This document shows positions 1 to 64,000 of a stretch of DNA of 64,000 bases, piece after piece (position 1 is the stretch's first letter; each line of letters starts with the position of its first letter). The notes beneath the pieces are model-generated. The model was given only the letters and a program-made list of their open reading frames with translations. It was not told the DNA's origin and made no database searches. This stretch comes from Isoetes taiwanensis (taxonomy: Eukaryota > Streptophyta > Lycopodiopsida > Isoetales > Isoetaceae), in NCBI GenBank assembly GCA_021234155.1, contig JAJEKV010000054.1, positions 8,328,655 to 8,392,654 on the forward strand, read 5' to 3'. A program made the translations under genes and the position numbers.

Positions 1-2540
1 TGCAGGAAAGGAGGTCTATTCATTCTTGGATGGCTTCTCGGGTTTTAACCAGATCAGCATCAAAGAAGAAGACCAAGCCAAGACATCTTTTGTCACACCT
101 TGGGGGACTTTTGCCATGAAAAGAATGCCCTTTAGACTCATGAATGCATCTGCCACATTTCAAAGAGCAATGGACACCATTTTCAAGGATATGGCTCCTA
201 GTTTATTCAGAGTTTATTTAGATGATCTTTGTGTCAATAATAAGCTAAAGGATCACGACATACCACACACAACTCTGTTCTTTGTGCAGGAAAGGAGGAG
301 TGAGCTTAAACCCAAGGAAATGCATCTTCTTTTGCTCAAAAGGAGATCTACTTGGGCATGAAGTCTCAGATCAGGGAATCCAGGTGGCAGAAAGCAAGAT
401 CCGGCCCTCAGGAGCTTAGCACCACCCAAAACTATCAAGCAAGTCAAGAGCTTTCTAGGCATGACAAGCTTCTTAAGGATGTATGTGCCACACTTCTCTC
501 ATACAGTCTCTCCTATTACAAACTTGACCAAAGGAAGGAAGTTCTCAAAAAACGAAAGCAAGTTCATACCTGTAGAGTGGACAGAAGCATGCCAAACTTC
601 CTTTGAGGCAGTCATTGAGGCCATATGCAAATCAACCTTGCTCAAGCCACCAGACACATCTGAGCCCTTCCAAGCCTACCTGAGTGTGACCAAAAAAGCT
701 GTAGGCCTTGCTCTGATGCAAGGAGACAATATTGTGACCTTTTCCAGCAAAATTTGGTCTGATACTGAAATGAGATATGCCAGACTTGAGAAGAATGCAG
801 CAGCTTTGATGTATTTGTTTGACAAACAGGGACACTTGATCCAGAATAGCAAGACTCAAGTGTTCATGAAGCAAAATCCACTACCCCTACTCTTTGCAAA
901 GAAACCACAAAAAGCCAAACTATGCAGGTGGGCTTGCAAAGTGCAAAATTATGATATAGACATTCAGGTACTCACAAATCTAAGGATCCTAGTGGGTGAA
1001 AGCATGCTACGGTATACCACTTTTGGAACCCTCAAAAGTACCTACACTGGGTACTTTTAAAACTAGTACTTTCTGCTTTTTCTTCCCATTAAAATCAATT
1101 CAAAAATTTTGAATTCAAGGTCAATAAAATGTTAATCTATAGTATTAATGGGTAACAATACTATTAAAGATTAAAATGAATGAATCAACTCTCAAACTTA
1201 TTGCTTATTGAGACATTTATGCAAGTTCCCAGTACCCAGTGCTGGGTACTTTTCTGGGTAGTTTTGCACTCCCTAAAAAGAACTTTAGATGGTACACCCT
1301 AGCATGCTTTCACCCAGTTCTTATCTCACTGATGTTTTGTTTACGTATGCAGACTTGGAGGATTTAGACAGCACTCACATAGAGGCTACAATTGGCCTAC
1401 TTGAGGAAGAAGACTGGCAACAAGCTATGAGAAACTTTTTTGAAAGGAGAGAACTGCCAAAGAATCAGAGCTCGAGCCAACACAGGAGATTCAAAGACAA
1501 GGCCAAGAATTAGGCTAATTGGTGATGTTTTGTGTAGGGTGAATAAAGAAGGTGTCTTGCTAAGATGTGTGGACAAGTTTGAAGCAGAATTGGTACTAAA
1601 AGCCTGCCATGAGGGTGTATGTGGAGGTCACTTTGCTGCTGATAAAACTGCCAAAAAGATACTTAGATCAGGTTACTATTGGCCCTCAATCTTCAAAGAC
1701 TGCTTTGAAAACATTAGAAGTTGCCACAAGTGCCAAATCTTTGGAAAAAGGATCCTTCAGCCTGCTCCTCTGACAGCCATAACATCTCCAGGACCCTTCC
1801 AGGTCTGGGGATTAGACTTTATAGGTCCTATAGACCCTCCTTCTTCTGCTCATCATGCGTTTATATTGGTAGCTACTGATTATTTTACAAAATGGGCAGA
1901 AGCAGTGCCACTGAGACAAGCCAATGCCTTGACAACAGCCAGGTTCCTTCATGAAAATATCTGTGCCAGATTTGGCATTCCCCTAAAGCTAATATCAAAC
2001 AGAGGTTCACAATTTGTCAATGAAATGATTGACAACTTACTTTGCACCCTCAAGATCAAGCATGCAAAGAGTTCAGCATATTATCCTCAAGGGAATGGCC
2101 AGGCAGAGTCAACAAACAAGGTATTTAAGTCAATTCTACAAAAAACTATTAGCATATCCAAAAAAGATTGGCATTTGAGGTTAACTGATGCATTATGGGC
2201 CTACAAAACCACCACAAAGCATGCTACATTTAGTTTGGTTTATGGCATTGAAGTTGTTCTACATATAGAGTTATAGTTGCCTTCTTTAAGAATGGCACAT
2301 TAACCTCAAAATGGAAGATGCTTTGCAAGACAGGTTCATTAGGTTGATGCAACTTGAAGAGCACAGGTATGATGCTGAAAATCCAGTCTTATTGAAGAAA
2401 GCCAAGGATATGGCAGCATTCAAAGCTGCTCACAGATTACAAGGTACCATAAAAATAGGAGAACTTGTGCGAAAGTTTGAGAATTTATGGGAGGGACCCT
2501 ATGAGGTCATTGGTGAGGCTGGCAGGGAGTGACTTTTAAT
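1..2540 (+). mobile_element. Ty3/gypsy pol relic (RT, RNase H, integrase)
   Basis: Pol remnant of an LTR retrotransposon that begins outside the window. In order there is a reverse transcriptase part (about 26-360, with TPWGTFAMKRMPF and YLDD), an RNase H part (about 461-1000 and on past the inserted MITE to about 1440), and an integrase (about 1500-2280) with an HHCC zinc region (H-GG-HF, C-KC) and a catalytic core starting GLDFIGPID. A C-terminal stretch (about 2311-2532) follows, with no chromodomain visible. The TPWGTF and integrase patterns suggest the Tat/Athila side of the family rather than a chromovirus; that is from memory of the lineages. It is broken at several places and is split by the MITE at 994-1315. 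It looks old. Confidence 0.9.
994..1315. mobile_element. MITE with GGGTGAAAGCATGCTA inverted ends
   Basis: A 322-bp non-coding insertion. The left end reads GGGTGAAAGCATGCTACGGT and the right end is its near-perfect inverse (28 positions, about three mismatches). AGT lies directly on both sides (991-993, 1316-1318), which fits a 3-bp target duplication. TIRs starting with G runs and 3-bp duplications are typical of PIF/Harbinger Tourist-type MITEs, although those usually duplicate TTA or TAA, so the superfamily is tentative. A related copy lies at 55975-56247. It sits inside gypsy pol and is therefore younger than it. Confidence 0.8.
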
Positions 2541-3870
2541 TTTAGGTTATAAGGAACAATATAGAAATAGGGTCAATTTTTTTGCCTATGGTGCATTTTT
2601 GTGCTGACACCTGGCATCGCCAATAACCCGGAATGGAAGTTGGGTACCGTGATTCCAGGTGACAGCTTCAACCGGTCACCTTGTTCTTTTCTATTTATTT
2701 TTTTTTGTTTGTTCAGCTTCTGTTCAATACTTTGTTATTTTTTCAGCTTCAGTTCAACACGGTAATTTTTTAGTTCAATACAGGTTACATTCAAAACTAA
2801 CTTCAGATTCAAAAGCCAAAATGAGTTTATATTCAAAGATCAGAAGCCACTTGAGCTTTACATTCAAAAGCTTAAACAAAGGATGCTTGGAAACGAAAAA
2901 CAAATAGCATAAACAGAGAAGGGGGGTTAATTTCTTCTGGTCTTTACAGAGATTTTGAGCATCCTAATCCTATTCTGTATAGCGAAGACTAAATGCATGT
3001 GAATATTTACCTGCAAGACTACATGCAAGATCAATGCGAAGATCTACCTGCAAGAAAACTACATGTGAAGCTGGTCCTGCCTCTTCAAGATCCGACGAAA
3101 ACCTACCACGAATAACACAAAGCTCTGCTCTGTAGCAAGCCATAGAACCTGCTGCCAAGAGCTCTGGAGAATAACACAGATTCAACGAATAACCTTCAAG
3201 ATCTGACGAACAACACAGTTCTTCAAGATCCAACAAATAACAAAGAGCTTTGCTATCCACAACAGGCCACAGAACTGCCATAAAGCCACAGAACAGACCA
3301 TAGAACAGGCCACACAACTGTTATAATAGCATAAAGCAACGGGGAAGATTGTACAGAGAAGGGGGATTAATTTCCATGGCCGGCACTGCTCTAAAAGCTT
3401 AGAAAATCAGGCATTTCCATCATTTTCTTCTCAGATCCTTGCTTTTACTACCAACGATTTGCCTTGGCTATGGCTTCTCTCGCCTTGCTGCCTGCCTCAT
3501 TTTTTCTGAGTATCTCTGCATGTAACAAAAAATATTTCCACACAAGAACCGCTCTTTTTCTGCAACTAAGGGTTCTATGAAAACTCTGAGCAAAGCTTTG
3601 ACAGGGCTTGATCCTTCAGAACCATCTGCAACACACACGACAAGATTACTGGAATAAGAAAACTTGCATGCACGAAAATGCAAGAAAGTTTCCTCAAGAA
3701 ATGTACCTGATACCCAAAAAACATCAAAAACTCACCAAAATAGACATGTGAATGATCCAGTGCCTTCATTACTCGCCGGAGTAGACATCTAACTGAGCCA
3801 GCGCCTTCATCAGGGTAGACGGAAGTGATGGCCGCTTCGACGGAGTCCAGGCGCACAGAAGGAGAAGAAC
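2541..3870. other. Non-coding repeat-rich stretch after the gypsy relic
   Basis: No gene recognised. Two near-identical 22-bp stretches starting ACAGAGAAGGGGG occur near 2915 and 3353. They resemble polypurine tracts, but no LTR could be delimited after either. Between about 3000 and 3300 there are loose repeats of the type TTCAAGATCNGACGAA. This may be the 3' untranslated region and LTR of the preceding gypsy element. Confidence 0.4.
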
Positions 3871-3919
3871 AAATGTGAAGCCAAAAAGGGAAGAAAAAAA
3901 ATCTCCCCTATTTCTATAT

Positions 3920-4040
3920 TGTGGGGGAAGGGCACATGGTCCCCCTTTCCGGGTGGCCGGTGACCTGCTCCCGGCTACCGCCAGTCGCGGGACCCCACCG
4001 TCCACCCGGAAAGGGGTTCCAAGTGCCCTTCCCCCATACA
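3920..4040. repeat. Foldback (hairpin) element
   Basis: Two inverted arms of about 37 bp (3920-3956 and 4002-4040) flank a 45-bp loop. The outer part of the arms reads TGNGGGGGAAGGGCAC and the inner part CCTTTCCGGGTGG. GC content is far above the surroundings, which marks it as an insertion. No clear target duplication was found. It is probably a small foldback MITE. Confidence 0.65.
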
Positions 4041-4429
4041 AGATGGAAACATTGCTTCTTTCATTTAGAGATCACGATTTGCAGTATTTCGAAGGAAAAT
4101 ATGGGGTACTAAACATACACTTAAGGTCATATCAAACTAGTTATGTAAATATGCCTAAGGGAATATTTTTATGTGCTTCTTAGACTCTTAAACTTCGTGG
4201 CCCTTTAGACACAAACCCTAACTCCAACGTGGAAGAACAATCTCCTAACTCAATGGGGTGAAAATATTTTTACCCCGATTAGTGTGATTTCATCGCAAGA
4301 TATTCCCTCTCGCAGAATCACCAGGCCCACGACCCCGTTATCCGTACCAGAGGCCCCGTTTTCCGTATCTGCCAGGGTCGCTTTCAGGCGATATATACCT
4401 TCCGGTGGTATCACACCCATAATTCTCCC

Positions 4430-4840
4430 TTGCGATGGAATCTCCCCCGAGTTATTCCACCAGACGGAATCACCCCGCAAATGGATTCCTCCGGAAGGAA
4501 TCACGAACGACCTTGTTATTCCGCCAGACGGAATCACAACCATGCTATTCCGCCAGATGGAATATCACGAACGTCTGATTCCGTGAGATGGAATCACCAC
4601 TTACGTATCCCGCCAGACAGAATCACAACATTGCTATTCCGCCAGATGGAATCACAACCATGCGATTCTGCCCGGTGGAATCACAAATGTAAGATTCTTC
4701 GAGATGGAATCACCACGAATGCATTCCGCCCGACGGTATCACAGTTTAGTGATTCCGTCGAATTGAATCACTCCGCCGTGATTCCGCCAGATCGCCAGAT
4801 GGAATCACTCCTCCGTGATTCCGCCAGATGGAATCAATTT
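4430..4840. repeat. Subterminal GGAATCAC/ATTCCGCCAGA array of the MULE
   Basis: About a dozen degenerate units of roughly 30 bp built on ATTCCGCCAGANGGAATCAC. Each unit is partly palindromic (ATTCC...GGAAT). A shorter version lies near the other end (6590-6660). A detached piece of the same sequence family is at about 52620-52790. Subterminal repeats of this kind often bind transposase; that role is inferred here. Confidence 0.8.
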
Positions 4841-5298
4841 CTGCAGATGAGCGGCAGATTCTCAAAGTATAACTTACATTTGCTTGCTACATTGTGGATT
4901 GAATTGGAAGAAAATATAAAGTTGTGCTACTCCATTTTTTGTGTGCCTGTCCATTATTATTCTATGCACTGCCCCAGAATTTTTATGGATGGGGATTTGA
5001 ATCCCTTGCCAATATTGGCAATGCCATGGCTGCTTTAAAGCAAGAAAAAAAACAAGGAACAGGGTATTTTCAAGCAAGAACAAGATAAAACCGGGACTCC
5101 GGGAGCCAAAAAAAAAAAAATCTGTTTAACCGGATTGAACAGGAAGCAAAGATGCAAGATGTATGTGTTCTATGCAAAATGTAACCGGAATGGAGATGAT
5201 ATGTAAAAATGTGGATGAAGGCAGAAAAAATGTCGGATTAACCATGGGATCTGTAAAAAAATGCAGAAGGATTAACAGGGTCTGTGAAAAAATGTGAC

Positions 5299-5420
5299 AG
5301 GAAAACGAGGGTATGGCTAGGGACATTCGAGACAGCGGAAGATGCAGCAAGGGCATACGATGAAACAGCTCGGTTAATGGGAGGGCCTCGGGCAAGAACA
5401 AATGCACTGCCAAATCCGTC
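5299..5420 (+). pseudogene. Captured AP2/ERF domain exon fragment
   Basis: The reading frame encodes [20 protein letters not shown] followed by a close match to the rest of the AP2 helix and ends in PRARTN. This is the second half of an AP2/ERF DNA-binding domain, closest in wording to the WIN1/SHINE group. The match begins right after GTGACAG, a good splice acceptor. SHINE-type genes have an intron at this point of the domain, so the fragment looks like a genomic exon 2 with its acceptor. After the RTN motif the similarity stops, although the frame stays open to about 5730. The domain's first half is absent, so no working factor can be made. It lies inside the Pack-MULE. Confidence 0.85.
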
Positions 5421-5799
5421 CTCTTCACTCTGCTTTCGACCTCGGCATCTTCCGAATCCACTTCGGCATCTGGCAGAAGAAAACCGGCTCTGTTTCCGGC
5501 CCCTAATTCCTCTGTTTCTAATTCCTGTTCTATGCATCTTGCCCCACAGACCCAAAAACACAGACCCAAAAACCGGATTGAAAGCCAGATTTGCAGAACC
5601 CATGCCCTTTTTGTCGGATGAATGCCCATGCTCTTTTCCTACTTTTGTAGGGCCGCAGATCCATGTTAGGGCTTCTTGCCGCCGCTGTGGCTGTCGGTTC
5701 CTCCGTTCAATCTTCATCTGCCAATACTGAAATCGTGATTGATTTGTCTTTTATCCATTTGAGTAACAAGGACTCAAAAAAGGAAGGCCGGCTATGGCT

Positions 5800-6003
5800 T
5801 GTGAAGATGGCCGGCTATGGCCTGTGAAGAATCTGCAAAACCCCAACCTAACTCTTCCGATCCAAATGCAAAGCTCCCAAATGGCGTTGGAGCTCCATAC
5901 AATGGCGTCTTCCGGCATGTACTTCGCATAACAGATGCTTCTTGCCTCTTCTGAGATACTCGTTTGCAAACTTCCATCTCTCCGGCACTATCTTCCGAAA
6001 GCC
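5800..6003 (-). pseudogene. Captured heat shock factor DNA-binding-domain exon fragment
   Basis: On the minus strand the sequence after a TGGTGCAG acceptor encodes GFRKIVPERWKFANEYLRRG and then KKHLLCEVH. This is the C-terminal part of a plant HSF DNA-binding domain, where the usual wording is GFRKIVPDRWEFAN and LLCEIHRRK. Plant HSF genes carry a conserved intron just before this segment, which matches the acceptor seen. Around the HRRK position the frame shifts by one base, and the continuation (RKTPLYGAPTPFGSFAFG) is in another frame. It is opposite in orientation to the AP2 fragment in the same Pack-MULE, so the two come from separate captures. Confidence 0.85.
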
Positions 6004-7187
6004 CTGCACCAGTGATGACTTTAAGGTGTGAAACTTCGTAAAGTTGCTATATTTTACCATTTTTTAGAATCTGGATTCGATGGTTTACTATGCGTACGCT
6101 AAAGAACTTCATAAAATTGCCAAAATTTGATAATATTGCATCCCAATTATAGTAGATTCGCCAAATTAATGGATATTTTACAGTAAAAATCTCAATTTTA
6201 TGGTAAAACACCAATTCTACTAAATTCGTTTCTATAAAAATGTTGGAAAAATAGGAAACAATAGCCACCATTTCTATAGTTTAGAAGCAACTAGAGGATG
6301 ATAAAGTCATCACTGGCCTGCACAGAATTCCAAGCCCTGCACAGAATTTCCAAGAAACTGTTCCAGAAATATCTCCCTAAGCCGTTAAAAAAAACCCAGC
6401 AGAGTATTCTTCCTTTGAGGCTCCGGCCCAGTTAGAACAATGCAAACCTGATATCTTCTCGTGGATCCACCCCCAGAAGGCAGCCATCGCCGGAGCAAGC
6501 GGCCATAGCCGGCACTACCTGAAACACCTCCCACGACAATAAAGAATAGGATGTCAAAAAAATTTGAATTTTTACTGGAATATTCTGGATGGTGATTCCG
6601 TCGCATGGAATAACAGAGCGGTGATTCCGTCCAGTGGTATTTGGCAGATGTGATTCCGCCGGAAGGTCAGGTACGAATAACGGGGCCTCTGGAACGGATC
6701 CCGTTCCCGGAGGGTCTGTGATTCTGCGGGAGGGAATATCTTGCGATGGGATCACAATAACCGGGGTAAGAATATTTTCGCCCAACTCAATGGGTCTAAG
6801 ACTAGGACTGATAGTGAATTCCAATCTATGCTTCGTGGCATTCAATAGACCTTATAAATGTAGACCTTTAAGTATAGGGTTAGGATTTATGTGAATCTGA
6901 AAATGTAATCCAATATCAAAACGATAGAAACAAGTGTGCTTATGGATATTTCCTCAAAGCAAACCGCAGCCCTCAATCCATTCCAAAATACACTATCTTC
7001 ATAACTAAAATAAGAAAGCTATAAAGTAATTTCCCATCTTTGTACACATCGTAAGCGATTTAGTAGTTAAGAAGAATATTGAGTAACTCAAACATAATAA
7101 TAGGCAAGAAAAAATTGGAACATAGGAACAAAACTTTTATTTGAATACAATAAAGAACTTTTTTTTCTCCACACATTTCACATAGAA

Positions 7188-8438
<1,251 letters not shown>

Positions 8439-8469
8439 CCTTGCTTGCCTCAGCTCTACTTTCTTTGCA

Positions 8470-8478
8470 TTTATAGTC
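8470..8478 (-). promoter_or_regulatory. TATA box of the peroxidase gene
   Basis: ACTATAAATG on the minus strand lies about 35 bp upstream of the chosen ATG. It supports the shorter start, with a very short 5' leader. Inferred from position and consensus only. Confidence 0.5.
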
Positions 8479-8499
8479 ATGCACTTTATTACAGGAGTA

Positions 8500-10078
8500 A
8501 AATGAGTAAAATGCTAGTGCTGCAGTCTAAGTATAGATCTCCATCTTTATGTCTTTAATTTGAATTGATATTCTAAAGGTAATGGAGTGACATCACTTGG
8601 TTTCATAGGATAGTTTATGAATTTTAGATTGCCTTTTGCTAATCTTAAAGGTAGACCGGAATCCATATCGGACATGTGACAAAAGGAAAAGACATGTTCA
8701 TGGAAAGCACGAAACTGAAATTTTGCATCAAAACAGAAATGAACCATGTATATTTGTTAGCTGCTTTATTCCTCTTAAGTTGCATACACTTGGACAGCAC
8801 TTATTTAGCACCAATATGCCCATCACCAATCAAATTAGTGTAGGAGCCTATGGCGAAATGCTAATCTTGAATTGCATAAATTACGGAAGGTTTGTCGTGA
8901 TGTATGATGAGCATGACAATACACCCACTAAAATACATCTCAAATCCATTTTTGCCATCTTTAAATATTAATGCATAAATAATCCTTCTTGTTTTCTCCC
9001 ATTGTAGATAACATTCAAAATTCATTTTTTACAACAGTCCCATGGTTTGACTATAAACTAATCCTTGTTGTTTTCTTCTCCCATCATATAACATTCAAAA
9101 TTCATTTTTTACAACAGTCCTATGCTTTGACTATAAACTCAATTATGATGTTTTGACTTTTACTCTCAAAACTCGAGATGACCGAATGCTTTGGTAATTA
9201 TTTCAAGTATACCCGCACATTTAGAGTTTTGATCCTCACAATTCTTTAAACACAAATATGGTAATTTCATAAATGGATGAACGGTATTAAAAAACGTTCA
9301 TTTCAGGAATATCACAACAACGAATAAGTTTTCAGCACCCTACAAGATATTTTCTTCCCTTTCACTTGTCCATTAAACAATATCTTTTCTTCTACTTTAG
9401 TTTGCATGCCAACAAAAACAACAACGCTACCAAACATAATGCCACATATTACATTATTATCCTTAGGTGGTCAAAAACATTTCCTGATTTATCCATGCAT
9501 GGAATTAAGCTCACATGTTGTATTGCATAAATTAGAACTCTTGAACCTTGAAATCAGGACCTTGCCGTAAGAAGAGACATGGTGCTAAAAGCCTGAATAT
9601 GCATGACTCTAACTAGGAACTAACTGGTCCATCATTGGTTGAGACCAAACTATACAATTTTCGGCGAAACTTATAGATGAGGCTTTGTGGGGGGGGGGTG
9701 GAGAGAGAAAGAAGGAAAGAAAACGAAGCAGATTTCGTATGTCTGGTGAATTGTTCACTATACCACAGCGGCCGTGGTATCACTTCCAAAAAAAGGGGAG
9801 GAGCAGTAAACATGACAAATCCATTGAATGGCAATGTTTTTCTTCTTCCCTCAAGAACCCACAATCAGAAGTCTCCTTAGGTCACACATGAAATAACGAG
9901 AATATTCTCAAATATTCTAACCTTACACCCATCAACAATGATTTGTGATTTGGCCAATCCAAAAGGTTTGTTATGTTCCAAACCGAAATATTAGGAAACA
10001 AAATTTAACTTCGAGAAATAACTAAAGTCTTATCTAAACATATGTAAATGTTGTTAGAGAAGAGACTATTCCTATATT
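8500..10078. other. Intergenic region upstream of peroxidase
   Basis: AT-rich, with no convincing gene. A tandem duplication of about 80 bp occupies roughly 8980-9138; both copies contain AACATTCAAAATTCATTTTT and TTTGACTATAAACT. A run of ten G residues lies near 9690. Short open frames here look random. Confidence 0.5.
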
Positions 10079-10083
10079 CTAAC

Positions 10084-11585
10084 TGTGATGTCCCCTACTC
10101 GTATACGATGCCCGCACCATATACAAACAGGAGTTCATCCCCCGCACCAGCTCCACACTGATACAGGGCCCTCCACATATCACTGTGACCGTCTAGAGTC
10201 CACATTGGGAAGAGTGAAGGGGTCATTTTACCCCGTCTCCCTCAGGACCTACCTAGCTGCGGAAGCGTAAACATACACGTCAGTAACATAACATCATATA
10301 TCCACCTCGAAGGGTGGCACATCAACATCTGCATAGACAAAGATCAGCACAGTACAAAGGAAGTTCCTACCCAAGGCTCGGACACAGGGATGGACTGACA
10401 AGCTTGGGTCTCCAGAGTTCGTTGCAGACGGAATCATGACAATGGAATTGGCTGGCATAAGAACATGGTATTGGGTTGTCCACACCATCCGCCCCTCCTG
10501 TGCACACTTTGCAGAGTAGGTTGAAAAGTGTTGGAACCGGACTGTAGCCCGCCGGGTGCATAGCCAAAGGGGCTACTCCTGGGTTACATCTCCCCAGGCC
10601 CGATGGGGCAGGTAGGGATCACTCCCACCCGAGGTCTACATGCTGACCCAAGGTGACTAGAGGGCCACTGCCCTTATTCGACTTAACCCACTGGAAGGTG
10701 AACCCCACCCCACGGGTGTCGAGCCCATGCCTTGCCCACACTCAGTGGCAAGCCATTAGACCTAGTCACTCTGATCCCCGGTAGGCCTTACACACCAGAG
10801 GGATCGGTCAAGGGTCAGAACACGAACCTCGTTCTGAGCCAGTCTGGTCCCTTCACCCACAACCAGGTGTGGTTCTTGTACACAGGCCGAAATCTAGTAA
10901 TGCACTAAGAGGGACTAACTAGGGGCATCATCTACTAAGCTTTAAGTCTCTACCCCCCTTCCCAATACAATGAGTTCACAGAATCCATCCGTCCATCATA
11001 TCAACATAATAAATAATAAAGAACTAATCTATCTCATAGAGTTAGGTTCTTTAGTTAAATCAATCTCGGGATCTACTTGGCTGCTAGGGGTGATCTAATA
11101 GGCTGAACCTACTGATTCGATGGCTGGAGTAAGGTTTATGCTATTTGATCGACCAAATACCTGATCCCTGGTTCACTCCTCTTGATCCGAAGGCGTCCAT
11201 GTCCTTGTTCTGCTTTGGGATGCGGTCGGAGGAATGATCTGACTAGCTGGGGCGCACAGGCAGATCGTGGGAGTTGGAATTGACTCCTCAGGCGCGCGAA
11301 TCGAGGCTCGGAAGGTCTGTGGGCGAAAAAGGGGGATTGTTAGGGTTTAATGCCTTATGTAGGCTATCAGTTAGGTTTAGGGTTGTCCATGACCCTTGGT
11401 CTACCTTTAATGGGTTAAAGGTCTAAAGGTGCGCGCCTTGCCAAGTGTTCGCACGATTGCAAGTTGCCCCCTAGGGCGTCCTTGCTTGGGTATGTGTCGG
11501 CGTACACGTCGACTGGACGGCGTGTACGCGTGACGGCGCAGTACGGTATACGTCTTGAAACCGTATATCGTACTGGAACGTCACA
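10084..11585 (-). repeat. 3' LTR of the chromovirus unit
   Basis: 1,502 bp, starting TGTGATGTCCCC and ending GAACGTCACA on the plus strand. It is bounded on the outside by the CTAAC duplication and on the inside by a minus-strand polypurine tract. It pairs with 40855-42362. Identity is very high over the central kilobase and lower near both ends. Confidence 0.93.
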
Positions 11586-11598
11586 TTCTCCCCACCTT
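11586..11598 (-). promoter_or_regulatory. Polypurine tract of the chromovirus
   Basis: Minus-strand AAGGTGGGGAGAA lies directly against the 3' LTR, the expected place for the plus-strand primer. A second copy of the same motif is at about 11622-11636, separated by a stretch that can form a small hairpin (GATGCTGC...GCAGCATC). Confidence 0.8.
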
Positions 11599-11639
11599 AA
11601 ATTGATGCTGCCCGCAGCATCATGTTCTCCCCACCTTGG

Positions 11640-12412
11640 GATCTTCTTAACCTGCAATCAACCTCATGCATACGATATACCTATTATTACATTTATACAC
11701 TTAATAGAATTACCTTAAGGTAATATTTGCAGGACATTAAAGAAGTATTATTCAATCAAATGTTTAATTATTCGCATGTTATTACAACGATTACTCAAAT
11801 TTTTTTATATCTACTATTATTCTTCGAGGTACTCTTTATTCCTTGCAACACCTTTAGACAAAATTGTGTTGCAAGTCTTCGTAGTCCGACCTCCTAGCCC
11901 TCCGGAGCGCTCTATTGGCCTGCAGGTCACACTACGTTAGTACCATATTTAATTATTTATAAAGTTTTGGTTATATGGTGACCACCCCACCTATCTACAT
12001 GGATGCATGGCTAATCTCCCGGCGTAGGAAGGGGGTGAATCTTCCATTATGGCCGTGGAGACAGCGTCTATATGCCTATATGCCGCTCATGCCTACACCC
12101 TAGTTGCCCAGCGTGGCGGATAGGTCCTTCCCGTATATGGGGCGTGAAGGCCTGATTCCTCCTATCAAAGCATATATGGGGCTAGAGGTGCTTTTCCTAT
12201 CAATGCATTCCTCAATGACCTCCTTTCTCTCGAGGTCGTCTACTTCCGTGGGACAGAAGTAGACTTTCCAAGCGGAACCGCGGTCATGCCTACATTGACA
12301 TTACACCACGTCCTAGAGATCACCCTAGTGATCTCATCATCGGCAACAACGCATGCAACCCTAACCTCATAGGTTGCATGCGTAGATTACACTAAACAAG
12401 CTAATAATCTAC
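11640..12412. other. Chromovirus 3' untranslated region with hairpins
   Basis: Non-coding stretch between the integrase end and the polypurine tract. It contains a perfect 12-bp-arm hairpin at 12349-12383 (ACGCATGCAACC...GGTTGCATGCGT) and a shorter one at 12316-12335 (GAGATCAC...GTGATCTC). Their role is unknown. Confidence 0.55.
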
Positions 12413-15400
12413 TCAAATCGACATGCCTGAGCCGATTTCTTCGGAGATGACCTTGCCGTCCCATTGCTCCATAAACTGTGGGTACTGTTTTTCCAGATCT
12501 CTTTTGAGTACCCATGTTGGCAAGTGTTTCCACTTGACCAAGTATTGGAGAAACTCCGATCTCCTTGTTTTCTTGAATGCTTTATCAAGAATTAGCTCTG
12601 GAATTATTTCTAACTGCTCTTCTGTCATTTCCAACATCGTTGGAGTGTCCAAAACTTCTTCTGGATTGGGAGTTTGCTTCTTCAGCAGACTCACGTGGAA
12701 GACTTTGTGTATCTTTAAGTGTGCTGGCAAGTCTAGTCTGTAGGATTGGTTACCCACTCTCTTGACTATTTTGAATGGTCCAGCCCACCTTGGAGCAAGC
12801 TTCTTGCAATTTCGATCGCGAGCTTACCGCTTTTACCTTAATCTTGAGCCACACATTGTCGCCAACCGAATTCCTCGACTGTTCGATGCTTGTCTACGAT
12901 GCTCTTTTGACGACTTCTTGGCGCTGGGAGATATCCCCGCACTTCTTCTACTAGGCTGTCACGCATGTCGCTTCGGCATTTGTTGGGAGACTTCCACTTT
13001 TGACACGCGGGATTGTGCCAAGTGTGCGGAGTTAGGCATTGGTAGCCGTAGTTGATCATGAACGGTGACATTTGGGATGATTCTTGCTTGGTGCTATTGT
13101 ATGCAAACTCCACCAAGTGAATAAATTCCTCCCACATACCTTGCTTGTTCCAGACATAGTTTCAGAGCATGTCTTCCAGAATTCTATTGACACGCTCTGT
13201 TTGCCCATCCGTCTGTGGATGATAGGCCGTGCTCATGGATAGCTTCGTTCCAATCGTTGTGAAGAGATCCTGCCAGAAGGCGCTGATGAACTTCGGATCT
13301 CGGTCGGAGATAATTTCCCTTGGCATGCCATGAAGTCGAAAATCTCTTTGGTGAAGAGCTTTGCGCGTGTCCATAGTCGTGTAAGGTGGTCCCGCAAGGC
13401 ACAAAATGGGCCATCTTCGACAACTTGTCGACCACGACCATCAAGGCGTCCTTACCTCTTACTGTCCTTGGAAGTCCTGTTATAAAGTCCATGCTGACGA
13501 CTTCCCACTTAGCGTTTGGCACCGCTAATGGTTCCAATGCTCCTGGGATTCGGAGTTGTTCTGCTTTTGTTTGTTGGCATAGCTGACACTCCTTGATGTA
13601 GCGGGCTATCTGCTTCTTCATTCCCGGCCAATAGTAGCTGCTACGCACTTTAAAATATGTCTTCATAAATCCTGCGTGGCCAGCTATTGGGCTGTTGTGG
13701 GTGTCGTGGAGGATCAACTTTCTTACTCCTGATGATTCCGGCACGCACAACTTGTTCTTATGGTATAGGAGGTTACCTTCCTTCTTAAAGTTTTTGAAGG
13801 CTTCCCTCTCCTTATCCATTCTCGCTTCCTTGGACAAGCTTGCCCATACTTCTTTGAAGTCCTCATCCGTTGGCAAGGTTTCTTCTATCTTTTTCCCGAA
13901 ATCGCTGAAGAGCGTCGAGATTGCATTGCAGTGCACTCTGGTTGTCAGTGGATGCCTTGAAAGCGCATCTGCTACTACATTAAGCTTCCCGGGTTTGTAG
14001 ACTATCTCAAAGTCGTACTCCTCAAGAAATTCCATCCACCTTCTCGCTTTCCAGATTGAGATGTGGTTGCGTGAATACGTATTGGAGGCTCTGGTGATCA
14101 GTGTCCAACTGGAATTTCCTCCCTAAGAGGTAATGCCTCCAGATTCTCAATGCCCTGACAACTGCTAGCAGCTCTTGATCATGCGTCGGGTAACGCGTTT
14201 CGGCGTCGTTCATTTTCCTTGAATCGTACGCTATTACCCGCTCTTCTTGCATCAGCACTGCACCTGTGGCTATCTTGCTTGCATCCGTTGCCACCAACTT
14301 ATCCTTCTCCGGGTCTGGCAGGGTCAAGACGGGGGCGGTTGTCAAAGCTTCCTTCAACAACTCAAATCCTGCTTGGGCCTTCTTGAGCCAATGGTCTGCC
14401 CAATTTTTTACTTTCTCCGCCTTTGTTAAGTCCGTCAGTGGGGCTGCTATCTTTGCGAAGTTCTTCACGAACTTCCTGTAATACCCTGCTAGGCCGAGGA
14501 AACTTGACCGACCTGCGTGGGCGTTCTTTGGTGCCGGCCATTGGATTCTTTGCTTCAATCTTGGCGGGTGCGCCGAGATTCCTTCTGCTGAAATCACATG
14601 ACCGAGGTATTCCACCTTCTCTGTTGCGAAATGACACTTCGACTTGGCATACAACTGATGCCTCCTTAACTTCTCGAGCACCTTCCTGAGGTGCTGAGCA
14701 TGCTCTTGAATTGATTTACTGTATACCAGAATGTCGTCGAAGAATACTATGACAAAGGTGTCTAAGTATTCTCGGAAGATGTCGTTCATGAGTCTCATGA
14801 ACGTAGCTGGGGCGTTGGATAGCCCAAATGGCATTACGGTGAACTCATAATGCCCATACCTGGTCCTGAAAGTCGTTCTGTGGATGTCCTCCTCTTTTAT
14901 TCTGATCTGGTGATAACCTGACCTTAGGTCGATTTTGGAGAAGACCTTTGCCCCTTGGAGCTGATCCATCAAGTCGTCTGATCTGGGAAGTGCGTACTTG
15001 TTCTTGATGGTGTGCTTGTTCAACTGTCTGTAATCTATGCACATCCTCAAGCTTCCATCCTTCTTCTTGACAAAGAGGATGGGTGCCCCAAATGGTGAGA
15101 CACTAGGCCTGATGAAGCCTAGATTCAGCAATTCTTGTAGCTGCTTCTTGAGCTCTGTGAGTTCATGTGTGGTCATTCTATATGGGGCCTTGCTTGTCGG
15201 CTTGGTCCCTGGCTCGAGTGCTATCTCACATTCTACTCCCCTGTAAGGAGGAAGCTTCTCGATCTCATCTGGAAAGAGATCGTGGAACTCCGTAATCAAG
15301 TTGGCGATTGGCTTGGGTAACTTGCTGAGGCCCTTGTCTTCCTTGCTTTCTTCCGACTCGGGTTCCTCAATCTCGAGCTTGAAGATGTATGCTACTTTCT

Positions 15401-15625
15401 CGCTCCTTATAGATTTGAGCGGTTTTTAACGGACATACATTGCATGATGGGGTAACTTCTTTTACGCGTGATCTCAATGGCTTTGCCGTCGGGCGTTGGG
15501 AAGGTCACCTTCCGCTTTCCACAATCTATGATGGCCCCTGCTGGACCAAGGTACTCCATTCCAACGATCAGGTCGTATTTGCCAATGCCCATTACTTCCG
15601 CCCCCATCTGGATATTAATCCCCAC
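12413..15625 (-). mobile_element. Chromovirus pol region (PR, RT, RNase H, IN, chromodomain)
   Basis: Read on minus from high to low coordinates. A protease tail comes first (about 15625-15407, KYDLIVGMEYLGPAGAIIDC). Reverse transcriptase follows (about 15300-14500), with [40 protein letters not shown] and FFDDILVYS. RNase H lies at about 14400-14020 and integrase at about 14035-12840, with an HHCC zinc region (H-HN-AGHAGF, CQLCQQTKA) and a core containing MDFITGLPR. The C-terminal part (12757-12413) has IPELILDKAFKK and YLVKWKHLPTW, the wording of a chromodomain. The order and the chromodomain identify a chromovirus of Ty3/gypsy. The region is broken at a few places. Confidence 0.92.
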
Positions 15626-15827
15626 GGCAAGTCAATGTCGGTTGATTCTCTCCCCCGCCAGATATGTCTTCTTTGCCCGCTTGCCAAGATTACGGGCCTT
15701 GGTTTGGACTTTAGGGGTTTTAATTTCAACATTTCAACCATCCTCGGGGATGGGTTATGACTACTTCCAGGAGTCTATCAAGACTATGAAGGACTTGGCC
15801 TTTGCCTTCCCTACCGTGGTGATTACC

Positions 15828-17170
15828 TTATCTTTGGGTCTCTGCTGTTTCAGTATCTATAGCAGCGAAGATGTGGCACTCACCCTGAATGTAATCACGT
15901 GCCTCCTCGCCGTCCTCGTCTGACGGAGTGTCCCATCCGCCCAACTCTGCTAGCGCTGAGCTCATAACAAATGGGCAGTTCGCTGTTCTGTGGCCCGGCT
16001 GGAAACATCTAAAACAGAGCTGCTTCTCCATGCATTCCTGCCTTTTCTCCTTGGGCATCGCCTGCAAGAAGGACCGTACTGCTTTCGAGTAGTTGGATCC
16101 TTCCTGTTTGTCCTTGAAGGACACCTGCTTTCTTTCTTCTTTGTTTCCCACGGGTTGCTATTATATGGGGCTTTCTTTGGGCTTGGGTTGGCTGCCCTAG
16201 GACTGTAGCTCCCTGTTGCTTTCCCTCTATCCTGATAGTAAGGCTGCCTCTGTGCGCTGTTCTGCGGCCCCGATCCTTGCAAACTAATTGCCTTGGACTC
16301 CGCTTCAGACACTGTTTTGGGGTCTATTGCCCTTACGAGTTTCCTGAGTTCCTCGTTCAGCCCTTCTATGTAGCTTTCCACTGCGTGTTTCTCGCTTAGT
16401 TTAGGCACATACAATCTTAGCCTCATGAACTCTTCGGTGTACTTCTGCACCGTCTTGTACCCCTGCTGCAATCTGTAAAACTGTTGCATCATGTTCGACT
16501 TGTGTTCCCGAGGAACATAGTGTTTCTTGAAAGCTTTTGAGAACTTCTTAAATCGGCATGCGTCCCTGCTCAACCCATGGGCTTTGGCATAGCCCTTCCA
16601 CCATATGCGTGCGGCCCCTTTCAGGTTGGCTGTCGCCACCCTGCCTTTGTCTTTGTCCTTCATGCCATAGGCATTGCCGTACTCGCTCATTTCGTCCAGC
16701 CATGTCTCCGCCGCTAGGCCGGATCTGTTCTCACCCGAGAACTGTTCGAGCTTCCGGGCTTTCCAAACATTGCCCAGTGCTGAGTCCACCTTCTTCTGGT
16801 AATCTAGGGCCTTAGTGTCCTTCTGTCTGCCGTCTCTACGGTCCGGCGCCTGCTCGGCCTCTTTTTCGGACTCAGAGTCCGAGGTTGAGCTTGATTCGGA
16901 GGTCTCTGTGCTAGGGGACCTCCTTCTCTTACTCCTTTTCTTGTCTTTCCCTGACTTCTGGGGTGTCGTTTGTGGCCCGGATGATGCTTGGGCTGCTAGT
17001 AGGGCCTTTATCTGGTCCAGGTCTGTTCTCATCTGCGACAGCTCTTCTTCTGGTGTCATGGGGCCATATCTCTCGAATCCTTTGAAGGGGTTGCCTGTCA
17101 GGAGTTTCTTCATCTCTGTTGGGCCTCCTGTTTTGCTCGACTGTTCGTTGTTCCCTTTCTGCATACACAA
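15828..17170 (-). mobile_element. Chromovirus gag region
   Basis: An acidic, serine-rich N-terminal part is followed by a retrotransposon gag core (about 16750-16350: AETWLDEMSEYGNAYGMKD, WWKGYAKAHG, FKKHYVPREH, FYRLQQGYKTVQKYTEEFMR). A CCHC zinc knuckle, CFRCFQPGHRTANC, lies near 16030. Gag packages element RNA. The coding region is not in a single intact frame and is treated as a fossil. Upstream (17171 to about 17450) is AT-rich leader or flank of the nested transposon. Confidence 0.88.
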
Positions 17171-17480
17171 TTGGTCATGGTTGTAAGGTTAGTTTTGTTT
17201 GTTCTCTTGCATTATATGTGTTGTTGGTATAGTTGCGGAACAAAATATATCAACAAAACATTTAAAAATGCAGAAGAAGTTATATTTATATTATATAATA
17301 ACCATCATTCAATTAAATTGGTTTATGTCTTAATTTTGGGACAAATTTCATATTGCATGTTTTTAGTAGCATATTCAAATTCACACATTTCACCTCAAAA
17401 TTATGAAAACGTAATATCATGTTATTTACAAAATAGTCAATATTTCACAATATAGCACCATATCATAAAAACGTGATAAC
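17171..17480. other. AT-rich junction between gag and nested transposon
   Basis: No gene. It contains the start of the gag leader and probably the 3' flank of the nested element at about 17480-20155. The exact junction and any target duplication were not found by eye. Confidence 0.35.
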
Positions 17481-20218
17481 AAAATTTTACATAGTTATTC
17501 AACTTTCTTCAAGCACCCCCAATGATATCATAGCCTTCTTCCTGACATCCTGAGGTATTGTAATTCTCGCATTTCTAGCTGGAATAGTGTTTGGAGTCCA
17601 TGAGTACAAAACACTTTCATAGTCTAGCCAAAGATCGGGATCACTTTCGGATTTCTCCTCCATCTCTTTGTCCAACAATGAAAGTACCTTTCTTTATCCG
17701 ATACATTGGTCAACCGATGCAATCTTTGGACACCACCATTCCACCCGCACATGGTTGAAGTTAATATTACCTTCTTCTTTGCAAATATCAGAGATAGTGA
17801 ACCCCAAACCACTTTGGATATGTATCTAAATCTGATGGCTTTACTACCACAAATTGGTGGCATTCCAAGTCGGTGGAAGGTTCATAAGCATCCATGCCTA
17901 GAAACTTTGGCCTATTGTTCTTAGGACCAACATAGTGTTTGTCAGGAAGGAGGAGGAGCATATTGCTTGCGAATGCTACTTACAAGTGTCATCAACATCC
18001 TCAAAGACTGCTAAGGTCTTCCACCTAGTTTTAGGCAACCACCCTTCTTTCAATTCATCCGAGGATGTGTCTATCTCCCCAACGGGTTAATCACCTTCTT
18101 CCAAAGAAGCCACCAAGGCACGGTTGGTGTCATCTGGATTGGTTTGCCAATGCTTTATATAGTCTTGGATTCCTTCCTTAGTCAATCCCAATTGCTTCAC
18201 TTCTTCATGAGGTTTTAAAGCTTTTGGTTGACCTAGAGGTATCATAGGCTTGCCATTCTCATCTCTATGCCATATTTCCTCCCTCCTCTCCACTCATCCT
18301 CTGAAGGTCTCATCTTCCATTGGAAGATTGGAATCCCATCTCTCACCCAAAAAAGTGAACTGCAGAGGCCTGGAATGACCTTCAAGATCCAATGTATAAC
18401 CATCCACAAAGCTCTTCCAATCGGGCACTTCTTCTATGAGAGAAGCTATAGGGTTTGGAGTAGTGCATTCATGCAAGATTTCCATTAGCCTAGGAAAGTT
18501 GGTCCTTTGCTTGTCTGCTTCAAGATACAACTATATTTGCCAAATAATGCATCCACATCCTCATGGGTATGCCCGGGCATAAGAAACCCTAAATTAACTC
18601 TTTCAAATATCCCCACAGCTGTTAAGTAGGATAGGAAAGAAAACATCCACCTGTTCTTATTTTGGCCAAAGCACAATTATCAAGTTGCAAGAGAAACCTT
18701 TTGGGTAGATCTTGAGGTTTAGCACGTGAAGTTGAAGCTCCAACATGTTCATTAGACCCATGCTTCCTAAACCTTGCCTTTGCTGAACTTTTCAATATTG
18801 TTAGGGTTTCCATCTAACAATGCTCTATGTAGTGCCCGGCTAGTTTGAAGGTCCCGGAGGTGACCATTGTATCCATTTTCATAGTTTCTCAAACACCTCA
18901 TGATACTCCCAATATGAAAATCTGGACCATCACTCCACAACTCCAAACTAAAATGGCCATAGTAGGTTTGATTACGCCCATGCAAGATTGCCCGATCATT
19001 GAGATCTGTAAAGGGTATGATCTTCCACATGACTTTGGTATGTACTTGAATTGTGGAAGACAAGTCTTTTTGCTGGTCCATCTTGTCATGTATAATACAT
19101 AAATAGTTATTGGGTTCCAATGCGGATAAAGTCCTCCACATCCAATAACATGATCTACATGATAGTTGGTCAGTCATATGGTCCTTCATATGCTCCCTTA
19201 TCCTAGCCCTTTGACTAGGTTGCACAGTCTTATCAAAAGTCTCCTTCAACTTAGCACATAAATTGCACTTTGCAAAGTTGTTTGAAGTTGCTATGGTGAC
19301 ATGATTGAAATGCTTCTTCCATAACCTACTAAAGCTAGGTTGGGATATTGGAAGAATTCCCAATTCTCGAAGTAGGGAATTCACTTCTTCCAAAAACTCT
19401 TTTGAGTACAATGTGATGGCAACCTTTTCTCAACAACTGCTCTTCCCTTTTCATCCCTTCCTTTTTTGTGTGGCATAGACTCGCATTGAAATCAATATAT
19501 TTTTCAAATATCTCCCTGGCAGCCAGGGTCCTAGCTGTTGGTCTCAACAAACCATTATTTCCATGTAAAGCAATCCTGTTCCCCTCTGCCTATTTTTTTT
19601 GCCAATTATGGCATGAAGAAGTTGGAATTGCATGGATACTCTGCCATGCTTTTGCACATATCCATTTGCCTAGCAAAGGGTATCTTTTTTCTGTTTGGGT
19701 TTCTTTCATCTTGAAGTGCATGCTCAAGATTGTGTACATGTAGGTCCTCCTCTCATCAACAGTGTACTCTTGAAAAGTGGCTCTTGCTTCCACCAATTGT
19801 TCTATTGTGAAGAATTGCATACAATCACTCCAACAACAATCTGAGCCCCTAACCTTCACCATTGTCTCACGTTTGGTGTCACTAATCAACTTGGCTCTTT
19901 TGCTAGGATAATGTCCGCAACCGATACTTCTCCCCTTTTGCCTAGGTTTAGAGTTCCAACTGCCAATGGATCAATATCAAGACAATCATTGTCCCCAACA
20001 ACCTCAGGCTCTGGAAAAATATAATCCTCCACAAATTGAACACTACTTATAGGCCATGCCATGATGCAAGGAACCTCCAATTGCTTGACACAACCAAAAC
20101 ATTCCTTGTCACCCAAACCTTTACCTTTCTAGTTGTCTTCCAACATCGAAATTGGAATAGGGTGTTTTTTTATTGGTGGTGTACAATTCAGCATGTCGCG
20201 ACATAGGGTGATTAACGG

Positions 20219-23200
20219 GTGCTGACCGTCCTTCATCGTGACGTTTTCGCGCCCGTCACTGTTTTTCCCAGGCCCGCCAAAATTTCCCAACCTCCGGAAC
20301 GCTCGATCCGTAACCAATTCAGGAAGATCGGCGGATTTGTTGTCCATGTCAGCGATCCCTGGTATGTAGCTGCTTGGATGGTGTTTGGAATTTGGAATTG
20401 GCGGGCAAATTTCCCAAGGAATGTTTTTGTTTGGGAAAATGCAGCTGCTGTTTTCTTTTCCAGAATTCTTCCAATGCAGGCGAATTGGCCAGATCTCTTC
20501 CGTTTATCAATTGCAAGGAATGGAGTACTGTTTGATCCAAACAATCTATTCTCCAGTTTGCATAATCTTCAAGAGCAGTCCCACCAATTCAAGGAGCTAT
20601 GTGGTCGTCTGGCTTCCAAGATTGCTCAGCCTATACAACAATCTTTTGTCTATGGGGCGACTCCATATACTCAGCCTATACAACAATCTTTTGTCTATGA
20701 ATGCTTTGCTGGTAATCAGCTCTTCAGCATGCCATGGGAATTTTATTTTGATTCTTGAATTTCTGTTTCCTAATTTGCAGAAGAAGTGGAGGATACAAAC
20801 GTTCCTACATATGATGATACTTGTGTTGATTATGTACATGACATCCAAAATCAGCACATGCAGGACTCAGTGGAAGCAGGTACATTCTTTCATGTGCAGT
20901 TGTTTTTTTAGGCAGTCTGTTTTATGTAGTGCTTAATTTATTTCATATGTAGTGCTTTATTCTGAGTATTGTTTACTATTTGCAGAATATGAAACACAGA
21001 TTGAAGCAGGTACATTCTTTCATGTGCAGTTTTTTTTTAGGCAGTCTGTTTTATGTAGTGCTTAATTTATTTCATATGTAGTGCTTTATTCTGAGTATTG
21101 TTTACTATTTGCAGAATATGAAACACAGATTGAAGCAGGTACATTCTTTCATGTGCAGTTTTTTTTAAGCAATCTGTTTTATGTAGTGCTTAATTTATTT
21201 CATATGTAGTGTTTCATTCTCAGTATTGTTTACTATTTGCAGAATATGAAACACAGATAGAAGATAGTTTGTTACTCTACAGGAAAATCAGTGCAGAAAA
21301 GAGAAGGCAACAGAGAGCAAGAAAGAGAGCAAGGGAAGCCGAATTGAAGGAAGAGGACAAAGAATTAGAAGAGAATGTTTTCAGTAAGAGAAGAAAACAA
21401 CAACTGTCGAGGTTGATTGCAGACCATGCTAATGAGGTATGTCATAAAGTTTCAAAGAATGAGAGGAAAGAAGTTCTTCAAGGTCTTTGCTAAGTTCTTT
21501 TGCCTTTAATTTGAAATGTTAAAATTGAAAGAAGTAGACACAATGAGAAAGATAGTTAACAACCTCAAGAATTCTCTTGCAAACCATAAGCATGCGGATC
21601 ATCGATGTACTTTTACAAAGAAGGACCTCAGCCATGGTATATGCTGTTGTCCCAGGCACTAATTGTTTGGGAACTTCCAAGTGCCTAAACTTGAATAGAA
21701 GATATGTGACAACAGCAGTTCAGAGGAGAAAAACAGCAGAAATTGGTGATGGCCCATGGTCAATGTTCAAAAAGAAAACCAGATCTGATAAACTAAGCAG
21801 AAAACAGCAGAAATTAGTAATTGATTTTTGGACTCATCAGACCCGTGTGTCACCATGCAAGAAACATGTTATTAAGATTAGGCTTGGCAAAGGAAAGAAG
21901 ATAATGCATGCTCTACACTTCTTGGAAGAAACTGAGGTTGGTTTTATTCTTTTAAGTTTATAATTCATTTGTTTACAATGCTAATGTGCTTGTTACTTTT
22001 AATGCAATGTTCTTTTTATGCTAGTTTTCGAAAAGAATATCCAAAATTCGAAGTTTCATTCTCAGCTTTTCGTGCACTGAAACCTCCATTTGTTCGAAAA
22101 GTAAAGGACAGGGAGACTTGTTGTTGTGTGTATCATATGAGACTAGATTATGTTAGACAAGCACTGAACAAGATTAGGTTGGATACAAAGATTCATGGTG
22201 CTGATTGTAGTTGTACTTGTTCTGTTTGTGGTGCTGGAGCAAAGTGTGAAGCTAATACTAAGACCTACAAATCTTCAAGTGATTTGTGGAGGTCAATTGT
22301 ATGTTCCAAGGACATTGCAGATGAGTGGTATACTCATAATTGCATGTTGCTGAAATGCACTGCTTGTGGCCCATCTAAGTTACCTATGTGTCCAAAAGAA
22401 TTAAGCAAGGCTGCAGGGCATTTAGTAGATTGGAAAACTTTTGATAGGGTGGGTGATGTGCATTTCCTTTCTGATTTTGTGATTTATTAAACTAATCATT
22501 GCTTTGCTTTTAGGTTTATGAATCAGCAAAAGAACCTGATGGCAAAGGTGGGACAAAGGTGGTTCCAAAGCCTGTTGTGAAGCTGGTATACAAGACGAAT
22601 TCAACAGCAGATGTGATGTCATATGCTAAAAATATTTTAACTGAATTCATTCCCCATAATTATGAGGCTAGATGGCAGGCAAAACAATTCGTAGATTGTT
22701 TAGGCACTTTCCCGTAAAAACAAGTGGTATCTCGTCATTGATTTCATTTGAAAACTATACCTTCAAGATACAACAAGAAATCCAAAGCTTACATTGGAGA
22801 AATGACCAATGCACAATACTTGTGCACATCACTTATAGGCATGCAACTGCAAAAGAGGTGGAGGATAATTCATTATGCAAAGGTGATAGGAATATCATCA
22901 AGGAGACACACTTTTACATTTCGGATGATAGGGAGCATGACACCTTATTTGTCCAGCACTGTCTTAACAAGCATGCTGATTACTTGGCCAACAAGGAAGT
23001 CAAATACAACAACCATATAATGTGGTCAGATGGCTGCTCATCTCAGTTCAAGGGTGCAAGAAATTTCTATTTTCTTGGTAGATTTTATAAGGTATCATGC
23101 ATTCCAATTCACTGGAACTACTTTGCATCATATCATGGAAAAGGTAAATTCCAATGTCTCATTAAGGCTGGAATCTGCAAAACATTAAAGATAGTTGTTT

Positions 23201-23470
23201 GTTACCTTGCTGGGGAGCATGATGGGGCAGGTGTCGCTCAAGAGAGCACTCACCCATGAAATGTTGAAAAGAAATTCCAAACCTTTAAGAAATGCCCGAG
23301 ACGTTGTTCAATTCTCGCAGACGGAAAGCACTTCAAAGATTCTCGACAAACATAGGTACCGTGATATGTTAATGAAGACTATTGTACCAGTCTTTGCCTG
23401 TACCAGACTTCATTGCACCCATCACGTGCTGTCTTCTTTGCGGGTAAACATTACTAATCAGTAACAAACT
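20219..23470 (+). CDS. Transposase-like gene of transposon 2, multi-exon
   Basis: Several plus-strand exons with good GT-AG borders. A first part (to about 20757) has two copies of QPIQQSFVY. Three repeats of a 24-bp mini-exon end in an exon at 21243-21436 (KRRQQRARKRAREAEL, coiled and basic). Further exons lie at about 21577-21937 (FWTHQTRVSPCKKHV, LHFLEETE), 22026-22455 (ETCCCVYHMRLDYVRQAL, a Cys-rich region) and from 22515. The last (22780-23400) encodes HIMWSDGCSSQFKGARNFYF and NYFASYHGKGKF, then DGAG and KRALTHEMLKRN. The SDGC-QFK ... HGKG order is typical of a group of eukaryotic DDE-like transposases. A frame change between the HGKG region and the KRAL region, and an early stop near 22720, make this copy likely inactive. 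Confidence 0.65.
20873..21260 (+). repeat. Three tandem 129-bp units, each with a 24-bp mini-exon
   Basis: The units start at 20873, 21003 and 21132 and are almost identical. Each runs from GAAGCAG/GTACATTC through an intron-like stretch to TTTGCAG/AATATGAAACACAG. The mini-exons are at 20986-21009 and 21115-21138; the third copy extends into the next full exon from 21243. Each mini-exon is eight codons long with the same phase on both sides, so each duplication adds EYETQIEA without changing the frame. Confidence 0.8.
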
Positions 23471-24179
23471 ATTAATTGTTTTAGGTACTTTTGGGAGATA
23501 AAGATTGATGAAGTAATGAAGAGTTGAGCGGTTTTGGACGTGCTACTTTATCGTGGTCTAGTAAATTCCATAGCATCGTGCCAAGAAACTCCAAGGATGC
23601 TACCAAGTTGCACATATGAATTACTCGTGCTTTTGTCATGATTGTTGGTTGGGTAAGTACAAGAAGTGCATAAACAAAAATAGAATAGGTAGCTGGACTT
23701 TTCGTAATTAAGACCGTGGATTCAAGATGATACCGCAGCTTGTGGATGGGCCGCCTATGAGGGGATGTCGAGTGGAAATCGATATTATTGATGTAGGGGA
23801 GAACTTTTGTTGGTTGCTCCGCAAGACAACAAAGAAAAGGTTGACTTCTACATCTTAAAGTGCACTATACCTAAGCATGTTGTAGAGAAGGCCTACAAAG
23901 ACCCATGGGGCCAAAAATTTGGGAGGAGGGAAGTCGTTGTGACAGCAAGTTTTATAAACCGGTAGGAGACAACAAATATGAGCTGCTTGAATATGAGCCG
24001 ATCTGCAGTTGTTTATAGCCACCTAGTTGTTTCATGCAATTTTGAAATGAAAGATGTGGGATGTAATATGTTTGAATTGGAAGTCGATGTCCATGAAAAC
24101 ATACTTGAAAGTTTTAGACTTGCTCACATATATTAGCACAATGTGATGTTGCTAGCAGCAAAGAATCCAGCCAGACAAA

Positions 24180-24520
24180 ACAACGGGTAAGTCAACAGAC
24201 AACTTCAGCCAGCCAAGTCACAGGCAAGGTGGCGATCAAGTCAACGACCAAGTCGCAGGTAAGTCAACGGACAAGTCAAGAGACAAAGTGGCGGGCAAAT
24301 CAAGAGCCAAGTCAAGGCAAGATGGCAGCCAAGTCAACACCAAGTCACCGACAAGTCAACGCACAAGTCAGCAGACAAAGTGGCAGCAAATCAAGAGCCA
24401 AGTCAGGCAAGGTGGCGCCAAGTCAACAGACCAAGTCACAGACAAGGTGGCAGCAAATCAAGAGCCAAGTCAACTGAAAGCCAAGTCATCAGCAATATGG
24501 CAGCCAAGTCATCCAAGTCT
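24180..24520 (+). repeat. CAAGTCA-rich minisatellite
   Basis: Degenerate repeats of the type AGTCAACNGACAAGTCA and AAGTGGCNGCAAATCAAGAG. It lies between the two genes of transposon 2. Open frames across it are by-products of the repeat. Confidence 0.75.
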
Positions 24521-24639
24521 AAAATAACCAAAAGATTAGACAAGTGACCAACTCAATTAACAATAAAACCATACAATTGACAATTTCATTCCAACAATTT
24601 CATTGACAATTTAAACTTGTAAATGCCAAGAACAAAATA

Positions 24640-24895
24640 AAACCATTGTTTAATGCAAATGGGTTCAAACCATTGGTTAATGTAAATGGGTGCAAACCAT
24701 TGGTTAATAAAACCATTGGTTAATGCAAATGGTTAATGCAAATGAGTTAATATCATTGGTTAATATCATTGGTTAATCAAACCATTAGTTAATACCATTG
24801 GTTAATATCATTGGTTAATACCATTGGTTAATATCATTGGTTAATACCATTGGTTAATAAAACCATTAGTTAATGCAAATGGGTTTGGTTAATTC
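24640..24895 (+). repeat. ATTGGTTAAT minisatellite
   Basis: More than a dozen copies of ACCATTGGTTAATA, TATCATTGGTTAAT or GCAAATGGGTT variants. Inside transposon 2. Confidence 0.8.
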
Positions 24896-25472
24896 TATGC
24901 TTATCTAAATCTAATGGTCATCTAAGTCTATGATTATCCACTTCAATGGTGGAAATTCAATGGTATCAGAATCGATCCAATGATCTTAAATTTAATTTTC
25001 AGCAATAACATCAATGATCTCACATAACATCAACAAGGTGGATATATAAATATATTGATTCAGTAACCCGTATACAAAATTGAACCAAGTACAAAATTGG
25101 AGGATGCTTAAAAGACAAAATTGCATCCCATCTTCAATAACTTAAATCACTTCATAGGTATGATAGCATATTAGAAGATTAGAAGTTCCCACAGTCAGAA
25201 GATACAACTTACTTTTTTTCTTTTTTAAACCTTTGCAGCATATATGCCTCTGCAAGAGTCAGTCCATTTTCCTCCTCATTGTCTGGAGAAGAAATAACAT
25301 CTTCCTTTTGGACAATGTCGTTGCTTTTAACTGATATAAAAAAGGAAACACATCAGAAAACATAATCAAACAACCAGCAACCACATGTTCTGTGACTTAC
25401 CAATGTTCAATATTTCAGCACCAGCATCATGAACATCAGCAACATGAACATCAGCACCAGGCAAATCCTTCA

Positions 25473-27117
25473 TCAGGTTCCCACAGTCATGCGTTTCTTC
25501 ATTGTCCTCTGAGGCACACTGTCATGTCCAGAGCTGCTACCTTCTTCATCAATTACAAATTTTCTTTTATGGATCTTACCACTCTTGGGTTCATCAGTTT
25601 CTGTTTCTTCCCCAGACTCTTCCTCATCATGGCTAGCATCATCCTCATGAGCACTTGTCTGATCACTCATAAGCCCAAGCTCAACCAAAAGTGCATAAGG
25701 CACTGATTCATCACAACCTGCACCTAAACACTGCATGCTATCCAGCACAGACGAAAAGCAAGCTAAGTGCCACTTATGGCTGCACTTCAGCTGAACATGC
25801 ATGGTGTATTCATCACTAAAATCAAGGCCACACAAGACACAAGCTTCAGAAGTAGAAGATAGAGGAAAGTTATAAATACCCATGTTGATGTTGATGGCCT
25901 GAAACTTCTTATTATTCTGTAGCACAGAAATTTGAGTTGCTTTTGAATGCCACTTTTCAATACTTACATCAAATGCTGCTATGTCTCGTTTCAGTATTGA
26001 AACCTCATCAACCAAAGAGTTGTACTTGCCCTTATCCATGCTCAACAGAGTCTCATTGGAGAAGACCCTTTAACAAGTCCTCCCCGTGTCTTCAAGATAG
26101 CAAACTGCCTTTCCGATATTCAAAGATCATCATCAAAATCTCGTTGCAAGTCACATCCAGATTTGTATTTCTCGCAATGACCGCTAACTGTTGCACACAA
26201 CTTCGTAGCAGCCAGGCTGCCTTCCATCCTCAAGACCTCTTCTTCAACTTTGATTAGCCCTGTTTCGACCTCACCCTTCATTTCCCTGAGCTTTCTTACG
26301 CGGGCCCATCACAATCTGAATGTTCTTTTCAAAAGTATTGACAGGGTTTTTCCTTGACCTTTTCTTCACGGAATCCTTGTGCGAGTCTGCAGCAAAAGAA
26401 GCCCAGTTCACTAAATACTCCTTTGGGTTTGCAAGAGCCTTGTTGGTGTGCTGCCATGCGAAAGCTCTTGCAAATTGAGTTCGAACTTCGTGATTAACCA
26501 GCCTTCTTCGGTATACCTTGTTAATCAAATCATCAATTCAGCCCAAACCTCGGCCGGACATCCTTGATCTTCATTTTCCCACATTCAAGTGGACACTTCC
26601 AAACTCAGAACCATTCATTTTTCCAAACATCTTCCGCTTCAACCGCTTGGGCTTTTTCCCCCAACCGGCGCACCATGGCAAGTAGCTTAATTCACGCTCT
26701 GTTTCTAGCAACCTAAGAACCGCAAATAAAATGGAAAAGCTTTAAATTCAATCTCAGAATAAATCAGAGCGAAAAAACTCAACATTGTTACCTGTTTCGA
26801 AGCTGGCTCCATCACTTGAATTAGACGGAACGAAAAAGAGCTTGAAGAGCGAAAAAAAGAGCTTCAAAGGGCGCCATTGTTCCAAGCAGAGCCAAAGAGC
26901 TTGAAGTTTCAAAAATTTGGGAAGCTTGGGAGGAATCGGACCCCAAATCATTTGGCGCAAGATTCCGAGCTCGTAAGCCCCCTTCATCATGACCGTCGCC
27001 AGACTTCATTACGCCCGCCCTTGACTTCATTACCCGCAGACGCCCGGCTCTCTGAAAAAGCGGTAGCCATATAAGGTGCTTACGACGGTCGATATTTCGC
27101 TTTTTGTACACCACCAA
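25473..27117 (-). CDS. Accessory gene of transposon 2 with RING/PHD-like zinc region
   Basis: Minus-strand coding segments at about 27117-26821, 26528-26271 (KVYRRRLVNHEVRTQFARAF, rich in basic residues) and 26045-25473 (190 residues). The last has a coiled stretch, then CVLCGLDF, CSHKWHLACF and a further Cys pair (CLGAGC), a spacing like RING or PHD-type zinc binding. An acidic and then basic C-terminus follows. It is convergent with the transposase. The function is not known; a DNA- or chromatin-binding helper is a guess. Exon borders were not fully resolved. Confidence 0.5.
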
Positions 27118-27730
27118 TAAAAATCACCCAATACCAATATTGTCTTCCCTAGCCTTTCATCATTAATGCCTTGACCGTGATCCGCTAGCACAATGACTCC
27201 TTGGCCTACTATTTCCTTTGTTGCACTTGTGCATGATTCTCACCTTCTTGTTCCTCCATTGCACCCTACTATAGAGGACTAATTGTTTTTCTTCAACATT
27301 CTTGCTAGGAGTTGGTTTTTCATTGATATTGCTCTTTTCACCATCTTGAGTTGGAGGGGCACCATTGACCTAGGCAAATTGCACCCTTTTTAGTCAATGA
27401 GTAAGAAAAAATTATTACACCATAAGATAAAAAAAAAAGTAACGTACATTTATGGAATATGTAGAGGTAAATCAAATTTTTTTAAAAGCAAGAAATTCCT
27501 TGGAAATAGGTTTAATATAATAATAACAATGGGCGAAACTAAATCATTTAAAACAAGAATTTTCATGGCAACAACAAGGAAATGACATTTATATAAATAT
27601 ATCCAAATTTTAATTATCGAAAATTTGATATATGATTACTTAAAAAGACATATAACTAATAGACGGAGAATTTATTATCCATAATAATATACCCTAGATA
27701 ATATAGTCATGGAATTTCAGAGATCACGCT

Positions 27731-27805
27731 GGCGTGTTATTTGAGGCAATAAATTATTCACGCTTAATTTCTACTTAACCCTATATAAACCGGGTTCACG
27801 CCTCA
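27731..27805 (+). promoter_or_regulatory. Promoter module 1 of the cargo block
   Basis: GGCGTGTTATTTGAGGCAAT, then TTATTCACGCT, then CCTATATAAAC (TATA box at 27781-27789) and TTCACGCCTCAA. A near copy is at 28930-29007. The start codon of the acidic-protein gene follows about 60 bp after the TATA box. Confidence 0.7.
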
Positions 27806-27841
27806 AGACCATTCGTCCCAATTTTTTTTTTCTCGCTCGCC

Positions 27842-28360
27842 ATGAAGCGCTCAGCCTCGGCCTCGAACTTCATGAAGAACCCGAGGTCTCACAAAGAGAC
27901 GCGGGTTGAAGAACCCCCTCTTCCCCCATAGATTTTCTTGCCCAATTCTCCTCTCGATTCCGATTCGTGAGGATGATGTTGATTTTGACATGGAAGAGGA
28001 GGAGTTGAGCTCCTCCCGATTCCTCCGACTCAAGAGGAGGAAGAGGAGGAAGAGGAGGAGTTGGAGGAAGAGGAGGAGATGTCCTCCCAAGAGCATGAAA
28101 ACCGCCTCGCTTCTTGTGGTTGGCTTGACCCTGAAACAGAGAATGAAATCTCTGAAGAAGAGGAGGAGGAGGAAGAGGAGGAGGAGGGGGAGGAAGAGGA
28201 TGAGGAGGAAGGTCGAGAATTCGACCAGTTTTTAGAATGGCTGAGAGATGAGCCAGGTTTGCATGTCTGTTTTTTTTTTTTTTTTCACCTTTCTTTCTTT
28301 TCTAACACCTTTCTTCCTTCTTTGTTGCAGACGTGGAAGATCAATGATGCAGATCCCGGG
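27842..28360 (+). pseudogene. Acidic (Glu-rich) protein gene with one intron, broken
   Basis: Begins MKRSASASNFMKNPRS downstream of promoter module 1. The coding region then runs into long Glu runs, with a clear open stretch at about 28061-28255 (LASCGWLDPETENEI, then EEE runs, then FDQFLEWLRDEP). At 28255 a GTTTGC donor and at about 28330 a TTGTTGCAG acceptor frame a short pyrimidine-rich intron, after which the product ends within a few codons. The strongly acidic C-terminal half resembles, in composition only, histone-chaperone acidic tracts. The reading frame is not intact. No family recognised. Confidence 0.5.
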
Positions 28361-28929
28361 CGGCCCCTTTTTTTTTTGGTTGCTTACAGAAGCTTTGGAC
28401 ACGCCTCCGGGCATTTTTTTCCTGTAATTTTGTGAAAAGCCTTCGGGCATCTGTACATTCTCCTCTTATGAATGAAATCAAACAGTTTTCGTCATAAAAT
28501 TTTCTTCAAACAGTGTTCTTCGAACAGTTTTTCTGTACATAAAATTATTTGAATTAAATCCAACTGTTTTCTCCAATTATTTTGTCTCCAAGCTGTTATC
28601 TCTAAAATTTTGTATCTGCAAATTTTGTCTCAACAAAGTCTCGGGAACACTATAAATCAACCACATGAGAAATCTCTGATTCGTCACAGTAACCATAGGA
28701 AATTTTCCTATACGACCTAAAACAATTCCCCAACCTTACAAGTCATTTTTTAGCCTTCATAATTTTGCCTTTAAAATCATTTTTAATGTAGCCTATATAA
28801 AATTTCTAAATTCTATTTTTTCGAATGCAATAAATGGAATAAAATGCCGTGAGAATTTATTGCATGAAATGCAATATTCTCCATATATACCATATACATG
28901 TCATGTCCAAGGAAGATCAGACGCAAAAG

Positions 28930-29007
28930 CGTGTTAATTCAAGCAATCAATTATTCACGCTAACTTTTTTCTAATTGTGCCTATATAAATCCATTTTACG
29001 CCTCAAA
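28930..29007 (+). promoter_or_regulatory. Promoter module 2 of the cargo block
   Basis: GCGTGTTAATTCAAGCAATC, TTATTCACGCT, GCCTATATAAAT (TATA box at 28981-28989), TTTTACGCCTCAA. It copies module 1 in order and spacing. A short open start (ATG near 29034, MTICGWLFIVFGSAVPN) follows at about the same distance as in module 1. Confidence 0.7.
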
Positions 29008-29689
29008 GTTCCTACATTTTCTTCCTTCCTTCATATGACGATTTGCGGTTGGTTATTCATTGTGTTTGGATCCGCCGTCCCAAATCTTGGTGAGCAGATT
29101 TATATTCATCAATGTTAGATGTTTGGTTTCGCAATTCCTAACTTACTAAAAGACTCCGCTTTTTTTCAGAGAGCATCAGAAAGTGAGGAAATCGGAGACT
29201 CGTAATTAAAACCAAAAAGCAGAGGACTAAGGTCTCGCGAATCGAAAAGCCCCGAATTAAAACCACAAGCATAGTCCTCCGTTCTTCGAATCCTTCCAGC
29301 CTCAGAACTCAAGGTTAGTTTTCATTTAGTTTTAAGTTGCATCTCAATGGCAGGTTTAATCCAAGAAGACAAGCTTTTGCATTTGCTCGAGGCAGAGGAA
29401 GCAGATGATGTTTATGAAAACCAGAATAGTTTTTATAAACTTCATCTGCTTCTTTTTGTTTCGAGTAAATTCTTGAGTTTCTCTTCCTGAATTAATCATG
29501 CTATTGCATGCAAGTTTCTATTATGAATAGGTGTAGTAGAAAGCATTAGAAAAATCTGAAAGATAATATTTGAAACACGCTAAGCGTGTTTTATGGTAAC
29601 CTTAGTTTTCAACATGAATACACGCCACAAGTGCATTCAAAGGAGGAGGGAAAAACCCTCGCACAGATAGATAAGTAAATAGATAAAGG

Positions 29690-29735
29690 TTGTGCAATTA
29701 TTTACACGCTTTAGCGTGTAAATAATAGTTTTTCC
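29690..29735. repeat. 30-bp perfect palindrome with CACGCT/AGCGTG core
   Basis: ATTATTTACACGC followed by TTTA and its inverse GCGTGTAAATAAT. It is one of a family of CACGCN/NGCGTG motifs scattered at about 27730, 28930, 29578, 29846, 31835, 33100-33330 and 35475-35560, always between coding parts of the cargo block. Confidence 0.7.
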
Positions 29736-29933
29736 TATATAGCGCTTTTACACCGAGCGCATAAACAATTGTATCCCTACTTTCAACTTTTACGCTTAAA
29801 CACGCGGGCGGTTCTTAGTTTCTAAGTTTATAAATAAATAAATATAACACGCCAAAGCGGAATACCGATACATCTCGCCACTTCCTATTGATAGATGCCT
29901 GTGTTACATTAATCACCCGGTTGGTGATTTAAG

Positions 29934-30516
29934 ATGGATTGGAATTACATTTGGGCCAGCAATCACACAGCCCAGCCCCGATTTGGCTCCAATCTCCAGT
30001 CCGGTTGAACCGCAGCCGAGCACCAGTTCGGCTGGAGCACCAGTCTTGCAACCCCTGGAGTACTTGGATCAAGTAATGATGATGGCAGCAGAGCGCAGGG
30101 CAATGATAGATCTGGGCTCTGGGGCCCTTGCAATCGCACGGAGGCTGGCCCTCTTATCTAATCACTTCGAGAATGCAAGACATGCATTGATCGAGAGTGA
30201 ATCTCGTGATCCGGCCACCGAGATTCAAAATGAGGAGCTGCGTTTCTTAGTGGTTAGCCTCTATGCCCGGATGCCCCAACACGAACCACTACCACAGGCG
30301 GTATACGATGCAATGGAGATGGCTCAACCAATGGAACCACTACCGCAGGCGCTATACGATGCATTGGAGGTTCAACAGGAGCAGGCGGAGCAGGAGCAGG
30401 AGCAAGAGGTGGAGGTGGAGCAGGCGGGGGTGGTGGAGCTAGAGCCTGGTGTTTTTGCTCGGGTTTTACCGGAAGAATTCACTATGCCCCGTCGAATGGA
30501 AATGGGAGATCGATAG
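29934..30516 (+). CDS. Unknown cargo protein, Gln/Glu-rich C-terminus
   Basis: Open frame of about 177 codons with no in-frame ATG at its start. A CCAG acceptor near 29960 suggests it is a downstream exon. The product has a helical middle (DLGSGALAIARRLALLSNHF), two tandem copies of EPLPQAxYDAxE, an EQEQE-rich stretch and a C-terminal LPEEFTMPRRME. No family recognised. It is the longest intact frame on the plus side of the cargo block. Confidence 0.45.
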
Positions 30517-30519
30517 CCC

Positions 30520-31900
30520 AGCCTACTCAAGAGACCGGGCTTGAAACAAGAAGTCCGGGATTTTGTCTGGTTTATCCAGTTTATCCAGATTATATACAAT
30601 TGTAATCTTTTTCCAATGAATACAACAAATTTTGTCTACTTCTATATTTCTACAATGTAATACATGTTACATACCTTTTTTAAGCGGTTTCTTGGCCATG
30701 CAACAAATGTTCCAACACTTTCTCCAACCGTATCCCCACCGGTGTCTCATGAGGTAAAGCTTCATCCACAAGAAAGAAATTAATCATCAGAACTTTCGGA
30801 CATACTTATCCCCGAGCGGAATTCCATGACATACATACATCGGATCGATGGAGTCGATCTTGCATAATCCTACTTTCCTTTTCTGATTTGTAGTTAACAT
30901 GAAACATTCATCTTCGACACTGCAGAAAATTGCTATTCAGACACCTACTATTGGAAATTAATGTTCAAGCTATTGAATGAGATGAGTACCGTAATTCTCA
31001 GAGCCATTCTTGAGAAGCTGATTTGAGTCTCCAAGTTGATTTGAGAAGTCAAGGCGCTATGGAAACTCCGCGGTCGGGAAAATTCGAATTAGAAGAAAGA
31101 TTAGGTTAACTACGCTTAGGCGGATAAATTTTATGATACTTTTTGGGTAGATTGGTTTTAAAAACTTAATGAAAGAAGTCGGGACGGGTCTTCGCCATTA
31201 TTATTTGTATGTGTCAAGAATATTTCAAACCAAGATTTTGTGTTTTCTTTGAAATTCAAATTTCTATTTCTCATTGATGTAGAAAAAGCTATTTCTTCGA
31301 AAGCAGCTCGAAGGCCAGATCCGAAGCGACCTTCCGACTGCTACTAGGCTTAACTCAGGAGATGTCTTCTAAAGCTTAATCGAGGTCGGGCGGACGGGCA
31401 AGGCAGAGGAAGGTGGAAGAGGAATCTCTAAACCCGCTCTTCTCAAGCTTCGTGAGGACGCTGATCGTAATACGTAACCCTATTCAAGGTATTTAATTTG
31501 CCACGTATCATACACCGCGGTGGAGAGTATTATGCTTGCATGAATTTGAGATATTTCCTTTCACTTAATATGCTTTGCATGAGTTTGAGTTATTATGCTT
31601 TGCATGAATTTTAAGTATTAACATCAGTTAATGCTCGATTGTCCGCTCAGAGAACATAATTTTGCTCGCTTTTATATATAGAATATAGCGGTGTTAGACA
31701 GCTTGGAGATAGCAATGTTCAATGAGGTTAAATAGTGTGAAATATGGATTCATGAAGGGTATGTAGCTTAAAATGTGGATGCAAAATAATTTAGTTTCAA
31801 ATTAACGATAGCATGGTCAATAATAGGAGATACCAACACGCCAAGCGTGATTTGTACTAATTTAGGTTTAAATGCACGCCAAGCGTGATCTCTTGTTCTG
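30520..31900. other. Non-coding part of the cargo block
   Basis: No supported gene. Two CACGCCAAGCGTGAT iterons lie at 31835-31890. The rest is AT-rich with a few short open frames. Confidence 0.4.
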
Positions 31901-31919
31901 AAAAGTACTCTAAAAGTGC

Positions 31920-33080
31920 TCATCTTCATTTGCAAAGGCTCAAGAGGAAGAAAACCCCTAATAATTCGCGGGTTCTAATCCCCGCCAAGAAAGCAAGGGT
32001 AGACGACCCGTGATGATGCGCACTCATATGATCTCACCTTAGATGATGAAGGGCCGATTCTTATAGCAACCATCGACCCCGCCCGCCTCAAGAGGAAATG
32101 GACGAGGGTGCCGAGTGGTAACGCTGACCTTGCCAAGACAAATGGCAAGCTCGACTTAACTCTCTTTCTCGAGGAAAAAAGGAAGCGCATAAGATGGCCA
32201 AACAAGGGATCCTAATCTCTTGTGAGGAAGAGGATGACACCAACCGCAAATTGCTCTTGGAGATTACACGTATGTAAGAAAGATCCGCCAGGACTTACTC
32301 ACCAGAGCTACTGATACAAGGATACGCTCATGAAGACAGATGTGAACGGTGAGACATGTTTTAAGTATGGTTGGCCAACCAATGTAGCAAGCTTACGCCA
32401 ATATCTATTTGCCAAGGGGTTACAAATACATGCGTAGAGGCATGTTCACTAAACCACACCAAGTCACTATTTGCGCAAGCTAGGGAATTAGCTGACTTGA
32501 AAGCTTCTAAGAGGGTCCTAGATCTAGGGAAGAATGTTCAACCCGCAGCTTGTCGAAGGCATGGAGGCTTCGCTTTTGAGAATGAACAGACAGAGTGGCG
32601 CAGCCTAGAGGCCATGAACAAGTTGAATAAGTACGCACCGACCATTATCCATTGGGTCTCAAGGAAACTTTTGCGATCCATGTGAAGTCTCTCATCCGTT
32701 CACCAAGCTCCATTTATGTTAGCAGGAGATATGATCCAAAGACATGCCATGGAGATTGTTCGAGCATGATTAGTAATCCAGTCAAATGCCTATGCCGGAT
32801 GTGCTACCTTGGGATATGATCTCGAACAAGTTCATTGTGGTGGACTAACGCCCAGAGCTATTATCAAGTGATGATATTAAATATGTCATCATCGACGGGC
32901 AAGATTCCGTTGAGGCACAAAAGGCCATCATCAGGTGCAGAACAAACAGCCAAAAAGTGTTCTACAATCACTATGCGATAGGAGGTGTCGATCTTGGATG
33001 CCAATACTTCACCCCGCAGATTTATCGAGATTAGTGCAACTTTGAATGAAATGGGGAAGACATTTCTATACAAAAGGTAA
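31920..33080 (+). pseudogene. Broken unknown cargo gene A
   Basis: Plus-strand coding-like pieces, for example at about 32371-32685 (LFAQARELADLKASKRVLDL and further) and near 32870-33000 (YVIIDGQDSVEAQKAI). The composition is protein-like, but the region is broken in several places. No family recognised. Confidence 0.35.
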
Positions 33081-33097
33081 TCAACCTGGTTTCATAA

Positions 33098-33335
33098 ATT
33101 GTATTCACGCCAGCGCGTGCTTTCAAATCAAACCAATTCACGCCAGCGTGTTTTCAAATCATCGATTCACGCCAGCGTGTTTTCAAGTCAACCAATTGAT
33201 TTAAAAACACCGGGCGTGAATTGATTGATTTGAAAACACCGGGCGCGGAATTGGTTTGATTTGAAAGCACGCCCGGCGCCCAGCGTGAATAGCAAAAGTA
33301 ACTTTATTCATTTCACGCCAGCGTGATTTTTCTCT
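33098..33335. repeat. Iteron cluster and large inverted repeat
   Basis: At least seven copies of CACGCCNGCG or its inverse in 230 bp, embedded in CAAATCAA/TTGATTTG spacers. The left half (CAAATCAAACCAATTCACGC) and the right half (GGAATTGGTTTGATTTG) are inverted relative to each other around about 33200. Clusters like this are seen at replication origins, viral promoters and protein-binding arrays; which applies here is unknown. Confidence 0.75.
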
Positions 33336-33379
33336 TGATCAATTCTATTCAAATCGCTGTGTTTCTATTCTATGATATC

Positions 33380-35400
33380 GATTCAATGTCCGTACTATTG
33401 CAACCCATACGTTGAACAACCGCGCCACGCCTGGCCAACAAATGGGTGGAATATGGCTGCCCATTGCCCACCGCATGTATGGTCAAAGTCCGAGGCATTC
33501 AAGCCGCCGGAGCGGACTGGCCGCAGCATAATTATACAGAGAAGAAGAAGACCGCAAGAAAATCAAAGAAAAAGGTGGTGATGACATTGCAGATCCTTTC
33601 GAAAAGCTCATCCAGCAGTCGACCAACACTCACAGATAAGATTGTGTTTTGTAAGGAGGCAAGATGGCTCAAGTGGAATGAATTCGGGACGCTTTATGCA
33701 CAAGGGAAGCCGCCAGATACTATGGGTAGGGTGCCTCCCGTTGATGTAAGCATCTTTGACTTGAATGTGACAGAGATGAGAAAGACTCGGGGGCTAGACG
33801 ACGCCGAGACCATTTGGGTTTTAGACCGATTGCTTAAAGAAGGAAGTCTTATACAAGAAGGGTGCTTTCACCAAGGATAGGATGTCCTTCGTTGAGTGCT
33901 TTGCAGCCATGTAAAGGATGTATCGCGATAATGAAGTCACCGTGAGGAGCCGAAGTTACAAAGGCTATCGAGGGGGATGTGGCATTATCCGAAATTGGAT
34001 TGCCGGACAAATACAAGGTCAAGAATGATGACATCAAGAAGTTTGTATTCTGGTCAAAGGACTTCCTAAAGAATTGGAAGGCTAAAAATACAAAACATAA
34101 GGAGACTCTACCCCTAAGGTACGGGCCGAGTTGAGAAGAAAAGTGGCCCTTGTGAAGAAGATTATCGGAGAAGACGACACCGCCAAAGATTCGGGCCTCC
34201 ATTGGGTACAAAGGTCTCTTGCCGATTCAACTTCCGCCTTAAAAATATATCACTCTTTGTGTTGGACAAACAGGGTGGAGAGGAGATATGGGCATGAACC
34301 GTAATGACTACAAGAGCTTCTTTACCAGTCAGATAGGATTGACAACCGAGAGGTCCTTCACTATTGTCATCGCTTGTCCTTCAGTGAGTCACATCTGCAG
34401 ATGCACCATCTGCGCTCATGATCCGGAGTGCCTCAAAGTTATTAGGGAGGGATGCCTAATATATGATGTTAAGGATAATGAGTCGCGAACGTAACTAAGA
34501 TGGCACATGTGATCTTTATTATGATATCCATGCCGCCGACGAGGAATATGATATTGCTAAGGCCAAGGGTGACAATAGCAAAGGCATGGGAATGTTTTCT
34601 TCTAGATGATCCAGACTTAAGAACTATATTCTTTCATACGGATCAGGATCGGCCGTAGAACAGATGAGTCGAAGAGGATGAGGATGGGACCCCTCCTAAG
34701 TGGGGAAATCAAGCACGAGCTACAAACTAAGGAGAAGGGCCCCTTAAATAAAAATGGATTTCCCCATCTATGGCTGCTTACCTCGCCGAGGCATTTGCTC
34801 CAATTGATACAACCCGCTTGGAGCTTCATGTTGAGGTTATATTGCCCGAGAGGCTCTTATGGGTGCAAGAAGATGTCACCGCTTTGTGAGTGATGAGCAG
34901 GCCAAAGACTTTCTTGAACCATTCCTCATGCATGTGCTTGCCAAGTCTCCTAAAGGCCCTTATGGCAACCTGAAATCATCAGCAATCAAAAGTCTCAGTA
35001 GACTTGTCCAATTCGGAAAGTGGACGCGTTGCTTCCGGAGTGGGAACTAGTAACTGCGACCGATAAGGAAAGCAAGAATGAACAAATAGTCGCTAAACTG
35101 GTTGCTCAAAGTAATTTGGATGGCTAACTTAGGGAATATTTTTGCCCACATTGCGGGTGATGCAAGCAACAATAGAGTAGATTCACAAGTTAACAATGAA
35201 CTAATTGATTGTGGAAACCAAAATGAAGGCAACAAAGGCGGCTCTAGTGATTCACTGTGTTTGCCAAATCAATAGTAAAATAATGTCGGGCCAGAAGGAC
35301 GCATTTGGAACTAATAGAAAATAACAATTCTAACAAATGTAAGAAGACGAAGATTAAGGGTGGCGAAGGGGAGAATGACGCCGATGACGGCAAATAAACC
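33380..35400 (+). pseudogene. Broken unknown cargo gene(s) B
   Basis: Plus-strand coding-like pieces at 33446-33880 (144 codons; TARKSKKKVVMTLQIL, then KIVFCKEARWLKWNEFGTLY, then DDAETIWVLDRLLKEG), 34288-34494 (FTIVIACPSVSHICRCTIC with several Cys) and 34859-35050 (DFLEPFLMHVLAKSPKGPYG). It may be one long gene or two, with several breaks. No family recognised. Confidence 0.35.
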
Positions 35401-35474
35401 GAAGATGATAGGTATGGCCTTGCCCATTTAAATAGCCACACGCGCCATTTAATTTGTATTACCTTTGAATTAAA

Positions 35475-35570
35475 TCGCGCCAAGCGTGCTTTGATTATTT
35501 TTCGTTGTCAACTAAATCACGCCGAGCGATTTGGTTATGACTATTTCAAATCACGCTTGGCGGCGTTTGT
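35475..35570. repeat. Iterons upstream of the phosphatase-like relic
   Basis: CGCGCCAAGCGTGCTTTGAT, CACGCCGAGCG and CACGCTTGGCGGCG within 90 bp. They lie at the same kind of position as the iterons before the other plus-strand genes. Confidence 0.6.
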
Positions 35571-35648
35571 ATTGTTTGTGTTATCGTGATCTTGCTCGAC
35601 CGGATACATGTTTGATGTTTCAGCTTCCATTGCATTTCTAAGAAGGTT

Positions 35649-36200
35649 GTGGTGTTCGACCTAAACGGAGTCCTTTGCAAGACTTTTCCGAAAAATAAAG
35701 TGGCTAGAGAACAGTTTCATCGACACCAAAGAGAATCAAACACCAAGTGGATCTATCCGGCCGCACTTGAAGGAGATGCTAGACGAGGCATTCAAAGTTA
35801 TTTCGAGTTGGTATTTGGTCATCCATGGAACTAAGGAACATCAAGGATACTTTGGAGGCACTGGGGAAATGCGTGAGACATTGGTTGACCCTTTGGGATC
35901 GTAACAAATGTGTGAAGTTCACTAATCCCAAGGATCCAACAGCAAGCCTATCTTCATCAAACACTTGAGTAACATGATGGACTTAACTTGGTATCGAGAA
36001 TAAGGATGATATAATCATAGTGGATGATGATGCTCTCAAATGCTTCTACAATCAAACACGTAGACTCGAATCCACCATCTTACGATCCAAAAACTTTGGC
36101 GCATGATGATTTTCTCGTGAAGTTTGTGTCTATTATGCATAATTTGGCTATGGGGATGACGGTGGGTGAAGTGTTAGATTCGCACTTTAACCGATAGAAC
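35649..36200 (+). pseudogene. NIF/FCP1-like HAD phosphatase relic
   Basis: Starts VVFDLNGVLCKTF, the catalytic DLNG motif of plant NLI-interacting-factor-like phosphatases (HAD superfamily, DxDx(T/V) class; the second Asp is replaced by Asn-Gly, as in many plant relatives). Downstream pieces include RVGIWSSMELRNIKD (about 35800) and DDIIIVDDDALKCFYNQ (about 36010), matching the later motifs of the family in the right order. The family acts on phosphoserine, for example in the RNA polymerase II tail. The gene is broken. Confidence 0.6.
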
Positions 36201-36639
36201 GGGCCGACATGGAACCACACCTTGTTAAATACGTGGAAAAACATGGATTGATCCCTTAATGTTTTATTGGAATATATGATATTTTTGTAGGATATTTGTG
36301 CCATGTATCGATAATTTCGAGTCTGGAATTGCCTCGCAAATAATGCAATTTGTTATTATCAAACCTAATATTATCATCTATCGAGCAAGCAATATTTGTC
36401 TCATCTATGTTAGCAACTTGCTCTTCATTTCTGCATATTTCAATTCGCATATGAAAAGTCACACGTGAATCGCAACCTTATGTTATTTTTGAAGTCCAAA
36501 AAAAAAGATTAAAAAAAACAAAAACCCCCTAGAAGACAATAGCAGGTTGGCGTGATTTTGGAGTTGACATAATCCCAATTTAATTGGATGATGGTTTAAT
36601 GTGTCTACTACAAAAGACTTCCGGTATCAAGGTTCCCAA

Positions 36640-37720
36640 CTATTCTTGATAACGCCGGTAGGATGGATTATCCTCTAGGAACTTCTTCACTTGGGCTGTT
36701 CCCACTGAATGACCCAAGTTCCTAAGTACGTTGACTGAAGATCCTCCCTGCAAGGCTCTCGCCAAGTCTTCGACTCTGCGGTCGGAGGTATAAGCTGCGG
36801 TCACCGCCAGTCTTCCCTGCCGCCTGTAAGGTATGGCGAAGTCGAAAACATCGAGTGCTACCGCTCTCTTCACCAGGATGGCATATTCGGTGTTGAGGGG
36901 TAGCCGAGCATGCCGGCCAAATCCTGAGAGCGCGATCAGCATCGACACTCCTTCTTCGCCCCTGGGGGTGAATTTGCGGTGAATTACCGCTATTCTTCCG
37001 TCCATCAGCAGGGGAAGGTAATACCGCAACGACCTGTCGTTGCGTGACGGGTCCTCGGCTGCTCGGTATCCAGCTCTGTGTCTGCCCGCAAAATCATCAA
37101 CCTCCACCGTGGTGAGCTCCCTGTAGTCCCTGACTGTTGCTGAAGCTCTTCTGAAGTCGAACTCGCCTCTTCTCTCCCGGGGAGGTGTTGGCGAAGCGCT
37201 TGCCGTTAAGATGTTCGATGTCGCGTGGCGAATCCCCATCTGTTCCTGTAGGGCAAGGAACTCTTCCTCCGTTGGTAGCTGGTTCGGCCCGGATTTGCCT
37301 CCATAATCCGCCGTCGATTTTGTAGGATTGATATCTGGAGGTCGACTCCCCGTGGGGCACTGGGCTTCCCTTACCGGAGGGGAAGTCGAGGTTCCTCGGG
37401 ACGATGAAGTCGCCCAGATCCGCTCTTCTGAGTTGGTGCAAAGAACTCCTCGGTCGATACTCCCTTTCCCTCGCGACCGGAGGTTTTGGATGTCGCTTTT
37501 AGGAGCAAAAATTCTTCGGCCGACACGATGGGGCTAGGCTTGTAATGCCTAGCCCAAGGGGTGGCGCTGACTCTAAGAGTTTCCGCCTTCTTTCAAGTCT
37601 TGCCACTCTTGTTCTCGCTTGTTGCCGCTTCTTCCTGGTCGAGCTCGACGTGAGTCGTCATCCCTCTCCTTCCGACTCGCCTTCTTCTTCTTCTTCTTTT
37701 CCCTTCTTGCTCTCGCTCAT
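36640..37720 (-). pseudogene. Unknown cargo gene C (hairpin-associated)
   Basis: Minus-strand gene whose largest open part is 199 codons (37239-36640), with FDFRRASATVRDYRELTT, YYLPLLMDGRIAVIHRKF, ALDVFDFAIPYRRQGRLAV and a C-terminal KKFLEDNPSYRRYQE. Upstream coding-like sequence extends to about 37715, where MSESKKGKEEEEE begins. The whole lies downstream of a TATA box (38300-38291) and two hairpins (38776-38509). It is not in one intact frame. I do not recognise the family. Confidence 0.45.
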
Positions 37721-38042
37721 ATTGGCGTAAGGAGCCGTTGTTCACGCTATAGCTAATGGGTCCACGCCCATGGGGATGGAGGTTTCTCCCACAGTGTTCT
37801 CTCGCGACGATGGGTAAGAAAAATTGCCAAGGCAGTGTTGAAGGAGAAATATTTGGTCCTATTAACAGTTAGGACCATTGGCTCGGGTGTGCGCTGCGCC
37901 TTGTTTGTCAAGTATTTGGCAATGTTTGGAACATCGCCTAAAAGTCGCTAGGTGGATTGCCTAGGAACAAAGTACCCTATGCAAGGTGGAGCCGTGACTA
38001 GTGCCGGTTCTACCCTAGCTTGGAATTGAGGACAGACTCTAT

Positions 38043-38285
38043 GTGAAGGGGGTTGCATGCAGAGTTGCTTTGACATCTACCTCCTTCAAGGAAGACGTGG
38101 AAAATTTGGTCGATGTCGGCCTCGGCAAAGATGATTACCGTATTTGTACCATCCGGGCGAAAATCAGAGGTTGCCATTGGTTAAATGCGAAGGAGGGTCT
38201 CAAACGGTTGCAAGAGCGCCTTAAGGAGCTGGAAAATCGGCTAAGAAAGCAGGAGCAAACTTGTAGGGTGTTGTGTGTGGAATGA
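38043..38285 (+). other. Short plus-strand coiled-coil frame
   Basis: About 80 codons ending LKRLQERLKELENRLRKQE, a clear heptad pattern, then a stop at 38285. There is no ATG; it opens in frame from a stop near 38015. It overlaps the putative 5' region of the minus-strand gene C. It may be a remnant exon of a further cargo gene. Confidence 0.35.
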
Positions 38286-38290
38286 GGGAC

Positions 38291-38300
38291 CTATTTATAG
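38291..38300 (-). promoter_or_regulatory. TATA box of cargo gene C
   Basis: Minus-strand CTATAAATAGGTCCCTCATT. The motif right after the TATA box resembles that of the H3-like gene (CTATAAGTATAGG ... CCCTCATT, near 40285-40262). Hairpins 1 and 2 lie 210-490 bp upstream. Confidence 0.55.
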
Positions 38301-38508
38301 AAAAGGGGAAAACCCTAATTTTTTTTTTTTTTTTTTTTTTTGGATGACTTGGAAAATTCCTGGGGTTGGGCAATTCTAGTTTATACTGAGGTCAAAATGG
38401 GAATTTGAAGACTAGTTCAAGTGTTTGAGCGTGGTTGGATTACCTAAAAGATGCTATACAACAGGTTGGAAATCCTTTGGGCAAGTTTTGGTGAAGAAAT
38501 GGTAGGAG

Positions 38509-38575
38509 GTCTCACAGCTTGCGCCTCGCTCAAAAACTAAAGTTTAGTTTCTTGCCCAGGCGCGAGCTGTGAGAC
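38509..38575. repeat. 67-bp hairpin copy 1
   Basis: Arms GTCTCACAGCTTGCGCCT and AGGCGCGAGCTGTGAGAC surround a palindromic core AAACTAAAGTTTAGTTT. It is upstream of cargo gene C. Confidence 0.85.
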
Positions 38576-38709
38576 ATCAGTCTCATTTCGATCAAAACAT
38601 GTCCGATTTGAATAAACTAAGGGTATAAGGATGATGGGCTCATCAAATCAGGTAGAATCGACCCTCTATTTGGTCGATTTGGAGCTGTTTTGGGCGAGTT
38701 TTGGTCAAG

Positions 38710-38776
38710 GTCTCACAGCTTGCGCCTCGCTCAAAAACTAAAGTTTAGTTTTTAGTCCAGGCGCGAGCTGTGAGAC
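38710..38776. repeat. 67-bp hairpin copy 2
   Basis: Same arms and core as copy 1, starting 201 bp further from cargo gene C. The two are near-identical over the full unit, while the DNA between them is unrelated to the unit. Confidence 0.85.
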
Positions 38777-38921
38777 ATCACGTCTTTCGGTCTGCAATTG
38801 TCCTATTTTGCTGAAATAAAAGCTAAAACCTGCTAATTCATCCTAATTAGTCAAGTTCAGGCAACTAAAGTACACAAAATTGTTCCATTTTACAAAATTT
38901 TCAATTATTTACAAAAAGGTT

Positions 38922-40180
38922 CTAAGGACGTTCTCCCTTAATGCGTCTAGCAAGATACATGTCTTGCCTCATAAGGGTTACTCGTTTGGCATGGACAGTG
39001 CAAGATGTTGAGTCTTCGAAATGTTGCACTATAAACTGCTCAGCCGCTTCTTGTAGTGCCAGCAGCATTTCATCCGTGACCCTAAAGTCAGTCCTGAAAT
39101 CCTGCATTACCTCTCTAACTAGCCGAGCAAAGGGGCACGGGAATCGGGAAGCCGAGGCGCTACTGGAAGTGCCGAATCTCCCGTGAGTGCTCTTTGCTCG
39201 AGCTGCTTCTTAGTGAGCTTCTTCCGGGAAGGCTTTTTGGGACCTTGGGCTTTGGTGGTGGGGGTCGAGGGTTGCCGCTTTGTGGGGTGACCCCTTCGAT
39301 GGTCCTCGGACCCTCGTTCTCCCGGTAGTAGGAGTTGTATTCCTCCCACTCCTTCATATAGGCCTCGTGGTCCCGATCTTTAAATTTCGTAGACTTTGAT
39401 GGGGTTGGTGACGTAAGACTCTCGGGCAGGGGGTTGCTTCTTCTCGCCCCATTTCGGGTAAGGAGGGGGCTTCTTCATCGTGTCCTGCTGCTCCTCCTCG
39501 GTGCTATTCGCTTTCGGTCACCACCGCTCTGATCGGGGTTTGGAGGAGCCTGCACCCTCAGTGTTGGGATTATGATCACCGTTAGACTCGTCCGAGGATG
39601 CCGGGGGCTGATCAGGTGGTCTTTCGTTTATCACTATCTTGGGATTGGGCGTTTTCTTCAGCTTTCTTTTGGGCTGCTCCACGGCTTTGCCCTTCTTCTT
39701 CTTCAGTTCTTCGGCCGCTTTTGCCTCCTCCTCTTCTCTCTTCCTCTTCTTTTGTTCCCTTTTTCTTTCTCGGCGTTCATATTTCCTGATGAAAGCAGCG
39801 AGGTCTGCTTGCTCTGCCGGCTGAAGCCTCGGCTCGCTCTGCTCCTGCTGCTCCTCCGCTTCTTTTTCTCGAATCCAGGCTTCGACTTGTTCCTCAATGG
39901 TCGGCTCTGGAGTCGGCATCCTCTGTTCCTGTCTGGCCTTGGTTCTCCTTTCTCTCTGTACTCCCTCCTCCTCTTCCTCAATTATCTCCGTTCTTGCTTC
40001 TGAGTGTACTTCTTCTTCTTGATTGCGCTCGTTCGAAGGTTCTCCTTCACTCGAAGAAGATTGACCGTTAGGGTTAAGGAGGCGCTCCTGCAGCATGCGC
40101 CGAATTACGCTGGGATCAAGGGCGCTGGTTGATTCGCCTGGGCGGGCCTTCCTCGCAGTCTGTTTTGTTCGGGCCATCAT
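38922..40180 (-). pseudogene. Histone H3-like gene with H3 tail and long charged middle
   Basis: The minus-strand gene starts at MARTKQTARKARPGES (40177): the nine residues after Met equal H3 residues 1-9, including Lys4 and Lys9. About 200 residues of highly charged, coiled-coil-like sequence follow (to 39518), then a Pro/Lys-rich part (about 39440-39190), REIRHFQ (near 39165; H3 alpha-N region) and a histone-fold C-terminus (39107-38922: [40 protein letters not shown]). By eye, about half of the last 61 residues equal canonical H3. Loop 1 has H3 length, while HFQ and VTLMR recall CENH3. A normal H3 has 136 residues; this would be far longer. It has about two or three breaks. Just inside the PBS of the LTR unit, with its own TATA box and two hairpins. 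Confidence 0.8.
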
Positions 40181-40269
40181 TTGACGGATCGACAATCGGA
40201 TATCTGGCGCCAAAGATCGCCTTAGGGAGCGAGAGCTGGTTTCTAAGGTGGGAACATTCAAATGAGGGG

Positions 40270-40285
40270 GGTCTACCTATACTTA
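40270..40285 (-). promoter_or_regulatory. TATA box of the H3-like gene
   Basis: Minus-strand GCTATAAGTATAGG lies about 95-105 bp upstream of the MARTKQ start codon. An ATG at 40261 is too close to this box to be the start, which supports the MARTKQ start. Confidence 0.55.
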
Positions 40286-40390
40286 TAGCTCGGTAAATTT
40301 TTAGGTCAAAATTCAAGTTGCTCTATTTAACCTGCTAAGGCACCTATTTAATTAAAACTTACACTTATTTCAGACTTTTCCTACTTATTG

Positions 40391-40457
40391 GTCTCATTGT
40401 GTCTACCGCTTCAAAAAACTAAAGTTTAGTTTTTAGTCCAGGCGCGAGCTGTGAGAT
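40391..40457. repeat. 67-bp hairpin copy 3 (left arm degraded)
   Basis: Core AAACTAAAGTTTAGTTTTTA and right arm AGGCGCGAGCTGTGAGA are kept; the left arm is partly changed. About 110 bp upstream of the H3-like TATA box. Confidence 0.75.
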
Positions 40458-40580
40458 CTCACACATTTTTAAGTAATTTGAGTAATCAAATCATGCTATT
40501 CTTATTAATTCCTATCTTAGAATTAGTTTTACCATATTAGTTTTCTCAAATTCATCATATTTAAGTGACCTTGGCTCGAT

Positions 40581-40647
40581 GTCTCACAGCTTGCGCCTCG
40601 CTCAAAAACTAAAGTTTAGTTCTTCGACCAGGCCGAAATGCGGAGAC
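40581..40647. repeat. 67-bp hairpin copy 4 (right arm degraded)
   Basis: Left arm GTCTCACAGCTTGCGCCTCG and core AAACTAAAGTTTAGTTC are kept; the right arm has diverged. It is 190 bp from copy 3, close to the 201-bp spacing of copies 1 and 2. Confidence 0.75.
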
Positions 40648-40841
40648 CACCTCACTTTGGCAAAATTTTTGGCTCATTCTTTTTAGTTTTATTAATTTCC
40701 AATTCACTTAATTGTTACTAGCTTAGCATAAACTACAAAAATGAGAAAACAAATTTCCCACTTTTCGAGGCTTGAGGATCTTATCAAGTTAGTACTACTG
40801 GGAGTATGGCCAGTGCTTTGCTCTTGGTCTCCAAGAACATA

Positions 40842-40853
40842 GCTCTGATACCA
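40842..40853 (-). promoter_or_regulatory. Primer binding site (initiator tRNA-Met)
   Basis: Minus-strand TGGTATCAGAGC, complementary to the 3' end of plant initiator tRNA-Met, one base from the end of the 5' LTR. It fixes the orientation of the 32-kb unit as minus. Confidence 0.9.
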
Positions 40854-40854
40854 T

Positions 40855-42362
40855 TGTGACGTCCCCTACGTGATAACGATGCCCGCGACCGTATACAAAC
40901 AGAGTTCATCCCCGCACCAGCTCCACATCGATACAGGCCCTCCACATATCATCGCGGACCGCCTAGAGTCCACGCGTGGGAAGAGTGAAGGGGTCATTTT
41001 ACCCCGGCCCCTCGGGGCCTACCTAGTCTTGGAAGCGTAAAACATACACGCCAAGAATATAACATCATATATCCACCTCAAAGGGTGGCACATCAACATC
41101 CGTGATAGACAAAGATCAGCACAGTACAAAGGAAGTTCCTACCCAAGGCTCGGACACAGGGATGGACTGACAAGCTTGGGTCTCCAGAGTTCGTTGCAGA
41201 CGGAATCATGACAATGGAATTGGCTGGCATAAGAACATGGTATTGGGTTGTCCACACCATCCGCCCTCCCTGTGGCACACTTTGCGAGTAGGTTGAAAAG
41301 TGTTGGAACCGGATTTGTAGCCACGGGTGCATAGCCAAAGGGGCTACTCCCCGGGTTACATCTCCCCAGCCCGATGGGGCGTGTAGGGATCACTCCCACC
41401 CGAGGTCTACATGCTGACCCAAGGTGACTAGAGGGCCACTGCCCTTATTCGACTTAACCCACTGGAAGGTGAACCCCACCCCACGGGTGTCGAGCCCATG
41501 CCTTGCCCACACTCAGTGGCAAGCCATTAGACCTAGTCACTCGATCCCGGTAGGCCTTACACACCGGAGGGATCGGTCAAGGGTCGAGAACACTAACCTC
41601 GTTTCGAGCCGCCTGGTCCCTTCACCCACAACCGGTGTGGTTCTTGTACACAAAGGCGAAATCTAGTAATGCACTAAGAGGGACTAACTAGGAGCATCAT
41701 CTACTAAGCTTTAAGTCTCTACCCCCTTCCCAATACAATGAGTTCACGTAATCCATCCGGTCCATCATATCAACATAATAAATAATAAAGAACTAATCTA
41801 TCTCATAGAGTTAGGTTCTTTAGTTAAATCAATCTCGGGATCTACTTGGTCGCTAGGGGTGATCTAATAGGTCGAACCTACCGATTCGATGGTCGGAGTA
41901 AGGTTTATGCTATTTGATCGACCAAATACCCGATCCCCGGTTCTCCTCTTGATCCAAGGCGTCCATGTCCTTGTTCTGCTTTGGGATGCGGTCGGAGGAA
42001 TGATCTGACTAGCTGGGGCGCACAGGCAGATCGTGGGAGTTGGAATTGACTCCTCAGGCGCGCGAATCGAGGCTCGGAAGGTCTGTGGGCGAAAAAGGGG
42101 GATTGTTAGGGTTTAATGCCTTATGTAGGCTATCAGTTAGGTTTAGGGTTGTCCATGACCCTTGGTCTACCTTTAATGGGTTAAAGGTCTAAAGGTGCGC
42201 GCCTTGCCAAGTGTTCGCACGATTGCAAGTTGCCCCCTAGGGCGTCCTTGCTTGGGTATGTGTCGGCGCATTACACGCCGACCGGAATGGTGGTAATGCT
42301 GGCGTGACGCCTTGAGACGGTGATATCGCCTTGAAACCGTGATATCGTGATCGAACGTCACA
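40855..42362 (-). repeat. 5' LTR of the chromovirus unit
   Basis: 1,508 bp, starting TGTGACGTCCCC and ending GAACGTCACA, followed by CTAAC (42363-42367), the same 5 bases that precede the other LTR. The PBS adjoins it on the inner side. Confidence 0.93.
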
Positions 42363-42367
42363 CTAAC

Positions 42368-44320
42368 TTCAAATATAGACACTTGCATGCCCAAAAAAAA
42401 GTGCCACATGGATAGGGCTTGATGAAAAAATAGTTGCTAATTGTTGCTATGTACCAGCATGAAACAGATCAACATTGAAACCCCATTGTTCTTCTTTATA
42501 AGAATCTTGGTTGAAGCCTAGGCTTTATTTCTAGTCGGTATATTCTAACAACTGCTGCATTAGTCGGTTTATCTGCAACCCAATGGAAACCTCCTATTCA
42601 AACTCCTATTCAACCAAATTCAACCTCCTATTCTCTTACTCTAATACTCCTATTTTATTCAAAATTGTAAATTCCTCCATCCGCAAGTTTATATCCATAT
42701 CTCAAGCAAGAACTTGTCTCAACACTTCTAGGTCTCTTTTTGAAGTACAATAGTCAACTTCAATAACAACATCTATTCTATATTCGCAAAAGGCACAAGT
42801 TCTAAGGATCTAAAATCCTGGCAGCAATCCAATGACTCAGATTGAATTCTAATTGCCATTCAAGGTTGTTTTCCAGCTTAATCTCAAATCCAGCCCTCAA
42901 GCTCAATTAACAAGGTGCTGCGCACGGAGCCCTCCGGAGGCCCAAGCGTGTGTTTTCATATTTCTTGGTTTGTCATTTTGTGTGTCCAGTCTTATTAATG
43001 GTCTGAACAGAGGGGTTCATTTTCTTTTGTTTATGAATTGCACATGAACCAAGAAGAGACATGCAAAGCTCAATGCCTAAACGAAATGGGATTGACATAA
43101 TCATGTTCGTTGTCTCAAAGACATTAACTATTCATGAATACAAGACATGTGTGAATTACAGGATTTCGTTTTCTTAACGCAGAAGTTCTTTGTTTTATTT
43201 TACAAATTGTGGAGAATAATTCATCCAACTGAGTAAGGTAAGGGAAATTATTGATAAGTCCATACTAAGTAGACTCAAGCATTTTAATCATTTGGAAATA
43301 ATGCTTTGACATTCATGTATCAGAACAATGTAATGGCCGAATCAATCAGAATTTGGGCTTCCAAATTCGATAAATAGCCCACAATTCTGGAGACCTGAAA
43401 GGCGACTCTCTAGAGCAAAGCTTCCACCCCAATTTGGCCGCAGACCACGCCGGAACCCTCTTTCTGATGCTAAATGTAATTATTTTTGGGTTTTTTTTTT
43501 CCTGAAATATTTATTTTTGGATTTGTTTTGCCTGAAAACTTCCTTTTTTTTTTTTTCCTACTAATCATATATATAGGAAAGATAAGCATTCAATCAGAAC
43601 TAAAAATGGGAAGAAAAATATGCAGATGATTCAAATGGAAACTAAAACTGCCCCACAGCAAATTTGAACCTGGATCTATACCACAAAAGCCCAACATACT
43701 CACGAAGCCCTACATCAATAGAAATGCTTATACAGACTTTAGCATGAAAAACTATATTTGACCGAAAAGAACTGGAATGATGCCGACTTGCAATAAAATT
43801 ACAGGCTCAGGATAATTCGCTGTTGTGATGTCTAGAAATAGCCGAGGTGTGTGATGCAACAGAGCTCAAATTCGATGGTTGAGGTTGGGAATGGAAAAGT
43901 TAGGAGCTCAGTGGGCTGATACTGGTTGCAGAGAGCCTGGGCAAGTTAAGAAAAGAAAGAATAAGAAAAGATGAGGCTGCAATATACCCAAATCTCACGA
44001 TCCAACTTCGAACAGTCAAGCATCAATCCGACCGAAAATATCCAACAGATCACCAATCGTCAGATCTTCACCAATCTTCGGATTCGACCAAACCAATCAA
44101 ACCATAAACACAACCCCAACCTAATCAGATGAAGAATCTTGCAAGATTAGAGGAAGATTTCTCAAGTTTTCATTCTAGACCCATTCTAGACCCGCAGCAC
44201 ATTTTAGACCCGTTCTAGACTAATTCTTGCACAATGCAAGAAAAATGATGCCAATTCCTCTGATTAGACATGATACCATGTACTGATCCTATCTTCTACA
44301 CTCATTTCATCCTGCATTCT
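42368..44320. other. Intergenic DNA
   Basis: No gene recognised. At about 42911-42965 there is CAAGGTGCTGCGCACG followed by CCCTCCGGAGGCCC and GTGTGTTTTCAT, which recurs at about 62563-62620. Poly-T and poly-A runs are present. The part near 44170-44220 repeats CATTCTAGACC variants. Confidence 0.4.
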
Positions 44321-44321
44321 A

Positions 44322-44550
44322 GCTCTGATACCATGAAGAAATCTTGTATGCATATATGCTAGAATGAAAGAGATTGATATAGCTAGGCTATGCTCCACAG
44401 TCATCGTTATAAAAGAGAGAGCAACTTTGCAAAAGATGAAAACACCACGTTGGAGTAGAAATGCTCCAAGGCCCATAAAAGAAGTAACGCCCTTCAATAA
44501 AAGAATTATACAAAGTAAGATGGACATTTCTTGAACTCAAAATACCAACA
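44322..44550 (-). mobile_element. Short LTR with PBS (Copia or TRIM relic)
   Basis: On minus, a 217-bp LTR (44550-44334) begins TGTTGGTATTTTGAG and ends GATTTCTTCA, directly followed by TGGTATCAGAGCTAG (44333-44322 and on), an initiator tRNA-Met primer site. LTRs this short occur in TRIM elements and some Copia. No coding region or second LTR was found, so it is a remnant. Confidence 0.7.
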
Positions 44551-47500
44551 CATGCTTTATGGTACAAAAGATAGAAACATGGCCACAGAAAGGGCTTTGC
44601 TGATGGTAAAAGTAATTTGTCCAGTTCGATCCAATATTCAATCTGTCATGTTCACAACTTCAAGAGGATCTGCAAACGAAGTAGCAAAAGAATAAACATC
44701 TGCATTCTGAAAGGTAGCAGCATAAACAAATAGAAAATAAGAAACAACCTTACTCAAAAACAAAGTGAAATGGTTGCATACATGGCTCCAGCATACATAC
44801 TCTTTTCTGCTCTGAGCTCTGAGTGAAAATCATTTACCAGTTTCCAACACCACAGATCCATGATAGCTATACTGACCAAGACTGGAAAAATGTTTTAAAG
44901 CAAAAAAAAAGCATGAGCCACCAATCACTCTTGTACATATTTGCTTCTTCTTTCTTCAAATATGTTGCAAGGTGCTGGGAAATGTGCTGGAAGATGCATG
45001 CAAGATGGGCATATGGCTATGCCAAAGACGTGCAGTAACCTACCATTTGGTTTCAACATTTGAGAATTGACCAAGCAACTATATCTTGTCTGAAGTTATA
45101 TGCGAATTCAGCTGCTTCTGCTGTTAATTCCACCTAAAACTCTGCAATTTGGCTGTTTGCATGGTGGATATGAGGGGTTCATATTTATTGTTTTTAATGA
45201 TATATGTTATCCTACTAAAGCTTCCATTGCATTGTTAGGAAATAACAAGCCTGTGTAATGACTTTGACTTTCTAGTGTCGTCAAGACAAATTACATTTCC
45301 GATGCTCATGCAGACGCCAAACTTGCCAGGTGTTTAATAAAGACTATTACCTACATCATTGATGAAACAACATTATTACCTACTAAAATTAGGTAGGTAC
45401 CTCATATTTGCTCGTTTCTAAATTTGCTGACAGAAACCCGTTGCAACTCAACCTCTAGTATGCAACCTCTAGTAAAGGACTCAACCTCTATTCACAATCT
45501 ACCCATTGCCATTACCATTCTCCATCTATTGCAAAGGCATACACAACCGTCCTTTGCACAACCGTCTACAATAATGGATAATGTCTTGGCGCCAAATAAT
45601 ATAGTCGCAGTGTTTTGTGAGGAAGAAATGCATGGAGTGGGATATACATCCAAAAGCACAGACCCGATCTAAATACATATCCCAAAATCATAGTGAGCTC
45701 TTAAATGCATAAAAGTGTTGTAGCTAAAATCTGAGTTCTCATGCTGTACATCCACTCTGCATTGGATCCACCAATCCAAAGGAGAATCAGTAAGGAAACA
45801 AATCGTACAAATAGAAATAATAAAAACACAAAGACTATGGCAACATCTTAATCTGTAACATCTTACATGCAAATGGTTGTTGCAAATAAGAAAATGATTG
45901 TTGCAGAGTGCCAAACCATGAGTTATGTATCAGAAATTTAGTGATTTAGTAAACATGATCAAGTTTAGAACCTGGAAGAGCTCAGGAACCAACTGCTTTG
46001 ATTATAGCTACATGAATCAGGACCTGCCAAGATTCTTCTCTGTTACTGCCATAGAGGACCCTAGTTTCATGAGCATATAAGCATCACCAGATCACATAAA
46101 GCTTCGATAATTTTAAGAAGAGGATCAGACGACATATGTAAAGGCCCAAATTCAAATGGGTGGATTGAACATTTAGCTGTTAACAACCCTAGCACTAATC
46201 AATTAGAAGATGTCGACCTATCTCCCAAAAAGGGTCCGTTCCATGTATAAATCAATGTGCAGATGCCATGGAAATCTAAAGCAACAAATAACAACAAGTG
46301 GAGCAATACCTAACTTCTAAAGCTAGATGCGTGGACTGGGATATCCATCCGAAAGCACAGACCTGATCTTTTTTCCATCTAACAAACCAAAAAGGGAAGA
46401 AATCAAATGGCATAAAATAACTGCCGCATTTGACATATAAAAATAAAGTAGCAAAATCAACTTATCTCTGGCTGTTCCGATAACTAGACAATCTTAGTAA
46501 AGATCGTGCATCATTTCCAGAATGCGTTTCAGATTTTTACGAAAATATTCCCACTCAATTGGGGGCAAAATAATAACTGATCATTTAACGACTCAATGAA
46601 AGTTTTCACACACAACAAAATGAACAGACAAGATCTTGTACAAGCTATCATCTTAGTATTATATATAGATAGGTACTTTATTTCACCAGATGATAATGAC
46701 CTCTAGAAACATCCACGTAATGTTCGAGCAATTACAGATCCAGATTATAAGTGATAGTGGCATCCTCTTCTTGAGCTCTTCAAGGACACAAGAAATTTCT
46801 TGAAATTTTTATGCTTTGCTACTGTTGTCCTATGGAATCCATCCTAACCTAAATAACCTCTGCCCCAATACGTTAAAAAATGTGAAAATGTACCAGGATA
46901 GGCAATTTTGCCTGGCTCGCCAGGCCCTCCAGCTGACAGTGTATGCCCTATCTATAACAAAAAAAAAAGGGGAGGGGAGGGAGATGCGTCTCACAAGTAA
47001 TGACATTAGTATACAAACCAATGATTCCATGTATATAGAGATTAAAAGCTTGTTCTTTAACTATCCAACTAAATTGCCTATACATACAGCTCATTTTAAT
47101 GCAGCAAGACAATATGTAGAAACCGTATCATGACACTTGCCTAATCAGAGAACCACAAACAGGTATCTAATCTTAGACAGGTCAGCAACACTCTTCTTTA
47201 CTTAGTTCTCAAGTGCAATAGAGTGCATATGTAATGTTGCTCGAGCTTTGAAAACCTGACTTATTACAGCCAATCCCCAAATATTACAGCCAATCCATTT
47301 TCCATTGAGATCGTGAGGCAATACACAAAGGTTAATTCATAAATTCAAACATAGATATGTTACACAGACATTGCTATGCCACATCTAAACAAGGGCGCTG
47401 CGGCTAAGGGCGCTCAGGAGTTACAAGTAAATCGAACACAAGGGCTGCTGTGAGGCATTTTGCAGCAAAACTACTTCAATGAACACAACAAAAAAGTTGA

Positions 47501-48221
47501 TGGTAAAGTAGTGAGTACTGCAAGGTACACCCTCAAGAATAAAAGAAATGAACATGGTGGTATTTAGAGTTCCGTTTTCTGCTGCATGCTTAATGTACAA
47601 GAAGAAGAAAACATTTGAAGGAGCCCAATCTCAATGAAGACATGGAAACTGGAAAAATGTTGAAGTCTGTAGCCCGCTCCGCTCCTGTAGAATCAGTGGA
47701 ATACTATAAAACGAAATCCACAAAAGAATCTCCATCGTTGTCATGCATATAGGCTGGATCTATAAATGATTGTATGTGTATATCTACAAAAATTGCAGAT
47801 CCAATACCCAAGAGTTGTAAACTAGACGTATGTATTAAACTGCTTCCCTTTCCACCAGATGTATAAGGACGCAGGAACAGGCAACTTTAATTGGACTCTT
47901 CTGCCTTCCCAAGCATGCCCTTGATATGTATGGCTGATAGATTCAGATCCGGAGTCTCAATTTGCAGTTGCCCTTCAGCCCTTGACCTCACCCATGTTGT
48001 ATCCTTTTTACTTTTGAGACCAACTCAGATCCCAGCCAACTATGGATGATTTGTACCAAATCTTCACAGTCCAAGATCTTGGCAGGCCATGAATCAAGGT
48101 ACATGCTTGCAAAGATTGCACCATCCTATCTTTGACAAGGATGCAACTAGTATAATGAGGACCACCCCCCATATTAAAAGAGAAAAAATGGTGTTTAGAG
48201 TGGATATGTATAGCGTGGCAG
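44551..48221. other. Intergenic DNA between the LTR relic and the SWIM gene
   Basis: No supported gene. Two similar stretches of about 34 bp (near 45638 and 46333) share TGGGATATNCATCCNAAAGC and CAGACCNGATCT and form a dispersed direct repeat. Parts of 47600-48220 may be the 3' untranslated region of the SWIM gene. Short open frames here look random. Confidence 0.4.
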
Positions 48222-50954
48222 TTAAGTACCACAATAACTATCTGTATAATCAACAAGAGAGCAATCGAATGAACCTTGACATTGCCCCAAGCCCACATCT
48301 ATTTCTTGTTGCATAGTTCTTTTCTTTTGAGCCCGTGACCTGGTCCATTGCATAATTCCTGGATGGCTACCATTAATCATAACTTCCTTTTGTCTTCGCC
48401 CTGAAAATTTACTTATTCCTGATTTTGGTTTCAACCTTGAACTAATTTCATCTGCTCTCCGTTGCCTTATAGCTTTGGATGGCACCATGCTAAAACCCCG
48501 TTTTGATTTTAGTTGTTGAAATTCATGTCGGACTTGCCGAAGCATTGTGAGCATGCTTTCCATGAGAACAACATCATTTGAATACTCTAAACGGAACATT
48601 TCCAACTCCAAATCTAGTTTTTCGTAGAGCAATTTCGCATTCATGTTTGAGTGAACTGTATCACTGGCTATTGCAAGTTCACCCTCCACGTTTTCTGATA
48701 AAAACATTGGAAGATTGTTATCAGCTTTTGTTAATGGCTGAGACAGTGTATCAAAAATGTGCCATGTTGATCCATATAGCATCATGTAGGTCTTCAAAAC
48801 ATGCTTGCATATGTTGCCCTTCTGCGACCACAAACAATCGCAGAAAGAGCATTCTGATCCAACATTATAAACAGTATAGATGACATGCTGCTTCGAGCAG
48901 CTACTAACTCGAGCGATTGACCCATCCAGGTCTAAGAATTCGACCTGATTATCCAATATTTGCAATGCCCTCCTATAAGAATTTTCAATAATCCCATCCA
49001 GCTGCAAACTGCAAATTAAACCATGCTGTTTTTGGAACTGGAAGTATCTGTAGCAGCTTTGTATTTCAGTTGTCAACTTGTAGACCAACCAATCTACTCT
49101 ATGCTCTTGTATATGACCTATCTCTAGGAATCGCTGCTCCATGGTGTTATGATATGCCTCTACAGATGCATTGACGCCTTGACTTGCATGTCTCAGCTTT
49201 CTTGCAGTTTCAATCCATTGCTCTATGACATTTAAACATATGTTAACATTATTAGAATGATCTTCAACATCTGTAGGTAACAATAGCTAATAATATCTCA
49301 CCATTATTAGGAAGCCATTCTTGCATAAAGTAAACCAAAAATGCATTTTCATGTTGGTAAAGCTGCATAAAACTTTGAACCAAAATAGATGCCTGCTTTT
49401 CCGAAGACTCGACGACTTTGTGCATGCACATTATTTCACCTAGCTTCTTTAGCATGTCTGCTCTTGCGCTCCAAGAATTTACCATTGTCATGAGATGTCT
49501 TAGCCAGTTTGCCCTTACAGTCCACAAGCAGATATACATTTCCACTGCAAAGACGCGCCTGGAAGAAGGCAAAACGAGTTGAGTTTATGATTGCAAAATA
49601 ATACTAAAGGTGCAGAAACAAGACCGTATAACACTGCTGTCAAAAGTTGGATTGTCAATCATGAATGCTTTTGGCGACCAATCAGGTGAATGTTCTAGTG
49701 CACGTGCTCTTAAAGCTTCCATCCAGTTTTCAATGTCCTTTTCCTTTGAGCTTGATGTTATAACCCAAGCTACAGGCAGGGCACTTTGAAACTCATCAAA
49801 TACCAGCAAACTGTACAGAGGATACTGCACCAGATAGTGCCATTGATTCAAAATTATTAAATGTATAAGACTTATAAACTCTTAAATGCATTCTTTTTTA
49901 CCAAATCAACGTCTCACAGTAAAATCTCACCTTAATATCTTTTGCCCCAAATGTGGAGTCACATGCTATAATACCATTGTGGCCATACTGAATAAGCATA
50001 TCTCGCTGCCAGATGGACTGAATTCCCAAAGTGAATGGGCTTAGACAACCCTCACAGTCCTGATAAAAAAATATCATATCCTCATTTTGCTCTCTCCATA
50101 GCCGAACACTTTCCTCGTCATTAACATGTAATTGGAATGTGCCTTTTTGCACCTTCCGGGCAAGGTTAAATACATCCTTGGAACGTAGAAGGTCATCTCT
50201 GTTTAAAGAACCAGCATCTCTTGCTTGTCTTTCTCGAACGACTTTGATATGTGCATCTAAAATTTCTGATGGAGGTAGACCTACATAGAGCATTGACAAA
50301 ACCCACTGCCTAAGTGTGTCAGATATTCTAGGTGCTAGCATTGGCCGCATCCCTAAGACACTTGCATCTAACCTCCCATGACAAGGCTGTGTGTTTTTGT
50401 CAACATGCAAAACCTGCTGATATGAGATGAGTGCAACATTCGGATGCAGATATAAACGCTTTACTGCAAAGTGACATTGGCAACCTCTTTTAATGGAGCT
50501 GTTCAGACGCTTAGGCCTACTTCCTGGGCCAGCCTTGGGTCTATCCTCACTTATCACCATGGCAGATATTGCCCCCCTGTTATCTGTTGGACCGTAGGAG
50601 CACCAATAACTAACAAACATCCAGCAATTAGTTCATGCTGCATAAAGACGAGATCTAAGGAAATGTAAAAAATTGAGATGGAGCTCACACAGTGTTTGAT
50701 ATCCATGAGTCTGCTTTTGGTCTGGAAAGTGATCCAGGTTCATTCTTCAGCTGGCTACGTTTGTGAAAATAGGTTGGGGAATCACTATTGGCCTCTTCGC
50801 CCTTGATGAAATCTCCAACACGATCATAAGGAATATATGCACACTTCACTTTTCCAATTGTATTTGTTGGAGTATCAAAATCATGCCAGGTAATATCATG
50901 AAAGGAGAAAGGCCCTGTCTTTGGATGCTGAACAGGCAATTTCTGGCCTTGCAT
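48222..50954 (-). CDS. SWIM zinc-finger protein derived from a MULE transposase, five coding exons
   Basis: Exons on minus: 50689-50954, 49931-50609, 49625-49824, 49302-49558 and 48222-49222. Phases fit and they total 2,403 bp, 800 residues. All borders are GT-AG, but the donor after exon 3 is weak (GTCTTG). Segments match the plant SWIM-protein family (Arabidopsis At1g60560-like, from memory): YWCSYGP and GCQCHFAVKRLY (zinc-binding N-terminal part), a MULE-type DDE region (IACDSTFGAKDIK, YSLLVFDEFQSALPVAWVIT), and a SWIM motif CSFCDCLWSQKGNICKHV near residue 620. The start ATG lies just after a TGCAG acceptor, so a 5' untranslated exon is likely. The frame is intact, unlike every transposon around it, and it has no terminal repeats, so it looks like a domesticated host gene. 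Its role is probably nuclear; the exact function is not known. Confidence 0.85.
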
Positions 50955-52600
50955 TGCTTCTGCACTGCAGGAAGTCATTGAGAAAGAAAGGCAAGTAATC
51001 CAGCATATGCTGCTTCTGCCTGCCTCATATGCATGCCATAAACCCACTTATAATTCCAGGAAAATTCAGAAAAAGTGCTGCAATAAAAAAACCTTGCATA
51101 TTCAAACAGTGCAATACAACTAACTCTTTGCTGTGGCCTAGTAGCCATGAGGTCTTCTTAGGGACATTCAGGGACCGTCATATGTCCAGCAAGACGCTGA
51201 AAAATGTGGTATGGTGTAAACCAAACATTGGTATGTGAATATATGGCCTTAATAAGCAGATAAGATCCTTAGGTTTGGCGATTGACAATATGTGGCATCA
51301 ATAAGAAGATAAATACTTAGGGTTGGACCACTGATAAAGCAAGCAATTGCAATTCTGGCAGACGCAGTGCATTTTATAATACTTATATTTTGTGCGCATG
51401 GAATGCAATCAGAAATGTACTAAAATAGGCACTTTAGAAATACTGCGTCCATGGAGTCTGAAACAACAAAAAAAAGCTACGGATGATGTAAATATAAACA
51501 TGGCGAGCTAAGTAGAACTAAGCTAGAAGGCTATAGAAAATGAGAGCCTTTTAATCTAACAAATACCTCCAATCATGTATCTCCTAACTGAGAAAATTAT
51601 ATTTTGGTCGAATTCGAGGAAAACCCTTCAAATGCTTGGCTTTGCAGCTAAACTAGTGGCCGGAAGTCTGGAGCTAAATTTATTTTTGCAGAAAATGGGT
51701 GCCGTGCTGTCGTGTTACAAGTGGCCATAAATGTGATGTTGCCTACGAGAAGAAGGTTCTTTACATTTACACCGTCACGAAACGTCTTTATTCAATTGTC
51801 AATATATAAGTTCTTCGCGGAACAACTAGCATCGTTCTCAATATTGTCTTAGGTTCATGAACCTAGAATACCCTGAATGTGGTGATACCTTCAAAGTTAT
51901 ACCTTCGTCACAAGGAATCACTGGAGACGGAAAAAACCATTGGACTTCATTCTGTGTTATCATCCAATCAGATCACGACACGTGGCGTGGTTTCTTAATC
52001 TGAAAATCGAGCAAGAACAGCGGCAGATTTTGAGAAGAACAGCGGCAGATTTTTACCTTCCTTCATCGATTTTACCCTGCATTCCAGTGATCTTACCCTG
52101 CATTCCGTCGATTTTACCTTGCATTCAGCAGCAGAATGAAGCCCAGAATGAAGCCCAATGGATGTTTGCCGTTAGGGCAAAGGCTGTTTTCGCCGGTCAA
52201 AGCGGGCCTCTCCGCTTAGCGTCGACCCTTTCGGCGAGAAAAACGTGCCGGGGCCTTTCCCTTATCACGTAAAAACGGTTAGGTCTTCGTTACGCCCTCT
52301 CATCCAACCCTATGCCGCCACGTGACAATTTTTAACACACATTCATTTCCAGGAAAGTACAGTAACAAAATATGCATTGTTTTTTTTTTTTTGGCGATTC
52401 TCTCGCTCGGTATTCGGTCGGATGGTCGACCGCGCGGGTACGAAACGACACCTAAGCGTGTCCTCCACGTTATAGGGAAGCCCACTAAATGGGCTTTCCT
52501 ATATATAGAATCACACACTCGTACCCCACAATACGGAAAGGCAGGCGGGTACATGACACTTGCCAAATACTTTTAGTCTGCCTCGGTCGTCCGCCCAACT
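50955..52600. other. Upstream region of the SWIM gene
   Basis: No gene. There is a G-box-like ACACGTGGCG at about 51979. Tandem short repeats (GCGGCAGATTTT, TTTTACCCTGCATTCC, GAATGAAGCCCA) lie at 52018-52160. At 52470-52515 an inverted GGAAGCCCACTAAATGGGCT and a TATATATAG box face plus, which looks like a promoter, but no gene was recognised after it. Confidence 0.4.
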
Positions 52601-52619
52601 AGGTAATCAGAGCCGTTGA

Positions 52620-52790
52620 TTCTGGGATTTTCGCCAAGGGAATCACCACATAACTATTCCGCCAGAAGGAATATCTTATGCCATTATCCCCTCCCGTGGA
52701 ATCACGTCCGTGGATATTTGTTCTAGCGAGATCACCACTTCATATTTCGCGTCATAGAATCACCAGACAGAGGTGCCACATGTCAACTTA
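52620..52790. mobile_element. Fragment of the MULE family
   Basis: Units such as ATTCCGCCAGAAGGAAT and GTGGAATCAC match the subterminal array of the Pack-MULE at 4256-6783. No ends or duplication were found. Confidence 0.6.
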
Positions 52791-53039
52791 TTGGGCAAAT
52801 GGATAAACCCTTTGAGGCTAGAGCAAACTGTTCCATTTGTATCTTTATATTTTGATCTACTTTATATTTATTTTATTGAAGCATATTGAAGGTTGATTCC
52901 AACATAGGGGTGTCCTATTGATTTATGGCCCGAGACAATACTGCCATATGGTCCGATATATGGTCTATATCTTGCTGAGTTGAAGGTTTTACGAGATTAA
53001 TTGAGGAAAATTATATCCTGGCTTCATTCGACATTCTCA

Positions 53040-53760
53040 GTCCCCTGCTGAAGCACCCATATTCTTCCTCAAAAGGAAGGACGATTCTCTGCACCTCGTC
53101 GTTGATTATCGTGGCCCCAACAAGATCACAGTGCCGAATTGCTATCCAGTTTCACTAATTTCATAGTTGTTGGAGCCGCTCCAACATGTGCATTATTTTA
53201 CGGAGATTGATCTTCGGGGTGCCTACAATCTCATCCAGATCCAAGAGGGTGATGAGTGGAAGACAGCATTTCATACTAGATATGGCCATTTTGAGTACAC
53301 AGTTAGGTCTTTTGGGCTTACCAATGCTCCAGCAGTATTCCAGCATATGGCCAATGATGTCTTCCAGGAGGTCTTGGATATTTTTATTATCATCTATTTG
53401 GATTATATTCTTATTTATTCTAAGACTCTTGAAGAGCATGAAAGGCTTATTCGTAGGTCCTCCAGAGGTTTCGTGAGCATGGGTTGTATACCAAACTCGA
53501 AAAGTGTCAGTTCGATGAGGATATTCTGGAGTTTCTTGGCTATCGTATCACTCCTCATGGAGTCTTTATGGATCCCGAAAAGGTCAGCACTGTTTTAAAG
53601 TGGCAAACACCTTCTTTCGTCCGAGATGTTCAGTGTTTTCTTGGATTTGCCAACTTCTATTGACGTTGTTTATTCGGGATTATTCGGAGATCATCCTTCC
53701 TTTGACATGGCTCACGGCAAAGGATGTGCCATTTGAATGGAGTGTGGAAGCATAAACTGC
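53040..53760 (+). mobile_element. Ty3/gypsy reverse transcriptase relic
   Basis: Contains FTEIDLRGAYNLIQIQEGDE, FHTRYGHFEYTVRSFGLTNA, an altered YLDD-like box (YLDY) and EHERLIRR. The TNAPAVFQHMANDVF wording differs from the chromovirus at 12-17 kb, so it belongs to another gypsy lineage. It is short, broken and old. Confidence 0.8.
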
Positions 53761-54239
53761 TTTCGTTACCATGAATTGTTACCGCTTATAATTGTTCTTC
53801 TCTTGATCAATAGAAGAAAGTACTGATTTGCCATACTTATCTTCAGATTCATTTTTATGTATGGACAGGTGGTTATGCTCGGTTGGATCAGTTTGTCCAC
53901 TAGGGTTATAATCCTGTCTTTGCACTTTATTTTGTTTTAATTTTAATTGGTAAATAAAGCTTGTCGTCCTTCAAAAAAAAGAAAAATATTTTCTTTGTGT
54001 TTTTTTTGCTTTCATGCCCCTTTTAATATTTGGGTTCCATGGCCAATTAGGTCTCAGTGGATGATAAAAACCTTGTCCGTCCGTCCGTCCGTAAACTTGT
54101 ATTGAATATTATTTGTCGAGTTGTTCTAACTAGAAGTGCTAACTACATAGATTTTGTTATAATTTGAGTTATTGAAGTGCATACTGAATTCAATATTTGG
54201 TATTATAGCTACTTTTGTTTCTCATTTTAATATGTCAAG

Positions 54240-56780
54240 CATGTTTGATGCTAACTTACTGAGCAGCAGCATGGCTGTGTACAAGGAAGGGTCAGGTTTT
54301 CACGTTTGAAAAGATGCCATCAAATACATTCTGCAGATGGAAGATTTATGGGATCTTATTGATCCTTCTAAAGGAGATTATGCACATTCAGGAATTGAAA
54401 TTAGTATTACATTAAGGCCTATTATAGAAGGATCTTCTAATGCTCAAATTAATGTTGCAGCTATCAGTTTGGATGATATAAGTTCAGAAAGATCTTCTGC
54501 AATAGTTAGTTGCAATTGATGGGGGGGGAGGTCTAACTTTAAAAAGCTTAACGAAGCTTGAGATATTACGGCAAAGATTAGTCCTACTATTATATTGTGG
54601 TTGAAAAATATATCTTCTAGGAAGATGCGAATTTTCTTGCTTAAACATTTTGAGGAATGAATATCCTCTCAAATTGATTTGCTTGAGGAAGGGTTGGGGG
54701 AAGTTAAAATTGCATGATGACGATGACATCGATGACAGATCCAGGAGCAGCTGGTATTAATATAACAAAAAGGTATCAAGTTCTTCCATTGCTAAGTCAG
54801 TGATTGAAAATGAACACCTGGCCTATTTCATAAAAATGTAGCCAAATCTAGAGAAGAAGCTGAAAATATTCTAAGAACAGAAGTTGAACAAAGAAAAGTC
54901 ATGAGGGAAAATGATGTGACTCAATCTGGAAAAAAGAGCAGAAATGCAAGTGAAAAAGAGGAAATATTTTTGTTGCCATAGATCTGGTCATTTCAAAAAC
55001 AATTGTTCCAAAACTAAACTCTAAGTTTAGCAATTATAGAATAGAATAGAGTTTTTATTGTTCACGAAGACCAATCGGCATATGGGACCCAAAAAGGAGG
55101 CGCAACAAACGCATTACTGCCCGGTTTATAAAACTCCCACCCTGAAGTTTTCGGGGGGAAAACCATGACAGGAATAAGAGTGCTATCAAACTGTACAGGC
55201 ATCTATTATGAGGAGAAAGAAATAAATATGTACATATATCAAGCAAGTGCCCGAGGACCGAGCTGATCCCGACGGTCCATGACCTCTTGAAGGCAAAGGC
55301 CATGCAGCTGCAGAATGTCCAACATCAAAAGATTATAGTAAAAGCACAGGAAGGGAAAATAATAATAATAGAGGAGGAGGAACAAATGCAAGTACACAAC
55401 GAGAAAGATCTACTGGCATTTATATTGCAAGAGAGCAAGAAGATAATAAAAAGGAAGAACTTGAAGATGAAAGTGCGGAAAGACATGCATTTTCTATTTG
55501 TGATAAAAGAGTAGAAGCTAATACAAAGTTTGATATATTCTTGTCATTGATAGTGGAGCTGAGATATGAATAGTTTCATCTACTGGTCTACTAAAAAACA
55601 TTGCCTCAACACACTCAAGGAATATGCAAGTGAGAAATGAAGAGCTCCAGTCGATTGAAGGAAGGGGTTTCCTATGGTTAATGGATCTACAAAAAAATAT
55701 AGCAAACATAGAGAAAGTCCTTTGTGTTCAACTTCATTTATCTAATTTCTGTTAGTCAACCTATGTTATAATGTCATATTTGATGCAAAAGTTTGTGACA
55801 TCTTTCTTGGCAATAAAAGAAGTTTTATGTTAAGCACCTTGGGAATCTATTTCAAATGGATAATCAGGTCTATGATAGTCTAAATTATCTAAATGTATCA
55901 AATTTTGAATTATGGCCCAATAAGCTGGCAAATATTCATTGCAACAATCTATAATTTCTAACAAAAAAAGGGTAGGGGTAAGAGCATGCTAGGGCCTACA
56001 TGTTTTGGAAACTACCTGGAAAATACTCTGGGTAGTCAAAGATGATGATATATTTGAGTTCTTAACATCTTCTTGGCATCACAAGGTACCGTACAACATG
56101 TATGTACTACTACTCTTGAACATAACACAATTTCTTTTAGTCAATCTTGCAGAGGTTCTTTAAAATACAATTATGTACTTGCACAGAAGTACACAGAAAA
56201 GTACCTTTTTGGTAATTTTTTATGTAGGCCCTAGCATGCTTTCACCCGTAGATAGATTGCAAGGATATCAGCTCAGAATAATTCATGTTTGGAGGATGCA
56301 TGCTTAGATTACCTTTTTCCAAATCAAAGAATAGAGCAAAAGATGTACTTGAATTAGTGCATACAAGTTTTCACAGATCCTTAGATATAAGAGGAAGAAC
56401 AAAAAAGGGATGTTCTATTTCTTTTGTTGATGATTATAGGAGGAAGTGCAAAATGTAATTGTCTTGAACAAAAAACTCAAGCTTAACTGCCTTCAAGCAA
56501 TATATAAAATAAATGGAAAAAGAAACTGGACAAAAAAAGTAAAATGTATCCGTTCTGACAGGAGAAGGGACTACTTATTTGCCAACTTCAAGCATTTTTC
56601 TTTTCAAATAAATTAAAAAGCAACTGATATGCAGGTACGGTCCTTAAAAAATGGTGTGGTCGAAAATGAAAAATAGAAAAAACATGGACGTAGTGAGATC
56701 AATGAGAAAAAATATTAGAGTATTGTTATTAAACAAGCACGGAAGAGTGGTCCACGATGAAAGAGCTATAGAAATTAATG
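54240..56780 (+). mobile_element. Ty1/copia relic (gag, protease, start of integrase)
   Basis: Pieces in order: gag (MEDLWDLIDPSKGDY near 54337), zinc knuckle CCHRSGHFKNNC (about 54975), a protease-like part (about 55535-55720), a pre-integrase part (about 55830-55950) and integrase-like IRSDRRRDY and NGVVENE (about 56550-56665). It is heavily broken and interrupted by the MITE at 55975-56247. Old. Confidence 0.7.
55975..56247. mobile_element. Second copy of the GGGTGAAAGCATGCTA MITE family
   Basis: The left end GGGGTAAGAGCATGCTAGGG and the inverse of the right end GGGTGAAAGCATGCTAGGGC match over about 25 bp. GTA flanks both sides (55972-55974, 56248-56250). Length is 273 bp against 322 bp for the copy at 994-1315; internal CTGGGTAG and GTACTTT motifs are shared. 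It is inserted in the copia relic. Confidence 0.75.
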
Positions 56781-57480
56781 GCACATGCACGTGCTAAGGC
56801 TTTGCAAAAAGCCTTCTTAACACGGGCACTGGGGGTGAAGTCCATAGTCTCATATATCCTGTTGCAGGAGGCAGGTTTCTTGCCCCTTCAGAGGGCGGTC
56901 CATAATCGTCACATCGTCTACTTTCAGAAGATGGTCGCCATGGATGATGCACGTCTCCCTAACCTTCTTATACTGTAGCAATGGGGCCGCAACGCCTCAA
57001 GGCTTGCTGGAACGAAAATCGAGCTTAGTGGCTTGCCAGATAGAATCTGCAAGAGCATAGGTGCATACAGGTGCAAATGAGGCAGATCGCCATAGCTTGA
57101 GGCAATAACTTGGCGTTTGCTTCCTCAGCAAGCTCTGAATGCCAGCGCCTTTGAACAGGTCAAGACAACACATTACCAACGCCACATAAACCACACATAG
57201 GAATGGACCTACAATGCTACCTGCGTACTTATTTGTCTGTGAAAAGGCACATACTCATTGACTCGATTCACATAAGTGTACACCGTCTCCAAATTCTGAC
57301 GGGCCGATGGATTGGGGAGTCACGCCAGGACAAGCCTTGTTAATGTTGCCAAATTGGAGTCATTAAAAATGAATGCCGCGCCCTTTAGAGTTGCCCAGTA
57401 CATGATCAAATCGGGACACGCTATGCTGAGTTGGTCAGGCGTAGCCAGCTGCTACATGTGATACTGAGCATGGCTTTAGT
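56760..57480 (+). mobile_element. LINE ORF2 C-terminal fragment
   Basis: The frame at 56778-56978 encodes LQKAFLTRALGVKSIVSYIL, then EAGFLPLQRAVHNRHIVYFQ and KMVAMDDARLPNLL. This matches the segment after the reverse transcriptase in plant non-LTR retrotransposons (a helical RFLRRxLGVxxxTP, EAGxxPL pattern). Further coding-like pieces extend to about 57480 with stops. A piece just before it, GATGAAAGAGCTATAGAAAT, is repeated near 60507. Confidence 0.6.
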
Positions 57481-57744
57481 ACGAATGCTAGATCATACCT
57501 TCAGGAGGTCATGGATCTATGGGATTAGCTATGTCCTCGAACACTCATATGAGTTGTATATATATTTTATGATATGTATATTTGTATAGTTTGACAACAC
57601 CCTTATTACTGCCATATTTTTTCCTCGAAAACACTTCGGGCGGTGGTTTTTGAATTGGGATATTAATAAATATGATGCTCTCTTTCATTGGATCACATAG
57701 GCTCCTTGGTCTCTGTGGAATGTATGACCTTCAGAATAATATAT

Positions 57745-58215
57745 GATATTGATACGTATATTATACTACCACATCATTAGTACATGTCCTTGTAGCTGAC
57801 ATGTACTCCGTATCATAAAAGGACATGCCCCATTGGAAATGTGAACATAATTCTTGTTGCTGCATGGCAGCATCCTAACAAGCCTTAAGGTCCATTAGAT
57901 CCCAGCCTAGGATTGTGCCCTTAAGTGGGCCCCTAAAAAGGCAGAAACCTTAAAAGCTTCCCTTTTCATATTCCAGCCTAGAAGCTCACAAGCTCACATT
58001 GGTAGCAGCGCTGATCACATTTAAGCATCTCAGCAGGCGTCAAGCTCGAATCTTGGGGCGCCTTCTCCGTTTGATGCTCGCCTCGATTATTCCAGCAGTA
58101 TGGCCGCTTTCCAGGGCATCAGAACGAACTAAGGATCCGGTAAGTGTTGATTGTAACTTCCAATGTATGCATCTCAATGATTAGAAGGCCGAATTGCGTC
58201 TGGTCTTGGCCCGCC
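57745..58215 (+). repeat. Long direct repeat, copy A
   Basis: About 470 bp that recurs at 60835-61320. Shared blocks include ACGTATATTATACTACCA, CATTAGATCCCANCCTAGGA, TTAAAAGCTTCCC, TTGGTAGCAGCGC and GAAGGCCGAANTGNGTCTGG. Identity is roughly 75-80% by eye. It may be a pair of LTRs of an old element or a dispersed repeat; no primer site was found next to it. Confidence 0.6.
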
Positions 58216-58489
58216 AATTTGTCTCTATGGACGATAAAAATCATCCAATTCTTATCTAAGAGCGAATGTAATTTCCCTTGATCGAAGACTACGGTGTAGC
58301 AGTGATGGTCATGACAAGTAGCCAATTAAGCCAGTATTATATCTGGTTTGGCAGTTAAGTACTGTACCATAGAAATTGTTTGAGCAAAGATCCATTTTCT
58401 TCATAGTTCTTTTATTTGCAAATGAATCTATGTTCTTAAAATGGACCACATTCCTTCAATCATATCAATTGGTATCACATCACAATTCG

Positions 58490-59970
58490 GATCTTTTACA
58501 AATCCATTTTGCTTTTGTTTTGGGAGCTTGCGCTCTCGGATATCGATATGCATCCCCTTCAAAAGCATTAGGTATGCTGAGATCGATTCAAGATCAACAC
58601 AGCAATGGAGAAGGATGTAACTGGCGGTCATGCGATTCAAATCTTTGACGGCACAGATTTCCAGCAATGGAAAAGCGGAATGATCTTCATTCTCAAAGAT
58701 GAAGAAGTTTGGGGAATTGTTACTGGCCAAGAACCTGCACTGGCTGGATGCCAAGAATATTGCTGATTTGCATGTTTGGCAGCGTCGAGATGACAAGCCA
58801 ATGGCATATATCGGGCTCAATTTAGCTGACTCTATCCTTGATGAGTTCCAGCAAGAGAATAGCCACGATTTGTGCATGCTCTCATTGAGAAGCATGACTA
58901 AAAGATCCATATGATTAGGCATTTGCATGCTGAGGTAGCGAATATGGGTTGGAAAGAGATCGAAAGTCTTGATCAAGACCGCATGAAGCATGTCTTCCAG
59001 CAGATTAAAGCTTTTGGAGAAGAGCATCAGATCTCAAAGTCGATGCAACTAATTTTCTTCCTCATGTCACTACCTAATGCATTCAATTCTTTGTGCAACA
59101 GCTTCATGCAAGACAAAGATTTGGGCTTCCATCAAGTAATCACTTCTATTAAGGAGGATATCATGATGAGGCAAGATGCAGGTAGAGATGATCATGCCAC
59201 TCTCTTTGCAGCAAGACTCAATCTACCATGAATGGGGATGAGCACAATGAGGAGGAGAAGCATATTGGTAGCAGATTATCTCTTTCTCGTAAGCATGAAG
59301 TAGTGGATCAAGATCCTTCTACTTTTTGGATATCAAACGATGCAGTAGTACCCAATAAATGGATGCCAATTTCTGATATTCCAGCACCTTCCAAGCAAGG
59401 AATCATAGATACCTCAGCCATTGAGCTACGATATCTTGATGTGGCCTTCATTTTCCCATTTTCAGGAAATGTAGCAACACTTTATCAAGTGGCATTCACT
59501 TCTTATACTTTGGCGGCGTTTATATAAGGATGCACTCATGTTCTAACACTTGATCAACTGATTTTTCTGTTTGGATTACAGAAATCTTTTCTCCAGGAGG
59601 AGGAGGAGGCGGCGGCTGAGCATTGAGATGGCGATCTCTCATCAAGGAGGAGTGTCAAGATATATATGATATCGAGATCACCATCTTGCTAAACGTGCTA
59701 AAGCAGCGACTCAGCACTCAGCACAGTGGTGCTGAGAAAGTGATGAACCGAACAGAGTCAGCACCTTATCAGCACTGAGCACCGACCTAACTAAATAACG
59801 ACTGTTATTAGTGGGCGGTAGGTGAACGACTAATACTATTCTTAGTATCACTGTTTTGTTTATATCAGTGTACTTCATGTATTGATAAAATAACCTTGAA
59901 TACAATTCCATTTTGCTTTTGTTTTGGGAGCTTGCGCTCTCGGATATCGGTGTGCATCCTCTTCTCTCCC
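58490..59970 (+). mobile_element. Gag-only Ty1/copia element with truncated 5' LTR
   Basis: A 3' LTR at about 59653-59970 starts TGTCAAGATATATATGATAT right after a purine tract (AAGGAGGAG). The last part of the same LTR, with TTTTGGGAGCTTGCGCTCTC, recurs at about 58505-58550 as a truncated 5' LTR, followed by a decayed primer site. Between them is copia gag: WKSGMIFILKDEEVWGIVTG (about 58665), then MKHVFQQIKAFGEEHQIS (about 58985) and FFLMSLPNAFNSLCNSF (about 59055). No protease, integrase or RT follows. It is broken, with a few breaks, and non-autonomous. Confidence 0.72.
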
Positions 59971-59984
59971 TTTCTTGGAATAAC

Positions 59985-60830
59985 CTTGATAGACTTGACT
60001 ATGCGAATTTAATAAGGATGTGAGAATTGAAGATGCAAAATTGCTGGTTGCTAGAAGACGCAAAGAAGAAAGAAGTCATTTATCCACTTGAGACCTGCTC
60101 ATGATCGGACAGTTTGTGATTGATGTTGTGGTGGTCTATAAATATTTGGTACACATTAATGCTATATTAAATATAGGTTCTTATTTTGTTGTTCAAGTCA
60201 GATTTGGGTAATCTACTTGAAGGATCGGAAAGGGGAATAAATGGGAATACCATTCTTGTTTAAGTGAGGGACGCATACTTGCGGGAGTAGAATGAGGATC
60301 TTTCTTGTCCAAGCGCGAGACTTGCTTTAGAGGATCGAGAAGAGAATATTCTCAAGAGGATAAGATCTAACGCACTTTTTAGAAGTTGATCAATGGTCAA
60401 CTTCGAAAAGGAAGGTTTGATATTTTCTTTCCAGGTTAACAGCAATTGAGGGCGATCAATGGTGAGAAGGAAGGATTGTTATGGTAGAAGCATGAGGTGT
60501 GATTCACAATGAAAGAGCTATAGGAATTAATGGCAAGGCTATGTAAAATGTCATTTCTTAAATTGCCAAACAATATATTAAAGATGACAAAGGATAATAT
60601 TAAGAGATACTCCCTCTATGATCTATTGTTAAGAAAAGGCCACTTATATCTTTTTATAAGAAAACCTTTTTGTAAGGGGCCAGCTATTATAAAAAAGAGG
60701 TTGACTTCAAAACGTCATAACTTGGCAAAATGGAGCAATGTTACTCTTCTGGAAAGCTCGCGAAGTCTAGTTTCAGAATTGAGATGGCACTGCTCATAAC
60801 TCCTTACGGTTTGGAAAATATTGCAGAGAA
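59985..60830. other. Non-coding, with a repeated fragment
   Basis: No gene recognised. The stretch at 60490-60535 (ATGAAAGAGCTATAGGAATT) repeats sequence from 56755-56785 at the copia/LINE junction. Confidence 0.35.
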
Positions 60831-60834
60831 GGTG

Positions 60835-61320
60835 GCAGTATTAATACGTATATTATACTACCATGTCACTAGTATATGGCGCTATAACCGACAGGTACTC
60901 AATATCATAAAAGGGTTGTACCATTGGAGACTATTACATTGCACATGCCCCCTTGGACCTGTGAACATAACTCTTGTTGCCACATGGCAGCACCCCAACA
61001 AGCCTTAGGGCCCATTAGATCCCAACCTAGGATCGTGCCCTAAAGTGCATCCCTAAAAAGGCAGGAATCTTAAAAGCTTCCCCTTTTGGATTACAGCCTA
61101 GAAGCACACATTGGTAGCAGCGCGGGTCACTCTCAAGCATCTCAACAGCTGCTAAGCTCGAATCTCGAGGTGCCTTCTCCATTTGATGTTTGCCTCAACT
61201 GTTGCAGCAGTATGAACTCCTTCCGGGGCATCGTAGCCAACCAAGATCTAGTAAGTGCTGATTGTGACCTCCAATGCATGCTTCTCGATGATTAGAAGGC
61301 CGAAGTGTGTCTGGTCTTGG
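60835..61320 (+). repeat. Long direct repeat, copy B
   Basis: Partner of 57745-58215 in the same orientation, about 3.1 kb away. It is slightly longer through an insertion of about 30 bp near 60935. Confidence 0.6.
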
Positions 61321-61424
61321 TCCAAGACAACATCTAGAATCTAAGAATCCTAACATGTATCACGAACTGACAAAGGAACCCTAATCATGTTGATTAGAGT
61401 AGTTAGATTAGATATGTAATTCTA

Positions 61425-61580
61425 GTCATGGAAGCCATGGATAGTAAGCTCCTAGATAGAAGCCATGGATAGCCATGGATAGTACATAGAAGCCATGGAT
61501 AGTATGCTCTTAGTGATAGACCATGGATAGCCATGGATTATACATAGAATCCATGGATAGTACGCTCCTAGTGATAGACC
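61425..61580 (+). repeat. CCATGGATAG minisatellite
   Basis: About eight copies of GCCATGGATAGTA-type units with TACATAGAA and CTCCTAGTGATAGA spacers. Confidence 0.75.
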
Positions 61581-61619
61581 TCATTAATTCCCATTAATAT
61601 ATGGCCCGCGCATAGGAGC

Positions 61620-62560
61620 CCGCCTTGCTGTGAGACCGACTGGCAAGGAAGACTTGTCTGATCACAGTCAATCCATATGGTATGTAGAATCTATCGAGGA
61701 ATATTGTAGACTAGGCCTCATATCTTGCCACCGAGTGTGTGCAAGGTATGAGCTCGACACCTCCTGGGTGATGTGTCGCCCCAGTGGGGTTCAAGTCGAG
61801 TACGAGGAGTGGCTCTCTAGTTTGCCTGTGATTGGCATGGCATCTTCTGGAGGGTAGGGGAGTGATCTTCTCCTGCCTCATCGGGACTGGAGAGATGCGA
61901 CCAGGCAACTACGGTCAAGCTCCAAGACTTATAAGCCTATCTTTAAAATGTACACAGGAGGAGCGGATGGAGTAGACTACCCAATGACCATGTTCCTTTG
62001 CCAATCAAATCCAATTGCCATGAACTCTATCTGCAATGATCTCTGAAGCCCCAAGCCGTCAGTCGACCCTCATGAGCCTGAGCCTAGGTAGAACATGTTT
62101 TTTGTTGATGTATGTCGTATTCAATTATGATGTTATCTGGTTTATGGTGATCCCACCCTTCGAGGTGGTTATTTTCTATGTTGCATTAGTATGTGCTTAT
62201 GTTTATACACTTTCGTAGGGATTGGCCCTGCGTTAGATGGAATGAATGACACGTCTATTCCTCCCACATCAAATTCTTGCTCAACATCAAGAATCAGACG
62301 TCAGATAGGCGACCTCATGTTGGCGAGCATGTGCTGACAAGAGGGAATCTCCTATTTTTATACGATTGGGGTATTGTATACGAGCGGGGGGTGTGACAAC
62401 GGTATTAGAGAAATGATCTTGGTTGACCAAGATCGAGCACTAGTCATCTACACAGTAGTCGCTAACCAGCCTAGGAAAAATTCAGTCTTGGGTCAAATCC
62501 GAGCAGGAACCTCGAATACTAAGAAATATCTTTTTTCATGCTTAGGGCTTGAAACTAGCT
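61620..62560 (+). mobile_element. Old LTR related to the chromovirus, opposite orientation
   Basis: Read on plus, it matches the inverse of the 10-kb/41-kb LTRs in several blocks: GCCTCATCGGGACTGGAGAG (about 61878; the LTRs have GCCCGATGGGG on the other strand), CCACCCTTCGAGGTGG (about 62153) and GTGCTTATGTTTATACAC. It ends with GTGACA at about 62396, followed by a decayed primer site ACGGTATTAGAG and ATGATCTTGG, as the chromovirus leader has ATGTTCTTGG. It is much more diverged than the intact pair, so older. Confidence 0.7.
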
Positions 62561-62562
62561 AA

Positions 62563-62640
62563 ACAAGGTGCTGCGCACGAGGGGTTGCCCTCCGGTGGCC
62601 CCTGAGTGTGTTTTCATGGGTTCTGTTTCATTCTTTTGTG
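62563..62640. repeat. CAAGGTGCTGCGCAC repeat, second copy
   Basis: CAAGGTGCTGCGCACGAGGG, CCCTCCGGTGGCCC and GTGTGTTTTCATG match 42911-42965 in order. The GC-rich centre can form a hairpin. Family unknown. Confidence 0.6.
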
Positions 62641-62732
62641 CTAGGTCTTGTTTGTTTTGAATGGAACCAAAATCCAAATATTACAACATATGGGATCAAT
62701 ATTCTTGGACCAAAGTAGCATGCAAGTCCTTT

Positions 62733-63598
62733 TTACATGTGTCTCAGAAACATGGCCAAAACTTGGAGAGTTGCAAAGATAATAATTGTGATGCCAATAT
62801 ATCTCTGTGAGTGGTATTCATGGCCAACAGATTTATGCCCTAAATAAAGCCCTATGTCCCAAGCAGTGATTCCTAGAACATAACCAGAAGCTTGGAAAAG
62901 GATATGGAGGTAAAACCAACCAGGATCAAACCTTTTGAATGGACGGAGATACCTGGCACACATAGCTCCAAGGATGAGAGGAATCCCCCAAGAAACTGTG
63001 GCTAAAAATCCATGAGTATTTTTAAGATGCTGCCTAGGAAACATCTATAGTTCCATAGCTATCTCATTCAGAAAGAGAATGTTGTGCTGGAGCATCACCG
63101 TTTACTGTGCTACCTCTGTTCCATAAATGGTATAGCTTGCCAAGAGTGCTGCTGAAACTCAACTTAGCATAGAATTTCATATTTGTCCCATTGATTTCTA
63201 CAGCAGAATCTAACATTGTGAACACACTGCCATTCGAAGGATGTGGAGGTGTGCCTGAGTTTTGACTACTTGTAAGTTGGTATTCAAATATATAACTTCA
63301 TGTTGAATTGCTGAAGGCAATTAATGCACTACTTCCAGCCATCTGTCCTTCTGTGCTAGGATGAATTCCCCATCCTATCCATCCTTCTAATGCTGAAGCA
63401 ATGCTTGTAAATCCTATTTCCAATATGGTGCCAGTTCTAGTACAAGCCAATTCTGCTCCTTGTTTCGCCAGACTAGAGCAATTTGAAAATGTTTTACTTG
63501 AGCTGCTAAATGTGACCCATCTAGCAGGCCCCCTCCACTTGAACTGACAACCCAACTACAATCACAAATGCTAGCATCAGACTACAAAATATATTCAT
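62733..63598 (-). pseudogene. DOMON plus cytochrome b561 protein pseudogene
   Basis: Plant membrane electron-transfer protein family (CYBDOM). On minus: a signal peptide MNIFCSLMLAFVIVVG from 63598, a DOMON domain (KTFSNCSSLAKQGAELA, GWIGWGIHP, SSALIAFSN), more DOMON sequence (KLYHLWNRGSTVNGD, GTIDVS), then QHLKNTHGFLATVSWG and the b561 helices with HILFQASGYVLG and YHSQRYIGI, which supply two of the heme His. Damage: a frame change near residue 25, in-frame TGA codons after AFSNST and after HSLSE, a frame change before QHLKNTHG, and a stop after the fourth helix (AMFLRHM), so the last helices are missing. It looks like a single-exon gene that decayed after truncation. Confidence 0.85.
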
Positions 63599-64000
63599 TG
63601 TTCTTTAACTTTGAGAGAAAATTTTAACCCCAAATGTTAGGCTCGCAATCTTTGCATAAGTCTTTCTGATAATACCTTTTTGCAGCAAATGCTTGGGACC
63701 CAAATGATAATTAGATGCTAACAGATCAATCTACAGAACCCAAATGGTATCCTACCTCTACGTCTTCTTATGGCAAAAGCTAGAGGATTTGTCTGGGCAC
63801 CACTGGCTATGACGATCCGACTGCGCTGGATGAGAAATGAATCTGTGCTAATGTAGTGGCCGGAAAGGGGCACAGATTCGCAGAAAAGGGGATTCCACGA
63901 ACCAATTCTGGCACTATGGATTACTGGTACTGAAAAAGATCTTTTATATGATAAAGTCCTTGTGGAATGCAAATAAAGGTGCAAGTTTGTGTTACCACAG
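63599..64000 (-). other. Possible first exon at the window edge
   Basis: A minus-strand frame (63984-63718, 88 codons) starts MHLYLHSTRTLSYKRSFSVP and is rich in Ser and Arg with few acidic residues, like a plastid or mitochondrial transit peptide. GTAGAG near 63760 could be a donor. It faces the DOMON pseudogene, which leaves little room for more exons. No family recognised. Confidence 0.25.

Follow-up and report, generated by a model that had tools for sequence, protein, structure and literature searches.

The H3-like gene in this stretch of Isoetes taiwanensis DNA is almost certainly the first open reading frame (ORF1) of a large and diversified lineage of chromodomain-bearing Ty3/gypsy elements, descended from histone H3 and selected as an H3 fold. 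The loci that we read fall into four groups, A to D, with intact ORFs of about 367–460 aa, and in every group ORF1 lies behind the primer-binding site (PBS) and ends in the H3 αN helix and the histone fold. By the window we mean the whole stretch of DNA that was analysed, 64,000 nucleotides in length.

Results and Discussion

The element in the window

The window holds a 32.3 kb LTR retrotransposon on the minus strand, a Ty3/gypsy element with an integrase chromodomain (Table 1). Its LTRs of about 1.5 kb are 93.1% identical in a blastn self-comparison of the window, and the paired LTRs with target site duplication (TSD), the PBS, gag and pol identify it as an LTR retrotransposon. Reverse transcriptase (RT) and RNase H stand ahead of the integrase and the chromodomain at the integrase C end, as in Ty3/gypsy chromoviruses, the full minus-strand order being ORF1, ORF2, gag, RT–RNase H, integrase and chromodomain. 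Chromovirus-type stretches matching the window were also found at L018, L026, L028 and L043. Given the position of the PBS, the ORF1 ATG lies 673 nt inside it, so that the first-pass annotation had correctly placed the gene about 0.7 kb inside the PBS of a 32-kb LTR-bounded unit. The two other complete copies are about 11 and 13 kb long against 32.3 kb here, and extra ORFs within the unit, some of them on the plus strand, look like inserted sequence.

Table 1: Features of the element on the 64,000-nucleotide window (positions count from its first letter).
Feature	Position	Strand	Evidence or remark
Target site duplication CTAAC	10079..10083	.	
3' LTR	10084..11585	-	93.1% identical to the 5' LTR (blastn, window against itself)
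Integrase C part with chromodomain	12413..12823	-	SH3_Tf2-1 E 1.1e-19; Chromo E 9.8e-6, just over its cut-off
Integrase N part, H2C2 zinc binding	13184..14122	-	
Reverse transcriptase and RNase H	14022..15425	-	
gag (Retrotrans_gag, Ty3_capsid)	15962..17188	-	Pfam
ORF2 3' part, without Pfam match	36640..37533	-	also in L043; profile relation to A/B ORF2
ORF2-like start	38177	-	by eye
Strong stem-loop downstream of ORF1	38498-38590	-	z -7.1
Strong stem-loop downstream of ORF1	38700-38790	-	z -8.2
ORF1 histone H3 fold	38922..39143	-	PF00125
ORF1 middle part, other frames	39160..39474	-	by eye like the uninterrupted middle of open group C ORFs
ORF1 N part: MARTKQTARK tail and charged region	39518..40180	-	stop in the window copy
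Sites of two group C leader stem-loops	40386..40648	-	window z -0.2 and -1.9, not clearly above shuffles
Primer-binding site TGGTATCAGAGC	40842..40853	-	1 base past the LTR; similar junction at related loci
5' LTR, TGTGACG...GTCACA ends	40855..42362	-	
Target site duplication CTAAC	42363..42367	.	

Elsewhere in the window we noticed fragments of further retroelements at 362-2276 (RNase H and integrase) and 53167-53598 (reverse transcriptase). The protein segment encoded at 48225-49286 contains a SWIM zinc finger and is perhaps part of a MULE-type transposase. A match to peroxidase at 7837-8175 (E 1.8e-19) and a weak one to AP2 at 5257-5730, below its cut-off, are probably host genes or fragments.

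The H3-like gene was first described as a product that opens with MARTKQTARK, runs through a long charged region and ends in an H3-type fold, and each part of this description was borne out. The minus-strand ORF starting at 40180 begins with MARTKQTARK, and the charged region is seen between tail and fold. Separate profile searches of the two segments, which had been proposed as a check, identified the fold piece as a histone (PF00125, E 1e-21; best PDB match a canonical H3 chain, E 4.3e-23) and gave no Pfam match up to E 1 for the N part. The reading frame changes between N part, middle and fold, so the window copy is broken, as had also been recognized.

Copy number in the genome

The genome searched comprises 1,658,258,908 bases in 1110 contigs. 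A PF00125 profile search returned 8705 first-look candidates, 150 of which were scored. Fifteen of these are near-full-length, canonical-type matches (profile positions 2–122, at least 164 bits) and the other 135 start at profile position 4–25, in open frames of 108 to 494 aa; 20 of the 135 were read. With degenerate patterns we counted 2436 sites for AIHAKRVT, 1193 for the C-type motif T(I/M/V)HAKRVTLM and, with an exact degenerate pattern, 1051 for MARTKQTARK, compared to 0 genome-wide for the reversed patterns of all three. The AIHAKRVT and C-type sets are disjoint, canonical H3 genes are counted within the AIHAKRVT and MARTKQTARK sets, and the location inside elements was established on sampled sites. 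A genome search with the 220-aa N part of the window ORF, in which 150 of 14458 candidates were scored, gave 198 matches. A chance resemblance is excluded by these 198 matches and by the 1051 tail sites against none for the reversed pattern.

Tail and fold were also found linked. On contigs C1–C190, where all three motif lists are complete, there are 45 MARTKQTARK tail sites, two of them canonical genes. Fourteen have the C-type fold motif 0.9–1.4 kb downstream on the same strand, four have AIHAKRVT at this distance and 25 are without an intact fold motif downstream; no fold partner occurs at equal distance on the wrong side or strand. Because of this pairing the linkage reaches well past the loci that were read. 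Separately, three MARTKQTARK sites with an identical 30-mer stand about 5.8 kb apart on one strand of contig C217 (G000; positions 120970, 126779 and 132560), perhaps a tandem host H3 array.

Four groups with different N-terminal designs

The A and B loci are 20 taken from the best histone-profile scores, mostly for their long open frames. Group A has 13 loci, whose ORFs, if they still have their start, open with MPRFKLT or MSRFKLT; the seven of group B begin with ME. Their complete ORF1s of 400–459 aa consist of a conserved N domain, a charged linker, a rebuilt tail and the αN helix with the fold, and the N domains of A and B are 33–38% identical. Group C, to which the window belongs, was read in 12 other loci picked for a strong N-part match and an open frame. 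Eleven of them start with MARTKQTARK (L035 has MAQTKQTARK), seven run in one frame through to the fold end, and the group C ORF1 has strongly charged stretches with basic runs. Group D was met as three decayed copies through the MARTKQTARK pattern before three open copies of 376, 372 and 367 aa were read, two starting with MARTKQTARK and one with MARSKQTARK. By eye, C and D have a middle motif PPYPKW ... PPPP in common.

A profile comparison revealed no relation between the C N part and the A/B N domain (E 0.38). The A/B N domain had no PDB match with a single sequence and an unconvincing best profile match (E 0.18); against Pfam the best match, in two of 15 members, was equally unconvincing (E 0.036). 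Of 1999 matches in the protein database, five among the best 120 were examined and none is a long relative with the element N part: the first-ranked one (P0001) is a tandem-H3 gene model and the other four are H3 repeats or fusions. The simplest reading is a single ancient capture of H3 with an N part that was later replaced or diverged fast; several separate captures are possible.

Strong stem-loops of about 80 nt accompany the group C genes: each of the 12 loci (L031–L042) has two in the leader, and 11 have one or two downstream of ORF1. The window copy has a strong pair downstream, and its leader pair is not clearly stronger than shuffled sequence (Table 1). Leader scans in the other groups found some in B (2/2) and A (1/3). 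The stem-loop sequence is nearly invariant, with changes on both sides in one of 27 pairs.

Position within the elements

An exact PBS was found upstream in 13 of the 20 A/B loci, 0.6–0.73 kb ahead of the ORF start where that is present, in the stretch of 11 of the 12 C loci, and as GCGTCACA-A-PBS in both D upstream flanks that were checked. Besides the window element, two further insertions are complete: L018/L029 with TSD CAATC and an LTR pair about 93–97% identical, and L045/L034/L043/L046 with TSD TTGTG, an LTR pair 93.7% identical and an end piece of 99.3%. Three complete elements flanked by CTAAC, CAATC and TTGTG thus carry the same gene at the same place, the kind of support that the first-pass annotation had named.

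Sixteen of the 20 A/B loci have a same-strand gag match further downstream, and ORF1 is upstream of gag wherever both were found (these 16 and the C element L043). Between ORF1 and gag there is an ORF2 of about 460–480 aa where open (L011, L014, L020, L021, L023 and others), present in 18 of 19 A/B loci scanned; L018 is without it and L026 was left out of the scan. ORF2 also follows ORF1 in the C loci and in the single D downstream stretch checked, which had no gag match within 2.8 kb. The window piece and the ORF2 of L011 and L020 had no Pfam match, and by profile comparison C and A/B ORF2 are related (E 3.5e-5 over the N part and 1.5e-4 over the C part). The suggestion that further copies would carry the gene between PBS and gag therefore holds for its place behind the PBS in all four groups, but a second ORF mostly precedes gag. 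A further ORF piece of about 120–200 aa, EETLEEYEDRI-like or a relative, was seen between ORF2 and gag in 10 of the 19 A/B loci scanned (L009, L010, L012, L013, L014, L015, L017, L020, L024 and L025).

In RT matches of at least 126 aa, L013, L018, L019, L024 and L028 are 70–76% identical to the window and the C element L043 84%. Short RT pieces at stretch ends reach 45–66% (one 28-aa piece 86%), and L026 and L044 39–51%, the matches of these two probably deriving in part from other elements. L013:1-1030, next to a group B element, holds another copy of the window family, which has an internal deletion, an LTR end and a PBS-like junction.

Had the H3-like sequence occurred only here, it could have been a host H3 pseudogene inserted by chance into one element. 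The hundreds to thousands of motif sites in the genome exclude this case, all groups sampled have the same gene in the same position, and nothing was found in favour of a chance insertion; we reject it as refuted, with a probability close to nil.

Relation to H3 and CENH3

Among the core histones the ORF1 fold is closest to H3, as it matches PF00125 and H3 chains are the best among the PDB matches listed. By size ORF1 falls outside the H3 family, which has tail and fold continuous in about 136 aa, against about 367–460 aa with the tail separated or rebuilt. Identity to the host canonical H3 is 82 and 85% in two A copies, 87% in two B copies, 56–60% in three C copies and 58–60% in two D copies. 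The descent from H3 that had been proposed is supported. In a tree that includes L038 and rows for CENH3, CENP-A and human H3, and covers groups A to C, a starred branch sets each of these groups apart (97/94, 98/98 and 100/99), and the grouping of the canonical H3 rows is less well supported (91/89). The host H3s L001–L008 and 17 of the 20 A/B copies have AQEF in place of the AQDF of Nymphaea and human H3; this is a small hint that the capture may have been from this host lineage.

With host H3 and CENH3 the elements share the fold, the αN helix and the bundle, and differ from both in the long N-terminal part and in being element-encoded. The CENH3-like residues HFQ, LLIPxAPF and VTLMR occur in group C and partly in D, so that the resemblance to CENH3 first noted in HFQ and VTLMR applies to one group fully and to another in part. 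The other half of that remark stood throughout: loop 1 has H3 length in the aligned A, B, C and D copies and the longer CENH3 loop is absent.

Selection on ORF1

We calculated dN/dS by the Nei–Gojobori method as medians over pairs, excluding saturated pairs. The A/B values derive from 16 of the 20 loci (L014, L022 and L026 have no ORF start and the end of L019 is extended), those for C from six of 12 (L031, L032, L033, L039 and L041 are broken and L038 has a shifted stretch). In the H3 part dN/dS is 0.034 in group A (range 0–0.16, dS 0.90; 45 pairs, two saturated) and 0.018 in group B (0–0.069, dS 0.61; 15 pairs), both biased down by the choice of A/B loci from the histone-profile ranking. For the group C fold it is 0.076 (0.037–0.199, dS 0.66; 15 pairs), a less biased value because these loci were chosen by N part and open frame; as all copies used are open, dN is lowered throughout. 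The N domain gave 0.107 in A (21 of 45 pairs saturated) and 0.159 in B, the linker 0.216 in A (14 saturated, up to 0.91 in one pair) and 0.117 in B, and in group C residues 1–160 gave 0.175 and the region from 160 to the fold 0.143. Between A and B dS was saturated in 60 of 60 pairs for both N domain and H3 part.

A median of 0.02–0.08 in the H3 part at dS 0.6–0.9 means that the gene is selected as H3. The many broken copies, the window included, and the 25 of 45 tail sites on C1–C190 without an intact fold motif might be expected of a passenger, a captured host gene fragment copied along without function, which we regard as very improbable given these medians, the 0.11–0.22 elsewhere in ORF1 and the retention of the gene by four divergent groups. 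Selection that keeps ORF1 working suggests that the elements interfere with or exploit host chromatin.

Residues, tails and possible function

Residues were classed as bundle or DNA contacts by their role in H3, with L038 dropped. At the H3–H3' bundle the elements agree with host H3 in 104/104 cells for A, 56/56 for B and 42/48 for C, and the loop-2 DNA contacts are kept in 52/52, 28/28 and 24/24. A and B differ at a few helix-1 and loop-1 contacts (64/78 and 39/52 cells kept in A, for example), and group C keeps 18/36 and 6/24, with the changes R63P, K64R, L65A, F84V, Q85T and S86D. Residues 40–45 of C, outside the segment cut for this comparison, are by eye unlike HRYRPGT. A normal nucleosome with the C protein is doubtful because of these residues and the changed DNA contacts. 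Also by eye, none of the 20 A/B loci has ARKS at K9 or K27, KKPHR has become RKPHR (A) or RRRHR/KRRHR (B), and the K4, K9, K27 and K36 contexts are gone in both groups; tails rebuilt in this way could not receive marks in the manner of host H3. The exact ARTKQTARK N terminus is mostly retained in C and D.

Of the mechanisms that may explain this we favour deposition on chromatin, then a decoy, then packaging. We propose tentatively, at somewhat less than an even chance, that the H3 variant of the elements forms pairs with H4 and has its effect on element or target chromatin. The protein would be made from the 5'-proximal ORF1, enter the nucleus, pair with host H4 via the kept H3 fold and four-helix bundle, and replace host H3 on element or target chromatin; the altered tail and the added N domain would then change what the host reads and writes, and the element would avoid silencing or steer its integration. 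We infer the pairing because fold and bundle are preserved and a role of the tail because two tail designs exist; deposition and an effect on silencing or integration are likewise predictions. The place after the PBS in four groups, the high copy number, the fold and the purifying selection support this model, and an integrase chromodomain is encoded alongside the ORF1 H3; the N-terminal part of 270–350 aa, which is large for a nucleosomal H3, speaks against it. A more speculative and rather doubtful extension is a selfish nucleosome, in which each element's own H3 variant would coat element or target chromatin, resist silencing and guide integration, one branch being free of the K4/K9/K27/K36 sites and the other presenting the exact H3 tail on a long stalk.

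Of the three aromatic cage positions the integrase chromodomain appears to keep only the tryptophan, and because the two others are missing a reading of H3K9me by the integrase is unsupported. In keeping the cage tryptophan alone it resembles type II chromodomains as defined in the available part of PMC6317226, where their partner is said not to be identified.

The same tails and folds would serve a histone mimic acting off chromatin. The host's readers, writers or chaperones of H3 would then be titrated, by the ARTKQTARK tail in C and D or by the fold in any of the groups, and silencing would be weakened. That 11 of 12 C and two of three open D loci begin directly with the exact tail fits such a decoy, as do the changed helix-1/loop-1 DNA contacts of C with a bundle mostly kept. 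A and B, however, have no free H3 tail and yet the lowest fold dN/dS (with the selection bias given above), and they keep most DNA contacts; we judge the decoy unlikely. Still less likely is that the ORF1 protein with host H4 condenses element cDNA or RNA into mini-chromatin in the particle or pre-integration complex: the strongly charged stretches with basic runs, the kept loop-2 contacts and H3–H3' bundle and the place of ORF1 upstream of gag (16/20 and L043) agree with it, but a host histone partner would be needed inside the particle and a gag with capsid match is already present.

Comparison with known systems

Virus-encoded histones are known from Marseillevirus and, as H4, from bracovirus. 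They too are histones encoded by a parasitic genome, whereas here the carrier is a retrotransposon and H3 is joined to element-specific domains. The closest precedent found is that of fungal hAT transposons, which captured a host H3 and multiplied it in Pyrenophora tritici-repentis, Pseudocercospora fijiensis and relatives (PMC6710886; PMC3538342, both as far as their available text goes). According to the accessible part of PMC6710886, P. tritici-repentis has 26 H3-hAT copies, many potentially active, and P. fijiensis hundreds, all inactivated by RIP except the original gene. In contrast to these class II DNA transposons the quillwort element is class I, with H3 as the C-terminal domain of ORF1, under purifying selection and in two N-terminal designs. 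With plant chromoviruses (PMC6317226) it shares gag, RT–RNase H, the integrase chromodomain and the TGGTATCAGAGC PBS, and differs by one to three extra ORFs ahead of gag, the first being H3. Among the titles and abstract openings listed from the open-licence literature we found no LTR element with an H3 gene, and the word histone occurs 0 times in the available main text of the Isoetes taiwanensis genome paper (PMC8566536).

Conclusion

Transposon silencing acts mainly on histone H3, and with an H3 of their own, strongly selected and abundant in the genome, the elements would have a direct counter-move in this conflict. As natural H3 variants with rebuilt tails, the ORF1 proteins offer a way to test which residues silencing needs. 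Counts of H3-like and CENH3-like genes in such genomes can be inflated by these elements.
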